Below, piece by piece: positions 1-64,000 of a DNA stretch of 64,000 bases; positions within the stretch are counted from its first letter, which is position 1, and each line of letters starts with the position of its first letter. A program made the translations under genes and the position numbers. Source of the stretch: an uncultured Mucilaginibacter sp. (lineage in GTDB: Bacteria; Bacteroidota; Bacteroidia; Sphingobacteriales; Sphingobacteriaceae); NCBI RefSeq assembly GCF_913773635.1, contig NZ_CAJYGQ010000006.1, positions 62,001 to 126,000 on the forward strand. Reading direction: 5' to 3'. Under the pieces are notes generated by a model. It made no database searches and had not been told where the DNA came from. It saw nothing but the letters and a program-made list of their open reading frames with translations.

Positions 1-790
1 ATTTTATAAAGTTTAAAATCATCGGCACCCCAAATTTTAATGCTTTTATCCATACTGGCCGATGCAAAGTAAGGCTGAGTAGGGTGGAATAAAACGTGGT
101 TTACGGCAAACATGTGCGCCGGTACACTTTGCTTTAGTGATTGGGTAGCAATATCCCAAACCTTAATTTGAGCATCGCGTGCGCCCGAAAGTAGGTGTTG
201 CCCATCTGGCGAGTATTGAACCGTGAAAACGGCCATAGTATGGTCTTTCAAAGCACCCGCATAACTGTAGTCAGAAAGGTTATAAAGCTGCACTGAATTG
301 TCGCGACAGCCGAAAGCCACCTGCTTTTCATCAGGCGAAATGCTGATACTGCGAACCGTATCGTGTGATACCTGTATGGAATGAAGCAGCTGCAATGTAT
401 CTAAGTTCCAAACGCTTACTTTACCATCTTCCGATGCTATTAGCAACTCCTTTTTGCCAGGTACCGATTTTATATCAAATATGGGCTTACCATGTTGTTT
501 AAGCGTATGGGTTACCCTTTGCTCAATAAAGTTGAACACCAGTACGTCACCATTACGCATACCCGTAAACATTAAAGGATAACCTACCGGGCAATGAACT
601 GCATAAACTGAAGCGGCAACCGGAAACATAACTTTGATAAATGCCCGTTTTTCCAGGCTCCATTCCACAACGCCCTTATCGTTACCTGCACTGAACAATA
701 TACCCGGCTTTTGAGAAAGTTCCAACGCAAAAATAGGGTTGCCGTGCCCGGTAAGTTCAAATGATTTTCTTACTTCCATAAGTCCCATTT
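1..790 (-). CDS. WD40 repeat protein (partial, runs off the left edge)
   Basis: Manual minus-strand translation from ATG at 790 gives MGLMEVRKSFELTGHGNPIFALEL..., then repeated WD-like units (HDTVRSISISPDEKQVAFGCRDNSVQLYNL; HTMAVFTVQYSPDGQHLLSGARDAQIKVWDI). No stop before the window edge. Confidence 0.8.
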
Positions 791-842
791 TCCTGAGTGG
801 AGTTTGTATTTAATAGTTACAGGGATTTAGTGCAATCATCCT

Positions 843-1460
843 CTAAGATACTGTATCATCTGAGGGCTTCGGAGCATGCCTGCCTTCCAGGTTTTTTGCT
901 ATTGTTTCAATACTTAAACCTTTTTCCTTGAGTAACACTAACAGGTGGAATACAAGGTCTGATGCTTCATTAATAAGATCTGTTTCCGTTTCAGCAAGGG
1001 CAGCAATAACAGTTTCAACGCCTTCTTCTCCAACCTTTTGGGCTATTTTGTTTAATCCTTTATTGCGAAGCTTATTAATATAAGATCCTTCTTGCGGATT
1101 GGTATAACGATCTTCAATTATACTTTCCAGTTCCAATATGAAATTTTGGTTGTAAGTGGTTTTAAAGCAGCTACGTTCACCGGTATGGCAGGTTGGACCA
1201 TCGGGTTTGGCTTTTATTAAAACGGTATCGTTATCACAATCAATATGAATGCTTTTTACGTGCAAAAAGTTGTTGCTGGTTTCGCCCTTGGTCCACAAGC
1301 GGTTTTTAGAACGCGAGTAAAAAGTAACAACGTTGTCTTGTACTGTTTTATCATAAGCCTCCTGGTTCATGTAGCCCAGCATGAGCACCTCTAAAGTTTG
1401 CTCGTCCTGAATTACTACAGGTACCAAGCCATCCGGAGATTTGGTGAAATCTATTTGCAT
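843..1460 (-). CDS. hisIE: Bifunctional phosphoribosyl-AMP cyclohydrolase / phosphoribosyl-ATP pyrophosphatase
   Basis: Protein has HisI motifs (GYMNQEAYDKT, FYSRSKNRLWTKGETSNN, GPTCHTGERSCF) followed by a HisE domain (KVGEEGVETVIAA); sits in the his operon. Confidence 0.96.
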   Translation of the reverse strand: MQIDFTKSPDGLVPVVIQDEQTLEVLMLGYMNQEAYDKTVQDNVVTFYSRSKNRLWTKGETSNNFLHVKSIHIDCDNDTVLIKAKPDGPTCHTGERSCFKTTYNQNFILELESIIEDRYTNPQEGSYINKLRNKGLNKIAQKVGEEGVETVIAALAETETDLINEASDLVFHLLVLLKEKGLSIETIAKNLEGRHAPKPSDDTVS

Positions 1461-1528
1461 TTCAGTGTATATTTTACCATGTTAAAGTCTCGCGACTACA
1501 ACATTAAACTGTTCAAATTATCATTTTT

Positions 1529-1627
1529 GGGCGTTGCCCTTGGCCCGGACTATGTGCTGCAAGTTCTTACTTCGCTAGGCTTCGTCCCGGGCTTTTCGCT
1601 TCTATACCTAACGCAAACTGCGAATGG
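1529..1627 (+). repeat. ~99-nt uncharacterised repeat element, copy 1
   Basis: GGGCGTTGCC...GGCCCGG.CTAT...CAAGT.CT.ACTT.GCTA.GCTTCGT...TTTTC.CTTCTAT.CCTA.CGCAA aligns without gaps to the reverse complement of 47526..47624 (about three quarters identical by hand). Confidence 0.75.
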
Positions 1628-1632
1628 CAATA

Positions 1633-2427
1633 TTATCTAACCTCTATATTATTCGCCCGCAATACATTCTTTAAATCAGGTATCAATATTTCCCCATAAT
1701 GAAATACCGAAGCTGCCAATGCGGCGTCAACATTGGTTTGCTCAAACACATCTACAAAGTGCTCCACGCTACCTGCACCTCCTGATGCTATAACCGGGAT
1801 ATGCACAGCATTATTAACCGTTTTGAGCAAAGTATTATCAAACCCTGCCTTGGTGCCGTCATGATCCATGGAGGTAAGCAGTATTTCGCCCGCGCCGCGG
1901 CTTTCGGCTTCTTTAATCCAACTCAGCGTTTCTAGTTCGGTAGCTATGCGGCCGCCGTTGAGGTGGACGATATTTTTATCGTCAATACGGCGGGTGTCAA
2001 CCGCTACTATAACAAATTGTACTCCAAATGCTTTTGCTAACTCGTCAATTAATTCAGGGTTACGAACTGCTGCAGAATTAATGCTGATCTTGTCGGCACC
2101 AGCATTTAATAGCGCATCGGCATCGCCAATTTCGTTAATGCCTCCTCCAATAGTAAACGGTATGTTAATTTGCCTCGCTACTGATTTAACCAGCTCAACC
2201 ATGGTTTTACGGCGTTCGTGCGTGGCAGTAATGTCCAAAAACACCAGCTCGTCGGCACCTTGCTGCGAGTAATTCCAGGCCAGTTCAACCGGGTCGCCGG
2301 CATCACGCAAATCAACAAAGTTTACGCCTTTAACCGTGCGGCCATCTTTAACGTCGAGGCAGGGAACGATGCGTTTGGCGAGGCCCGAGCCGGGGAAAGG
2401 TAATGTAGTGTTATGCAATTGTTCCAA
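1633..2427 (-). CDS. hisF: Imidazole glycerol phosphate synthase cyclase subunit HisF
   Basis: [23 protein letters not shown] and other HisF TIM-barrel motifs. About 16 extra residues precede the usual N-terminus. Confidence 0.96.
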
Positions 2428-2455
2428 AGCTTTTTGTGCTTTATAAAAATAGAAA

Positions 2456-2539
2456 TGTCATTTCGAACGATAGTGAGAAATCTTGTTCATACTGCAAAGA
2501 TGTTCGCTATAACAAGATTTCTCGTTCCTCGAAATGACA
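2456..2539. repeat. Palindromic repeat family A, copy 1 (hisA-hisF junction)
   Basis: tgtcatttcga...gagaaatcttgttc ... aacaagatttctcgttcctcgaaatgaca: interrupted inverted repeat, related to 7641..7722 and 47381..47466. Confidence 0.9.
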
Positions 2540-2569
2540 GGTTGGGTATTACTGCCCCTTCGGGACCAT

Positions 2570-3319
2570 TTATATCGAAATCAAAGATTTTAAATTCCAG
2601 TTCTTAACATCCTCAATAGTAATGCGATCCTCATAGATGGCTTTACCAACTACGCAGCTTTCAACCTTAATTTTGCGTAACTCTTCAATATCGTTCATTG
2701 AACTTACACCACCTGAGGCAATAAGTTTAATGAAAGGGGAGTGGTCAAGCAGCTTTTGATAAAGTTCTACTCCTGCGCCGCCAAGTTTACCGTCTTTATT
2801 GATATCTGTACATAAAAAGCGGTAGAAACCTAAGTGCAGGCAACGGTCAACGTAGTCGATAAGTTTTATAGGAGAGCTTTCCATCCAGCCCGAGTATTTA
2901 ATAACCTCGTCAAGCACATCAATGGCTACCACAATTTTGTCGGCACATTTGGTGCTTCCGCACATGGCTTTGCTCAATTCATCTAAAAAAGTAGGATTGC
3001 TGATGGCCTGTGTACCAACAATAACGCGGGCAATACCGGCATCGGTCAATTCCTGAACCTTTTCAATACTGCGGATACCTCCGCCATACTGAATTTTCAT
3101 ATCGGTTTTTTTGATTACATCAAACAGGTATTGCTGGTTGCTGAAATCGCCTTTGGCGCCGTTCAGGTCAATAATGTGAATAAGTTCGGTACCTATCGAC
3201 TGGTACTTATCGATCATTTCTTCCAAACTTACCTCGTAATTGGTAACCTGGTTATAGTCGCCCTCGCGAAGACGGACAACCTTTTTGTTCAGAATATCGA
3301 TAGCAGGAATAATATACAT
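2570..3319 (-). CDS. hisA: Phosphoribosylformimino-5-aminoimidazole carboxamide ribotide isomerase
   Basis: MYIIPAIDILNKKVVRLREGDY, IQYGGGIRS, LIASGGVSS motifs typical of HisA; operon position. Confidence 0.96.
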   Translation of the reverse strand: MYIIPAIDILNKKVVRLREGDYNQVTNYEVSLEEMIDKYQSIGTELIHIIDLNGAKGDFSNQQYLFDVIKKTDMKIQYGGGIRSIEKVQELTDAGIARVIVGTQAISNPTFLDELSKAMCGSTKCADKIVVAIDVLDEVIKYSGWMESSPIKLIDYVDRCLHLGFYRFLCTDINKDGKLGGAGVELYQKLLDHSPFIKLIASGGVSSMNDIEELRKIKVESCVVGKAIYEDRITIEDVKNWNLKSLISI

Positions 3320-3322
3320 GCT

Positions 3323-3988
3323 TTAAATTTTTGAAAAATTAGCTAAAAGTGTTTCGCCATACACGCCCGATTTTTCGGGGTGAAACTGAACACCGTAAAA
3401 GTTATTATGCCAAATTGATGCCGAATATGGCAAACTGTAATTCGTTGAGGCTAAAGTATATAATTCGTTATACTCTATGTAATAGGAATGCACAAAATAA
3501 AAGTGTGCATCATTAGGTATACCGTTAAACAGAGGGTTTTCCTTTTGCTGGCTAACCCGGTTCCAGCCGGTGTGTGGCACTTTATAGTGCTCGCTGTCTT
3601 TAAACCGCAGCGTTTTATTCGGGAAAATGTTCAATAAGTTGGCATCACCCTCTTCAGAATATGCTGTCATTAATTGCATACCCACGCAAATGCCTAAGGT
3701 GGGCTTTTTTAACGCCTTAATGGCAGGTACCAATCCGGTTTGCTCCAGTTTGTTCATGGCAGCACCGGCATGCCCAACACCCGGAATAATATAACGGTCG
3801 AACCTGGCCAAATCTTCTTCGGTATGCACCATGCCATAGGCAATGCCCAACCTGTCTAACGCCGAGGTAAGCGAAAATATGTTGCCTGCACCGTAACGGA
3901 TAATTCCTAACTCCCCAGCCCCCTGAAGGGGGAGTTCATTGTCTTGGGGGAGGGCTTGTGTATTATCTTTTGTATCGTTTCCTTCCAT
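3323..3988 (-). CDS. hisH: Imidazole glycerol phosphate synthase glutamine amidotransferase subunit HisH, with N-terminal extension
   Basis: GIIRYGAGNIFSL, PGVGHAGAAM, LGICVGMQLM, YGVQFHPEKSG; about 27 residues before GIIRYGAGN are repeat-derived. Confidence 0.95.
   Translation of the reverse strand: MEGNDTKDNTQALPQDNELPLQGAGELGIIRYGAGNIFSLTSALDRLGIAYGMVHTEEDLARFDRYIIPGVGHAGAAMNKLEQTGLVPAIKALKKPTLGICVGMQLMTAYSEEGDANLLNIFPNKTLRFKDSEHYKVPHTGWNRVSQQKENPLFNGIPNDAHFYFVHSYYIEYNELYTLASTNYSLPYSASIWHNNFYGVQFHPEKSGVYGETLLANFSKI
3909..3934. repeat. Repeat family B, arm 1 (inside the hisH 5' coding region)
   Basis: aactccccagccccctgaagggggag; near-match in inverted orientation to 4001..4026. Confidence 0.85.
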
Positions 3989-4000
3989 TTTGTATAGCAG

Positions 4001-4026
4001 CTCCCCCTTCAGGAGGTCGGGGGGTT
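4001..4026. repeat. Repeat family B, arm 2 (overlapping the hisB stop codon)
   Basis: ctcccccttcaggaggtcggggggtt, reverse complement aaccccccgacctcctgaagggggag, similar to 3909..3934. Confidence 0.85.
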
Positions 4027-5170
4027 AAAGTACTCCCTTAGTACTTGGTAAAACCATATTATTTACATCGCGCCTTACGGCCATTTTTATGGCTTTGGCA
4101 AAGGCTTTAAATATAGCTTCTATTTTGTGATGTTCGTTATAGCCTTCCGCTTTTATGTTAAGGTTGCTTTTTGATGCATCGGTAAACGACTTGAAAAAGT
4201 GGTAAAACATCTCTGTTGGCATATCGCCCACCTTTTCGCGTGTAAAATCGGCTTCCCAAACTATCCAGTTGCGACCGCCGAAGTCGATGGCTGCCTGGGC
4301 CAGGCAATCATCCATAGGCAGGCAAAAACCGTAACGCTCAATGCCACGTTTGTTGCCTAATGCTGTAGACATAGCTTCGCCCAGTGCAATGCCGGTGTCT
4401 TCAATGGTGTGATGTTCGTCAATATGTAAATCGCCTTTGGCAATAACTTCAAGGTCAATACTGCCGTGACGGGCTATCTGATCGAGCATATGATCGAAGA
4501 AATGCAGGCCTGTGTTTACCTTTGCTTCACCGGTGCCATCAAGGTCTATTTTTATAAAAATATCGGTTTCTTTAGTGGTACGGCGGTGTTCTATAACACG
4601 CTTGCCCACTTTTAAAAACTCATATATTTTTTTCCACTCGGTGGTTTTTATAGCAACTGTGGCGTTTATGGCTTCCAACTGCTCGGCTGTAAATTCGCCC
4701 GCACCCATGCCTAAGCCGCTGTTAAGCCAAATGGCTTTAGCACCTAAGTTTTTAGCCAGCAATACGTCGTTCAGGCGGTCGCCAATTACAAATGAGTTCT
4801 TGAGGTCGTATTTTTCGGTGTCAAAATACTCCGTTAACATGGCTGTGCCCGGTTTGCGGGTAGGAGCACCGTCTATAGCAAAAGTGCGGTCGATGAAGGA
4901 TGCGACGAAGCTTACACCCTCGCCTGCAAAGGTTTTTATCACCAGCTCGTGTACCGGGAAAAAATTTTCTTCGGGATGAGAAATGGTACCTAAACCGTCC
5001 TGGTTGGTTACTAGTACAAGTTCATAATCCAGTTCTTTTGCTATGCGTGGTAGGTAGGTGAGTGCGCCGGGATAAAACTCAAGCTTGTTGAACGAGTCTA
5101 TCTGCTCATCGGCACACTCTTTAATCATGGTGCCGTCGCGGTCTATAAATAAAACTTTTTTTGCGCTCAT
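4025..5170 (-). CDS. hisB: Bifunctional histidinol-phosphatase / imidazoleglycerol-phosphate dehydratase
   Basis: N-terminal HAD phosphatase ([14 protein letters not shown]) plus IGPD domain ([30 protein letters not shown]). Confidence 0.96.
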
Positions 5171-6213
5171 TTAAAGTTAGTTAACGTATTAATGAGGGTG
5201 ATATTTTCTTGAGGTGTACCAATAGTTACGCGCAAAGCACCTTCACATAGCTCAACCTTGCTACGGTCGCGCACTATTATCCCATGTTCAACCAGGTAAT
5301 TGTAAATGCCTTTCGCATCAGTGGTTTTAACTAATATAAAGTTAGCGTCAGATGGGTAAATGTCAACCACAAAATCAAATTCCTTAAGCTTGAGTACTAA
5401 ATTATCACGTTCGGTAAGGGTTTCTTTTATCCAGCCATTTACCTGCTCAACGTTTTGTAAGGCTTCTAAAGCCAGTTGTTGAGAGGCTTCGTTAATGTTA
5501 TATGGCGGCTTAACCTTATTCATTACTTCAATGATCTCCTCGCTGGCAAAGGCCATGCCTACACGTAAAGCCGCAAGTCCCCATGCTTTAGAAAGGGTTT
5601 GCAGTACTACCAAATTGGCGTATTCGGTAAGTTCCTGAATGAAAGTCTTTTGACGGCTGTAATTAATATAAGCTTCATCAACCACTACTAAACCTTTAAA
5701 ATTTGCCAGCAACGTTTCAATATCATCACGATTGATGGAGTTCCCGGTTGGGTTATTTGGCGAACAAACAAAAATGAGCTTTGTGTTCTTATCAATAGCT
5801 TCGGCAATGCCTTCCAAATTAAGTTGATATTCGTCGGTTAGGTTTACGCGCTTAATGGCTATATCATTTATATTGGCCGATACCTCGTACATGCCGTAAG
5901 TTGGCGGCACTAATATCACATTATCGACTCCAGGGTTACAAAAAGAGCGAAATAGGATATCAATAGCTTCATCGCTGCCATTACCCAGGAATATGTTACG
6001 CGCCGGTACACCCTTAATTTCGCTTAAACGCATTTTAACGGCGTATTGAAGCGGGTCGGGGTAGCGGTTGTAATCTTTATTTAAAGGTGAGCCAAATGCG
6101 TTCTCATTAGCATCGAGGTAAACGCTGGCATCACCCTTAAACTCATCACGCGCCGATGAGTAAGGCTTTAAGTTTTTTATGTTTTCCCGAAGGATGTTGT
6201 TGATATTAAACAT
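5167..6213 (-). CDS. hisC: Histidinol-phosphate aminotransferase
   Basis: PLP aminotransferase motifs ([33 protein letters not shown]). The ORF track begins at 6300; [11 protein letters not shown] at 6213 is the likelier start. Confidence 0.93.
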
Positions 6214-6312
6214 TGTCTTTACTTTTTTCTCACTGCAAATACTAAGTGAACTTTTATTACTAAAAGTAAAGTTTGAATAGCAATTGCTTATTCTTTGCAA
6301 TGATTTCTTAAA

Positions 6313-7602
6313 CTATTGTTGAGTTCTCACGCTAACTGCATTTCTGTGTGCATGTAAACCTTCCAAATCGGCCAATATCTCCACATGCGGACCAATATTC
6401 TGAATTCCTTCTTTAGTTAGATGCTGAAACGTAATCTTCTTTACAAAAGAATCTACAGATACACCCGAATAGGCCTTGGCATAGGCACTGGTTGGTAGGG
6501 TATGGTTAGTGCCCGATGCATAATCGCCCACACTTTCGGGGGTTTGATTGCCCAGGAATACAGAGCCTGCATTGATAATGCTGCCGGTAATTTGTTGCCA
6601 GTTTTCGGTGGCCAGTATTAAATGTTCGGGAGCGTAATGGTTGCTGAACTGCATAGCCTCGTCCAAACTGTTCACGACCACGGCATATGAATGTTCAATA
6701 GCTTTAGCGGCAATTTCTGCCCTTGGGAGTACGGGTAATTGCTTCTGGAGCTGAGAGATGGTTTGTTCAACCAATGTAGCCGATGTGGCTACCAGTATCG
6801 CCTGGCTATCAATGCCATGTTCAGCCTGTGCCAGCAAATCGGCGGCTATGTAGGCGGGGTTAGCTGTTTCGTCGGCAATAACCAATACTTCTGATGGGCC
6901 TGCAGGCATATCAATAGCCGTAATAGTTGTGCTTTGAATAATGGTTTTGGCCTTTGTTACAAACTGGTTGCCCGGACCAAATATTTTGTCAACCTTGGTG
7001 ATGCTTTCGGTACCGTAAGCCATAGCGGCTATGGCTTGGGCGCCGCCAACAAGGCAAATGCGGTCAACATCAAGCAACTGGGCAACGTATGCTATAAAGG
7101 CGTTTATCTTACCATTTTTACCCGGAGGCGAGCATACTACAATTTCTTTACAGCCTGCAATGCGGGCAGGAATACCCAGCATTAAAAATGTGCTTGGTAA
7201 AACGGCCGTCCCACCCGGAATGTATAAGCCAACTTTTTCAATAGGCCGTAACTCGCGCCAGCAGGTAACGCCGGGCATAGTTTCAACCTTATCTTCGGTT
7301 TTAAGCTGGCTCTCGTGAAACTTCCAGATGTTTTTGTAAGCTATCTCAAGGGCCGTCTTCTGTTCGGGTAAAAGGGCGGTGGCAATTTGTGACAGTTCGG
7401 CCTTATCCAAATAAAGCTTATCAAGCTGTACCTGGTCAAACCGCTGGGCAAAATCAAAAAGGGCACGGTCGCCTTGTTGTTGCACAGTGTCAATAATAGT
7501 TTCAACAACTGTACGTATTTCGTTGGCCGCATCAACATTGCGCTGCACAAGGTTGTTTACCTCGGCAACAGATAAATTGGCGTAATTATAGGTTTTAAGC
7601 AT
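6313..7602 (-). CDS. hisD: Histidinol dehydrogenase
   Basis: YIPGGTAVLPST, DKIFGPGNQFVTKAK, DMPAGPSEVLVIAD, AQAEHG motifs. The ORF track begins at 7632; MLKTYNYAN at 7602 looks the more natural start. Confidence 0.94.
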   Translation of the reverse strand: MLKTYNYANLSVAEVNNLVQRNVDAANEIRTVVETIIDTVQQQGDRALFDFAQRFDQVQLDKLYLDKAELSQIATALLPEQKTALEIAYKNIWKFHESQLKTEDKVETMPGVTCWRELRPIEKVGLYIPGGTAVLPSTFLMLGIPARIAGCKEIVVCSPPGKNGKINAFIAYVAQLLDVDRICLVGGAQAIAAMAYGTESITKVDKIFGPGNQFVTKAKTIIQSTTITAIDMPAGPSEVLVIADETANPAYIAADLLAQAEHGIDSQAILVATSATLVEQTISQLQKQLPVLPRAEIAAKAIEHSYAVVVNSLDEAMQFSNHYAPEHLILATENWQQITGSIINAGSVFLGNQTPESVGDYASGTNHTLPTSAYAKAYSGVSVDSFVKKITFQHLTKEGIQNIGPHVEILADLEGLHAHRNAVSVRTQQ

Positions 7603-7640
7603 ATTATAATTATTAATGCCTGATAATCCCAAACCACTTC

Positions 7641-7722
7641 GTCATTTCGACCATCGGGAGAAATCTTGTTCATCGTGCAAAATTGAACGCCTAGAACAGG
7701 ATTTCTCGTTCCTCGAAATGAC
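7641..7722. repeat. Palindromic repeat family A, copy 2 (hisG-hisD junction)
   Basis: gtcatttcgaccatcgggagaaatcttgttc ... gaacaggatttctcgttcctcgaaatgac. Confidence 0.9.
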
Positions 7723-7747
7723 ACGGGTTTATCAAATAGGCCCTGCT

Positions 7748-8599
7748 TTACAATATAATCTTCTCAATAGGCATTACAACAATGCCCTGTGCACCGGCTT
7801 GTTTAAGCTGGCTTATGCGGCTCCAAAAGTCGCGCTCGGGTATTACTGTATGTACCGCCACCCAATCTTGCTCCGCTAGTGGCACTACTGATGGGCTTTT
7901 AACACCCGGCAAAAGTTCAAGTATCTTTGGTAAATTCGCACGCTCGGCATTTAATACAACGTATTTAGTCTCTTTAGCACGTAATACCGATTGTATACGC
8001 TGAATTAACTCCTGAATCAAATCATCATTTTCTGATCCAGGTCTGCCTATCATCACCGCCTCGCTCGACATTACATCGGCAAACGGTCTCAGTCCGTTAC
8101 TTTTTAACGTTCCACCGGTTGATACCAAATCGCAAATAGCATCACTCAATCCTAAGCCCGGCGAAATTTCAACCGAACCTGATATGGTTCGAATTTCGGC
8201 GTTAATATTAAGGTTTTTTAAGTATTTGCTGAGGATGGCAGGGTAGGTGGTGGCTATGGAGCGGCCGTTGAGGTCGGTAACACTTTCGATGCTGGTATTG
8301 TTGGGTACTGCTATTTTAAGCGAGCATTTACCAAAACCCAGGCGTTGCAAGTAACTTACTTCAACTTCTGTTTCCTGTATTACGTTTTCGCCCACTATGC
8401 CCAGGTCGGCAATGCCATCCTGTACGTATTCGGGTATATCATCGTCGCGCAAAAACAGAATTTCCAGCGGGAAGTTAGATACCGGCGATATTAACGAGCT
8501 TTTATAATTTTCGAAGTTAAGGCCGCAATTCTTCAGCAGCTCTACAGATTTTTCATTGAGCCTTCCAGACTTCTGGATAGCAATTTTAAGTGTTTTCAC
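7748..8599 (-). CDS. hisG: ATP phosphoribosyltransferase (long form)
   Basis: LKIAIQKSGRLNEKSVELL, DLGIVGENV, CDLVSTGGTLKSNGL; C-terminal regulatory domain present. Confidence 0.96.
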   Translation of the reverse strand: MKTLKIAIQKSGRLNEKSVELLKNCGLNFENYKSSLISPVSNFPLEILFLRDDDIPEYVQDGIADLGIVGENVIQETEVEVSYLQRLGFGKCSLKIAVPNNTSIESVTDLNGRSIATTYPAILSKYLKNLNINAEIRTISGSVEISPGLGLSDAICDLVSTGGTLKSNGLRPFADVMSSEAVMIGRPGSENDDLIQELIQRIQSVLRAKETKYVVLNAERANLPKILELLPGVKSPSVVPLAEQDWVAVHTVIPERDFWSRISQLKQAGAQGIVVMPIEKIIL

Positions 8600-8667
8600 A
8601 AAGTTGGGGGTATTAAACTATAAAATAAACGGAGGTTTGTTATTTCACGTAGAAACATACATCAATA

Positions 8668-8721
8668 TTATCGCCACAGGGGGCGATGGATATGCAGATG
8701 ATGTTTGTTGAAACCGTTCAT
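8668..8721 (-). CDS. Candidate histidine-rich leader peptide MNGFNKHHLHIHRPLWR* upstream of hisG
   Basis: Manual translation of the minus strand between promoter and hisG: atg aac ggt ttc aac aaa cat cat ctg cat atc cat cgc ccc ctg tgg cga taa. Four His in six codons, about 25 nt downstream of the predicted TSS. Confidence 0.75.
   Translation of the reverse strand: MNGFNKHHLHIHRPLWR
8670..8687 (-). promoter_or_regulatory. Hairpin at the end of the his leader ORF
   Basis: ATCGCC-CCCTGT-GGCGAT on the minus strand: 6-bp perfect stem overlapping the last codons and stop of the leader ORF. Confidence 0.6.
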
Positions 8722-8752
8722 TTTTTATAGCTAACGTTTTGATGAGCTGGCG

Positions 8753-8782
8753 CAAATATAAATAGTTATTTAAAATTTCAAA
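8753..8782 (-). promoter_or_regulatory. Bacteroidota-type promoter of the his operon
   Basis: Minus strand TTTG (8782..8779), 18-nt spacer, TATATTTG (8760..8753), matching the TTTG/TAnnTTTG consensus. Confidence 0.75.
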
Positions 8783-8975
8783 ATGAAAGTTTAAATGTTG
8801 ATGCATTTTAAGGCATTACAGCTTTACTCGCCTGCGTAAAGCGTTGGGCCATTGTGTGGAAATAAAATCGTTAGCAGCTGTGATATTTATCAAATTTTAA
8901 TATTTAATACACTATCTTAGGCATCCAAGCCCATAGCCTAAAATTAATTAATTGCCGTTAACCAAACCTTTACCT

Positions 8976-11330
8976 ATGAAATTAGGAGCAATACGTATAG
9001 CCATTATTTATATAGTGCTTGGCATAATTTGGATAGCCGTAAGCGATAGATTGCTCTCTGTATTTCAGGATGACTTTTCTCCGGCTGCATATCATTTTAT
9101 AAACTTAGTAAAGGGGATACTTTATGTTTTGATAACAGGTGTATTGCTTTGGAAACTCATTAAAAACGATGACCAACGTTTAACCGAGAGCGAAAAGCAA
9201 TACAGGGAAATTTATGCAGGAAATCCGTTACCGATGTGGATTTATGATATTGAGACATTCAAATTTGTGTCAGTAAACAAAGCGGCCGTACTTAACTATG
9301 GTTACTCTGCACAAGAGTTTTTGAATATGACCATCTTTGATATTCGCCCACCTGAAGAACGGGATAAAGTTCTGCAATCGGTTAAGAAGGTTTCAAAAGA
9401 GATCAGGCATTCAGGTACATGGATACATAAAAAGGCGAATGGCGAACTAATTTACGTAAATATCACTTCGCAGCAGGTGACCTTTAGCGGCAAAATGCAC
9501 GTTATAGTTATAGCGCAAGATGTGAATAAGCATGTTTTATATGAGCAGCATCTTAGCCGTTTAAACGCCGAATTGCTAAATAAGCAAGGTAAACTCACCG
9601 AAACACAGTTGATTGCAAAGGTGGCGGGGTGGGAGTACTATCTGAAAGAAAAACAGATGGTTTGGAGCGATGAACTTTTTGTTTTGACAGAAAGGACGCC
9701 ATTGCCCAACCAAAATTTATGGGAAACGTATTTGAATTTAATACACGCGGAAGACCGGGATAAGTTGAGCCAGGCAATTGAAAAGCTCATTGATACAGGA
9801 GAGGAGATAAATATTACATTTCGCATTACACCGGTTGATAATAAAATATGTTATGTACGGCAACAGGCTAAGCTGGAATTTTTAAACGGTGAAGCGCATA
9901 AAATAACAGGCACCATGCAGGATATAACTGAATATAAGGTGCTGGAAATTGAACGCAATAAATATCAGTTTAATCTTGAAGATACCCTCAATTCTATGAG
10001 CGAAAGCTTTTTTGCTTTGGATGCTGAACTTAAGTTTGTGAAGGTTAACGCAAAGTTTGAGGAAGAAACAGGATTTACTTCTGCAGAGGTTGCCGGAAGG
10101 TATTTGCTTGATGTATTTCATGAAGATAAGGAGGAAAGTGCCTGCAAGCAATTCAAAGATGTTTTAGCTAATAAGCAATCGCGCCGGTTTGAAGATTATG
10201 TAGAAAGTTTAAAAAAGTGGTTGTTCTTTTCCGTTTACCCAACAGAAGACGGACTTGCCGTATATTTTCAGGATATCACAACTCAAAAAAAGAAAGACAT
10301 TCAACTCAAGCAGGCCTTGGAGCGTTATCACATAGTGCTTAAAGCCACCAATGATGTTATTTATGATTATGACATGGTTCATAACAACATCATTTACAAC
10401 ACAAGTTTAACCCACCTGATAAAGTGCGATCTGCGTAAAATAAACTATGACTTGCACTGGTGGCGTTCGCTCATTCACCCTGATGATTTACCTTCAGTTG
10501 TAAGCAGTCAGAACAAGGTGCTCAAAAACAAGGAGACCAACTGGTGGTGTGAATACCGCATTGATTGCGGCAACGGTGAATACAAGTATGTTTACGATCA
10601 GGGATATTTTGTATATAACGATGGAGCGCCCGTAAGGCTGATAGGCGCCGTAAAAGATATTGATGAGTTAAAACGATCGAACGAGGAAAACAAACGCCTA
10701 GCCGATATTATCACTAAAGTTAACAACATGGTGATAGTAATGGATGCCGATAACCGCATTGGCTGGGTAAACAAGGCCTTTGAAGATTATGCAAACCTGC
10801 CTGTGGAGAAGCTCCTTAATAACAATGCCGATGATGTGCTGAATGCCTTAGGAGTATCACGCGATACTATCACAATGATTAATGATCGGAAAGCAAAACT
10901 TGAATCTTTTTTTGTTGAAATAGCCCATTATTTGCCTGGTGCAGGCAATCAATGGCTGGAAATCGAATACACGCCTTTGTTTGATCATACGCAAAAGCAC
11001 AAAGGTTATATTGCCGTGCAGCAAAACATTACCAGCCGTAAGGAAAAAGAAGAACGTGTAAGCAAACAGAATAAAATATTGCAGGAGATTGCCTGGCTTA
11101 GCTCGCATGAGGTGAGGAGGCCTGTTGCCTCCATACTAGGATTAGCTTATCTGGCAAAAGATGCGCTCAGTAAGGAAGAGCGCGACGAGATTATTAACAT
11201 GATAAACCAATGTGCCGGCGAACTGGACAGCATTGTTCACGTAATTTCTGCAAGGGTAAACGAGGATGCCGACCTTACCTCCGCCGCCGGCGCTTCCTCT
11301 GGTGGTGGCGAAACAAATTCGCTCAAATAG
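8976..11330 (+). CDS. Multi-PAS sensor protein ending in a HisKA-like DHp segment, no HATPase domain
   Basis: N-terminal TM segments, several PAS/PAC-like units, C-terminal WLSSHEVRRPVASILGLAYLAKDAL H-box; the ORF ends ~60 aa later. The ORF track begins at 8952; MKLGAIRI at 8976 is an alternative start. Confidence 0.8.
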   Translation: MKLGAIRIAIIYIVLGIIWIAVSDRLLSVFQDDFSPAAYHFINLVKGILYVLITGVLLWKLIKNDDQRLTESEKQYREIYAGNPLPMWIYDIETFKFVSVNKAAVLNYGYSAQEFLNMTIFDIRPPEERDKVLQSVKKVSKEIRHSGTWIHKKANGELIYVNITSQQVTFSGKMHVIVIAQDVNKHVLYEQHLSRLNAELLNKQGKLTETQLIAKVAGWEYYLKEKQMVWSDELFVLTERTPLPNQNLWETYLNLIHAEDRDKLSQAIEKLIDTGEEINITFRITPVDNKICYVRQQAKLEFLNGEAHKITGTMQDITEYKVLEIERNKYQFNLEDTLNSMSESFFALDAELKFVKVNAKFEEETGFTSAEVAGRYLLDVFHEDKEESACKQFKDVLANKQSRRFEDYVESLKKWLFFSVYPTEDGLAVYFQDITTQKKKDIQLKQALERYHIVLKATNDVIYDYDMVHNNIIYNTSLTHLIKCDLRKINYDLHWWRSLIHPDDLPSVVSSQNKVLKNKETNWWCEYRIDCGNGEYKYVYDQGYFVYNDGAPVRLIGAVKDIDELKRSNEENKRLADIITKVNNMVIVMDADNRIGWVNKAFEDYANLPVEKLLNNNADDVLNALGVSRDTITMINDRKAKLESFFVEIAHYLPGAGNQWLEIEYTPLFDHTQKHKGYIAVQQNITSRKEKEERVSKQNKILQEIAWLSSHEVRRPVASILGLAYLAKDALSKEERDEIINMINQCAGELDSIVHVISARVNEDADLTSAAGASSGGGETNSLK

Positions 11331-11333
11331 TTT

Positions 11334-11825
11334 CTACTTTATAAGATTTAAAACTTCGCTTAGGGGCTGGTCGCTGTTTATTAATATACCTGTAACGCCC
11401 GCTGCTGTTCCTGCTTCAACATCGCGCTCGCGGTCGCCAATAAAGTAAGATAGGGAAGGATCAATATTATATTGCTCAATGCCTCGCAGCAGCATACCAG
11501 GCTGTGGTTTGCGGCAATCGCAGGCACCCGTAAAGTTTGGATGATGCGGGCAGTAATAAATATCAGTAAACTTAACGCCATGCGGGGCATAAGTGTCTTT
11601 AAGGCGTTGGTGCATTTGCGATAAGGTGTCTTCACTATACCAACCCTTGGCAAGTCCGCCCTGGTTAGTTGCAACAATAAGTAAATAACCACGATCTTGC
11701 AGTTCTTTAAGCGCTGCAAAGTTATCAAGCACTTTAAAGTCTTCGAGGCGGCAAACGTAATCGCCCAACTCTTTATTCAACACCCCGTCACGGTCTAAAA
11801 ATACTGCCTTGTTTTTAGTGTTCAT
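11334..11825 (-). CDS. HAD-IIIA phosphatase, D-glycero-beta-D-manno-heptose 1,7-bisphosphate 7-phosphatase-like
   Basis: KAVFLDRDGVLNKE, VATNQGGLAKG, CPHHP...CDCRKPQPGM, FIGDRERDVEAG: GmhB-family motifs including the zinc loop. Confidence 0.85.
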   Translation of the reverse strand: MNTKNKAVFLDRDGVLNKELGDYVCRLEDFKVLDNFAALKELQDRGYLLIVATNQGGLAKGWYSEDTLSQMHQRLKDTYAPHGVKFTDIYYCPHHPNFTGACDCRKPQPGMLLRGIEQYNIDPSLSYFIGDRERDVEAGTAAGVTGILINSDQPLSEVLNLIK

Positions 11826-12063
11826 TATAATATTGTGTATTTATCAGCAAATATAAGCCTTTAGCACCGGTTTGCCTTTTTGTTTATGATTTAGGCAATG
11901 GAATATGCCTATTAGCTATAAAAACGTTATGAATATGGTAATTACGGACTATCAGGAGTTATAAAATTTTGAAAATTCTAAAAAAAGCAATTTTTATTTC
12001 GTAAAAAAATCAAAAACAGTATATTCGTAATCCAAGCCCTACTTTATACTATATTAAACAAAC

Positions 12064-15000
12064 ATGAATCAAACAGAAAGTGAACAGCAAGGCCTTTACA
12101 GGTCTGAATTTGAGCACGACTCTTGTGGTACCGGCTTTATCGTAAATATTAACGGTATTAAGTCAAACCAAAACATTCATGATGCCCTTACAATGCTCGA
12201 AAACATGGAGCATAGAGGTGCCTGCGGATGTGATCCCGACTCTGGCGATGGCGCAGGTATATTGATACAATTGCCTCATGAATTTTTAATGGAAGAGTGC
12301 TCAGATATTGAGGTGAGTCTGCCCCAGTTAGGTGAGTATGGAGTGGGTATGATCTTTTTCCCTAAAGATTCTACCCTGAAGAAAGCATGCCGCAACGTGA
12401 TTGTTGCCGCCACTGAAAAGCTGGGCATTACCCTGCTCGGTTTCCGTAAAGTGCCGGTAAATCCATCGGTAATAGGCGAAACTGCCCGCAGTGCCGAACC
12501 TGATGTTGAACAGGTTTTTGTACTGCGCCCTTCAAACGTTACCAACGCTGATGATTTTGAACGTAAGCTGTATGTTCTACGTCGTTATATTAATAAAACG
12601 GTAAACGAAAACTTAGCAGCCGTTGGCGACAACTTTTACTTTACTTCGTTTTCTTGCAAAACCATCATTTATAAAGGACAGGTTACAACCTTCCAGTTAC
12701 GTCAGTATTACAGTGATCTGGCTGATCCGCGTTTGGTATCATCTTTCGCACTTATACACTCGCGTTTCTCCACCAATACATTTCCTTCATGGAAACTTGC
12801 TCAGCCGTTCCGCTTAATAGCTCACAACGGTGAAATTAACACCCTTACCGGTAACCTTAACTGGTTTTTCGCAGGTGTAAAATCACTGGCTTCAAGCTAT
12901 TTCAGCAGTGAGGAAATGGAAATGCTGTTGCCGGTTATTGACAATAACCAGTCCGACTCGGCGTGTTTAGATAACATCATTGAAATCTTGCTTCACTCGG
13001 GGCGTTCATTACCGCACGTAATGATGATGCTGGTGCCTGAAGCCTGGGATGGTAACGAGCAAATGGATCCTATTAAAAAGGCATTCTACGAGTATCATGC
13101 CACCATTATGCAGCCATGGGATGGTCCGGCAGCAATTAGCTTTACCGATGGTAAACTGGTTGGTGCGGTATTAGACCGTAATGGTTTACGTCCTTTGCGT
13201 TACACCGTAACTAAAGACGGCCGTGTAATCGCCGCTTCAGAAACCGGTGTTTTAGCCATTGATGAAAAGTTAGTGGAAAGCAAAGGTCGCCTGCAGCCGG
13301 GTAAAATGCTGTTAATTGATACCGAGCAGCATAAAATTATTACCGACGAAGAAATTAAGCAAAAGATAACAACCCAGCAGCCCTATGACCGCTGGTTGGA
13401 AAATTATAAAATTAAGCTTGAAGACCTAGCCGAGCCTCGTGTGGCTTTTACCAGCCTTGCGCCCGAGTCGGTTTTTCGTTACCAGCAGGTGTTTGGTTAC
13501 ACCCGCGAGGATGTTGACGGAATTATCAAACCAATGGCTACCGATGCCATGGAGCCAATAGGTTCAATGGGTACAGATGTGCCGCTGGCTGTATTGTCTG
13601 ACAAGCCTCAACACCTTTCAAGCTACTTCAAGCAATTTTTTGCCCAGGTAACTAATCCGCCAATTGACCCTATACGCGAGCGTTTGGTAATGAGCTTAGC
13701 TACCTTCATAGGCAGCAATGGTAACCTGTTGGATGAAGATAAGATGCACTGCCATTGCGTGGCATTGAAACACCCCATACTGCGTAACCACCAGTTAGAA
13801 AAGTTACGTAGTATTGATACCGGTTTATTCCATGCAAAAACGCTGCAAACGTACTTTAAGGCCGATGGTCAGCCGGGTTCACTACAAAAAGGTATCGAAC
13901 GCCTTTGCCGCTATGCCGAGGATGCCGTTGAGGATGGTTTTGAAGTAGTAATACTAAGCGACCGTGCACTGGATTCGGAACATGCTGCCATACCATCTTT
14001 GTTAGCTGTATCAGCAGTTCACCATCACTTGGTAAAAATTGGCCGTCGTGGTTCTGTAGGGCTGGTTGTTGAGGCAGGCGATGTTTGGGAAGTTCATCAC
14101 TTTGCTTGTTTGCTTGCTTTTGGTGCCACTGCCATCAACCCTTACCTGGCGCTTTCAACTATCGAAACGTTGAAAAATGCTGGCAGCATTGATAGTCCGT
14201 TGGATATTAAGTCGCTGCAAAAAAATTATGTAAAGGCTGTTAATTACGGTTTGTTGAAGATATTTTCTAAAATGGGTATCTCAACTTTACAGTCATATCA
14301 TGGCTCACAACAGTTTGAAATACTTGGACTTAACAAAAGTGTAGTAGATCGTTACTTTGCAGGTGCAGTTAGCCGCATAGGTGGTTTAGGTTTAGATGAG
14401 ATAGCCCGCGAAGCATTAACCAAGCACAACTTTGGTTTTGCCACTTCAAAAGCTGATGTTAAACTATTACCAGAGGGTGGTATCTATCAGTGGAAACGCC
14501 GTGGCGAGGCTCACTTGTTTAACCCGCAAACAGTGCACTTATTACAGCACGCAACCAAAACTAATAATTACGACGTTTACAAAAGCTACGCCAAGCTTAT
14601 TAACGAGCAAACCGAAAAGCACTTTACTATACGTGGTTTGTTAGATTTTACACATCACCGTGAGGCTATATCAATTGATGAGGTTGAATCGGTTGAAAGC
14701 ATCATGAAGCGTTTTGCTACCGGTGCAATGTCGTTTGGTTCAATATCGCACGAGGCCCACAGTACATTGGCTATTGCCATGAACCGTATTGGTGCTAAGA
14801 GTAATACTGGTGAAGGTGGTGAAGACGAGATGCGTTACGAGCGACTGCCTAATGGTGATTCGATGCGTTCGGCTATCAAGCAAATTGCATCGGCACGCTT
14901 TGGGGTTACGTCGAACTATCTAACCAACGCCGATGAGTTGCAGATAAAAATGGCGCAAGGCGCAAAACCTGGTGAAGGTGGTCAGCTGCCGGGCCACAAG

Positions 15001-16587
15001 GTTGATGCCTGGATTGCTAAAACCCGTCACTCAACACCGGGTGTGGGTTTAATTTCGCCTCCTCCTCACCACGATATTTACTCTATTGAGGATTTGGCCC
15101 AGTTAATTTTCGATTTAAAGAATGCTAACCGCGCTGCACGTATCAACGTTAAGCTGGTATCAAAAGCAGGTGTGGGCACTATAGCCGCCGGTGTGGCTAA
15201 GGCACATGCAGATGTTGTTTTGATTGCGGGGTACGATGGTGGTACAGGTGCATCGCCAATAAGTTCTATTAAACACGCCGGTTTACCTTGGGAACTTGGT
15301 TTGGCCGAAGCTCATCAAACACTGGTACGCAGTAAATTGCGCAGCCGCGTGGTTGTACAGGCCGATGGCCAGATGAAAACCGGACGTGACTTGGTTATTG
15401 CGGCCCTTTTAGGTGCCGAGGAATGGGGGGTAGCTACTGCTGCACTTGTTGCCAGCGGTTGTATCATGATGCGTAAATGTCATTTAAACACTTGCCCGGT
15501 GGGTGTGGCAACGCAGGATCCTGATCTGCGCAAGCTATTTAGCGGCGATCCGCAGCATGTAGTTAACCTGTTCCGTTTCCTTGCCGAGGATATGCGCGAA
15601 ATTATGGCCGAGTTAGGATTCCGTACCATTAATGAAATGGTTGGCCGCGTACAGTTTCTGCGTGTGAAAGATGGAATTGAAAACTGGAAGGCCAAAAAAG
15701 TTGATCTTTCAGGCATTCTTCACCCGGTTACCAATGCCAAAGGCAACACGCTTTACAACAGCGAAAAGCAGGATCATGGTATGGATAATATCATTGATTG
15801 GCAATTACTTGAAGCCGCTCAGCCAGCACTTGCCGATAAAACGCCGGTATTTGCATCATTCGATTTAAAAAATACCGACCGTACCGTTGGTACCATGTTA
15901 TCAAACGAAATTTCAAAGAAGTATGGCTCGGCCGGTTTGCCCGAAAATACCATCAACTTTAAGTTTACCGGTTCGGCAGGTCAAAGCTTTGGCGCATTCT
16001 CAACCAAAGGTGTAGCCTTTGAGTTAGAAGGCGAGGCTAATGACTACGTTGGAAAGGGCTTATCAGGTGCGCAACTGGCTATTTATCCAAAACCTGATGC
16101 AAGCTTTGTTCCTGAAGATAACATCATTATTGGTAACGTAGCTATGTACGGCGCTACCTCGGGCGAATTATTTGTACGCGGTATGGCAGGCGAACGTTTT
16201 GCCGTGCGTAACTCAGGTGCAACGGTTGTAGTAGAAGGTATTGGCGACCATGGTTGCGAGTACATGACCGGTGGACGTGCGCTTATACTAGGTAAAACAG
16301 GCCGCAACTTTGCAGCCGGTATGAGCGGTGGTATTGCCTGGGTTTATGATGCCGAAAGCGAATTTGCACGCAACTGCAACGTTGAAATGGTAGACCTTGA
16401 TCCGTTAAGCAAGGAAGACGAAGAACAAATTACAGCCCTGCTTAAAAAGCATGTGCATTTAACCAACAGTAAGGTTGCACAGCAATTGCTCGCTAATTGG
16501 GCCGAGGCATCTGCCAGGTTCATTAAAGTATTTCCTAAGGAGTATAAAAGAGTATTGTCAAAATCAGCTTTACAAACTGTTAGCTAA
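12064..16587 (+). CDS. gltB: Glutamate synthase large subunit
   Basis: 1507 aa; HDSCGTGFIVNI at the amidotransferase N-terminus, GEGGEDEMRYERLPNGDSMRSAIKQIASARFGV, CHLNTCPVGVATQ. Confidence 0.97.
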   Translation: MNQTESEQQGLYRSEFEHDSCGTGFIVNINGIKSNQNIHDALTMLENMEHRGACGCDPDSGDGAGILIQLPHEFLMEECSDIEVSLPQLGEYGVGMIFFPKDSTLKKACRNVIVAATEKLGITLLGFRKVPVNPSVIGETARSAEPDVEQVFVLRPSNVTNADDFERKLYVLRRYINKTVNENLAAVGDNFYFTSFSCKTIIYKGQVTTFQLRQYYSDLADPRLVSSFALIHSRFSTNTFPSWKLAQPFRLIAHNGEINTLTGNLNWFFAGVKSLASSYFSSEEMEMLLPVIDNNQSDSACLDNIIEILLHSGRSLPHVMMMLVPEAWDGNEQMDPIKKAFYEYHATIMQPWDGPAAISFTDGKLVGAVLDRNGLRPLRYTVTKDGRVIAASETGVLAIDEKLVESKGRLQPGKMLLIDTEQHKIITDEEIKQKITTQQPYDRWLENYKIKLEDLAEPRVAFTSLAPESVFRYQQVFGYTREDVDGIIKPMATDAMEPIGSMGTDVPLAVLSDKPQHLSSYFKQFFAQVTNPPIDPIRERLVMSLATFIGSNGNLLDEDKMHCHCVALKHPILRNHQLEKLRSIDTGLFHAKTLQTYFKADGQPGSLQKGIERLCRYAEDAVEDGFEVVILSDRALDSEHAAIPSLLAVSAVHHHLVKIGRRGSVGLVVEAGDVWEVHHFACLLAFGATAINPYLALSTIETLKNAGSIDSPLDIKSLQKNYVKAVNYGLLKIFSKMGISTLQSYHGSQQFEILGLNKSVVDRYFAGAVSRIGGLGLDEIAREALTKHNFGFATSKADVKLLPEGGIYQWKRRGEAHLFNPQTVHLLQHATKTNNYDVYKSYAKLINEQTEKHFTIRGLLDFTHHREAISIDEVESVESIMKRFATGAMSFGSISHEAHSTLAIAMNRIGAKSNTGEGGEDEMRYERLPNGDSMRSAIKQIASARFGVTSNYLTNADELQIKMAQGAKPGEGGQLPGHKVDAWIAKTRHSTPGVGLISPPPHHDIYSIEDLAQLIFDLKNANRAARINVKLVSKAGVGTIAAGVAKAHADVVLIAGYDGGTGASPISSIKHAGLPWELGLAEAHQTLVRSKLRSRVVVQADGQMKTGRDLVIAALLGAEEWGVATAALVASGCIMMRKCHLNTCPVGVATQDPDLRKLFSGDPQHVVNLFRFLAEDMREIMAELGFRTINEMVGRVQFLRVKDGIENWKAKKVDLSGILHPVTNAKGNTLYNSEKQDHGMDNIIDWQLLEAAQPALADKTPVFASFDLKNTDRTVGTMLSNEISKKYGSAGLPENTINFKFTGSAGQSFGAFSTKGVAFELEGEANDYVGKGLSGAQLAIYPKPDASFVPEDNIIIGNVAMYGATSGELFVRGMAGERFAVRNSGATVVVEGIGDHGCEYMTGGRALILGKTGRNFAAGMSGGIAWVYDAESEFARNCNVEMVDLDPLSKEDEEQITALLKKHVHLTNSKVAQQLLANWAEASARFIKVFPKEYKRVLSKSALQTVS

Positions 16588-16595
16588 AAAAGAAA

Positions 16596-18068
16596 ATGGG
16601 AAAACCTACCGGATTTCAGGAGTTTAATAGAGAGCTCCCATCAAAAATAGCACCCGAGGAAAGGGTAAAGAACTATAACGAATTTGTTGGTTTGTATAAT
16701 GAAGACAAGCTTAACCAGCAATCGGCACGTTGCATGAACTGTGGTATTCCTTTTTGCCATTCGGGTTGCCCGCTTGGTAACGTCATACCTGAATTTAACG
16801 ATGCCGTTTATCGTAAAAGCTGGGAAGAAGCATACGAAATACTATCAACCACCAATAACTTCCCTGAGTTTACCGGTCGCATTTGCCCGGCTCCTTGTGA
16901 GTCAGCCTGTGTGTTGGGCATAAATAAGCCGCCGGTAGCTATTGAGGAAATCGAAAAGCATATTATTGAAATTGCTTACGCTAAAAACCTGGTTAAACCT
17001 ACAGCTCCGTTAATTAAAAGCGGTAAAAAGGTTGCTGTGGTTGGTTCAGGTCCTGCAGGTATGGCGGCAGCAGCTCAGCTGAGCAAGGCTGGTCATTCGG
17101 TAACGGTTTACGAGCGCGATGACCGTCCGGGTGGACTGTTGCGTTACGGCATTCCTGATTTTAAACTGGAGAAGTGGGTAATTGACCGTCGGGTTAAAGT
17201 TATGGAAGAGGACGGCGTTGTATTTCAATGCAATACCGAAATTGGTAAAGATATTAGCATGGAAGATTTGAGCCGTAACAACGATGCTATTGTATTAGCA
17301 GGTGGCTCAACTATTCCGCGCAACCTTCCAATCCCAGGGCGTGAGTTTAATGGTGTTTACTTCGCCATGGAATTTTTGAAACAACAAAATAAGCGTGTTG
17401 GCGAAAGCCCGATCACTACAGCTGAGATTTTCGTTGAAGGTAAAGATGTAGTGGTAATAGGCGGTGGCGATACAGGTTCAGACTGTGTTGGAACATCAAA
17501 CCGTCAGGGTGCGCGTTCGGTAAGGCAGTTTGAAGTTATGGTGCAGCCGCCGCAGCAGCGTACACAAAATATGCCTTGGCCAAGCTACCCTATGTTGTTG
17601 AAAACAACAAGCTCACACGAGGAGGGTTGCGAACGCTTTTGGGGTGTAAATACTAGAGAATTTTTAGGTGACGAAAACGGAAATCTGCGTGCGCTTAAGG
17701 TAACTGATGTTACTTGGGAAACCGACGTTTTAGGCAGACCAATAAAGTTTTCGGAAGTTGAAGGTTCAGAGCGGGAACTTCCTTGCCAGGCGGTGTTTTT
17801 AGCCATGGGCTTTGTTCATCCGCAACACACGGGAATGATTGAGCAGGCCGGAGTTGAGCTGGATGAACGTAAAAACGTTAAAGCTAAAGAAGGCGTTTAC
17901 CGCACTAATGTAAGTAAAGTATTTGCCTGCGGTGACATGCGCCGTGGACAATCACTGGTAGTTTGGGCTATATCAGAAGGCCGCGAAACTGCACGTAAGG
18001 TTGATGAGTTTTTAATGGGCCATTCTTTACTTGAAAGTAAAGATGCTGTTAGTGCGTTTGCGTACTAA
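16596..18068 (+). CDS. gltD: Glutamate synthase small subunit
   Basis: [30 protein letters not shown] Fe-S motifs, [14 protein letters not shown]; directly after gltB. Confidence 0.97.
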
Positions 18069-18116
18069 TTAGGGTTTAATAAGGTTAGTGAGGCTGGGTT
18101 TATACTGGCAGCGCGA

Positions 18117-18176
18117 GCCGGCTTACAGTTAATTTGAGTTTAAACGATATGTTTCATAAACTCAAATAAGCCCGGC
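18117..18176 (+). other. Long imperfect hairpin downstream of gltD
   Basis: gccggctta-cagtta-atttgagttta-aacgatatgtttca-taaactcaaat-aagc-ccggc: 11-bp inner stem plus complementary outer arms. Confidence 0.7.
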
Positions 18177-18282
18177 AAAATAGGTGCAATTGGCCTTGCA
18201 AACCTTAACTACAAATTTGAAAGTTTCTCTTTATGGGGCTTTTTGCTAACCAGTTTAATTATAGTAGTAGTTTTTAACCAGC

Positions 18283-18315
18283 AACGCAGGTTTTTGCAAC
18301 GGCAAAACCTGCGTT
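18283..18315. terminator. Bidirectional terminator-like hairpin
   Basis: aacgcaggtttttgcaacggcaaaacctgcgtt between convergent gltD and the CtlX-like gene. Confidence 0.65.
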
Positions 18316-18320
18316 TGCTT

Positions 18321-19250
18321 TTATGCTAAAGCTGGTAAATGAATTTCGGCCAGCATACACCTGGCACTTCCACCGCCAATGGTTTCAATAGTTGTTATAT
18401 CTGTTGAAACTATTTCAGTACATTTTTCAAGGGTGTTTACCTGCTCTTCGGTTAACGACCTGTGGGCACTTGCCGACATTACGAGCAAGCTTTTACCGCT
18501 GGTAGTTTTTACCTCGAGCATATTGCCCGCAAACTGATTCATTTGCTCATAGCTAATAGCCACAATTTCTTTTTCAGTAGCTTGCAATGACGTTATTACC
18601 GCCTGCTTTTCAACGGTATCGGTTATTGAATCAAGGCAAATTACTGCAAACTTGCTACCAATGCACATCATAACGTTGGTGTGGTAAATGGCTTTGCCAT
18701 TACCATCGGCAGCGTTAAACGCAACAGGTCTAAAACCCAGGTGATGACAAAATGTAAGCAACACTTCGGCATTGGTGCGTGGAGACAGGCAAGCGTAAGC
18801 CAGCTTATTTTCCCGGTCAAGCACCATGCTTCCGGTACCTTCTAAAAATTTATCATCAAGTTCAAAACGGCTTAAATCAATTATGTGCTTAACTGTAAAT
18901 TGGCTTTCCAGTTTGCGTATTATACCTTCGTTACGTTCATAACGGCGGTTTTCGGCCTGCATGGGGTACAATAATACATCCCCATTGTCATGAAATGACA
19001 CCCAATTATTCGGGAAAATAGCATCCGGTTTATGCGGTTCTGTAGTATCCTCAATAACAATCACGTCAACATCCTTACTTCTCAACAGGTGAACAAAAGC
19101 ATCAAACTCTTTCAGCGCACTTTGTTCAATTCCGTTTAAACTGTGAGCTTTTTGCTGGAAAGCGTTGCTGCCGGCGGTTTGCTCGTTATAGCCAAAGCTG
19201 GCAGGGCGTATCATTAGTAAAGTTGATGTAGTTTGAGATGATGTAGTCAT
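18321..19250 (-). CDS. ctlX: Arginine deiminase/amidinotransferase-related protein (CtlX-like citrulline utilisation hydrolase)
   Basis: TLLMIRPASFGYNEQTAGSNAFQ, DAIFPNNWVSFH, EGTGSMVLDRENKLAYACLSPRTN, YHTNVMMCIG, GGGSARCMLAEIHLP. Confidence 0.85.
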   Translation of the reverse strand: MTTSSQTTSTLLMIRPASFGYNEQTAGSNAFQQKAHSLNGIEQSALKEFDAFVHLLRSKDVDVIVIEDTTEPHKPDAIFPNNWVSFHDNGDVLLYPMQAENRRYERNEGIIRKLESQFTVKHIIDLSRFELDDKFLEGTGSMVLDRENKLAYACLSPRTNAEVLLTFCHHLGFRPVAFNAADGNGKAIYHTNVMMCIGSKFAVICLDSITDTVEKQAVITSLQATEKEIVAISYEQMNQFAGNMLEVKTTSGKSLLVMSASAHRSLTEEQVNTLEKCTEIVSTDITTIETIGGGSARCMLAEIHLPALA

Positions 19251-19290
19251 GGCACAATATAGATTAATACCTTATTATATTGTTAAACGT

Positions 19291-19320
19291 AAAAACCCCC
19301 GCTTTAGAGCGAGGGTTTTG
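19291..19320 (-). terminator. Intrinsic terminator after the glutamine synthetase gene
   Basis: Minus strand caaaaccctcgctctaaagcgggggttttt. Confidence 0.75.
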
Positions 19321-19324
19321 ATAA

Positions 19325-21496
19325 TTATTTTATGAATAGTAATTCTCTGAATTTTGGTAATGGCCAAAGCTGGTCGTCAACCAGTTGCTCAAGCTTATCA
19401 ACATGATAGCGAATAGGCTCAAAAAATGCCTTAACCTTTTCGTCGTATGAAACAGCTCTTTCGCGGGCATCATCAATTGCGTTAGCTTTTTTACGTTGCT
19501 CTACCATCTGCTCAACATTGCTTTTAATAAAGTTAATGTGTTCTGATAACTTTTTTATGATGTCAATTTGTGCACTGTAGGTAGCTTCGTCCAGGCCAAT
19601 TTCTTTTAAACCGCGCACGTTTTCAACCAACTTGCTTTGGTAGCTGATGGCAGCCGGAAGAATGGTGGTGTTCACCAAATCACCAATTACACGGGCTTCA
19701 ATCTGAAGTTTCTTATAAAAATCTTCAAGTAGTATTTCATGACGGGCATGAGCCTCGCGGCGGGTAAATACACCTGTGTTTTCAAATATGTATTCCGCTT
19801 TTTCAGTAACAAGTGCATCAAGCGCCTTAGGGGTTGTTTTAATGTTGGCCAGGCCGCGTTTCTCGGCTTCAAGTTCCCACTCATCGCTGTAACCGTTACC
19901 CTCAAAACGAATTGACTTGGTTTCCTTAATGTACTTCTTAATTACAGTAAGGAGAGCCACATCTTTCTTTTCGCCTTTCTTCAAAATCTTATCTACGTCA
20001 GTCTTGAATTTCTTAAGCTGATCGGCCACAATAAGATTTAAGATAGTCATCGGATTGGCTGAGTTTGCCGATGAACCTACCGCACGCAATTCAAACTTAT
20101 TGCCGGTGAAGGCAAAAGGCGAAGTGCGGTTACGGTCGGTATTGTCTTGCAAAATTTGTGGAATTTTTGGAATGCCTTGCCAAAGCAACGCATCTTCCTT
20201 AGCTTTTTTGCTGATGCGTGATGTTTCAATTTCATCTAACACCTCACTCAACTGGCTTCCAAGGAAAATAGAGATAATAGCGGGTGGAGCTTCATTAGCG
20301 CCAAGGCGATGATCATTGTTAACCGATGCAATTGAAGCGCGAAGCATATCGGCATGATCATAAACAGCTTTGATGGTGTTTACAAAAAACGTTAAGAACA
20401 TCAAATTGCTCTTGGGCGTTTTGCCCGGCGATAACAGGTTTTTACCGGTATTGGTAATCATCGACCAGTTATTGTGCTTACCCGAACCATTCATGCCGGC
20501 AAAAGGCTTTTCATGCAATAATACTTTCAGATTATGACGTTTGCCCACCCTGTCCATGATATCCATAAGCAACTGGTTATGATCAATTGCCAGATTTATC
20601 TCTTCATATATAGGGGCGCATTCAAATTGTGACGGCGCAACCTCGTTATGACGGGTTTTTAAAGGTATACCTAATAGTAAAGCTTCGGCTTCAAAATCCT
20701 GCATAAAGGCATAAACACGCGATGGGATAGAGCCGAAGTAATGATCTTCAAGCTGCTGGTTTTTTGCAGATTCATGCCCGAATAAGGTGCGGCCTGTCAA
20801 ATACAAATCAGGGCGTGCATTATATAAGGCCAAATCAACTAAAAAGTATTCCTGCTCAATTCCTAATGATGCGTTTACTTTTTCTACGCTTTTATCAAAA
20901 TACTGGCAAACATCAACAGCGGCTTTATCAAGCGCATGTAATGCCTTTAGTAAAGGCACCTTATAATCTAAAGCTTCGCCTGTGTATGAAACAAACACGG
21001 TAGGTATACAAAGAGTACGGCCCATAATAAATGCAGGCGATGACGGATCCCAGGCGGTATAGCCACGCGCTTCAAAAGTGTTACGAATACCGCCGTTGGG
21101 AAAGCTTGAGGCATCAGGCTCTTGCTGAGATAAGGCATCACCGCTGAATTTTTCCATGGCGCCATCAGCAGTTGGTTCAAAAAAAGCGTCATGCTTTTCG
21201 GCAGTGGTGCCGGTTAAAGGTTGAAACCAGTGGGTGTAATGTGTTGCGTCTTTGCCAATAGCCCAGGCCTTCATTGCCGAAGCCACTTGGTCGGCCATAT
21301 CGCGTTCTACCGGTTCGCCTTTGTCAATTGAATTTATAATGCTTTGATAAGCTTCTTTTGAAAGGTACTCTCTCATTTTCTTTTTATCGAAAACATTGGT
21401 ACCATAATAATCAGAAATTTTATTTGCGGGGGCTTTTATCTCCGGAATTGTGCGTGTTAGTACAGTTTGGAGAGCCTGAAAACGAATATTTGACAT
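19325..21496 (-). CDS. glnN: Type III glutamine synthetase
   Basis: 723 aa; GSIII features such as HEKPFAGMNGSGKHNNWS, EQEYFLVD, RTSPFAFTGNKFELRAVGSSAN. Confidence 0.95.
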   Translation of the reverse strand: MSNIRFQALQTVLTRTIPEIKAPANKISDYYGTNVFDKKKMREYLSKEAYQSIINSIDKGEPVERDMADQVASAMKAWAIGKDATHYTHWFQPLTGTTAEKHDAFFEPTADGAMEKFSGDALSQQEPDASSFPNGGIRNTFEARGYTAWDPSSPAFIMGRTLCIPTVFVSYTGEALDYKVPLLKALHALDKAAVDVCQYFDKSVEKVNASLGIEQEYFLVDLALYNARPDLYLTGRTLFGHESAKNQQLEDHYFGSIPSRVYAFMQDFEAEALLLGIPLKTRHNEVAPSQFECAPIYEEINLAIDHNQLLMDIMDRVGKRHNLKVLLHEKPFAGMNGSGKHNNWSMITNTGKNLLSPGKTPKSNLMFLTFFVNTIKAVYDHADMLRASIASVNNDHRLGANEAPPAIISIFLGSQLSEVLDEIETSRISKKAKEDALLWQGIPKIPQILQDNTDRNRTSPFAFTGNKFELRAVGSSANSANPMTILNLIVADQLKKFKTDVDKILKKGEKKDVALLTVIKKYIKETKSIRFEGNGYSDEWELEAEKRGLANIKTTPKALDALVTEKAEYIFENTGVFTRREAHARHEILLEDFYKKLQIEARVIGDLVNTTILPAAISYQSKLVENVRGLKEIGLDEATYSAQIDIIKKLSEHINFIKSNVEQMVEQRKKANAIDDARERAVSYDEKVKAFFEPIRYHVDKLEQLVDDQLWPLPKFRELLFIK

Positions 21497-21865
21497 TATT
21501 TTTTGGGTGTTTTAAGCTTTTCGGTTCAAATATAGAGGTATGCGTTATATATATAATGGCATTTAATGTAAAAAAGTATTAAAAAATTCAAAAACACCTT
21601 TATTTATTACATAGAGCATGTTTGCGCAAATATTTTGTTTGAGAAAAAATATAACTTATTGTAAATTAACAATATATGGATTTTACAGCTTTAAGAATAT
21701 TATTACACCGGCGTTAAAAACAAAATATAAAATTGTGTAAAACGCATGTTTTGCAAAATTTTATTAAAAAATGTTTATGATTATGTGATATTTATTGATA
21801 ATTTTAGAAAAACTTAATTAAATATTCACTTAATGATCAAAATCTAACCCAAAAAGTAAAAAAGC

Positions 21866-23209
21866 ATGGAAAATTCATTCAAAAGGTATCTGCCTTTCAT
21901 TGTTTTGTTAGTAATTGCGGTATTTTCAATATTTATTCCCGCTGTTCCCGACTTTGCTGATACATCTAAGTACAATTCTGCTGATATTGCATGGGTACTT
22001 GTGTCTGCAGCACTTGTATTTTTAATGACTCCAGGTTTAGCCTTCTTTTACGGAGGCATGGTAACCCGTAAAAACGTTTTATCAACCATGATTAAAAGCG
22101 TTGTTGCCGCCGGTGTTGTAACAGTATTATGGATTGTTGTAGGTTTCAGTCTTTGCTTTGGAGATGACATCGGTGGGTTCATCGGTAGCCCGTCAACTTA
22201 TCTTTTCTTTAAGGGTGTAAACTCGGGTGCTCCATGGGCAGCCGCTCCAACAATCCCTAAATCATTATTTGCGGTATTTCAGCTTATGTTTGCCATCATT
22301 ACTCCAGGTTTGGTTGTAGGTGCAATTGCCGAGCGTATCCGTTTTACATCGTACATATTATTTACCTGCCTTTTCAGCTTGCTGGTATATGCGCCACTTG
22401 CTCACTGGAGCTGGCACCCTGAAGGTTTTCTTGCTAAATTAGGTGTATGGGATTTTGCCGGTGGTACAGTTGTGCACATCTCTGCAGGTTGTGCTGCACT
22501 TGCTGGTGCTATTGTGTTAAAACGTCGTAAAGCACATATTGAAGGTTTGGCAATTCCTCCTGCTAATATTCCTTATGTATTAATAGGAACCGGTTTACTG
22601 TGGTTCGGTTGGTTTGGTTTCAACGCCGGTTCGGCAGTTGGTGCAAGCTCAGTTGCGGTATCTGCATTTTTAACAACTAACACTGCTGCCGGAGCTGCAG
22701 GGTTATCATGGATGTTCTTTGACGTAATCCGCGGAAAAAAACCTTCAGTTTTAGGTTTTTGTATAGGTGCCGTAGTTGGTTTAGTAGCTATAACCCCTGG
22801 TGCCGGTTACGTTGCTATACCACAAAGTATATTTATTGGCTTTATTGCTGCTATCATATCTAACCTTGTTGCACACTGGAAAACAAAAACCAGCCTTGAT
22901 GATATGCTTGACGTATTTCCTTGCCATGGTGTTGGTGGTATAGTTGGTATGATTTTAACCGGTATTTTTGCTACCGATACTGTATATGCAAACGGCCCGG
23001 TTGGTTTACTATATGGCAAAACCGAATTTTTCTTTGCTCAGTTAAAAGGTTTAGCTATAGTGATTCCATTTAGCTTTATCGTATCATTCCTTATTTTCAA
23101 ACTGGTTAACCTTATTGAACCACTTCGCGTAACTTCAGAAGAAGAAGAAGTTGGTTTGGATTACAGCCAGCATGATGAGCGCTACACATCGCAGCGTTTA
23201 ACTGTATAA
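21866..23209 (+). CDS. amtB: Ammonium transporter
   Basis: DIAWVLVSAALVFLMTPGLAFFYGGMV, FAGGTVVHISAG, DVFPCHGVGGIVGMILTGIFA. Confidence 0.96.
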   Translation: MENSFKRYLPFIVLLVIAVFSIFIPAVPDFADTSKYNSADIAWVLVSAALVFLMTPGLAFFYGGMVTRKNVLSTMIKSVVAAGVVTVLWIVVGFSLCFGDDIGGFIGSPSTYLFFKGVNSGAPWAAAPTIPKSLFAVFQLMFAIITPGLVVGAIAERIRFTSYILFTCLFSLLVYAPLAHWSWHPEGFLAKLGVWDFAGGTVVHISAGCAALAGAIVLKRRKAHIEGLAIPPANIPYVLIGTGLLWFGWFGFNAGSAVGASSVAVSAFLTTNTAAGAAGLSWMFFDVIRGKKPSVLGFCIGAVVGLVAITPGAGYVAIPQSIFIGFIAAIISNLVAHWKTKTSLDDMLDVFPCHGVGGIVGMILTGIFATDTVYANGPVGLLYGKTEFFFAQLKGLAIVIPFSFIVSFLIFKLVNLIEPLRVTSEEEEVGLDYSQHDERYTSQRLTV

Positions 23210-23217
23210 TTTAGTAA

Positions 23218-23248
23218 AGCGCTGCGGCCGGTTCTGTTCCGCAGCGCT
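23218..23248. terminator. Hairpin terminator after amtB
   Basis: agcgctgcggccggttctgttccgcagcgct. Confidence 0.65.
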
Positions 23249-23393
23249 TATACTACTGCTCTTTTATTTCACATCACCTTTAATGACATTTTAAGCTGCC
23301 GCCGCATCAATATGCTACGGACGGCCATACTTATGTCCCTACATTAACTATTTGAATCAAAAATAACTTACTCAACATCAAACTAAATCACTC

Positions 23394-24506
23394 ATGACTA
23401 AGAAATTTTTACTTGCCGGTGCATTGTTTGCAGCCGCCACAACATTTGTAAAGGCGCAAGACACATCAAAAGTAACACCGGTTCCTGCCGATCCGGGACT
23501 GACTATTTTTGGTTCGGTAGACACCTATTATAAGATGGATTTTGCCGGAAAGAAAAACTCGCGCATTGCTACCAGTTTTGCCAACGAAGCTAACTCAGTT
23601 TCAATTGGTATGATTGATTTGGGCGTAAAGAAAAAATATAACAAAGCACTTTTTGTAGGTGAGTTGTCTTTTGGTCCGCGTGGTCAGGGTCAGTCAATTC
23701 CTAACGCTGATTTTACAGGAGGCGTAGTGCTGGATGATAATGGAAACGAAATTGCGCCAGTAGTAGGTACACAAAGCTTCCACATACAAAACCTTTATGT
23801 TGGTTACGATCTTACCGACAAATTGAATGTAACGGCTGGTTATATGAGTACTTTTGTTGGTTACGAGGTAATTTCTCCTGTAGGTAACTTCAATTATTCA
23901 ACTTCATATTTATTTACCAACGGTCCGTTCCAAAACGCCGGCTTAAAATTCACTTACGCTTTTACTGATAAGGTTAGCTTAATGGCTGGTATATTTAATG
24001 ATTCATGGAACAATTACACCTCAAGCCGTGAAGTATCAACTTTTGGTGGACAATTGATGGTGAGCCCGGTAAAAGGTTGGACTGCTTACCTGAACGTTTT
24101 AAGCGGTAAGTTTTCAGGTACTGAATTTGATTTGACTACTTCATATCAAGTTAGTGATGCTTTCAAATTGGGTTTAAACGCTGCCACATTCTCTGCTCCT
24201 AACGATGGAGGAGGCTTCTCTGGTGCTGCCCTATATCCGCAGTACGCAGTGTCAAACGCGGTAACACTTGGTTTACGTGCCGAGTATTTTAAAAACAAAG
24301 GTAAAACAGGCTTCAACTATTCAAGCATCATGCCGGGTGATGATGTAAAGGCTTTCACCCTTACCGCCAATGTTAAAGCAGGTGGTTTAACATTCATACC
24401 TGAGGTACGCCTGGACAATGGCAAAACCGGAACTTTCCAAAAACTTAACGGACAAGTAACTAAAAATGCGGGACAGTTTGTGTTAGCAGCTGTATATGCA
24501 TTTTAA
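23394..24506 (+). CDS. Outer-membrane beta-barrel porin-like protein
   Basis: Signal peptide; GLTIFGSVDTYYKMDF, LYVGYDLTDKLNVTAGYM; ends in VLAAVYAF with a C-terminal aromatic. Confidence 0.8.
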   Translation: MTKKFLLAGALFAAATTFVKAQDTSKVTPVPADPGLTIFGSVDTYYKMDFAGKKNSRIATSFANEANSVSIGMIDLGVKKKYNKALFVGELSFGPRGQGQSIPNADFTGGVVLDDNGNEIAPVVGTQSFHIQNLYVGYDLTDKLNVTAGYMSTFVGYEVISPVGNFNYSTSYLFTNGPFQNAGLKFTYAFTDKVSLMAGIFNDSWNNYTSSREVSTFGGQLMVSPVKGWTAYLNVLSGKFSGTEFDLTTSYQVSDAFKLGLNAATFSAPNDGGGFSGAALYPQYAVSNAVTLGLRAEYFKNKGKTGFNYSSIMPGDDVKAFTLTANVKAGGLTFIPEVRLDNGKTGTFQKLNGQVTKNAGQFVLAAVYAF

Positions 24507-24525
24507 TTAAAGTAACTTAAATTTG

Positions 24526-24557
24526 AAGGCCGTCGAATTAAAGCGACGGCCTTTTTT
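24526..24557 (+). terminator. Intrinsic terminator after the porin gene
   Basis: aaggccgtcgaattaaagcgacggccttttttg. Confidence 0.8.
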
Positions 24558-24562
24558 GTAAG

Positions 24563-25144
24563 ATGAAAAATTTACTCCTTATATACTTCGTGTTGTGTAT
24601 GCCTGTTGCTGCCTGTTATGCACAAAAAGACTCTATAGTTTTAAATGAAAACAATAAGTATACTTATTTTAAGGTAGGCAGTTCTTTGCCTGGCATAAAT
24701 TTATCTGCCCTTGCCGCCTACTTAAAAAAGAACTTAACAGGGCTACAGGAAATTAAAGCTGCAACACAGGAAACTGAGGTGAGCGGCCGCGGTGGCATTT
24801 TAGTATTTAAGAAGGGTTTGTTAACAGGGCAAGAAGAAGGCCGTTTAGATTATACTGTTAAAATAGATTTTAAAGAAAGTAAATATCGCTTAATTGTAAC
24901 AAATTTTGAATTTATCCCTTACCAACGCAACCGCTTTGGAACGTTTACGGCGATAGATGGCGTTACAGTTCCCCTTGAAAAGAAAGACAGCCGTATTGGC
25001 GAAAAGCAACTATCTTTATATCTTGAAAGGGCTGGAAGCCTAGGTATTAAAGCTAATGAACTAGTGCAAGACTTCGTGAATAATAAGACATCTATAAAGC
25101 CGGGAAATTCGGAAATTAAAAAGGTAGATACGCAAAAGTGGTAA
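24563..25144 (+). CDS. Secreted protein of unknown function (DUF4468-like)
   Basis: Signal peptide then a GRLDYTVKIDFKESKYRLIVTNFEF segment resembling the DUF4468 domain; family call is from memory. Confidence 0.6.
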   Translation: MKNLLLIYFVLCMPVAACYAQKDSIVLNENNKYTYFKVGSSLPGINLSALAAYLKKNLTGLQEIKAATQETEVSGRGGILVFKKGLLTGQEEGRLDYTVKIDFKESKYRLIVTNFEFIPYQRNRFGTFTAIDGVTVPLEKKDSRIGEKQLSLYLERAGSLGIKANELVQDFVNNKTSIKPGNSEIKKVDTQKW

Positions 25145-25368
25145 TTTACGCCGAATTGACAGTATAAGCACTGAAAATGAGGGCTATATTGGTCGGCTGC
25201 CAACTGTTAAATAGTTGTTAAATGCTTTGTTGCTTTGCAATAAAATCAAATTAATAGTGCTTTTTATTGCATGGAGATAATGAGCGGATACGATATTAGT
25301 AATTATTCTAAATAGTGAAATTTTTGCTTGTGGTTGGTGTTATATTAGAAAATATAATTTCAAACACT

Positions 25369-26229
25369 ATGCTGAACTCAAAATTTGATTTGTACAAGAG
25401 CGAGTGGCTCGACCTTGTATTTACCGACCGTAACAAAAACTACGGTGCTTACGAATTGCGCGTAAACTACAGCGACACCATGATGAAGGCACTCGCCATT
25501 ACGGTAGTTGCCTTTGGTTTAGCCGCAACTACATTAACCATTGTGATGAAGCACAACAAGGCAAAAAATATTGAATTGCCAATGGTTGAAAAAGGGCCCA
25601 TTATTGTAGACTTAACGAAAATAAAACCACCGGTTGACAAGCCTTTGGAGCCGTTGAAAAAAGATGCCACAAAGCCGTCTGCCGTTAAGCCTGATGCTTC
25701 TCCAAAATCAAATACTAAAACCCAACGCTTTGTAGAGCCAAGGCCAACCAATGATCCTATAGAGGCGGTTGATCCAAAACCTGTTGACATAAATGTGGCT
25801 ATAGGCAGCCAGGAGATAAAAGGTAATGATAATACACCTGTTGGTAACGCATTAAAACCCGCGGGAACGGGTGGAAACGGTACATCTACAGTAGGGATAG
25901 ATGGTGGAAGTAATGAACCTGTTGGTATTGGCGGGCTTGATGTGATGCCCGAACCAATCGGTGGTGCATCGGCCTGGTCTCGTTTCCTGCAAAAAACGTT
26001 GCGTTATCCTGAGACTGAATTGCAGGGCAGGGTAGTGCTAAGCTTTGTAATAGAAAAGGATGGCAAGCTTACTGATATACAGGTTATCAAAGGCGTTTCG
26101 CCCGAATTAGACCGCGAAGCGTTGCGTGTATTAAAACTCGCACCAGCATGGAAACCCGGCCAACAAAACGGACACCCCGTAAGAGTGAAATTCACCGTGC
26201 CTATTGTATTTCAGATGTCGGAAAACTAA
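25369..26229 (+). CDS. Energy transducer TonB family protein
   Basis: DRNKNYGAYELRVNY N-terminal motif, one TM segment, Pro-rich region, C-terminal TonB domain. Likely start 25369 rather than 25315. Confidence 0.88.
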   Translation: MLNSKFDLYKSEWLDLVFTDRNKNYGAYELRVNYSDTMMKALAITVVAFGLAATTLTIVMKHNKAKNIELPMVEKGPIIVDLTKIKPPVDKPLEPLKKDATKPSAVKPDASPKSNTKTQRFVEPRPTNDPIEAVDPKPVDINVAIGSQEIKGNDNTPVGNALKPAGTGGNGTSTVGIDGGSNEPVGIGGLDVMPEPIGGASAWSRFLQKTLRYPETELQGRVVLSFVIEKDGKLTDIQVIKGVSPELDREALRVLKLAPAWKPGQQNGHPVRVKFTVPIVFQMSEN

Positions 26230-26243
26230 ATAATGCTTTAATG

Positions 26244-26276
26244 AAAAGCGCACTATCACCAGGTGCGCTTTTTTAA
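26244..26276 (+). terminator. Intrinsic terminator
   Basis: aaaagcgcactatcaccaggtgcgctttttta. Confidence 0.75.
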
Positions 26277-26382
26277 TGATTAGGCGATGGCTTTATTGTA
26301 TCAGGCTTATGTTAATGTTTGTTAAACAAACTTAGCGGTGGGCAAAATTCACGTACTTTAGCAGCATTGTTTAAGGTATAAA

Positions 26383-27144
26383 ATGAGGTTTTTATTATTT
26401 ATTTTACTTACAATTATTACTGCGTTTGCCGCTGTTGCACAACGGGTAAACGGTGTAGTAATTGACCGGCTCACCAAGCTACCTGTATATAGCGCAAAGG
26501 TAACAACACCTCATTCTGTTGCATTTACAGATGCGCAAGGCTCGTTTACTTTAAGCAAGGCCACTAATGGAGATAGCTGCATCGTTAATGCGCCCGGATA
26601 CAAATTGCATAAAGCTGTTTTGAAAGGCATTGCGACTACTGACACCTTAAAGATTTTATTAGACAAGCCATCCATCATACTGCGAGATGTAAACGTAACA
26701 GCCAGGCGCGATTTGAAAGCAGATTCTGTACGTAACAGACAATTGTTTAGTGAAGTGTATAATTATAAGCGCTCGGGTGTAAAGGAACTCATGGCTAACA
26801 AGGTTTCCCTTGTTGATAAGCCACGAAATTATATTGACAATCCGGCCAATACAACTTCAATAGGTGGTTTTAATGTGCTATCGGCTATTGGTTTGTTCAG
26901 TAAGAATAAACAGCAAACCAGCAAGCTACAAAAAACGCTGTTGGAAGATGAACAGGAAGGTTTTATTGATCGAAGCTTTACCAAACGTAAGGTAATTGCG
27001 CTTACAGCGCTCAAGGGCGATTCGTTAACCAACTTTATGATCAAGTACCGGCCTACAGCTTATCAAATTAAAACCATGACTGATTATGAACTGGCTATGT
27101 ATATTAAAGCCAGTTACAATGAGTTTAAAAAATTACTGCACTAA
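26383..27144 (+). CDS. Carboxypeptidase-like regulatory-domain (CarboxypepD_reg-like) protein
   Basis: Signal peptide; VNGVVIDRLTKLPVYSAKVTTPHSVAFTDAQGSFTL. Confidence 0.75.
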   Translation: MRFLLFILLTIITAFAAVAQRVNGVVIDRLTKLPVYSAKVTTPHSVAFTDAQGSFTLSKATNGDSCIVNAPGYKLHKAVLKGIATTDTLKILLDKPSIILRDVNVTARRDLKADSVRNRQLFSEVYNYKRSGVKELMANKVSLVDKPRNYIDNPANTTSIGGFNVLSAIGLFSKNKQQTSKLQKTLLEDEQEGFIDRSFTKRKVIALTALKGDSLTNFMIKYRPTAYQIKTMTDYELAMYIKASYNEFKKLLH

Positions 27145-27145
27145 A

Positions 27146-27180
27146 CAAAAAAAGCTCCACTGAAGGAGCTTTTTTTGTTT
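27146..27180 (+). terminator. Intrinsic terminator
   Basis: aaaaaaagctccactgaaggagctttttttg. Confidence 0.8.
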
Positions 27181-27196
27181 AAAATTATAATTCAGC

Positions 27197-28003
27197 TTAT
27201 GATGGGAATACCATTAATGGTACGTTTAAATCATGTGCTGCATTCAGCAACGGACCTTTACTGGTAAGCATGCTAAAATGATATTTATTGTAAGTCATTA
27301 CAAGCAAATCATTTTTCATTACATGAATTAGCACGTCGGCAGCCTTACGTACATTCCGTTCCTTAATTTGATTAAACGATAGGCTTATGTTATTTGGATT
27401 TGGCCCAATTGCCTTTTTATAAAGCTCCATTGCATAATTTACCTCCGGCTCCGGAATGCTTGCTACGGAAATATGAGCTATTGAAAGATTTGCATTCACC
27501 TCATGTGCAACTTCTTTCAAATAGCTGTTGATATTATTGCGGCAGTAACGCAAATCGGCCAGGTAGGCTATTTGTTTAAACAAATTTAACGGTGCTTGTT
27601 TGGGTACCAATAATAACGGACAGCAGCTTTTAGTGACAACCTTTAAAGCATGTTGCTCAATTTTGTCTTCAATACTTCTAACGCCTTTAATAACTAACTG
27701 AATGTTATTGTTACAGGCAATTTCATGCACGGTGCGGTTGATGGTATCTTTATCATCCAAAACATTTATTAGTGGATGATCGGCCAAATTGTTTAAGGCC
27801 TCCTGTTCGGTGGGTCTAACAACTTGCTGTTGTCCATTCTTCAACACGTAAACCAATTCTCTTTTAACAGCAGTTTTTGTAGCCTGATGACTTACATTCC
27901 AAACAAGAACACGCGCTTTGAGTGCCGTTGCCAGCATAGTGGCGTAGCTTATAGCGTGTTCAGCTTCGGGTGTAAAATCATTAAGCAATAAGATGTTTTT
28001 CAT
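27197..28003 (-). CDS. Universal stress protein family (two Usp-like halves)
   Basis: MKNILLLNDFTPEAEHAISYATMLA at the start; CCPLLLVP and PLMVFP at the ends of two tandem halves. Confidence 0.8.
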   Translation of the reverse strand: MKNILLLNDFTPEAEHAISYATMLATALKARVLVWNVSHQATKTAVKRELVYVLKNGQQQVVRPTEQEALNNLADHPLINVLDDKDTINRTVHEIACNNNIQLVIKGVRSIEDKIEQHALKVVTKSCCPLLLVPKQAPLNLFKQIAYLADLRYCRNNINSYLKEVAHEVNANLSIAHISVASIPEPEVNYAMELYKKAIGPNPNNISLSFNQIKERNVRKAADVLIHVMKNDLLVMTYNKYHFSMLTSKGPLLNAAHDLNVPLMVFPS

Positions 28004-28461
28004 ACGGCCAGGATTTATTCTATACAGTTTTTATATGCGAAATAGCGTCAGGAAATAATGATGTTGCAGTAACAGAAATTACATCAAGAGCATCTGATTG
28101 TATTGATAACATTAAGTATGCTGCAATAGTTTTACTTAGTGTAATAAAAAATTAAATAAATTGTGTGCGGCATATTTACATATTAGGAACTAATTAAAAT
28201 TCACCTACACGTCTTTAGTGCGCCGCTAACCTATAAATGAAACGTCATTTTTTATAAAACAGCTATAATATACCAAGCATCTACTCAATAAGTGCGTCTA
28301 TATGGAAAACAACGTATCTTTGAGAATTATTGATAATTTCTTATTAGTTAATAGTGTTTCACTGTAAAGTTGAGGCTTAGTGTAATTAATACGCTATTAA
28401 TTGTAAATTACGGAAATTCTAAGTTTTATATTTTGTTGGTTGATAATTACCTTGCAAGACT

Positions 28462-29379
28462 ATGTTTTTAGAAGTTGCTGATCCAACAATTGCTAAAACC
28501 CGAATTGCACCGACACCTAGCGGGTATTTGCACCTCGGTAATGCATTGTCTTTTGTACTTACGGCAACTTTGGCTAAACAGAGTGGCGCCGGTATTTTGC
28601 TGCGTATTGATGACATGGATAAGGAGCGTGTGCGTGACGAATATATTCAGGACGTGTTTGATACACTCGATTTTTTAGAAATAGCTTACACAGAAGGTCC
28701 GCTAAATTTGCACGATTTTAAAAGCAACTGGTCGCAGCAACAACGAATGTATTTATACAACGATGCGTTAAAACAGTTGGAGGAGGAGGGTAATGTATTT
28801 GCTTGTACATGTTCGAGGTTGCAACTGCAAAATTATCAAACATATCCGGGTACGTGTGAACCACTTAACGCTTCTTTAAGTTCACTCAATGCTGCGTGGA
28901 GACTTAAAACTGAAAACAGCGAACCGGTATTGATGCTAACTTGGCCAAGCGGCAAGGTTGTTTGTTACCTGCCACCTGAAATGCAAAGCTTTGTTGTACG
29001 TAAGAAAGATGAAAGACCATCATATCAGTTGAGCAGTTTATGCGATGATATTCATTTTGGCGTTGACCTGATTGTACGCGGTCAGGATTTATTCGCATCT
29101 ACGGTTGCGCAGCAATACCTTGCTCAACAATTAGGCTATAGTTTATTTAAAGAAAGTGTTTTTTACCACCATCCGCTTATCAACGAGGCCAACGGAAACA
29201 AGCTGTCAAAGTCAGCAGGAGCGACGTCTGTTAAGTACTTACGAGAAAACGGCTACAAAAAAAATGACGTATTGAATCAAATGGGTGAATACCTTAAACT
29301 AAATGGCAATTATAGTTCATGGCAACAACTGGGTGAAAGCTGGCTGGCAAATCTTAAAGATAAAAAAGACAATGCTTAG
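28462..29379 (+). CDS. Glutamyl-tRNA synthetase-like protein (GluQ-RS type)
   Basis: RIAPTPSGYLHLGNALSF, LLRIDDMDKER, CTCSRLQ...C zinc-site-like motif, NKLSKSAG KMSKS-like motif; lacks the anticodon-binding domain. Confidence 0.85.
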   Translation: MFLEVADPTIAKTRIAPTPSGYLHLGNALSFVLTATLAKQSGAGILLRIDDMDKERVRDEYIQDVFDTLDFLEIAYTEGPLNLHDFKSNWSQQQRMYLYNDALKQLEEEGNVFACTCSRLQLQNYQTYPGTCEPLNASLSSLNAAWRLKTENSEPVLMLTWPSGKVVCYLPPEMQSFVVRKKDERPSYQLSSLCDDIHFGVDLIVRGQDLFASTVAQQYLAQQLGYSLFKESVFYHHPLINEANGNKLSKSAGATSVKYLRENGYKKNDVLNQMGEYLKLNGNYSSWQQLGESWLANLKDKKDNA

Positions 29380-29412
29380 AGTTTAGCACTCACAATGTAA
29401 AGTACTTAACGC

Positions 29413-29442
29413 AAAAAGGCCGGCATTACGCCGGCCTTTTTA
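29413..29442. terminator. Bidirectional terminator
   Basis: aaaaaggccggcattacgccggcctttttat between convergent genes. Confidence 0.8.
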
Positions 29443-29471
29443 TATTTCATTTACACTTAGCTACCTCAATT

Positions 29472-30257
29472 TTATTTCACGCTTGCCAACACCTGCTCAG
29501 TCATCGGAATTACCGGAGTATGTTGTAGCTCGGCAACTGTCTTGCTTATCCAGTAGCTGCCAGCAATATTGTAGCCGGTGGTGTGGTATTGTATTACTCC
29601 ATTTTGATCAATGATTACATCAGTTGGATGATTTAGTATACCCAGTTTGTCACTTAATTTTTTGCCATTTTCAAGGTGAACATAATTAAGCGGATTGGTA
29701 TTCAAGTATTCTTCAGCAACTTTTTTATCGTCCATAGGCACTGAAATGAATATCACGTTAGGATCGTTTTTGAAAGATGCAACCATTTCATTCATATCAG
29801 TAATTTGCTGGCGGCATTGTACGTTGTTTACATACCAAAAGCTCATCACCACAATTTTACCTTTTAAGCCTTTCTTATCCCAGCTTGCGCCTTTAAAATC
29901 TTTTTCTTTGAAGTTCTTGTCAAAGTTTTGGCCTGTGGTGAAAAACGGGCTATCCATAGGTTTTGGCATCTGGGCTATCTTTGCATCGCGCTCTGTTTTG
30001 GTAAGCTTGGTAAGGCGTAAGGCGCCTTTACCATTAGCGAGCATTACTACCTTTATATTGTAGCGGCCGGTATTCACTAGGGTAGTCCATGCGGTGTAAT
30101 CAATTCTTTTTCCGGTTGAATCGGTAATAACAGAATGTTCATCAAGGCGCGGAAGTTTATAAACTTTTTGAGGACCAGTTGTGCTAACCTGGGCTTTAAC
30201 TGAAAAGCTTAAAACTGAGAATAATAAAATTGCTAAGGTGTAAATAGTTGATTTCAT
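29472..30257 (-). CDS. TlpA/peroxiredoxin-like thioredoxin-fold protein, no CxxC
   Basis: Signal peptide; GKIVVMSFWYVNNVQCRQQITDMNEM...HPTDVIIDQNGVIQYHTTGY thioredoxin-fold signature. Confidence 0.75.
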   Translation of the reverse strand: MKSTIYTLAILLFSVLSFSVKAQVSTTGPQKVYKLPRLDEHSVITDSTGKRIDYTAWTTLVNTGRYNIKVVMLANGKGALRLTKLTKTERDAKIAQMPKPMDSPFFTTGQNFDKNFKEKDFKGASWDKKGLKGKIVVMSFWYVNNVQCRQQITDMNEMVASFKNDPNVIFISVPMDDKKVAEEYLNTNPLNYVHLENGKKLSDKLGILNHPTDVIIDQNGVIQYHTTGYNIAGSYWISKTVAELQHTPVIPMTEQVLASVK

Positions 30258-30589
30258 TTTGGGTTATTGTTTTATATATGAGTATAGGCAAACCCTATTC
30301 CTGCAAACCAATATTTACGACAATGAAACCAAAATTTGCCTTTTTGTTAGTGAAGTACATGGTAAACGACTTAAAACCGCTAATTAACTATTGCTTTATT
30401 GAAAAGTTTGTAATTGTTAATTTAGATGTAAATATTGTCGCCGTGGGTAAATTTCCCCAATCACGGTATTACCTATTGAATATTGGCAATACTCTTCCCC
30501 ATCTTAAAAAGCAAAAGCCCGGCGTATCGCACTCCGGGCCCTGCAAACCAAACTGTATGAGGAAGAATTCTTATAAACTTATAAGCAGA

Positions 30590-31651
30590 TTATTTTGATG
30601 AAGGTACTGTTAACGCAACACCGGTACTTACCGGAATACCAAAATCAGGTATGCCATCTTTAGTCCAGGTAAATTGCTGCATCCGCGGAGAACGCTGTCC
30701 GCCGCATCCACAACCGGGTGAAGGATTTGCGTGGTAAAGAATCCAGTCTTGCTTACCATCAGGTGATTTAAAGAATGAATTATGCCCGGGAGCGTAAACA
30801 CTATTTTGCTTGCTGCCTTCAAAAACAGGTTTCGGTGATTTTTTCCAGGATGCCGGATCCATTACATTGGACGATGCGGATGCGGTGAGCATTCCTAGTG
30901 CATAGTGATCTGTCCAGCAACCGCTGGCAGAATAAATTAAAAACAGCTTGTTGTTGTGTACAAGCACTTCTGGTCCCTCGTTTACATTTACATGAGGAGG
31001 GTTGCTTGGGTCATTTAAGTCACCATGCTTTTCCCAGTCATAATCTGATGATGATAGCTTTACCCTTTTTCCTTCAAGTGTATAAGGGTTTTTCATTTTA
31101 CAGATGTAAATGTTTTGTTGCACGTTAACATCGCCTTCCCAGCCCGACCAAATCAAATATAATTGACCTTTGAAGTTAAAAACAGATCCATCAATAGCCC
31201 ATTTATCGTCACCTTCAACGGCAAGTTTTCCTTTAAAGGTCCATTCACCTTTTAACGGATCGGGATTGGCATTTTCAAGCACATATAAGCGGTGGTTTTC
31301 GTTCTTGCCATCATCTGCGGCAAAATACATGTACCACTTATTTTGTAAAAAGTGCAATTCAGGTGCCCATATATTTCTTGAATACAACGTACCGGCAGTA
31401 GGAGTCCAAACCGTTTTTTTTTCGGCGTTAGCTAAATCGGCGATGTTTTTGGTTTTCCAAATGCTTAACCTGTTGCCCTGCGTGTTAGTATAGTAATAGT
31501 GACCATCTTTGTGAATTATCCACGGATCGGCCCCACTTGGTAAAATGGGATTTGTAAACGTTTTTGGAGGAACGCTTTGAGCGTGAAGCGTTGTAGTTGC
31601 ATTGAGCAACAAAACGGTGATAACGGCAAGTGGCTTAAAAAATTTAAACAC
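30590..31651 (-). CDS. Glycoside hydrolase family 43 protein
   Basis: TFTNPILPSGADPWIIHKDGHYYYT, WAPELHFLQNKWYMYFAAD, IDGSVF, GPEVLVHNNKLFLIYSASG. Confidence 0.9.
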   Translation of the reverse strand: MFKFFKPLAVITVLLLNATTTLHAQSVPPKTFTNPILPSGADPWIIHKDGHYYYTNTQGNRLSIWKTKNIADLANAEKKTVWTPTAGTLYSRNIWAPELHFLQNKWYMYFAADDGKNENHRLYVLENANPDPLKGEWTFKGKLAVEGDDKWAIDGSVFNFKGQLYLIWSGWEGDVNVQQNIYICKMKNPYTLEGKRVKLSSSDYDWEKHGDLNDPSNPPHVNVNEGPEVLVHNNKLFLIYSASGCWTDHYALGMLTASASSNVMDPASWKKSPKPVFEGSKQNSVYAPGHNSFFKSPDGKQDWILYHANPSPGCGCGGQRSPRMQQFTWTKDGIPDFGIPVSTGVALTVPSSK

Positions 31652-31905
31652 GGTTATGATATTAATTTGATATGCTTATTAACCCTTGTTGCCTGTTTTA
31701 ATGGCACGGTTAAGCAAGTACAATTGGTTGTTTGTAAAACAAAGCAAGAGTAGTAATTAATATCAAGGCATTTGTATCAACCTTTATTCAATCCGTCTCA
31801 ATTTGTGTGATCAAATTAAGGTATGTACAGTGCGGCAGAAACATCATATAGTATACTGAATTAAGATTACAAATAAAGCAGCAAGAAAGTAATTTCCAGT
31901 TACTA

Positions 31906-34900
31906 TTATCGGATGGTTATTTCATCAGCAAAAATGTACGACGGACTTCCTTTGCTTTCGTGCCACTCAGGCAAGGGGCCATATTGTTTGGCTAATACCT
32001 TAATGTAGCGTGTTTTGCGGTTAATGTTTGCCTTAAATGACTGTGTTTTAGAGTCCGTATTGTCAACAGGTATTTTGGTTTTTACGCTTACAGGTGGTCC
32101 AAATTTTTTACCATCATCAGATAGTGAATATTGCACCCATTGGGGGAATACAATCCACGACTGCGTGTCTTGCAGGGTATTTAAGCTAACTTCAGTTATC
32201 GGTTTCAAAGATCCTAAATCAATTATGGCTTCAAAATCCGCCTTTTGAAATCCCTGCCAGGCGTTGCCTGTGCGCCAATTATCAACGCCCATAATTCCAT
32301 CAATAAGTGCTTCATCGCCGGTAGAGGCGTAGTTTGGCTCGTATTTATTAATGAGCTTAATTTTGGTGTTGCTTGTAATTTGGCTAAATGTGCCGGTGTT
32401 TACCATGCTCCACTTGCCATTTTTAAAGGCCGTTGCTTTAATAGTAGTGGTAGCGCTTATAGTTAAAGGCTTTACATACAGGTTTGACGAAGCGTTTGGT
32501 GTGCTGCCATCAAGCGTGTAATAAATTTTTGCATTAACATCGGCACAGTTTATGGCAACTGTTATAGGCGTTTTAAAAGTTCGCATAGAACTTATAAAAC
32601 CCGGTACTGGCACAATAACAGAGTCAGTAATGCGCGATGTTGGCCTCTCTAATTCCTGAACAAATATTTGGTTAGGCAGCTTACCGGTGAAAATTTCAAA
32701 TTCTCCGCCTTTGCTTATATCATCATAATCGATATAAAGCTTGCTGTAGGGCTTCTTATTAAAGTTCATACCCTGCAGGTAAGTATTATTAAGGCTTACT
32801 GATGTTCCGGAATTCGATACCGTGAACTTTTTGCCATTTTCAAGATTTACAACCGCTTTTTCGAACTGCGGCAAACCAATTAAAAACTGTTGCTGCCCAG
32901 GAGCCACATTGTATATACCCAGCGCGCTCATTACATACCATGCCGACATTTGTCCGCAGTCTTCATTACCTGCTAAGCCGTCGGGCTGGGCGGTGTATTG
33001 AGTTCTGAATATGTCTTTCAAACGCATTTGCGTTTTCTCGGGGTTAGCCGTAAAGTTATACAGGTAAGCCATATGATGACTTGGCTCATTGCCATGCGCA
33101 TACTGACCAATAAGGCCGGTAACATCAGACTGCTCACGTCCGCTTAGCTTTGCAGTTGTAGTAAATAATTCATCAAGCTTTGCTTCAAGCTTTTCCTTTC
33201 CACCCATGGCAGTAGCCAGTCCCTCAACATCCTGTGGTGCAAAAAAACTATAATGCCAGGCATTGCCCTCAGTATAATTATTATTAATATCAGTTGGATT
33301 AAATGGAGTAAACCACGTGCCGTTTACACGTGCCTGCATAAAGCCCGTTTGATTATTGTAAACGTTTTTCCAGTTTTGTGCGCGCTTTATATAGGTGTTG
33401 TAATCCTCAGGCTTGTTCATCATTTTAGCCATTTGAGCAATACACCAGTCATCGTAGGCATACTCTAAAGTTTTTGATACCGATTCATTTTCTTTATCGC
33501 CCAACACGTAGCCGTACTGTGCATACAGATTGAGGCCAACACGGTTGGCGTTAGCAGATGCTTTCATGGCTTCCAATGCTTTGCCGGCATCAAAGTCACG
33601 TATGCCTTTACTATAGGCATCAGCAATAACCGGTATGGCGTGGTTGCCAATCATGCAAAAGGTTTCGTTTGATGCAAGCGGCCATACAGGTAATAAGCCG
33701 CCCTGCTCATACATTGCTAAAAACGTTTTAATAAAGTCGAGGGTGCGCTTTTTGTCAATCAAAGTAAGCAGCGGGTGCTCAGCCCTGAAGGTATCCCATA
33801 ACGAAAATACCGTGTAATAATTAAAGCCATCAGCTTTATGCACTTTGCCATCCAAACCGCGGTATTGTCCGTCAACATCATTATAAATGTTTGGGGCAAT
33901 CATACAGTGGTACAAAGCGGTATAAAATATAGTCTGTTTAATTTTTGAATAATCAGGAAATGACTGTTTTTTTTGTTGTTGCGGAAATCCACCATAGCCG
34001 TAACCGTATGACGATGACATGCTTTGCTGCTGGGGTATAGGCGGGCCACCGCCTTCAATTTCAATTTTTGATAATTCAGTGCTCCATGCAGCGCGGGCCT
34101 GCTTTGCTGTCTTTTTGAAGTCAAAATCTTTTAGTTCCGCATCAAGGTTTTTAAGGGCACCTTCTGCGCTTACAGGAGAGATGCCAACTTTTACCAATAC
34201 ATCCTTCGGGTCATCAAACTGCACATACATTTTGATGTTATTTCCCTCCAGCTTTTGTTTGCCTTGCTCCAGTACATCATTTTGGGCTATGCCGTAGGTT
34301 TTAAACGGTTTGGAAAATTTGGCATAAAAATATACATATTGATCATTTGCCCACGATTTAGACTGCCTGAAACCTCTTATTTCATGATCGTTCACAACCT
34401 CAATCCAGGAATTCAAAACCTTATCGCGGTGGCTTAAATCAATGATGATGTTTGCCTGATTTGTTGATGGATATTCATAATGGTGTAAACCAACGCGTTG
34501 GGTTGCCGTAAGCTCAACTTCAACGTTATATTTATCTAATAGTGTTTTGTAGTAACCCGGCGATGCCTGTTCATTTGCTTTCTTAAATCCCGAGCGGTAC
34601 TCGGTATTTTTAAATTTAGGCAAACCCGTGGTAGGCATAAAAAGCACATCGCAATAATCGGGGATGCCGGTGCCGCTAAGGTGAGTGTGTGAAAAACCGT
34701 AAACCGTGGTATCAGTATAGTGATAGCCCGAGCAGCCATCCCAACCTTCAAGCCGTGTATCAGGACTTAGCTGAACCATGCCAAACGGAACTGTAGCTCC
34801 CGGAAAAGTATGTCCATGTCCGCCGGTGCCAATGAAAGGATTTACCAGCGGTGTATAATCTTTCTTTTTTTGTGCCGATGCAGTGAAAATAAATAACAGG

Positions 34901-34941
34901 CAGCATGAAAGTACAGGGAGTACTTGTTTTACCATTCTCAT
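31906..34941 (-). CDS. GH92-family alpha-mannosidase with C-terminal chitobiase-like and F5/8 type C-like domains
   Basis: VNPFIGTGGHGHTFPGATVPFGMVQLSPDTR, GFSHTHLSGTG, SLWDTFRAEHPL, GNEDCGQMSAWYVMSALGIYNVAPG. Confidence 0.93.
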   Translation of the reverse strand: MRMVKQVLPVLSCCLLFIFTASAQKKKDYTPLVNPFIGTGGHGHTFPGATVPFGMVQLSPDTRLEGWDGCSGYHYTDTTVYGFSHTHLSGTGIPDYCDVLFMPTTGLPKFKNTEYRSGFKKANEQASPGYYKTLLDKYNVEVELTATQRVGLHHYEYPSTNQANIIIDLSHRDKVLNSWIEVVNDHEIRGFRQSKSWANDQYVYFYAKFSKPFKTYGIAQNDVLEQGKQKLEGNNIKMYVQFDDPKDVLVKVGISPVSAEGALKNLDAELKDFDFKKTAKQARAAWSTELSKIEIEGGGPPIPQQQSMSSSYGYGYGGFPQQQKKQSFPDYSKIKQTIFYTALYHCMIAPNIYNDVDGQYRGLDGKVHKADGFNYYTVFSLWDTFRAEHPLLTLIDKKRTLDFIKTFLAMYEQGGLLPVWPLASNETFCMIGNHAIPVIADAYSKGIRDFDAGKALEAMKASANANRVGLNLYAQYGYVLGDKENESVSKTLEYAYDDWCIAQMAKMMNKPEDYNTYIKRAQNWKNVYNNQTGFMQARVNGTWFTPFNPTDINNNYTEGNAWHYSFFAPQDVEGLATAMGGKEKLEAKLDELFTTTAKLSGREQSDVTGLIGQYAHGNEPSHHMAYLYNFTANPEKTQMRLKDIFRTQYTAQPDGLAGNEDCGQMSAWYVMSALGIYNVAPGQQQFLIGLPQFEKAVVNLENGKKFTVSNSGTSVSLNNTYLQGMNFNKKPYSKLYIDYDDISKGGEFEIFTGKLPNQIFVQELERPTSRITDSVIVPVPGFISSMRTFKTPITVAINCADVNAKIYYTLDGSTPNASSNLYVKPLTISATTTIKATAFKNGKWSMVNTGTFSQITSNTKIKLINKYEPNYASTGDEALIDGIMGVDNWRTGNAWQGFQKADFEAIIDLGSLKPITEVSLNTLQDTQSWIVFPQWVQYSLSDDGKKFGPPVSVKTKIPVDNTDSKTQSFKANINRKTRYIKVLAKQYGPLPEWHESKGSPSYIFADEITIR

Positions 34942-35026
34942 TAAAATGCGTTTATAATGTACTTGATTTAACGCAAAATAGGGAGATTAGTGTTAACCCG
35001 CAAAAATACTTTGGCCTGGCTAAAGC

Positions 35027-35815
35027 CTACTCAATGTTGAAACTATCAGCATCCTTTAAAAATGGAAGAGCCCTGCGGGTTTTTAAAAGCTCCTCGGCGT
35101 TGATACTGAACGTGTAAATATCTTCCTCATTAGGCTTATAGTAAATTACCTTGCCATTTGGGTCAATACACATCGAATCACCTGAGTGGTATACTTCGTT
35201 GCCATCATAACCAAAACGGTTTACGCCAATAACATAAGCTTGGTTTTCAACTGCGCGGGCCGGTATAAGTGTGCGCCAGTGCAGTGAGCGGCGCTCTGGC
35301 CAGTTTGCAACAATAATCATTAGGTCGTACTCGGCTTTTACATTACGCAGCCAAACCGGAAAGCGCAGATCATAGCATATAACCGGGCAAATTTTCCAAC
35401 CTAGCAGCTCAACAATAAGCTTTTTATTGCCGGCAGTGTATTTTTCATCTTCCTTGCCAAGTCCAAATAAATGGCGTTTGTCGTAATGTTCATAAGTACC
35501 ATCCGGGCGCATCCATATAAGCCGGTTGTAATATTTTTCACCCTCACTTATTATAAGACTGCCCGTTACAACACAATTCATTTTTTGAGCAGTGTCTTTC
35601 ATCCATTGCATGGTTTTACCATCCATAGGTTCGGCAAGCTTTTCGGCATTCATGGTAAAGCCGGTATTGAACATCTCGGGCAAAATTACCAAATCAGTTG
35701 AGGTGCGTACGCCAGACAATCGCAATGATATGTTCTGCAAGTTCTTATCAATGTTTTCCCAGAAAAGATAACCTTGATAGGTAGTGATTTTTAAGTTATT
35801 CATTGGCAACGGCAA
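35027..35815 (-). CDS. Omega-amidase / nitrilase family amidohydrolase (YafV-like)
   Basis: VILPEMFNTGFTMN (Glu), YDKRHLFGLGKEDEKYTAG (Lys), PVICYDLRFPVWLR (Cys) catalytic triad context. Confidence 0.9.
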   Translation of the reverse strand: MPLPMNNLKITTYQGYLFWENIDKNLQNISLRLSGVRTSTDLVILPEMFNTGFTMNAEKLAEPMDGKTMQWMKDTAQKMNCVVTGSLIISEGEKYYNRLIWMRPDGTYEHYDKRHLFGLGKEDEKYTAGNKKLIVELLGWKICPVICYDLRFPVWLRNVKAEYDLMIIVANWPERRSLHWRTLIPARAVENQAYVIGVNRFGYDGNEVYHSGDSMCIDPNGKVIYYKPNEEDIYTFSINAEELLKTRRALPFLKDADSFNIE

Positions 35816-35857
35816 AATAACTGGTGTATAATTGGATTAATACAAGTACCAAACAAT

Positions 35858-37000
35858 TTATAGTTTTATTAAACGCTCAATAGCCCGTTCAAGTGTTTCC
35901 TGTTTTTTGGCAAAGCAAAAGCGAAGAATCTTATGGTCGGTGCCCTTACTGTAAAAGGCCGAAACGGGTATTGAAGCTACGCCATACTCATGTGTAATTT
36001 GTATAGCGTAATCGGTATCCTTAACATCAGTGATATGCTCATAACTTACCGATTGAAAGTAAGAGCCCGAACAAGGCAGTAACCCGAAGCGGGTTTGCGA
36101 TAACCCATCTCTGAAAAAATCGCGTTTTTGCTGGAAGAAACCGGCTAGTTCATTATAAACATTTTCGTTTTTAAGGTACTCCGCAACCCCAACCTGCATG
36201 GGTGTGTTTACACTGAATACCGTATATTGATGTAGTTTCCTGAATTCGGCAGTTAATGCAGCAGGAGCAAGGCAGTAGCCTAATTTCCAGCCGGTTGTAT
36301 GAAACATTTTTCCAAACGATCCCACTATAAAGCTGCGTTCGCGTAATTCAGGGTATCGTGCCATGCTGTGATGTGTTTGCCCGTCAAACACCAAATGTTC
36401 GTAAACTTCATCGCTTAAAATCAGGATATCGCGATTTTTAACAATGGCAGCTAACTCCTCAATGTCACTTTCACTAAGTATGGTTGCAGTAGGATTATGG
36501 GGCGAATTGAGTATAATCATTCGCGTGCGGTTGCTTATTAACCGTTTCACCATATCCCAGGCAATGCGGTAATCAGGCGGTTCAAGTTCTAATGACTTAA
36601 CGGTTCCACCCATTAGTTTAATGGCAGGTGCATATGAATCATAAGCCGGTTCAAAAACAATTACCTCATCATTTGGATGTATGGCAGCACAAATTGCGGT
36701 AAATATTGCCTGCGTGCCGCCCGATGTGATAGTGATTTCTGTATCAGGGTGGTAAACCGCGTCATATAACTTTTCGGTTTTGCGGGCAATTTCTTCACGT
36801 AACGGTAGCCAGCCGGCCATAGGCGCATATTGGTTGTAACCGCTTTTCATGGCATCGTTCACTAATGACACAAGTTGCGGGTCGCAGTCATAATCAGGAA
36901 AGCCCTGAGATAAATTAATGGCGCCGAGGTCATTAGCCAACGCCGACATTACGGTAAATATAGTTGTTCCGGTATGCGGAAGTTTTGATCCGGTTATCAT
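35858..37000 (-). CDS. PLP aminotransferase class I, methionine/glutamine transaminase type (YbdL-like)
   Basis: INLSQGFPDYDCDP, NSPHNPTATILSESD, SDEVYEHLVFDG, GSFGKMFHTTGWKLGY. Confidence 0.9.
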   Translation of the reverse strand: MITGSKLPHTGTTIFTVMSALANDLGAINLSQGFPDYDCDPQLVSLVNDAMKSGYNQYAPMAGWLPLREEIARKTEKLYDAVYHPDTEITITSGGTQAIFTAICAAIHPNDEVIVFEPAYDSYAPAIKLMGGTVKSLELEPPDYRIAWDMVKRLISNRTRMIILNSPHNPTATILSESDIEELAAIVKNRDILILSDEVYEHLVFDGQTHHSMARYPELRERSFIVGSFGKMFHTTGWKLGYCLAPAALTAEFRKLHQYTVFSVNTPMQVGVAEYLKNENVYNELAGFFQQKRDFFRDGLSQTRFGLLPCSGSYFQSVSYEHITDVKDTDYAIQITHEYGVASIPVSAFYSKGTDHKILRFCFAKKQETLERAIERLIKL

Positions 37001-37091
37001 TAAGGGCTAAATTAGTTAATTAAGCGTAAAAATTGCCTGCTGTTCGTAAAACTTCTGTAGCGGTATACCCGCAAATGTTTACTTTAGTACA

Positions 37092-38066
37092 ATGATGCGC
37101 AATCTACACCTGTTGTTATTAATTGGAACGTTTTTTTTGCTCGCTGCTTGTACATCATCTAAAAAAAGTAATGTACCGGTAGTGGGTTTTGTTGATGCCT
37201 TTGAAGATGCTACCATAGCACAGGCTAAAAATGGCTTTACCGATGCACTTGCCAAAAACGGCTTTAGCGAGGCAAAAGGGACAGTTAAAATCGAGTATCA
37301 AAATGCGCAGGGCAGTATTCCGACACTCACCCAAATTGTAAATCAGTTTGTAACTGAACCGGTTGATTTACTTGCTACAAGTACAACGCTGTCATCTGTA
37401 ACGGCCGCGCAAAAAACCAGGACTATACCTATATTTATGATGGTATCACCAACACCTGAGCGCGCTCACCTTACCAATGCGCAGGGGAAAGCGCCTACCA
37501 ATCTTTTTGGTACGGTTGAAGATTTAAATTATATTGATACCTCTTTTAGTATCATTCCACGTTTATTGAAGCCACGGGGAAATAAGCTTGTTGTTGGCAT
37601 GATTTACAATCAGTCTGAGCCGCAATCGGCCGATGCTATGCAGCGTATAAATGACCTTGCCGGTAAATTAAATATAACGCTGGTAGCGCTTCCGTTAAAC
37701 TCATCAGCAGAAGCACAGCTAGTTACTCAGTCGCTGCTCGACAAAAATATCGACGCCTTCTTTGCTAATCCTGATAATACAGTTTTTGCAGCGTTTGAAA
37801 CCATTTTAAAAAGCTGCAACCAAAAAAAGGTGCCGGTTTTTACCAGTGAAGCGGGTTTAGTACAACGCGGCGCTGTTGCCGCTTTTGGGGCCGATATTTA
37901 TCAATGGGGATATCAAACAGGCTTGCAAGCGGCGCAGTATCTAAAAACACATAGCACCAACGGCCTCAAGCCCGAAATGGTGAAAGTGAGAAAACGTGTT
38001 TACAATGCCGAGGCCTCCAAAAAGTATAATATTAGTGTACCTTCAAATTACGAAGCTATACAGTAA
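37092..38066 (+). CDS. ABC transporter substrate-binding lipoprotein (ABC_sub_bind family)
   Basis: Lipobox LLAACTSS; VPVVGFVDAFEDATIAQAKNGFTDAL; followed by overlapping permease and ATPase genes. Confidence 0.85.
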   Translation: MMRNLHLLLLIGTFFLLAACTSSKKSNVPVVGFVDAFEDATIAQAKNGFTDALAKNGFSEAKGTVKIEYQNAQGSIPTLTQIVNQFVTEPVDLLATSTTLSSVTAAQKTRTIPIFMMVSPTPERAHLTNAQGKAPTNLFGTVEDLNYIDTSFSIIPRLLKPRGNKLVVGMIYNQSEPQSADAMQRINDLAGKLNITLVALPLNSSAEAQLVTQSLLDKNIDAFFANPDNTVFAAFETILKSCNQKKVPVFTSEAGLVQRGAVAAFGADIYQWGYQTGLQAAQYLKTHSTNGLKPEMVKVRKRVYNAEASKKYNISVPSNYEAIQ

Positions 38067-38938
38067 TGGAATTTTACTTAACAGCCTTGTTGCAAGGGTT
38101 ATGTTTTGCGGGTATTGCCGTTGGTATATATATATCTATGAAGATATTTAATATACCCGACATTACTACCGACGGCAGCTATACCCTTGGCGGTATGCTT
38201 ACCGGTACTCTCCTTACCCACGCTTTTCCGTGGTACTTGGGTGGCGCAGCTGCGATATTGGCTGGGGCTATTGCCGGCGCTATTACCGGCGTTATACATA
38301 CTAAACTTAAAATACACGCTTTGCTTGCAGGTATTTTGGTATCAACTGCGCTTTACTCAATAAACATCATTGTTGCCGGCCGGTCAAACTTGCCTTTAAT
38401 AAATCTATCGTCGGTATTCAGCATGGTAACGTTTACAAATGATTTCAACTTGAATTCGTTGTTCATTCTACTACTTTTAGTAGGTGCTGTTATTGCAATA
38501 ACGGGCTATTTACTAAAAACCGATTTTGGTATAGCTATGCGAGCCACAGGTAACAGCGAAACTATGATCAGGGCACTTGGAGTAAACACCGATCGCATGA
38601 AGATAATAGGGCTGGCTATAGCTAATTCACTTACTGCATTAAGCGGTTTTCTAATGACGCAGCAGCAAGGCTACGCAGATATAAGTATGGGCATAGGCAT
38701 TGTCATCATAGGTTTAGGCTCAGTAATTATCGGTGATACGCTTATTAACCGTTTTAATGTAACATCGGTATGGAAAACTTTGATACTAGTAGTTGCAGGA
38801 GCCGTAGTTTTCCAGCTGTTGCTGGCGGTAACTTTGTCATTAGGTGTAAATGCTAACTTACTTAAATTAGTCACTGCAGTTTTGGTATTGCTTTTTGTAA
38901 GCTTACCACGTTTAACCTTATCAAGGCAAAATGATTAA
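38066..38938 (+). CDS. ABC transporter permease
   Basis: Multi-TM; GIYISMKIFNIPDITTDGSYTLGG, FGIAMRATGNSETMIRALGVNTDRMK. Confidence 0.88.
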   Translation: MEFYLTALLQGLCFAGIAVGIYISMKIFNIPDITTDGSYTLGGMLTGTLLTHAFPWYLGGAAAILAGAIAGAITGVIHTKLKIHALLAGILVSTALYSINIIVAGRSNLPLINLSSVFSMVTFTNDFNLNSLFILLLLVGAVIAITGYLLKTDFGIAMRATGNSETMIRALGVNTDRMKIIGLAIANSLTALSGFLMTQQQGYADISMGIGIVIIGLGSVIIGDTLINRFNVTSVWKTLILVVAGAVVFQLLLAVTLSLGVNANLLKLVTAVLVLLFVSLPRLTLSRQND

Positions 38939-39680
38939 GCTGAGTAACATTTCGAAAACATTTAACGCTGGCAAGCCAAATGAGGTAAAAGCGGTACAAA
39001 ATCTTAACCTCGAGATTGCTCCGCAAGATTACCTGGTAATTGTTGGTGCAAACGGATCAGGGAAAAGTACACTTCTTAACCTGGTTGCAGGAAGTCTGCT
39101 ACCATCAGCCGGAACAATTGATATAGACGGGCAGTTAGTAACCAGCTTCAAAGACTTTGAACGTAGTAAATGGATTGCGCGTGTGTTTCAAAACCCCCTG
39201 AGCGGTACTGCTCCTGATCTTAGTATACTTGACAACTTCAGGCTGGCTGCATTGCGTACCAAAAACAAGGTCTTACGTATTGGAACCACTAATCAGTTTA
39301 AAGCCGACGTGAAAGATAAAGTTGCTTTGCTGGGTATGGGATTGGAAAACAAGCTCGATCAGGATATGGGTACACTATCTGGCGGACAGCGCCAGGCTCT
39401 TACGTTAATAATGAGTGTTATGGACGAGTGCAAAATTTTGCTTTTAGATGAGCCCACCGCCGCGCTTGATCCGCGCTCGGCCGATTTGGTGATGAAAACT
39501 GCCGACAGACTGATTAAAGATTTTAAACTGACTGCTATTTTAATCACTCACAATCTTAAAGATGCACATTTTTACGGAAATAGGCTTGTTTTGATGGGTG
39601 AGGGTCAAATTTTTAAAGATTTTAGTTGTGAAAGTAAATTAAGTCTAACTCAAAATGATTTATTTTCATGGTTTAGTTAA
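38931..39680 (+). CDS. ABC transporter ATP-binding protein
   Basis: Walker A VGANGSGKSTLLN, LSGGQRQALTL signature, Walker B ILLLDEPTAALDPRS. Confidence 0.93.
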   Translation: MIKLSNISKTFNAGKPNEVKAVQNLNLEIAPQDYLVIVGANGSGKSTLLNLVAGSLLPSAGTIDIDGQLVTSFKDFERSKWIARVFQNPLSGTAPDLSILDNFRLAALRTKNKVLRIGTTNQFKADVKDKVALLGMGLENKLDQDMGTLSGGQRQALTLIMSVMDECKILLLDEPTAALDPRSADLVMKTADRLIKDFKLTAILITHNLKDAHFYGNRLVLMGEGQIFKDFSCESKLSLTQNDLFSWFS

Positions 39681-39725
39681 TTAACTGCAAATGCTGGCAA
39701 AGTAATTGTATAGGTTCGTGCATCT

Positions 39726-40019
39726 ATGAAAAACACACAATTTGCACCAATTAAAGATGCTTACCAGTTAGTGCAAGGCGCTAAAGTCAAAGGCATAAAA
39801 TATGAAGAGGTTTTTGAGTTAGGAACTTATGACCCCAACAAAAGAGGTTACACTATCTATCCGTTTGAAGACGGTGTAAAATTCAATGACTTTAGCATAA
39901 TTGTTAGTGAAAAAGAACTTAAAACTCATTATGTAATTGAAGATGTTAACGTAAACATCCCGATTATTGAAAGCGCCCGCCAGGCAAATCCATTAAGCGA
40001 CCTGGGGATGGCAAGCTAA
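39726..40019 (+). CDS. Small conserved-looking protein of unknown function
   Basis: 97-aa ORF on the coding strand with a plausible start, followed by a terminator; no family recognised. Confidence 0.6.
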   Translation: MKNTQFAPIKDAYQLVQGAKVKGIKYEEVFELGTYDPNKRGYTIYPFEDGVKFNDFSIIVSEKELKTHYVIEDVNVNIPIIESARQANPLSDLGMAS

Positions 40020-40040
40020 AATTAATTAATCCATCATATA

Positions 40041-40094
40041 AAAAACAGCAGTAATTAAAGGTTGAATTAAACCGGCAATTACTGCTGTTTTTGT
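40041..40094 (+). terminator. Hairpin terminator
   Basis: aaaaaacagcagtaatt...aattactgctgtttttgtttt. Confidence 0.7.
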
Positions 40095-40226
40095 TTTTAG
40101 CGTATTTATCAATAAGTATTTGCAGGTGAGTTTATGAATTTTCAATTAACAAACACTTAATATTAGTAGTAAAGACGCTTAATAGTACAGTAATAGTTTT
40201 GAGGTTTCATAACACTCACACTCATC

Positions 40227-41750
40227 ATGAAGAAACTATTACTAATGCTTTTATTGGCATCAGGCCTTGTAAGTTGTAAAAAGGACAATAACACTCAAAC
40301 GCCTGAAGACGAATTTTTTGTAAACGAAGATGCGTCAACATTTTCTGAAATTGCCTCTTTTAAGGTAGGTGGCGCGGGTGCCGCCGAAATCTCGGCGTTC
40401 GACCCATCTACCAACCGGTTATTTGTGGTTAATAACAATTCAACCGAAAACCGTATAGATGTAATTGATTTTAAAGACCCAGCCAATATGTCGGTTATTA
40501 AATCAATACCAATGTTGCCTTATGGTGGTGCCGTTAACAGCTTATCTGTATCAGGCGGAAACGTTGCAGCAGCCATCGAATCAGTTAATAAACAGGCTAA
40601 TGGTAAGGTGGTGGTATTTAAATCCAGCGATTATACCAAAGTTGCAGAGGCCACAGTAGGCGCCCTTCCGGATATGGTGACTTACACGCCCGATGGCAAA
40701 TTCATCCTTACGGCAAACGAAGGAGAGCCCAGTGCCGACTACATTAACGACCCTGAAGGTTCAATATCAATAATATCAGTAGAGAATAATTACGCTGTAA
40801 AAACTATCACTTTCGGTGCGTTTGCAGGTCAGAAAGATGCTCTGGCAGTAAAGGGATTTCGGGTGTTTGGACCTAGTAATGATTTTGTAAAAGACATTGA
40901 GCCGGAATACATTACCGTGTCTGAAGACTCAAAAACGGCGTGGGTAACTTTACAGGAAAATAATGGTATAGCTAAAGTTGATCTGGCTACACAAACAATC
41001 ACTCAAATATTTCCGCTAGGCTTTAAAGATTACAGTGTTGATGGAAACGAAATTGACCCAAGCGACCGTGATAGTAAAGTAGGTGTTCCATCTAAGTGGC
41101 CGGTAAAAGGCATTTACATGCCCGATGCCATAGCTGTATTTACTAATAACAATACGCCTTACTTGTTTACGGCTAATGAAGGCGATGCCCGCGAATACAG
41201 CAATGTTTTTGTAGAAGCAAAACGCGTTAAAGACATTGTACTTAATCCGGCTGTGTTCCCTAATGCTACCGACTTAAGGAAAGATGAACAATTAGGACGC
41301 CTTAACATTACATCAACGTTAGGTATGAATGCAGAGGGTAAATATGATGCACTATATTCATTTGGTGCACGGTCATTCAGTGTTTGGAACGGTAACACCG
41401 GTGCCCAGGTATTTGATAGCAAAAACGAGCTTGATGCAAAAGCAGTTGCTGCCGGTATATATGATGATAGTCGTAGCGATGATAAATCAATAGAGCCTGA
41501 AGGCCTTACTATAGGTAAAATTGGACGTAAAACTGTAGCGTTTGTAGGTATGGAGCGTATTGATGCGGTTGCTATTTATGATGTGACTGACCCTGCAAAG
41601 CCTTCATTTTTGCAAATGATAAAGTGCGGTGATGCTCCCGAAGGTGTATTGATTATCCCGGCTTCTAAAAGCCCGACCAAGAAAAGCTTGCTGGTTGTAA
41701 GCAGTGAAGATGATGGCGTAGTAAAGGTATTTACGCCAAAGACTATCTAA
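40227..41750 (+). CDS. Choice-of-anchor I family lipoprotein (beta-propeller-like)
   Basis: Lipobox LVSCKKD; ISAFDPSTNRLFVVNN, TPDGKFILTANEGEPSADYINDPEGSISII, PYLFTANEGDAREY, SIEPEGLTIG. Confidence 0.85.
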   Translation: MKKLLLMLLLASGLVSCKKDNNTQTPEDEFFVNEDASTFSEIASFKVGGAGAAEISAFDPSTNRLFVVNNNSTENRIDVIDFKDPANMSVIKSIPMLPYGGAVNSLSVSGGNVAAAIESVNKQANGKVVVFKSSDYTKVAEATVGALPDMVTYTPDGKFILTANEGEPSADYINDPEGSISIISVENNYAVKTITFGAFAGQKDALAVKGFRVFGPSNDFVKDIEPEYITVSEDSKTAWVTLQENNGIAKVDLATQTITQIFPLGFKDYSVDGNEIDPSDRDSKVGVPSKWPVKGIYMPDAIAVFTNNNTPYLFTANEGDAREYSNVFVEAKRVKDIVLNPAVFPNATDLRKDEQLGRLNITSTLGMNAEGKYDALYSFGARSFSVWNGNTGAQVFDSKNELDAKAVAAGIYDDSRSDDKSIEPEGLTIGKIGRKTVAFVGMERIDAVAIYDVTDPAKPSFLQMIKCGDAPEGVLIIPASKSPTKKSLLVVSSEDDGVVKVFTPKTI

Positions 41751-41766
41751 TTGCTGGTGTGTATTT

Positions 41767-41806
41767 AAACCAATAGCCGCCTTTTGTAAAAGGCGGCTAT
41801 TGGTTT
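41767..41806. terminator. Bidirectional terminator
   Basis: aaaccaatagccgccttttgtaaaaggcggctattggttt between convergent genes. Confidence 0.85.
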
Positions 41807-41810
41807 AAAG

Positions 41811-42998
41811 TTACTGTGCTAAAAAGCGTCTGATACCTAATTCGAGCCCCCTTAGTTCGGCCAGGCCTCGTAATCGGCCTATAGCTGAATAGCCAGGGTT
41901 TGTTTTTTTATGTAGGTCGTCGAGCATCTTGTGCCCGTGGTCGGGCCTGAAAGGCATACGCAGATGCTTCTCATCGGCTGCTTTTCGTTTTTCCTGCTCC
42001 AGTACAAGCGCTTTCATCACGGCAAACATGTCTACATCACCATCCAAATGGTCGGCCTCATAAAAATTGCCAGCTGCATCGCGTTTGGTTGCACGTAAAT
42101 GTATAAAGTGAATACGATGGCCAAGGCGCTCTACCATTCCGGCTAAATCGTTGTCGGCCCTTACACCAAAGGAACCTGTGCAAAATGTCAATCCGTTATT
42201 ATAGCTATCAACTGCGTCATAAATCTGCTTAATATCAGCTTCGGTGCTTACTACGCGGGGCAAGCCAAGGATAGGATATGGCGGGTCATCAGGATGTATG
42301 CACATCAATACGCCGGCTTGTTCGGCTGCAGGTATAACCTGTTGTAAAAAGTAATATAAGTTTGCTTTAAGGCTTTCATCATCAATATGATTGTATGAAG
42401 AAAGCACATCTAAAAACTGCTCAACCGTATAGCCTTCTTCAGACCCTGGCAGGCCGGCAATAATATTTTTTATAAGTAAAGACTTTTCCTCGTCACTTAT
42501 ACTATCCAGGTATTGTTTAGCTTCTTCCTGCTGCTGTTGGGTGTAAACTGATTCGGCACCGGGGCGTTTAAGCAGGTAAAGTTCAAAGGCGGCAAAGGCG
42601 GTGACATCAAATCTCAAGGCGGTCGATCCGTCGGCTAATTGGTAGTCAAGGTCAGTACGCGTCCAGTCCAAAACCGGCATAAAGTTGTAGCATACAATAT
42701 CAATTCCGCACTGCCCAAGGTTGAGCAGCGTTTGTTTATAGTTTTCTATATACTGCTCAAAACTTCCGGTACGTTTTTTTATATCTTCATGCACCGGAAC
42801 GCTTTCCACTACCGACCAGGTTAAACCATCTGCCTCAATTAATGCTTTGCGCTGCATTATTTCTGTAACAGGCCAAACCTCACCATTGGGTATATGATGT
42901 AATGCGGAAACTATACCGGTAGCACCTGCCTGCCTTACATCAGCCAGCGAAACCGGATCATTAGGACCATACCAGCGCCATGTTTGTTCTAAACTCAT
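41811..42998 (-). CDS. uxuA: Mannonate dehydratase
   Basis: [71 protein letters not shown]. Confidence 0.95.
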
Positions 42999-43268
42999 TT
43001 TTAAAAAATAAATGGTTATTTGATGCCGCCTAAATTAATAAATGCCGTTGGTAATAGGTTGAGGTTTCAAACTTAAAAATTGGTTTACACTATGGGGTTT
43101 GATGCAATTTAATTTGCGGCCGTTGTAAACCTGTGTTCTCTTTAAACCGGTACTATATCCAATGTTGTACATCATCAAATTATCTGCAACAATCCTAATT
43201 AAGACAATGCCGGCAGAAAATTGGCTAAAGATGTATGTTTTGTTATTTTGATAGCCCAATAGCAACAT

Positions 43269-44591
43269 ATGGAAAACCACCAAACTCTAAAACGCATGCT
43301 GAAACCGGTTCACCTTTGGGCGCTGGGTGTTGGCTTGGTTATTTCAGGTGAATACTTTGGTTGGAACTATGGCTGGGGCGTGGCTGGCACTGTAGGCTTC
43401 TTAATAGCCACTTTAATAGTTACCTTAATGTTTGTAACCTTTGTATTCAGTTATACAGAGCTTACAACCTCCATACCAAATGCCGGTGGCGCATTTGCAT
43501 ATGCACAAAGGGCTTTGGGACCTTACGGTGCAGTGGTTGCCGGGTACGCTACATTAATTGATTTTTTACTTGCCACGCCTGCCATTGCTTTCGCGCTAGG
43601 CAGTTATTTGCATTTTTTGCATCCCGCCTTGCCGGTTTTGCATTGTGCAATTTTCTTCAACATAGTATTTATGTTAATTAACGCTGCAGGTGTAAAAGAG
43701 TCGGCTAATTTCTCAATATTGGTTACGGTACTTGCCATCGCCGAATTGCTATTGTTTATGGGAATAATTGCGCCTCATTTTAAATCAAGCAACTTTTCGA
43801 CTAATGCAATGCCAGCCGGCTGGAGCGGAGTATTTGCCGCGTTGCCGTATGCCATTTGGTTTTATTTAGCAATTGAAGGCATAACGGCTGTAGCCGAAGA
43901 AGTTAAGGAACCGCATAAGAATATTCCCAAAGGTTATTTGAGTGCATTATTTACACTTGCCATATTGGCGTTGGGCGTTATGGTGTTAACAGGCGGGATA
44001 ACCAACTGGCAAAGGCTTGCCAATATTGATTATCCATTACCCGATGCTATAGCTGTGGTATTAGGTAAGCAGCATAGTTTAACCAAGCTTTTCGCTGGTA
44101 TTGGGCTTTTCGGCTTAGTAGCATCATTTAATGGAACCATACTGGCGTCTTCAAGGCAAATATATGCCTTGGCACGTGCAGGTTATTTGCCAAAAGCACT
44201 ATCAAAGCTCAATCAGCGATACAGAACGCCGCAACGTTCGGTTGTTGCGGGAGGTGTAGTAAGTTTTGCTGCACTTATAACCGGAACCACAAGTCAGGTA
44301 ATTATTTGCTCGGTACTCGGCGCCGTTGTAATGTACATCATCAGCATGGTTAGCCTGTTTGTTCTGCGCACTAAAGAGCCCGGTTTAACGCGACCGTTTA
44401 AAGCACCATTCTATCCCATTTTTCCTTTTGTAGCTTTAATGTTATCGGTGGTATGTCTTGCGGCCATAGTTTGGTATAATGTTTTAATAAGCTTACTGTT
44501 TGCAGCGGGTCTATTGTTTTGCCTGCTCCTATTTTATATTAACCGCAACAGTATTCAACTGCAAAATGACGAAGCTGATGAAACAGATTAA
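43269..44591 (+). CDS. APC-family permease, ethanolamine permease-like
   Basis: LKPVHLWALGVGLVISGEYFGWNYGWGVAG, SIPNAGGAFAYAQRALGPYG. Confidence 0.8.
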   Translation: MENHQTLKRMLKPVHLWALGVGLVISGEYFGWNYGWGVAGTVGFLIATLIVTLMFVTFVFSYTELTTSIPNAGGAFAYAQRALGPYGAVVAGYATLIDFLLATPAIAFALGSYLHFLHPALPVLHCAIFFNIVFMLINAAGVKESANFSILVTVLAIAELLLFMGIIAPHFKSSNFSTNAMPAGWSGVFAALPYAIWFYLAIEGITAVAEEVKEPHKNIPKGYLSALFTLAILALGVMVLTGGITNWQRLANIDYPLPDAIAVVLGKQHSLTKLFAGIGLFGLVASFNGTILASSRQIYALARAGYLPKALSKLNQRYRTPQRSVVAGGVVSFAALITGTTSQVIICSVLGAVVMYIISMVSLFVLRTKEPGLTRPFKAPFYPIFPFVALMLSVVCLAAIVWYNVLISLLFAAGLLFCLLLFYINRNSIQLQNDEADETD

Positions 44592-44618
44592 GATTATAAA
44601 TGCTCACTGTTAAAACCT

Positions 44619-44648
44619 TTTGTGCTTATTGGTAATATAATATCTTTG
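44619..44648 (+). promoter_or_regulatory. Bacteroidota-type promoter of alaS
   Basis: TTTG (44619..44622), 18-nt spacer, TATCTTTG (44641..44648); same geometry as the his promoter. Confidence 0.65.
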
Positions 44649-44671
44649 CACACCTATATATAATTGCACTC

Positions 44672-47311
44672 ATGACGGCTCAACAAATACGCCAGGCTTT
44701 TCTGGATTTCTTTGCTTCAAAACAACATGCCATTGTTCCATCGGCGCCTATTGTGGTTAAAAACGACCCCACGCTGATGTTTACCAACGCGGGTATGAAC
44801 CAGTTTAAAGACATTTTTTTGGGCGAAGCCGAGCCTAAAGCCCCCCGTGTTGCCGATACCCAGCGTTGTTTGCGCGTATCGGGGAAGCATAATGATTTGG
44901 AGGAGGTAGGGGTAGACACCTATCACCATACTATGTTTGAAATGCTGGGCAACTGGAGCTTTGGCGATTATTTCAAGAAAGAAGCCATTGACTGGAGCTG
45001 GGAACTATTGACCAGCGTTTATAAACTCGATAAAGACCGCCTGTACGTTACGTATTTTGAAGGCGACCAAAATGAAGGCTTAGCCAAAGACCAGGAAGCT
45101 TATGACTTTTGGAAGCAATATGTAGCCGAAGACCATATTTTACCCGGCAACAAGAAAGACAACTTTTGGGAAATGGGTGAAACCGGCCCGTGCGGACCAT
45201 GTTCGGAAATCCACTTTGACGGCCGTACTGATGAGGAACGCGCCAAAGTTAGCGGTGCAACACTGGTAAATGCCGACGACCCGAACGTTATTGAAATATG
45301 GAATAACGTATTCATGCAGTTTAACCGTTTAAAAGACGGGTCGTTACAGCCATTGCCTAATAAACACGTAGATACCGGTATGGGCTATGAGCGTTTGGTG
45401 CGTGTGTTGCAAGGAAAAACATCTAATTATGATACTGATGTATTTATGCCGCTTATTCAGTTTATAGCTGAAAAAAGTGGTAAAACATATAAGGCAGAAG
45501 CTACGCCCGGAGCAGATGGCTGGAATGAAGCCGTAGCAATGCGCGTAATGGCCGATCATATTCGTGCCATTAGCTTCGCCATTGCTGATGGACAGTTGCC
45601 ATCTAACAATAAAGCGGGTTATGTAATCCGTCGTATACTGCGTAGAGCAGTGCGTTACTCATACCAGTATTTAGGTTTTAAAGAACCGTTTTTGAATCAA
45701 CTGGTGCCTTTATTAGCCGAGCAGTTTAAAGGCGTGTTTGATGAATTATACAGCCAAAAAGATTTCGTACAAAAGGTTGTTTTGGAGGAAGAAGTTGCTT
45801 TCTTGAGAACACTGCAAAACGGAATCACTCAGTTTGAGCAAGTGGTTAGTGCGGCTAATAATAACGTGATTGCTGGGCATTTTGCATTTGAACTGTCAGA
45901 CACGTTTGGCTTTCCGTTAGATTTAACCGAATTGATGGCTCGTGAAAGAGGATTTACAGTTGATACCGAAGGTTTCAACCAAGCCCTTCAACAACAAAAA
46001 GACCGTTCGCGCGCAGCCACCGCCATTGATACTGGCGACTGGGTTGTTTTAAAAGACAATGACAGCGTTGAGTTTACCGGGTATGATGAAATTGAAACCA
46101 TTGCCCATGTAATCAAATATCGCAAGGTAAAGGCTAAAGGGAAGGAGCAATACCAATTGGTGTTGGATAAAACTCCTTTCTATGCCGAAAGCGGCGGCCA
46201 GGTTGGCGATACCGGCGACTTGATTTTCCCTGATGGCGAGATTGTAAAAGTAACTGATACTAAAAAGGAGAACGGCCTTATTGTGCATTTTACCGATGTA
46301 CTGCCGCAATCTGTTGACGATGCCTTAACCGCTTATGTTGACCGCGACCGTCGTTTAAATATTGAAAGTAATCATTCAGCTACCCACTTGCTGCATGCAG
46401 CCATGAAGCAGGTGTTGGGTACCCACGTAAACCAAAAAGGCTCGTTGGTAAGTGCCGATTACCTGCGTTTCGATTTTTCGCACTTCAGCAAGGTAACTGA
46501 TGATGAAATAGCTCAGATTGAGTTAATTGTTAACGAAAAAATACGCGAGAACATTGGCCTTAAAGAGGAGCGAAGCGTAGCTTATGCTGAAGCCATTACG
46601 AGCGGCGTAACCGCACTATTTGGCGAAAAATACGGTGAGTATGTGCGCGTGATTACCTTTGATGATGATTTTTCAAAAGAGCTTTGCGGTGGTACGCACG
46701 TAAAAGCTACGGGTCAAATCGCTTTCTTTAAAATTACTGCCGAAAGTGCCGTAGCGGCCGGTGTGCGCCGTATTGAGGCCATTACCGGTGTAGCCGTAGA
46801 GAAATATGTGCACGAGCAAACGTTATTGGTTCAGCAGTTAAAAGAGCTGTTAAAGAACCCTAAAGATATTGCCAAAAGCATTGAAAGCCTACTGGAGGAA
46901 AATACCCGCCTGAAAAAGGAAATCGAAAAATCAGTATTGGAAAAAGCATCCGGCCTTAAAACTGAGCTTGCGGCAAAAGCCGAGAGCATAAACGGCATTA
47001 ACTTCATCGCCCAAAAAGTGGCTCTACCTAATGCCGAAGCCATTAAGGCGCTGGCCTACCAGTTGAAAGATATTGTAGCTAATCTTTACCTTGTATTGGT
47101 AGCCGATATTGACGGCAAGCCAAACATCACCGTTATGATTGCCGAAAACCTGGTTAAAGACAAAGGCCTTAACGCGGGAAGCATTGTGCGCGAATTGGCT
47201 AAAGAAGTACAAGGCGGCGGCGGCGGTCAGCCGTTTTTTGCCACTGCAGGCGGTAAAGATGTAAACGGGTTAGACCGTGCACTGGAAAAAGCACGTGGGT
47301 TTATAGGGTAG
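44672..47311 (+). CDS. alaS: Alanine-tRNA ligase
   Basis: IRQAFLDFFASKQHAIVPSAPIV, NAGMNQFKDIFLG, HSATHLLHAAMKQVLG, CGGTHVKATGQI. Confidence 0.97.
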   Translation: MTAQQIRQAFLDFFASKQHAIVPSAPIVVKNDPTLMFTNAGMNQFKDIFLGEAEPKAPRVADTQRCLRVSGKHNDLEEVGVDTYHHTMFEMLGNWSFGDYFKKEAIDWSWELLTSVYKLDKDRLYVTYFEGDQNEGLAKDQEAYDFWKQYVAEDHILPGNKKDNFWEMGETGPCGPCSEIHFDGRTDEERAKVSGATLVNADDPNVIEIWNNVFMQFNRLKDGSLQPLPNKHVDTGMGYERLVRVLQGKTSNYDTDVFMPLIQFIAEKSGKTYKAEATPGADGWNEAVAMRVMADHIRAISFAIADGQLPSNNKAGYVIRRILRRAVRYSYQYLGFKEPFLNQLVPLLAEQFKGVFDELYSQKDFVQKVVLEEEVAFLRTLQNGITQFEQVVSAANNNVIAGHFAFELSDTFGFPLDLTELMARERGFTVDTEGFNQALQQQKDRSRAATAIDTGDWVVLKDNDSVEFTGYDEIETIAHVIKYRKVKAKGKEQYQLVLDKTPFYAESGGQVGDTGDLIFPDGEIVKVTDTKKENGLIVHFTDVLPQSVDDALTAYVDRDRRLNIESNHSATHLLHAAMKQVLGTHVNQKGSLVSADYLRFDFSHFSKVTDDEIAQIELIVNEKIRENIGLKEERSVAYAEAITSGVTALFGEKYGEYVRVITFDDDFSKELCGGTHVKATGQIAFFKITAESAVAAGVRRIEAITGVAVEKYVHEQTLLVQQLKELLKNPKDIAKSIESLLEENTRLKKEIEKSVLEKASGLKTELAAKAESINGINFIAQKVALPNAEAIKALAYQLKDIVANLYLVLVADIDGKPNITVMIAENLVKDKGLNAGSIVRELAKEVQGGGGGQPFFATAGGKDVNGLDRALEKARGFIG

Positions 47312-47380
47312 TAAGTCTTTATTAAAAATGTTTTTGCCATGTTGATTTTGCCTCAACGTGGCTTTTTTTATTGAAAAACG

Positions 47381-47466
47381 TGTCATTTTGAGTGATAACG
47401 AGAAATCTTGTTCATGTTACAAAGCTTGTTCGTTCTAACGAGATTTCTCCTAGCGTCGAAATGACA
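47381..47466. repeat. Palindromic repeat family A, copy 3
   Basis: tgtcattttgagtgataacgagaaatcttgttc ... cgagatttctcctagcgtcgaaatgaca. Confidence 0.88.
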
Positions 47467-47525
47467 GGGTTGTGAAGACGACACGCATTCTGCAAATTCT
47501 GTAACTCTGAAAATTCTGATTCAGA

Positions 47526-47624
47526 CCAATTGCGGCTTGCGGTAGGGATAGAAGTGAAAACCCTGTTACGAAGCGTAGCAAAGTGAGGACTTGAAACGGA
47601 TAGCCCGGGCCGCAGGCAACGCCC
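47526..47624 (-). repeat. ~99-nt uncharacterised repeat element, copy 2
   Basis: Reverse complement aligns without gaps to 1529..1627; immediately preceded by an 'attctg...attctgattcagac' tract. Confidence 0.75.
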
Positions 47625-47788
47625 AAATTAGTGGTTATTTAAAGTTCAAAATAATTGAACTGAATAAAACATAGAATTTCAATAATTCCTTAATCAAACA
47701 ATCAGCCCAACCCCTTAGGCCAATTGTTACAAACAAGTGATACGCCCCAACTGTCAAATTAGTACATTTGCCGGGTAAACTTTTATAC

Positions 47789-48982
47789 ATGGATGCTGAA
47801 CAACAACTAAGGGTGTTACTCAATGATGCCCGTTTAGCTGAAGATCTGAAATATATCGCCCAAAAAGTATTGGACCATGAGCGTATTACTTTTGACGAGG
47901 GCGTTACCTTATATCAAAAAGGCGAACTCAGCTACCTTGGCATATTAGCCAATTACATACGCGAAAAGCGTCACGGTAATAAAACGTATTTCAACCGCAA
48001 TTTTCATATCGAGCCCACCAACCTTTGTGTGTACGATTGTAAGTTTTGTTCATACTCCCGTTTAATAAAACAACGAGGTGAAGGCTGGGAGTATACGATG
48101 GACGAGATGCTGGACATTGTAAAAAAATATGATAATGAGCCGGTAACCGAAGTGCACATTGTAGGCGGAGTATTGCCGCAGTACGACATGGCCTTCTATC
48201 AGCAGCTATTTAGTACTATAAAAGCTCATAGGCCTAATCTGCATGTAAAAGCATTGACTCCCGTTGAGTATCATTACATCTTTAAAAAAGCCAAAATTGA
48301 TTACGCCAACGGTATGCGCCTGATGAAGGAATCGGGATTGGAATCGATGCCAGGCGGTGGAGCTGAAATCTTTCATCCGGAGGTGCGCGACCAGATAGCT
48401 AAAGACAAGTGTACCGGCGAACAATGGCTGCAAATACACGAGGAGTGGCACAAGCTGGGTATGCGTTCAAATGCTACAATGCTTTACGGTCATATTGAAG
48501 AGTACTGGCACCGGGTTGATCATATGGAGCAACTGCGCCAGCTGCAGGATCGTACGGGCGGCTTTCAAACTTTTATACCGCTTAAGTTCCGTAACAAAGA
48601 CAACCAAATGTCAAACGTTAAGGAGTCATCAGTAGTTGAAGATTTACGCAATTACGCCATTGCACGTATTTATTTAGACAATTTTGACCACATTAAAGCC
48701 TATTGGGCTATGATAAGCCGCACTACCGCGCAGCTTTCATTAAGCTTTGGCGTTGATGATATTGATGGTACACTTGATGATACTACCAAAATTTACTCTA
48801 TGGCGGGCGCCGAAGAGCAAAACCCGGGTATGAGTACCAAGCAGTTGGTAGAGTTAATTAAAAATGTAGGCAGGCACCCTATTGAGCGTGATACCTTATA
48901 TAATGTAATTACGGATTACCAGGATTACGAATTTGCCGACGAGCCAAAGCCTCAGTTTTATAAGCTGCCGGTTATTAATTAA
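47789..48982 (+). CDS. mqnE: Aminofutalosine synthase (radical SAM)
   Basis: PTNLCVYDCKFCSYSR CxxxCxxC, EVHIVGGVLP, SMPGGGAEIF. The ORF track starts at 47768; ATG at 47789 is preferred because a TACATTTG box lies at 47763..47770. Confidence 0.9.
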   Translation: MDAEQQLRVLLNDARLAEDLKYIAQKVLDHERITFDEGVTLYQKGELSYLGILANYIREKRHGNKTYFNRNFHIEPTNLCVYDCKFCSYSRLIKQRGEGWEYTMDEMLDIVKKYDNEPVTEVHIVGGVLPQYDMAFYQQLFSTIKAHRPNLHVKALTPVEYHYIFKKAKIDYANGMRLMKESGLESMPGGGAEIFHPEVRDQIAKDKCTGEQWLQIHEEWHKLGMRSNATMLYGHIEEYWHRVDHMEQLRQLQDRTGGFQTFIPLKFRNKDNQMSNVKESSVVEDLRNYAIARIYLDNFDHIKAYWAMISRTTAQLSLSFGVDDIDGTLDDTTKIYSMAGAEEQNPGMSTKQLVELIKNVGRHPIERDTLYNVITDYQDYEFADEPKPQFYKLPVIN

Positions 48983-48987
48983 GCTAA

Positions 48988-49608
48988 ATGATTGAAAAAA
49001 CATTATATATTGTTCGCCATGGGCAAACTGATTTAAATAAGCAAGGCATTGTACAGGGCCGGGGCATGAATACTGATTTGAACGCCGAAGGCCGTGCACA
49101 GGCAAATATGTTTTTTAATGCCTATAAAGATGTGGCATTTGATAAAATATATATATCGGAGTTAAAACGTACTCAACAGAGCATACAGCAATTTATTGAC
49201 CTAGGCATACCTTATGAAAAGCTTTCGGGCCTTGATGAGCTGGCCTGGGGTAAACTGGAAGGTGCACGCAGTACCCCCGAAACCAAAGCTGCATTTTTAC
49301 AAATGATGCGTGATTGGAAGGCCGGTATGCTTGATGTTAAGTTTGAAGGTGGAGAAAGTCCCAATGAAGTTCAAGCGCGGCAAAAAGAGGCCCTTGCAAC
49401 TATCATGAGTCATCCCGAAGAAAAAACAGTGCTGGTTTGCATGCACGGTCGCGCCATGCGTTTGCTGTTATGCCTGCTTACTGAAAAGTCGCTTATTCAT
49501 ATGGATGAATTCCCGCATCAAAACCTGGTACTGTATAAGGTAACTTATGATGGCAGTCGGTTTGAAATAGCCGAATTTAACAACGCCATCCATTTACAAA
49601 TTCATTAA
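48988..49608 (+). CDS. Histidine phosphatase (phosphoglycerate mutase-like) family protein
   Basis: LYIVRHGQTDLNKQGIVQGRGMNTDLN, VLVCMHGRAMRLLLC. Confidence 0.92.
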   Translation: MIEKTLYIVRHGQTDLNKQGIVQGRGMNTDLNAEGRAQANMFFNAYKDVAFDKIYISELKRTQQSIQQFIDLGIPYEKLSGLDELAWGKLEGARSTPETKAAFLQMMRDWKAGMLDVKFEGGESPNEVQARQKEALATIMSHPEEKTVLVCMHGRAMRLLLCLLTEKSLIHMDEFPHQNLVLYKVTYDGSRFEIAEFNNAIHLQIH

Positions 49609-49616
49609 TTGCTCTT

Positions 49617-50360
49617 TTGGAAAAAATAAGAATATCGGCTGTTAGTTATACCAATACTAAGCCGTTCCTTTACGGTATCCAGCATACCGATATCATTAAT
49701 CAGATTGATTTAAGTTTAGATATTCCGGCTGAGTGTGCGCAAAAGCTAATAGACAACAAAGTTGATATTGGCCTTATACCTGTTGCTGCTACCTTAAGTT
49801 TGCCCGAGTGGCATTTAATATCTGACTACTGCATTGGTGCGGTAGGTGCGGTAAATTCTGTTTTTATTTTTAGTAACTGCCCTATTGAAGGGGTTAAGCT
49901 GTTGCAGTTGGATCCGCATTCGCGTTCGTCAAACAACCTGGCTAAGGTTCTTTTAAAAAATTATTGGAAGCTACAGCCGCATATGGTTGAGGGCGCGAGT
50001 AATTACGGCGAGTCTGAAGATGCAAACACCGCCTTTGTGCAAATTGGCGACCGTACTTTTGGTAAAACCGGTAATTATGCCTACGTATATGATTTGGCCG
50101 AAGAATGGGCTAAGTTTACGGGCTTACCATTTACCTTCGCTGCCTGGATTGCCAACAAACCCATACCTGAAACCTTCATTCAGGAATTTAACAAGGCACT
50201 ACAATATGGCCTTGACCACCGCGAAGAATTATTTAATAAGATGGAGATGCGCAAAGACTTTGATTTGCGTGATTACCTGTTGCACAAAATTGATTATCCG
50301 CTTACTGATAAAAAGCGTGAAGCATTACACCTTTTTCTAAAGCTTATTAAGGAGCTTTAA
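49617..50360 (+). CDS. mqnA: Chorismate dehydratase (menaquinone biosynthesis)
   Basis: IRISAVSYTNTKPFLYGI, DIPAECAQKLIDNKVDIGLIPVAA, DPHSRSSNNLAKVLL, LPFTFAAWIAN; TTG start. Confidence 0.9.
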   Translation: MEKIRISAVSYTNTKPFLYGIQHTDIINQIDLSLDIPAECAQKLIDNKVDIGLIPVAATLSLPEWHLISDYCIGAVGAVNSVFIFSNCPIEGVKLLQLDPHSRSSNNLAKVLLKNYWKLQPHMVEGASNYGESEDANTAFVQIGDRTFGKTGNYAYVYDLAEEWAKFTGLPFTFAAWIANKPIPETFIQEFNKALQYGLDHREELFNKMEMRKDFDLRDYLLHKIDYPLTDKKREALHLFLKLIKEL

Positions 50361-50594
50361 TTTGAAATTGGCAATTGTTGGTTGTTTTGATTGACGATAT
50401 GATTACAAATGCTTTTTTTAATTATCAATTTGTAAAAATTGAATTGGTGCAATCGGTTTAATTTGACAATCATAAAATGAATATGGGTATTTTATAATTT
50501 TTTCATAAAAATTTAATTTTATTTATTAAAATGATATTGCTGTTGTAAATTTGTTGCGGATTTAAAATTTAAGACAAATAATATTTACAACATT

Positions 50595-51098
50595 ATGAAA
50601 AAGTTAACCTTACTGAGCGCAATATTTGCAATATTAAGTTTAAGCGCTATAGCTGCTGATGGTGGCAAAAAAAATGATGATGTTAACAAAGTATCAAGCT
50701 TTGTGATCCGTCAGTTTGAGTCGGAGTTTTACAATGCTAAAGACGTAAGCTGGACGGTATCTGAAGGGTACGAGAAAGCTGAGTTCTTTGTAGATAATGT
50801 TAAAATGGCCGCTTTTTTTGACACTAACGGCAAATACTTAGGTCATACTGAAGCAGTAACTTACAATGTGTTGCCATCGCACGCAAAAAAACAAATTGCC
50901 CGCGAGTATGAAGGTTTCCATGTAAAGGAGCTTATTCGTTTTCAATACGCCGAAACTCCTACATCAGCTTTAACCCGTTTAACCGCTACTAACGTTTTTG
51001 ATGATGAGGTTTACCTGCTTACTTTATATAAAGCCGATAAACAAGCAACGCTACGCATAACACCATCAGCAGCAGTTGAATTGCTAAGCAAAAACTAA
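50595..51098 (+). CDS. Secreted protein of unknown function
   Basis: Signal peptide; FVIRQFESEFYNAKDVSWTVSEGYEKAEFFVDNVKMAAFFDTNGKYLG; TAAATTTG promoter-like box at 50546..50553. Confidence 0.7.
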   Translation: MKKLTLLSAIFAILSLSAIAADGGKKNDDVNKVSSFVIRQFESEFYNAKDVSWTVSEGYEKAEFFVDNVKMAAFFDTNGKYLGHTEAVTYNVLPSHAKKQIAREYEGFHVKELIRFQYAETPTSALTRLTATNVFDDEVYLLTLYKADKQATLRITPSAAVELLSKN

Positions 51099-51118
51099 AA
51101 CATACCTATTACATTTTT

Positions 51119-51152
51119 AAAAGCCGTACCCATTTTGGGTGCGGCTTTTTTG
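51119..51152 (+). terminator. Intrinsic terminator
   Basis: aaaagccgtacccattttgggtgcggctttttt. Confidence 0.8.
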
Positions 51153-51267
51153 CGTTTATTTAACTCTAATGTAGCCTTTTAAACTCTTGGGTAAGAAATC
51201 GTACAAACAATAACGCTCATTTGGTTTTAATATTAGTACAAATATTTGTTGAATACAATTTATAATT

Positions 51268-53457
51268 ATGTCTAAAACTATAATTGTTGCTAACCGATTA
51301 CCTGTGAAAATACAGGAGAACAACAACGAGTTTAACCTTATGCCCAGCGAAGGAGGCTTGGCAACTGGTTTGGGCTCGGTGTATAAAACGGATAGCAACA
51401 TTTGGATAGGATGGCCGGGCCAGGTAATTGCAGAGGAGCAACAGCCCGAGGTTACTGAAAACCTCAGGGAGTTAAGCTTGGTACCTGTTTACCTCACGCA
51501 GGATGAAGTGCTGGAGTTTTACGAAGGCTTTTCAAACGACGTGCTTTGGCCGGTTTTTCATTACTATGCATCAACCTATACTACTTACAAACCATCTAAT
51601 TGGGATTATTACCAAAGCGTTAATGAAAAATTTGCCCGCGTAATATTACAGCATTGCGATTACGGCGATACCATTTGGATACATGACTATCAACTGTTAT
51701 TGCTGCCGGCATTGATACGGAAAGAACGTCCCGACCTTTCAATCGGGTTTTTCCTGCATATTCCGTTTCCATCGCATGAAATGTTCAGGCTTATACCATG
51801 GCGTGCCGAATTGCTGCGCGGAATGCTTGGTGCCGATCTGATAGGCTTTCATACATTTGATGATGTAAGGCACTTCCTGAGTTCGGTATCTCGTATTTTA
51901 CCCATGCCGGTTTCATCCAACGTCATTACGTGCGATGAGCGCTCAGTGGTAGTTGAGTCTTTCCCTATGGGTATTGATGAGCAAAAATATGCAGGGCTAA
52001 CAAGCCTGCCAGAGGTAATAGAACAGGCAAATCAAATTAAAGACATTTATAAAAATAACAGGCTCATTTTATCAATTGACCGTCTTGATTATAGCAAAGG
52101 CATATTGCAGCGCTTGCAAGCTTTGGAGCTGTTATTTGAGGAACATCCTGAATACATAGGCCAAATAACCTTGTACATGGTTGTTGTTCCATCAAGAGAT
52201 ACGGTGCCGCAATACATGCACCTGCACGATCAGATTGACAAAAAGGTCGGGAACATCAATGCCAAGTACCGCACCATCGACTGGACGCCCGTTAGCTATT
52301 ATTACCGCTCATTAAGTATTGAAACTTTATCAGCACTGTACAGTACTGCTGACGTTTGCTTGGTAAACCCTATGCGCGATGGTATGAACCTGGTTAGTAA
52401 AGAGTATGTTGCCAGCCGTACCAATAATGATGGCGTTTTAGTTTTAAGCGAAATGGCCGGTGCATCGCGCGAGTTAATTGATGCTATAATAGTAAATCCA
52501 AACAATGTCATTCAGGTGAAAGATGCCATAATTGAGGCGCTGAACATGCCATTGGAAGAGCAACGCCGCCGCATGAAGCAAATGCGTTCGCTGGTAGCAA
52601 AGTTTAACGTAAATCATTGGGTGCATATATTTATGGAGCGTCTTAATGAGGTAAAGCTACTACAACGTTCAATGCAAACGCGGCACGTACAATCGGCAAC
52701 GGCACAATCTATCGTTAATCGCTATCATAATACCTCAAAGCGACTTATATTTTTGGATTATGACGGAACTCTTGTTGACTTTAAAACTAATGTAGATCAG
52801 GCTAGTCCGGACCGAGATTTATATGCATTACTTGATCAGCTTGCTGCCGATCCATTAAACCAGGTAGTTATTATAAGCGGCCGTAAGCACGAAAATCTTG
52901 ATAACTGGTTTGGTGACCGTAACATATATCTTGTTGCAGAGCATGGCGCTTGGTTTAAGCAACAGGGTATGGAGTGGCACAAAATCAATGGCCTTTCTAC
53001 CTCGTGGAAAAAGGACATTTGCGATACCCTCGAAAAATACGTTGACCGTACACCCGGATCTTTTATAGAGGAAAAAACATATTCGTTAGTATGGCATTAC
53101 CGTAAAGCTCAACGCGGTTTAGGCGAGCTACGTGCCAATGAGCTAATGAATACGCTTAAGTTTTTAGCTACAGACAAGGGCTTGCAATTGCTGCCCGGAG
53201 ACAAGGTAGTTGAGGTTAAAAACATGGAAATTAATAAAGGTAAAGCAGCGTTGAGCCTGGTTGACCAGGGCGAGTATGACTTTATTCTTGCTTTAGGCGA
53301 TGATTTTACTGACGAAGATTTATTTCGTGCCTTACCCGAAAGTTCTGTAACAATTAAAGTTGGGTCGGGAGCATCAGTAGCTAAATTTTACGTACGTAAC
53401 CCCAAAGAGGTGAGAGGCCTGTTGCGCTCACTAACGGTTGCAGAGACGGTACATTAA
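51268..53457 (+). CDS. Bifunctional trehalose-6-phosphate synthase / trehalose phosphatase
   Basis: GT20 N-terminus (IIVANRLPVKI, GGLATGLGSVY, WIHDYQLLLLP) fused to a HAD phosphatase (LIFLDYDGTLVDF, LALGDDFTDEDLF). Confidence 0.94.
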   Translation: MSKTIIVANRLPVKIQENNNEFNLMPSEGGLATGLGSVYKTDSNIWIGWPGQVIAEEQQPEVTENLRELSLVPVYLTQDEVLEFYEGFSNDVLWPVFHYYASTYTTYKPSNWDYYQSVNEKFARVILQHCDYGDTIWIHDYQLLLLPALIRKERPDLSIGFFLHIPFPSHEMFRLIPWRAELLRGMLGADLIGFHTFDDVRHFLSSVSRILPMPVSSNVITCDERSVVVESFPMGIDEQKYAGLTSLPEVIEQANQIKDIYKNNRLILSIDRLDYSKGILQRLQALELLFEEHPEYIGQITLYMVVVPSRDTVPQYMHLHDQIDKKVGNINAKYRTIDWTPVSYYYRSLSIETLSALYSTADVCLVNPMRDGMNLVSKEYVASRTNNDGVLVLSEMAGASRELIDAIIVNPNNVIQVKDAIIEALNMPLEEQRRRMKQMRSLVAKFNVNHWVHIFMERLNEVKLLQRSMQTRHVQSATAQSIVNRYHNTSKRLIFLDYDGTLVDFKTNVDQASPDRDLYALLDQLAADPLNQVVIISGRKHENLDNWFGDRNIYLVAEHGAWFKQQGMEWHKINGLSTSWKKDICDTLEKYVDRTPGSFIEEKTYSLVWHYRKAQRGLGELRANELMNTLKFLATDKGLQLLPGDKVVEVKNMEINKGKAALSLVDQGEYDFILALGDDFTDEDLFRALPESSVTIKVGSGASVAKFYVRNPKEVRGLLRSLTVAETVH

Positions 53458-53479
53458 AATATAAATGACATACTGTTAC

Positions 53480-53513
53480 AAAAATCCCTTGTTAATTTAA
53501 CAAGGGATTTTTT
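53480..53513. terminator. Bidirectional terminator
   Basis: aaaaatcccttgttaatttaacaagggatttttt. Confidence 0.8.
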
Positions 53514-53569
53514 ATTTGGCGGTGACTGCTTCAATAGATAGCACCAAACCATTGTCAAAGACATCGACT

Positions 53570-53824
53570 TTAAACAGCCGCCTTTCTAAGTTGGTTGCTG
53601 TGATCAATACTAAGCAATTCAGCAACATCTATTTCCAGTATATCTGCTATACATAGTAAGCGGTTAAGAGTGATATTACTATAGCCCAACTCAATTTTGC
53701 TGTAGGCGTTTTGAGATATACTGAGTTTTGCAGCCAGGTAATCCTGAGTGTAGTTTCTTATCTCCCGTGTTCTTCTAATATTAGCGGCAACCGCTTTGGT
53801 TCTTGCATCGCACAAGGCTTTCAT
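53570..53824 (-). CDS. XRE-family helix-turn-helix regulator
   Basis: NIRRTREIRNYTQDYLAAKLSISQNAYSKIELGYSNITLNRLLCIADILEI. Confidence 0.88.
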   Translation of the reverse strand: MKALCDARTKAVAANIRRTREIRNYTQDYLAAKLSISQNAYSKIELGYSNITLNRLLCIADILEIDVAELLSIDHSNQLRKAAV

Positions 53825-53963
53825 AAAAGCTATAAGACTTAAAGTATGTTCAAATAAAATGAGGCAGCGGCTCGGTTAATTGGTCTCTTAAAAATAATTG
53901 AAAAGATAACGATACATTACACATATTGTGTTTAAGAAAACATTCCGGGTAGTTTTATAAAGC

Positions 53964-53995
53964 AAAAAGTCCTTACATTTTATTGTAAGGACTTA
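53964..53995 (-). terminator. Intrinsic terminator after the DinB-family gene
   Basis: Minus strand taagtccttacaataaaatgtaaggacttttt. Confidence 0.75.
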
Positions 53996-54015
53996 AATAT
54001 TTGTTTAGGAGTGCA

Positions 54016-54525
54016 TTAAAAGCGCTCCCAGAACGGCGGCGGAGCAATACCTAATGAGCGTAAGTAAACGGTTGCCTGCGCCCGGTGATGTATTTCATTG
54101 TCAATTATGTACATCAACGTTGAGTGTATCTTATCCTCATACATGCCAAATGCCGCTTCGGTATCCTGCAGGCGGGCATAGGTTACCAATGGTGCTAATT
54201 GGTTCAAAATGTCTGTGGTTGCATCCCATTGTGCCAACAAACCTTCTTTAGTTTTAGGATAGTTGCCGGTTGTATGAGCCAGCTCTTCCATACCTTTCCA
54301 TTTGCGGGTTACAATTCCCTCTATGCCAGGGCCGGTAAGGTCAAGTATTTCTACAACTAACAAGGCAAACGGGCGCATTCCACCAACCGAATAGTTAAAC
54401 AAATTATCTTCGCTAAAAGCTTCAATTGTTTTGCGGGTTAAATTACGATGACCTTGCCAGTGAGCAAACAATTGCTCAATTGTTAAAGCGGTTGCTGTTT
54501 GTTGATCTAATTGTGCAGTTTCCAT
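54016..54525 (-). CDS. DinB family protein
   Basis: LFAHWQGHRNLTRKTIEAF; C-terminal IIDNEIHHRAQATVYLRSLG. Confidence 0.85.
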   Translation of the reverse strand: METAQLDQQTATALTIEQLFAHWQGHRNLTRKTIEAFSEDNLFNYSVGGMRPFALLVVEILDLTGPGIEGIVTRKWKGMEELAHTTGNYPKTKEGLLAQWDATTDILNQLAPLVTYARLQDTEAAFGMYEDKIHSTLMYIIDNEIHHRAQATVYLRSLGIAPPPFWERF

Positions 54526-54716
54526 GATTGTTTTCGTTTTTAATTTGATACAAAGTAACCGCGCGTTAGTGACAACAGTATGTCAGCAGTGTTTACTGAA
54601 CTTTTTTTATTTTTCGTTAATTGTCATAGGTGTGTTTTAAATGCAATCAAGTATTTTTTTAACATCTCAAGGCAATACTATTTCGTAATTAAAGCGTTAG
54701 CAAATCATACAAGCAG

Positions 54717-55250
54717 TTGACTAAGCAAATGAAAAAGACGTTGATATTTATGGCATTTATGCTGGCAACTATAACCGCCACGTATGCACAACAAATTAAA
54801 GGAACAGGCAAACACGCCAATAACCCTTATTATTCAAACACCGACACGCGCAAGCTTAACGTAAGTAACGCTGAGTGGAAAAAGATTTTACCTGCAGCAC
54901 TATACGCGGTAGCCAGAGAGCAGGCAACGGAGCGTCCGTTTACAGGTAAGTATTGGAATGCTAATGCTAAAGGTGCTTACTATTGCGCGGTATGCGGCAA
55001 TAAGTTGTTTTTGAGCGATGCTAAGTTTTCCAGTGAATGCGGCTGGCCCAGCTTTTTTGAGGCTATACGCAAGGATGCGGTTATTTATAAAACTGATAAG
55101 TCACTAGGAATGGAGCGCACCGAGGTTATTTGCGCGCGTTGTAACTCGCATTTAGGACACATATTTGATGATGGTCCGGCACCTACTTACAAGCGTTTTT
55201 GTATGAATTCCGTATCGTTGGAATTTGAGCCGCTTGCATCGCTGAAGTAA
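54717..55250 (+). CDS. msrB: Peptide-methionine (R)-S-oxide reductase, exported
   Basis: ERPFTGKYWNANAKGAYYCAVCGNKLF, SECGWPSFF, CARCNSHLGHIFDDGP, RFCMNSVSLEF; signal peptide. Start may be 54729. Confidence 0.93.
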   Translation: MTKQMKKTLIFMAFMLATITATYAQQIKGTGKHANNPYYSNTDTRKLNVSNAEWKKILPAALYAVAREQATERPFTGKYWNANAKGAYYCAVCGNKLFLSDAKFSSECGWPSFFEAIRKDAVIYKTDKSLGMERTEVICARCNSHLGHIFDDGPAPTYKRFCMNSVSLEFEPLASLK

Positions 55251-55305
55251 ATTATTGAAGCAATTTAAAAATCTGTTGCCTTAAATTTATTAGTTTTAAT
55301 AAAAA

Positions 55306-55677
55306 TTGATTGATTTGAAAGCAACTGATAACCACAATCAGCGTATTGCCAGCCTCACATTTGCCTCAGTTTACCCGGCTTACGTAATCAAAGTTCAAAA
55401 AAAGGGCCGTACCGAAGATGAGTTAATTGAAGTAATAACATGGCTCACTGGCTATACCAGGCAAGAGTTGAATGAACTGATAGAAAAAAGAGTAACCTTT
55501 GAAGAGTTTTTCGCTGAAGCCAAGCTTAACCAAAATGCACACCTGATAACCGGTACAATTTGCGGTTACCGTATTGAGGATATAGAAAATCCATTAACGC
55601 AAAAGGTTAGGTATCTTGATAAGCTGGTTGACGAACTGGCGAAAGGCAAGAAAATGGACAAAATACTACGTAGTTAA
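55306..55677 (+). CDS. DUF2200-like protein
   Basis: RIASLTFASVYPAYVIKVQKKGRTEDELIEVITWLTGY; TTG start implied. Confidence 0.8.
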   Translation: MIDLKATDNHNQRIASLTFASVYPAYVIKVQKKGRTEDELIEVITWLTGYTRQELNELIEKRVTFEEFFAEAKLNQNAHLITGTICGYRIEDIENPLTQKVRYLDKLVDELAKGKKMDKILRS

Positions 55678-55679
55678 AT

Positions 55680-55712
55680 AAACCCCTTGATGTATACCAT
55701 CAAGGGGTTTTT
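55680..55712. terminator. Bidirectional terminator
   Basis: aaccccttgatgtataccatcaaggggttttta between convergent genes. Confidence 0.8.
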
Positions 55713-55728
55713 ATTTGAAAACAGCTGA

Positions 55729-56208
55729 TTATTCTACCTTAATGCTAATACCTTTAATAGTTTGCCAGCCTGCTTTATCAACCAGGCGAATTAAAAAATG
55801 ATAATCGCCAGCATCGGCGTTTGCGGGTACATCAATACTTTGAACCACATTATAAGTTTTGAGGCCTGTAGGAATGGAAAAGCTTTTAATGAGCAAGAGC
55901 GGATTCACCGGCGTTTTTACAGCACCTATTTGGCACGTTTGCACCTCAGTACTATGTGAGTGATGATCAAAGTTATGATGTATGTCAACACTCACCGATC
56001 CCAGCTCGGCATTATCGGTAACGCGGGCCCTAAAGGTAAATGTCTGCCCACGCTTTACTATGCCGCATTGCTGAGGGAATGCATCAGCCGCCGAAAGGTC
56101 AATTACCGGATATTCCGTGTCTTTGGTTTCTTCGTTGTTTTTACTACACCCACCGGCTAAAATAATGGTTGCTAAAAGGCACGTACTTAATTTAAAAATC
56201 TGTTTCAT
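55729..56208 (-). CDS. DUF4625-like lipoprotein, His-rich
   Basis: Lipobox LAGGCSKN; VSVDIHHNFDHHSHSTEVQTC; DAGDYHFLIRLVDKAGW. Confidence 0.75.
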   Translation of the reverse strand: MKQIFKLSTCLLATIILAGGCSKNNEETKDTEYPVIDLSAADAFPQQCGIVKRGQTFTFRARVTDNAELGSVSVDIHHNFDHHSHSTEVQTCQIGAVKTPVNPLLLIKSFSIPTGLKTYNVVQSIDVPANADAGDYHFLIRLVDKAGWQTIKGISIKVE

Positions 56209-56290
56209 AATAAAGCAATAATGGGGAAGCCGCTTCCAGCAGCCTCCCCGGTTAACTATTTAATAAAAATCTGGAATGGTTGGTGAACGA

Positions 56291-57007
56291 TCAGGGCTTG
56301 TCAAAGTGCTCTTCAAACTCGTTTTCTTTACCGGCCTGGTCAACAACTTTTAAGTGCACATGGTAATGACCTTTTGGTGAGCCAGTGACATCAACATGCT
56401 TGTGCAGGTTGTAAGTAACTTTACCAACCATGGCAGCGTCGGTATAAGTAACCTCCTTTTCCCAACCAGCTCCATGAACTTCCAAAACAACTTTCGCAAT
56501 TTTGTTCGGTGCATTAATTGTGGCTTCGGCATGTAAATCATTACCTGCTGTGTTCAGTCCAACCTCAAAACCTGTTACAGATGGCAGCGTAGGGTCAGCA
56601 GTGACTTTCAGGTCAAAATCAGCTTCGGTAACCTTACCGTTTTCATCAGTAACCTTAATGTGGCCATGATAATCGCCAACGGCAGTTGTAGCCGGTACAT
56701 CAATATGTTCATGAAATTCAGCATTTTTTTGTCCGGCAAGGTTCTCGGTATAAGTGGTATTTACCTTCCAACCGTCACCACTTTCAGGATGAATTTCAAG
56801 TACTACATCTTTGATAGTGCCCGGCGCGGTTATCTGTGCCTCAATGTGCAGGTCATTTCCCGGATGCGCTGTTTTGTTGTTGCTGGTTCCTACCTCCAGG
56901 CCATCAATTGATGGGGCAGGTGAATCATTGTCATTGTCCTTTTTACAGGCGGTGAAAAGGCTTGCGCTTAACAGCATAAGGCAAATCAGTTGTTTTGTTG
57001 TTTTCAT
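56291..57007 (-). CDS. DUF4625-like lipoprotein, two tandem repeats, His-rich
   Basis: Lipobox LFTACKKD; two HxH-containing units (FHEHIDVPATTAVGDYHGHIKVTDENGK and YNLHKHVDVTGSPKGHYHVHLKVVDQAGK). Confidence 0.78.
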   Translation of the reverse strand: MKTTKQLICLMLLSASLFTACKKDNDNDSPAPSIDGLEVGTSNNKTAHPGNDLHIEAQITAPGTIKDVVLEIHPESGDGWKVNTTYTENLAGQKNAEFHEHIDVPATTAVGDYHGHIKVTDENGKVTEADFDLKVTADPTLPSVTGFEVGLNTAGNDLHAEATINAPNKIAKVVLEVHGAGWEKEVTYTDAAMVGKVTYNLHKHVDVTGSPKGHYHVHLKVVDQAGKENEFEEHFDKP

Positions 57008-57049
57008 GTTATTGTATTTAAATGGTGAATAAATGCATTTAAGAATCTA

Positions 57050-59485
57050 TCATCTGCCAAATGGAATTTTAGCTGATAAAATGATGTTGCGCCCGGCTTC
57101 GGGCAGTTGAATAAGACGGTAAAAACTGGTATGATTTAAATAGCGGGTGTCAAATACATTTTGCACCTGCAGGCTCAGCATCAGCGGGCGATTGTGAAAA
57201 TTTATTTTAGTGCCCGCCTGTATATTCATTACCCGGTAACCCTGCGTTTCACGCTCGGGAGGTACAATGTTATTTTGCGCAGCCGTTAAACGGTAGTCAA
57301 CCGATAGGTATGCATCCTTAAGTGCTTTTATTTGAACAGGCTGGTACGTTACGTTAAGGAGCAGAGACGGCGGTGGTGAAAATGGTAGCGTAAATCCTTT
57401 TTTATCACCTGATAGTTGCTCGGAGTATAAGTATTCACCCAATGCTTCGGTGCTTAGCCAGTTATTTATATGATACTTAACCTGTAACTCGCCGCCATAA
57501 CGCATTACGCGGCTTTGAGAGTAATTAAACACCTGATTACCGGCTCCGTATAGTATGTCGTGTTCGCCGGTTGGATTAAGGTATATGTAATTAGGAAAGT
57601 AATTATAGAAGGGGCTAAGTTGTATTTGCCACTTGTTGGTGTTCCAGCCCAGTGTAACATCAGCCTGGTATGACTGCTCGGGGTTTAAACTTTGATTGCC
57701 CCGCTCATAACTAAAGTAGTGATAGTTTACGCCGTTTGCGGCCAGTTCTTTGGCAATTGGCATTCTGAAACTTTTACCCAAATTGGCCTTTAAACTGAAG
57801 TTTCCTGCAGGTGTGTAATTTATACCTGCCGACCAAACAATGCTGTTAAAGCTGCGGGTAAATGCGTTGGCTCTGGTTACAAATTCGCCTTCAGATGGGA
57901 ACCAGTCATTATAATGGAAGATTTGCAGCCGCCCATAGTCATAGCGCAAAGCACCATGCAGCAATACTGTTTCACTAAGGGCAAACTTATCATATATAAA
58001 AATTCCAGAAGTACTTTGCTTAAAAGCCGGTACCAGAAAACTCCAGCCGTTAATTTGATTATCCTGATGCTCGGCATTAAAGCCAAACGTTAATTGATGG
58101 TGGTTTAGTTGCAATACATCACGTGCATTAACAGAATATACCTGCTTATCAAATTCGCGTTCGAGGTTTTGTGGAATGTTCAAAGTAGTAGGATATACCG
58201 GCGGCATGAAGCCGTGATTTACGTACATACTAAATTCCTGCCTGAAGTTACGCTGATATCCTATGTCTGCCTGCAGGAGGTGCTTACCAGTATGATACTG
58301 GCTGCGATTAATGAGTTTAAAATGGTTGACCTCCTGATACGGCATTTGTATGTCACGGCGCGATTGATCATGCAGCAATGTGTCAACCTGCCTGGGTTCT
58401 AACCCGTGCGCATTGGCAAAAAAGCCGCTGCGTGAGTATACGTTTGACAGATAAAAGGTAGATCGGAAGTGCTCCCCAACGTATCCGGTGTTAAAATGTA
58501 ATCCGCTTTCGCGCCCGGCGGTATTACGCAAGTACCGGTTTGGCAGCCTAGCCGCAAAATCATATACATACACCGTATCTGTAGGTACTTTATAATCGCC
58601 GTAATTTTGATAAGTCAGGCGCGAATCAAAGAACCAGTTTTTCTTGCGACCATAAACATTCACCGATGTTCCGTATAGGCTGTTATTTGTTTTGCCAATC
58701 AGGTCAACCGATCCGCCAAATGTTCCCGGCATTGGAGGCAAACTTGGTTTTACATCAATCACTCCTGCAATAGCATCTGAGCCGTATATAAAGGATGCGG
58801 CACCCTTTAAAATTTCTACTTCGCTGGCGGCAAATTGGTCAAGCTCAAGACCATGATCGGCGCCCCATTGTTGTCCTTCGTGCTTTATTCCCTTATCGGT
58901 AACTACAACACGGTTAAAGCCAAGGCCGCGTATTAATGGTTTTGATTGCCCCGAACCTATACCAATTGTTTTTACACCTGGTAAGCGCGATAAAGTAGTC
59001 ATCAAGCTGCCGCCAAGGTTACGTTGTATAAAGTCTTTGCCAACAACCTCCACATTCATCGACTCTGACTGCTTACGGTTTAGCGCCCGGTTATCTTGTA
59101 TATGCACCTCTTCTAGCTCGTGATTAAGAGGGTGAAGCACAAACGTTACCGATTTCGAACCGCCTGTATAGCTCACCGTTTTGCTTTGGTTTTTATAGCC
59201 TACATGTGATGCTGTTACGGTATATGTGATTTGTTGGCTAACAGGTAGCGTAAAGCTACCTGTCGAATCGGTAATGACTTGTGTTACATAACCGGCAAGG
59301 CTAACAACAACGCCACTTAACGGATGCCCATGGTGACTGCTAACCCGGCCTTTAATAACATTTTGCTGAGCCGACACGTTGGTTGTGGTTAATACAACAA
59401 CAATAAAAAGTATGGCAGTTGCGCACAATAAGCGATAAACGCTTTGTACATACCGGCCATGATAAAAGGCGGTTTGCTTTTCCAA
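57050..59485 (-). CDS. TonB-dependent receptor with N-terminal carboxypeptidase-like domain
   Basis: NVIKGRVSSHHGHPLSGVVVSLAGY, plug SRLPGVKTIGIGSGQSKPLIRGLGFNRVVV, C-terminal VQNVFDTRYLNHTSF...ILSAKIPFGR. Confidence 0.93.
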   Translation of the reverse strand: MEKQTAFYHGRYVQSVYRLLCATAILFIVVVLTTTNVSAQQNVIKGRVSSHHGHPLSGVVVSLAGYVTQVITDSTGSFTLPVSQQITYTVTASHVGYKNQSKTVSYTGGSKSVTFVLHPLNHELEEVHIQDNRALNRKQSESMNVEVVGKDFIQRNLGGSLMTTLSRLPGVKTIGIGSGQSKPLIRGLGFNRVVVTDKGIKHEGQQWGADHGLELDQFAASEVEILKGAASFIYGSDAIAGVIDVKPSLPPMPGTFGGSVDLIGKTNNSLYGTSVNVYGRKKNWFFDSRLTYQNYGDYKVPTDTVYVYDFAARLPNRYLRNTAGRESGLHFNTGYVGEHFRSTFYLSNVYSRSGFFANAHGLEPRQVDTLLHDQSRRDIQMPYQEVNHFKLINRSQYHTGKHLLQADIGYQRNFRQEFSMYVNHGFMPPVYPTTLNIPQNLEREFDKQVYSVNARDVLQLNHHQLTFGFNAEHQDNQINGWSFLVPAFKQSTSGIFIYDKFALSETVLLHGALRYDYGRLQIFHYNDWFPSEGEFVTRANAFTRSFNSIVWSAGINYTPAGNFSLKANLGKSFRMPIAKELAANGVNYHYFSYERGNQSLNPEQSYQADVTLGWNTNKWQIQLSPFYNYFPNYIYLNPTGEHDILYGAGNQVFNYSQSRVMRYGGELQVKYHINNWLSTEALGEYLYSEQLSGDKKGFTLPFSPPPSLLLNVTYQPVQIKALKDAYLSVDYRLTAAQNNIVPPERETQGYRVMNIQAGTKINFHNRPLMLSLQVQNVFDTRYLNHTSFYRLIQLPEAGRNIILSAKIPFGR

Positions 59486-59503
59486 AAAACAATAAGTTGA
59501 GCT

Positions 59504-59601
59504 GCCTTACGGCAATCAGTTAAAAATGTAAAACAGGGATTGAATCAGCTAAATAATGTGCTGATGAACGGGAGACAAAGCGGAAGAGATTACCGTAAGG
59601 C
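59504..59601 (-). promoter_or_regulatory. Structured 5' leader of the TonB-dependent receptor gene
   Basis: Closing stem GCCTTACGGTAAT (59601..59589) with ATTGCCGTAAGGC (59516..59504): 13 bp with one G-U; inner stem atcagc/gctgat at 59544..59565. Confidence 0.5.
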
Positions 59602-59680
59602 GTAATAAACCTTTGCGCATAAATGTACTTATGCAACAACAAATTAAAACAATATAAAATAGGAATAACTGCCGCTTTGA

Positions 59681-60025
59681 TTAAGCAACAGCAGGAGGAC
59701 CTTTATTAGTAAAGCCCTGTAACGTGAACTTGTAAATACCTGCATAGCTTTTAGTAAGCAGGGTAACAGCTTTGGTTACCGGCACAGCCACAACAGGAGG
59801 ATGGTGTAAGTGTGCAAAGTTGCTTTGCTTGTGAACTACATAATCACAAATACTACATTTTTCAGCTGCGTAAACATATTCTGTTTCATCAGAGTCGTTT
59901 TTAGCCGATGTATAGTTGTGCTTGTGAAACGCTTGCACAGCAGTAATGAAAAGGAAGGCCAATGCCAGCATCAGCGACAATGCGCCGCTAATTAGTTTTG
60001 CTGTCTTTTTGGTTTTCATTTTCAC
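59681..60025 (-). CDS. Small secreted/membrane-anchored protein with CSICDY and His-rich motif
   Basis: N-terminal hydrophobic segment; AFHKHNY, CSICDYVVHKQSNFAHLHHPP, C-terminal FTNKGPPAVA. Confidence 0.7.
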   Translation of the reverse strand: MKMKTKKTAKLISGALSLMLALAFLFITAVQAFHKHNYTSAKNDSDETEYVYAAEKCSICDYVVHKQSNFAHLHHPPVVAVPVTKAVTLLTKSYAGIYKFTLQGFTNKGPPAVA

Positions 60026-60240
60026 TACAGGTGCAAAAATGTGCGTTTTGTATTAAAATATCAACATTAAATTAAATAAAATTCAAAAATGTACCGCCTT
60101 TGTTACTTAACTCATATGTGGATAGCGTAAATAAGATTTAAGTATATTAATTATAAAAGTACTTTCAAAAAAAAAGTAAATGCCTATTTTTGTTTTTGGT
60201 GAAGATAACGACTCACCCAGAAGCAATGTTAATTTAAGTT

Positions 60241-60846
60241 ATGCTACTACAAATGAAACACTCATCTGAAGCCTTCTATAACAATTTTTCATTTCTCTAT
60301 CCTTTGGTTGATTGGTTTCTACAACCTCAAAAGAGGACGCTTTTTAAAGAAGTCAACCAGCAGCCTCCGGGTAACTTACTGGAAGTAGGGGTGGGTAATG
60401 GATCGCACCTGGCATTTTACCAGGAGCATGACGTTACAGGTATTGATACCAGTGAGGGTATGCTCAAAACGGCACGTAAAATGAGCACAAGTAAACCTGT
60501 ACAACTGTTGAATATGGATGGAGAAGCAATTGTGTTTGCCGATGCTTCTTTTGATTACGTTGTTCTATCACATGTGATTGCTGTTGTTACCAACCCTCAT
60601 AATTTGCTTAATGAAGTTACCAGAGTATTAAAGCCTGCGGGGAAGTTATTTGTACTGAACCATTTTACGCCGGCTAATCATCTTTCCATAATTGATAGGT
60701 TGTTTTCTCCGATAGCACGTCTTTTTTCTTTCCGTTCGGTTTTTTATGTAAGTGAATTAAAAACCGCTGGGCAACTGCATTTACTCAAGCAAATTGAATT
60801 TAAGCCTGCTTCATATTTCAAATTACTAATATTCGAAAAATTATGA
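60241..60846 (+). CDS. Class I SAM-dependent methyltransferase
   Basis: LLEVGVGNGSHLAFY motif I, NMDGEAIVFADASFDYVVLSHVI, RVLKPAGKLFVLNHF. Confidence 0.88.
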   Translation: MLLQMKHSSEAFYNNFSFLYPLVDWFLQPQKRTLFKEVNQQPPGNLLEVGVGNGSHLAFYQEHDVTGIDTSEGMLKTARKMSTSKPVQLLNMDGEAIVFADASFDYVVLSHVIAVVTNPHNLLNEVTRVLKPAGKLFVLNHFTPANHLSIIDRLFSPIARLFSFRSVFYVSELKTAGQLHLLKQIEFKPASYFKLLIFEKL

Positions 60847-61346
60847 ACAAGAGCGTTGTATTAGTCAGCCTGTCGTTAGCTGTCAGCCTATTCATTTACC
60901 TGTTTTACCGCACGGAACGTACATTGGTGAATGAAATAGCTATTCATTTAATAACGCTCAATGGTTACAGGAGTCTGAAATCTGCCGTCGTACACTTACT
61001 GCCCCTCCATGATATTATTGTTTACTCGTTACCCGAAGGCTTATGGGTATTTTGTATCACCATTGCATCGTTGCCTTATTATGTTAATATGGGTACATGG
61101 CGGTTTCGGTGTTTATTTCTGCCGCTCATTTTCTGTGTGGGGTTGGAGTTTTTACAACTCGTGGGCGTTACTAACGGGCGTTTTGACTTAATTGATATAG
61201 GCGCAGTTGTTGTGTTTTGGATGGCGGGTATTTTAACGGCAGAACATGTAAGGCCACAAATTGACCTTTTCCATAGGCCGGATTTTAAAACTGTTATGTG
61301 TGTTACAAGCTATTGCATTGTATATTTAGCCCATGTGTTTAAATAA
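60843..61346 (+). CDS. Membrane protein of unknown function
   Basis: Several TM segments, overlaps the upstream methyltransferase by 4 nt. Confidence 0.7.
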   Translation: MNKSVVLVSLSLAVSLFIYLFYRTERTLVNEIAIHLITLNGYRSLKSAVVHLLPLHDIIVYSLPEGLWVFCITIASLPYYVNMGTWRFRCLFLPLIFCVGLEFLQLVGVTNGRFDLIDIGAVVVFWMAGILTAEHVRPQIDLFHRPDFKTVMCVTSYCIVYLAHVFK

Positions 61347-61351
61347 ACAGT

Positions 61352-61720
61352 ATGGGGGCAATGAATAAGGTTCAAAAGCATTTAGCAAGCTACAAGTTTT
61401 CGGTAAAAGGCATATGGTTGGCGTTCAGATATGAAAGCAACATGCTTTTTCACTTGCTTGCAGCCATCGCTGTGATTGCAGTAAATATGTTGTTTGCGGT
61501 AACCAAAACCGAATGGCTTATTACGCTTATGCTTATTGGCCTGGCCTGGATGGCTGAAATTTTTAATACAGCAATTGAAAAATTAGCCGACCGTGTTACC
61601 AAACAGCATGATCCTTTAATTGGGCAGGTTAAAGATTTGGCCGCAGGCGCCGTGCTAATTATCTGTCTGTTTGCTGCTATTTGTGCTGTGATCATTTATG
61701 TGCCGTATATACTAAAATAA
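61352..61720 (+). CDS. Diacylglycerol kinase family membrane protein
   Basis: FRYESNMLFHLLAAIAVI, MAEIFNTAIEKLADRVTKQHDPLIGQVKDLAAGAVLI. Confidence 0.9.
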   Translation: MGAMNKVQKHLASYKFSVKGIWLAFRYESNMLFHLLAAIAVIAVNMLFAVTKTEWLITLMLIGLAWMAEIFNTAIEKLADRVTKQHDPLIGQVKDLAAGAVLIICLFAAICAVIIYVPYILK

Positions 61721-61756
61721 ACCGGGGCGCAAAAAGAGGAGGGATTTGTATAAAAC

Positions 61757-61791
61757 AAAAAAGCTTTGCCGTAAATGACAAAGCTTTTTAT
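61757..61791. terminator. Hairpin terminator
   Basis: aaaaaagctttgccgtaaatgacaaagcttttta. Confidence 0.7.
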
Positions 61792-61797
61792 TTTGTG

Positions 61798-61870
<73 letters not shown>

Positions 61871-61911
61871 ATTGAGATAATAAAAGCTCCTCTTTGCAGA
61901 GAAGCTTTTTG

Positions 61912-61997
61912 TACTCGGGGCGGGAATCGAACCCGCACTCGCTTTAAGGCGAACAGGATTTTAAGTCCTGCGTGTCTACCAGTTCCACCACCCGAGC
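61912..61997 (-). tRNA. tRNA-Leu (TAA)
   Basis: Minus strand gctcgggtggtggaactggtagacacgcaggacttaaaatcctgttcgccttaaagcgagtgcgggttcgattcccgccccgagta; long variable arm, anticodon TAA. Confidence 0.95.
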
Positions 61998-62049
61998 AGG
62001 TGATTAACCTTTTAAACAAATTCCTGCTATGGTAGCAGCAGAAACCTGG

Positions 62050-62122
<73 letters not shown>

Positions 62123-62223
62123 ATTTAACTTAAGAGGCTTTTCTTTCGATAACCCCTTTCGTTTTTGGTGATGCAAATATAGGCCAAAAAGCATATTCCG
62201 CAAATAATTATTTTAAAAGTTTT

Positions 62224-62715
62224 TTAACTTTTTGCTAACTCACTGTTTTTCAAAACATCATTTATCAAATCAGCTTCAAATCCGCGGCTCATTGCGTATT
62301 GCATAAGCTTGTATCGGCGTTTAAAAGTGTCCTTTTCGTTAGTTTGCCGGGCCTTTTTTTCAATAAGATCATTTAATGCGGCCATGTAGTCGTCAGGGTT
62401 AATGCTTAAAAGGGCTTTTGCAATGAGCTTATCAGGTACACGCTTTAGTTTCAATCCTTGTTTTATTTTAATGCGCCCCCAGGCTTTTTGATTAAATTTC
62501 CCTTGTACATAGGCTTGCGCAAAGCGTTGTTCATTTAAAAAATTGTCTTCAATAAGGCGGCTTATTATGCGTTCAACAGCGTCAGGGTACAAACCCAGGT
62601 CATATAGCTTGTTGCGTACCTCTTGTTGTGAACGCTCCTGGTAAGCACAATAGTGTTCAGCCTTGGCAAGGCCGGTTTTTTCGTCGGTTACCCGTTGTTT
62701 TTTGGGTTCGTCCAT
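62224..62715 (-). CDS. recX: Regulatory protein RecX
   Basis: AEHYCAYQERSQQEVRNKLYDLGL, RLIEDNFLNEQRFAQAYVQGKFNQKAWGRIKIKQGLK. Confidence 0.9.
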   Translation of the reverse strand: MDEPKKQRVTDEKTGLAKAEHYCAYQERSQQEVRNKLYDLGLYPDAVERIISRLIEDNFLNEQRFAQAYVQGKFNQKAWGRIKIKQGLKLKRVPDKLIAKALLSINPDDYMAALNDLIEKKARQTNEKDTFKRRYKLMQYAMSRGFEADLINDVLKNSELAKS

Positions 62716-62836
62716 TTTGTAAAATTACTAAAAATTTTGGCTAAATATGCTATGGGTAGGGCGTGCATAGGGTTTTCATATTGTCAAATTACCTTTATCA
62801 TTTTTCTGTTTACATAAATATCTTCACTTTCGTAGT

Positions 62837-64000
62837 ATGTCCAGCAGTCAATACACCATTACTCATGTGCAGCAAATTATTAATGCAACCGGCACCCTCG
62901 TGCGGGAAGGTTCTATTAGCACTTTGGTTACTGATAGCAGGCAAATAAGCAATCCGGCAGAGAGTTTATTTTTTGCTTTAAATGGCAGAAGAAACGGTCA
63001 TGCCTTCATTAAAGAGGCTTACGAGCATGGCATACGCAACTTTGCAGCAACACACATACCCGATGGCGATTTTCAGGCCGCCAATTTTTTAATCGTTGAT
63101 GATGTGTTGAAAGCTCTTCAAAGTTTGGCAGCATACCACCGGCGTCAGTTTAATTTACCAATTATAGGAGTTACGGGCAGCAATGGTAAAACTATAGTTA
63201 AAGAATGGTTGTACCAGCTTATGGCTGCCGATAACAATATTGTTCGTAACCCTAAAAGCTATAATTCGCAAATAGGTGTACCGCTTTCGGTATGGCAAAT
63301 ACGCGCCGAAAACACCTTGGGCATTTTTGAGGCAGGCATATCCACAATAAACGAAATGGATGCGCTGCAGGCTGTCATCCAGCCAACCATTGGTGTGCTT
63401 ACCCACTTAGGTTCGGCACATGATGAAGGCTTTGAAAGCACTGCTCAAAAAATTACGGAAAAGCTTAAGTTATTTAAAAGCTGTAATCTTGTTGTTTGCA
63501 ATTACGATCAATTGACTGGCTATGCAGCACAATTGCCTGCAAGTGCCAAACAATTTACATGGAGTTTTTCATATAACAAGGCCGATTTATATGTCTTCAG
63601 CGAAACCGTTATATCAAAGCGGCACTATTTACGTGCTGTATACAACGGCCAGGAAATTGAATGTTTGATTCCTTTTTTAGATGAGGCTTCTATTGAGAAT
63701 GCCGTTAGCTGCTGGGCCGTATTACTTGCTATGGGATATAGCCCGGCCGAGGCTGATAAACGGCTGGAGCATTTGGCGCCGGTAAGTATGCGTTTGGAGA
63801 TGAAAACGGGCAGTAACGATTGCTCGGTGATTGACGATTCTTACAATTCTGATGTACAATCACTTGCCATAGCACTTAATTTCTTACAACAGCAAAACCA
63901 ACATAAAACAAAAACGCTTATTCTTTCTGATATCTATCAATCCGGACTAAGGCAGCACGAGCTCTATGGCCAGGTTGCCGAAATGGTAAAAAGCAGGAAT
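62837..64000 (+). CDS. murF: UDP-N-acetylmuramoyl-tripeptide-D-Ala-D-Ala ligase (MurF), partial; possibly a MurF-alanine racemase fusion
   Basis: Manual translation MSSSQYTITHVQQIINATG..., TDSRQISNPAESLFFAL, PIIGVTGSNGKTIVKEWLYQL, EAGISTINEMD; open at the window edge. Fusion is inferred from Bacteroidota homologues. Confidence 0.88.
   Translation, partial: MSSSQYTITHVQQIINATGTLVREGSISTLVTDSRQISNPAESLFFALNGRRNGHAFIKEAYEHGIRNFAATHIPDGDFQAANFLIVDDVLKALQSLAAYHRRQFNLPIIGVTGSNGKTIVKEWLYQLMAADNNIVRNPKSYNSQIGVPLSVWQIRAENTLGIFEAGISTINEMDALQAVIQPTIGVLTHLGSAHDEGFESTAQKITEKLKLFKSCNLVVCNYDQLTGYAAQLPASAKQFTWSFSYNKADLYVFSETVISKRHYLRAVYNGQEIECLIPFLDEASIENAVSCWAVLLAMGYSPAEADKRLEHLAPVSMRLEMKTGSNDCSVIDDSYNSDVQSLAIALNFLQQQNQHKTKTLILSDIYQSGLRQHELYGQVAEMVKSRN

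Follow-up and report, generated by a model that had tools for sequence, protein, structure and literature searches.

In enterobacterial hisL, the position of the ribosome on a run of His codons sets alternative folds of the leader RNA, and in translational attenuation of the ermC type a ribosome stalled in the leader frees a downstream start. In Actinobacteria, the LEU element of leuA is a terminator-less leader peptide, whose codon run is predicted to pair with a downstream Shine–Dalgarno box (PMC1262725). For Bacteroidota, sORFs in long 5′UTRs of Bacteroides are reminiscent of attenuation leaders (PMC7366714), and a Flavobacterium psychrophilum transcriptome study reports indications that amino-acid operons are attenuated by leader peptides, as well as a structured 5′ element before hisG of Flavobacteriaceae with no Rfam hit (PMC9723704). 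A paper on the superphylum's his genes covers the attenuation known from enterobacteria, and a text search of it returned no mention of leaders (PMC8305728). We found no published work on his leaders of Sphingobacteriaceae; most subscription literature lay outside our search, and an earlier Bacteroidota catalogue may exist. Here we suggest that the his leader in the window (the whole stretch of 64,000 nt of DNA analysed, from a Mucilaginibacter genome) is probably an RNA switch that responds to histidine through a leader peptide and has no intrinsic terminator.

In the window, hisG (8599..7748, minus strand, GTG start; 99% identical to the closest record, from M. aquatilis) is the first gene of hisGDCBHAFIE, and it is preceded on the same strand by a hisL-like leader peptide gene, MNGFNKHHLHIHRPLWR (8721..8668), which is conserved before hisG. 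This ORF has 17 codons with an ATG at 8721, His at codons 7, 8, 10 and 12, and a TAA stop at 8670..8668, 68 nt upstream of the hisG GTG; the short leader thus carries repeated codons for the very amino acid that its operon makes. When all ATG-started sORFs of 8–45 aa on both strands of the whole window were counted, at least four His in six codons occurred in 2 of 1128, one of them being the leader directly before hisG. A Bacteroidota-type promoter was read from the sequence at 8782..8753 (minus strand), with TTTG at 8782..8779, an 18-nt spacer and TATATTTG at 8760..8753, from which we infer a TSS near 8748. Coordinates and His codons of the ORF are exactly those given by an initial annotation of this DNA, which had also reported this promoter and had regarded a TSS downstream of 8721 as evidence against the leader; such a TSS is unlikely because 149 of 152 Sphingobacteriaceae loci carry TAnnTTTG ahead of the leader ATG (median distance from its last G, 32 nt). 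Divergent from the his operon, a 792-aa ORF (8952..11330, plus strand) looks like a multi-PAS sensor, with a promoter region that could overlap that of his. Elsewhere in the window, three consecutive tRNA genes lie at 61798..62122 (minus strand).

Upstream regions of hisG were then gathered from 80 named genomes, genus genomes, and samples of the family and of the class. A His-rich leader peptide precedes hisG in 152/155 Sphingobacteriaceae loci; nearly all are 15–24 codons long, and in 116 codon 7 is the first to encode His. In Mucilaginibacter the peptides are typically of the type MNGxxLHHLHLHHHHxVVIR, and in other genera of the family FTHHVHFHHRHCGDR. The hisG start itself is GTG or TTG in 140 of the 152 loci. 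Among Bacteroidia outside Sphingobacteriaceae, 28 of the 33 loci sampled have at least three His in eight codons before hisG (MKTTSHTHHHVCTPIR and MKKHLHIHHHAVPQG are examples), indicating that control of his by leader peptides is very common across the phylum, and His leaders also occur at several phylum-level loci outside class Bacteroidia. The conservation of the short ORF and its His codons in relatives, on which the initial annotation had made its proposal of a his-responsive leader depend, thus holds across family and phylum and lends the proposal support at the level of sequence. The window leader matched no Rfam family at gathering score, His_leader included, and at E ≤ 5 its sole match was an unrelated sRNA (E = 1.1); 20 class-level leaders likewise gave no relevant match at gathering score. 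Together these data indicate leader-peptide control of histidine synthesis throughout Bacteroidota that is absent from Rfam. In one genus (g5, loci L120–L122), the leader has up to 11–12 His in ∼24 codons (MITKQHIALHHHTHLHHGHHHHCA), no P2 hairpin (see below) is recognisable, and hisG is 117–122 nt off, which is probably a third architecture.

The initial annotation had seen no strong terminator before hisG and suspected a non-canonical output. This is borne out by comparison within the class: an intrinsic terminator between leader and hisG was found in 0 of 58 dereplicated Sphingobacteriaceae loci, whereas a strong one is present in 26 of 33 loci of other Bacteroidia, often as GGCTTACC..GGTAAGCC followed by T's, and together with a leader in 24 of 33. 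In the class-level loci having both His leader and terminator, a simple exact-match search found an antiterminator in just 9 of 35. Before trpE, the genome to which the window belongs carries the Trp leader MNAKLNNLTWWHLSNKAAWFVY with a classical terminator (L221; G000:C11, upstream of 250314). A WW leader was seen in 15/15 Mucilaginibacter genomes examined (no relevant Rfam match at gathering score for four trp leaders), and in this genus a strong stem of the CCGGC type and a T-run come after the peptide. Since the classical terminator-type leader is retained at trpE, terminator loss is specific to his. The His-rich leader of this soil bacterium is apparently a starvation sensor without its relatives' usual stop-transcription signal. 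Three other His leaders (L179, L184 and L279) end in HHSS with no terminator found, possibly an independent terminator loss; in L179 and L184 the final leader codons enter a perfect TTCCTCC/GGAGGAA hairpin.

When the window leader was folded, 8735..8612 lay within one continuous imperfect hairpin, hereafter the rod, of −31.8 kcal/mol (z = −4.33 versus shuffles, none of which was equally stable). Its 5′ arm consists of the leader 5′UTR, the start codon, codons 1–6 and the first His codons, and its 3′ arm in Sphingobacteriaceae runs from P2 to ∼12 nt before hisG. From the base inward on the minus strand, the 5′UTR right before the leader ATG (P_ext, 8735..8724) pairs with 8624..8612 (MFE fold; swap tests z = −7.9 and −8.4); AUGAACGG, covering the start codon and codons 2–3 (Pa, 8721..8714), pairs with CCGUUUAU at 8632..8625; codons 3–5 (Pb, 8713..8709) pair with the loop and 3′ arm of P2 at 8647..8643, which excludes P2; and codon 6 with the first His codons (P0, 8706..8697) pairs with 8663..8653, overlapping the window P2 5′ arm, the last three helices being placed by swap map and fold. 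In the window, the 3′ arms of Pa and P_ext (8632..8612, minus strand; swap tests and fold) stop 12 nt short of hisG; across Sphingobacteriaceae this gap is often about 10–16 nt, except in genera g4, g5 and g13. In the weak AAAT.AAAC/GTTT.ATTT fold at 8614..8642, noted previously, the pairing does exist, but it is not conserved, and it was dropped as the alternative structure; P2 (8656..8642) matters instead.

Conservation of the rod was assessed with an alignment-free swap test, in which 5′ windows anchored on the leader ATG were paired with 3′ windows anchored on P2, from the same or from other species. In Sphingobacteriaceae, cognate arms pair better than swapped ones, mainly along a clean antidiagonal of the map (z down to −8.4, with values averaging close to zero over the rest of the full map), as a long hairpin predicts: the 5′UTR at −18..−6 partners with P2 +28..+45, the start codon with +16..+24, codons 2–6 with P2 +4..+12, and the first His codons with −12. 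The signal persists when each genus contributes a single sequence (z = −7.4, n = 16), in Mucilaginibacter alone (−5.1) and when that genus is left out (−6.8). Pooled, the remaining cells of the map gave −3.5, −0.7 and −4.0, respectively, so that outside Mucilaginibacter the signal is in part diffuse. The outer helix P_ext, in a separate swap test, gave z = −7.9, a value that none of 20000 permutations equalled.

At the rod tip is P1, ATCGCC/GGCGAT (8687..8670, minus strand; arms 8687..8682 and 8675..8670; 140/143 loci), whose 5′ arm starts within the last His codon and whose 3′ arm overlaps the first stop-codon base. This is the 6-bp hairpin that had been annotated beside the His run; it is present, but only as the tip of the leader-long rod. 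In Sphingobacteriaceae it alternates with ATCACC/GGTGAT, a compensatory change on both sides by which an Arg codon becomes His. P2, GUUUC-UACGU-GAAAU (8656..8642, minus strand), is the alternative to the rod; its conserved form in the family is GUUUC-UACGY-GAAAY, the loop being U-A-C-G-Y in most loci. The P2 stem is fully complementary in 143/143 loci where it was located, although the location pattern itself favoured stems, and better support comes from the variants GTTTC/GAAAC, GTTTC/GAAGC, GCTTC/GGAGC and GTTTTG/CAAAAC, which retain a UACGY or UACKU loop. Because the P2 arms are used by the middle section of the rod (by Pb, and in the window by P0 too), rod and P2 are mutually exclusive, and thus the codon run takes part in one of two competing folds. 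P2 was also considered as a second coding unit (ATG TTT CTA CGY GAA), which was rejected as L138 and the g12 and g16 variants lose this reading and keep the stem.

The P2 dyad could instead be a DNA or protein-binding site, for a repressor or an RNA-binding protein, with the ORF incidental. Its loop and arms are indeed unusually invariant, and the motif is essentially single-copy per genome, before hisG. On the other hand, one site per genome makes a regulator less likely, P2 variants lose sequence yet keep pairing, and a frame-specific His run, written with both His codons and found in many families of the phylum, would be left unexplained; we regard this possibility as very improbable. The copy number also led us to reject a multi-site operator: beyond the single motif per genome, only two further sites turned up, second copies elsewhere in two genomes (G181:C60:11973-11987 and G103:C121:27284-27298).

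How a leader-peptide switch of this kind would work can be outlined as follows. With ample His-tRNA, the first ribosome would complete the leader and depart, and the rod would zip up, burying the leader's own start so that a second ribosome could not load, and shutting the stretch immediately ahead of hisG and its weak GTG/TTG start, which would turn the operon off. With scarce His-tRNA, the ribosome would wait at codon 7 or later and cover codons 1–6 and the 5′ arms of P0 and P1; the rod could then not form, P2 would fold, the region upstream of hisG would stay open and hisG would be expressed. As the rod buries the leader start too, the decision may fall once per mRNA.

In a two-state model of this scheme, applied to 39 loci with hisG close by, a stalled ribosome is assumed to separate the arms. 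With a ribosome on a His codon, the opening cost of hisG −30..−5 then drops from 5.9 to 2.8 kcal/mol and the P2 probability climbs from 0.24 to 0.76, and the rod lifts the opening cost of the leader start from 5.0 to 9.6; for the window alone, the P2 probability in the stalled model is low (0.16). If pairing across the ribosome is permitted, i.e. the ribosome is only an unpaired stretch, accessibility of hisG is unchanged, and hence the mechanism depends on separation of the arms by the ribosome. In g4, g5 and g13, where hisG lies 106–319 nt from the leader and starts with ATG, the model gave no fall in opening cost, and owing to this distance closure of the hisG start by the rod cannot work alike there. 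The g4 loci (L116–L119) have extra sequence between rod and hisG, 50–220 nt before hisG, which starts CATTGAAACC or CATTGAACC, and looks like the old hisG start, with hisG beginning at a downstream ATG. A GGTTTCA-like stretch further down can pair with this sequence in an additional hairpin.

For the output of the switch, we favour a translational one, with polarity as consequence, judging from the position of the rod end 12 nt from hisG, the weak hisG starts, the conservation of P_ext past any U-tract and the scarcely enriched T-runs; the distant hisG with ATG in g4, g5 and g13 weakens this reading. The same switch might instead act by Rho-dependent termination: with no ribosome on the His codons, Rho would load between P2 and hisG, where the RNA is C-rich and G-poor. 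The linker after P2 has 30% C and 10% G, no intrinsic terminator is present in the leader, and Rho would function even with a distant hisG (g4, g13); but the linker is short and partly within the rod, and P_ext, conserved past it, would have no obvious role, which makes Rho a rather unlikely, if still serious, candidate. Less probable again, we think, is transcription attenuation with the rod as an unusual intrinsic terminator, its start-codon stem being followed by a U-rich stretch. While the stretch after the start-codon partner is 52% T and true terminators occupy the same place in other Bacteroidia, runs of at least five T's occur in only 24 of 46 loci, barely over shuffles (4.63 versus 3.99), the stem base has a C-rich bulge, and P_ext is conserved past the would-be stop point.

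The comparison across the class indicates that Sphingobacteriaceae left terminator-based attenuation for another output and kept the sensor. A stronger version, which we put forward tentatively and at somewhat less than even confidence, is that the family swapped the phylum's canonical his terminator-attenuator for a terminator-free one-shot switch, in which the leader gene itself supplies the 5′ arm of the off-structure and, once the first ribosome has gone, the rod keeps leader start and hisG alike closed for as long as that mRNA lasts. The his leader of Sphingobacteriaceae thus offers a natural case of attenuators changing output, and the presence of his and trpE leaders in the same Mucilaginibacter genomes makes both outputs comparable in one cell.

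Compared with described systems, the Sphingobacteriaceae leader would be a variant of the known leader-peptide attenuator design without an intrinsic terminator. Like enterobacterial hisL (Rfam His_leader), it places a His-codon leader peptide before hisG, and the position of the ribosome would choose between alternative RNA folds; unlike hisL, it lacks an intrinsic terminator, uses its own ORF as the 5′ arm of the off-structure and has no Rfam match. From ermC it differs in that the stall, caused there by a drug, would here come from missing aminoacyl-tRNA, and in that the operon is biosynthetic. With the Flavobacteriaceae hisG element (PMC9723704), the window leader shares phylum and gene, and the contrast is that other Bacteroidia leaders here are terminator-type and those of Sphingobacteriaceae are not. 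With the LEU element (PMC1262725) it shares regulatory codons in a leader peptide and the missing terminator; that element, however, belongs to Actinobacteria, reads Leu and forms a pseudoknot, whereas the window leader reads His and its pairing covers the leader start codon and 5′UTR.
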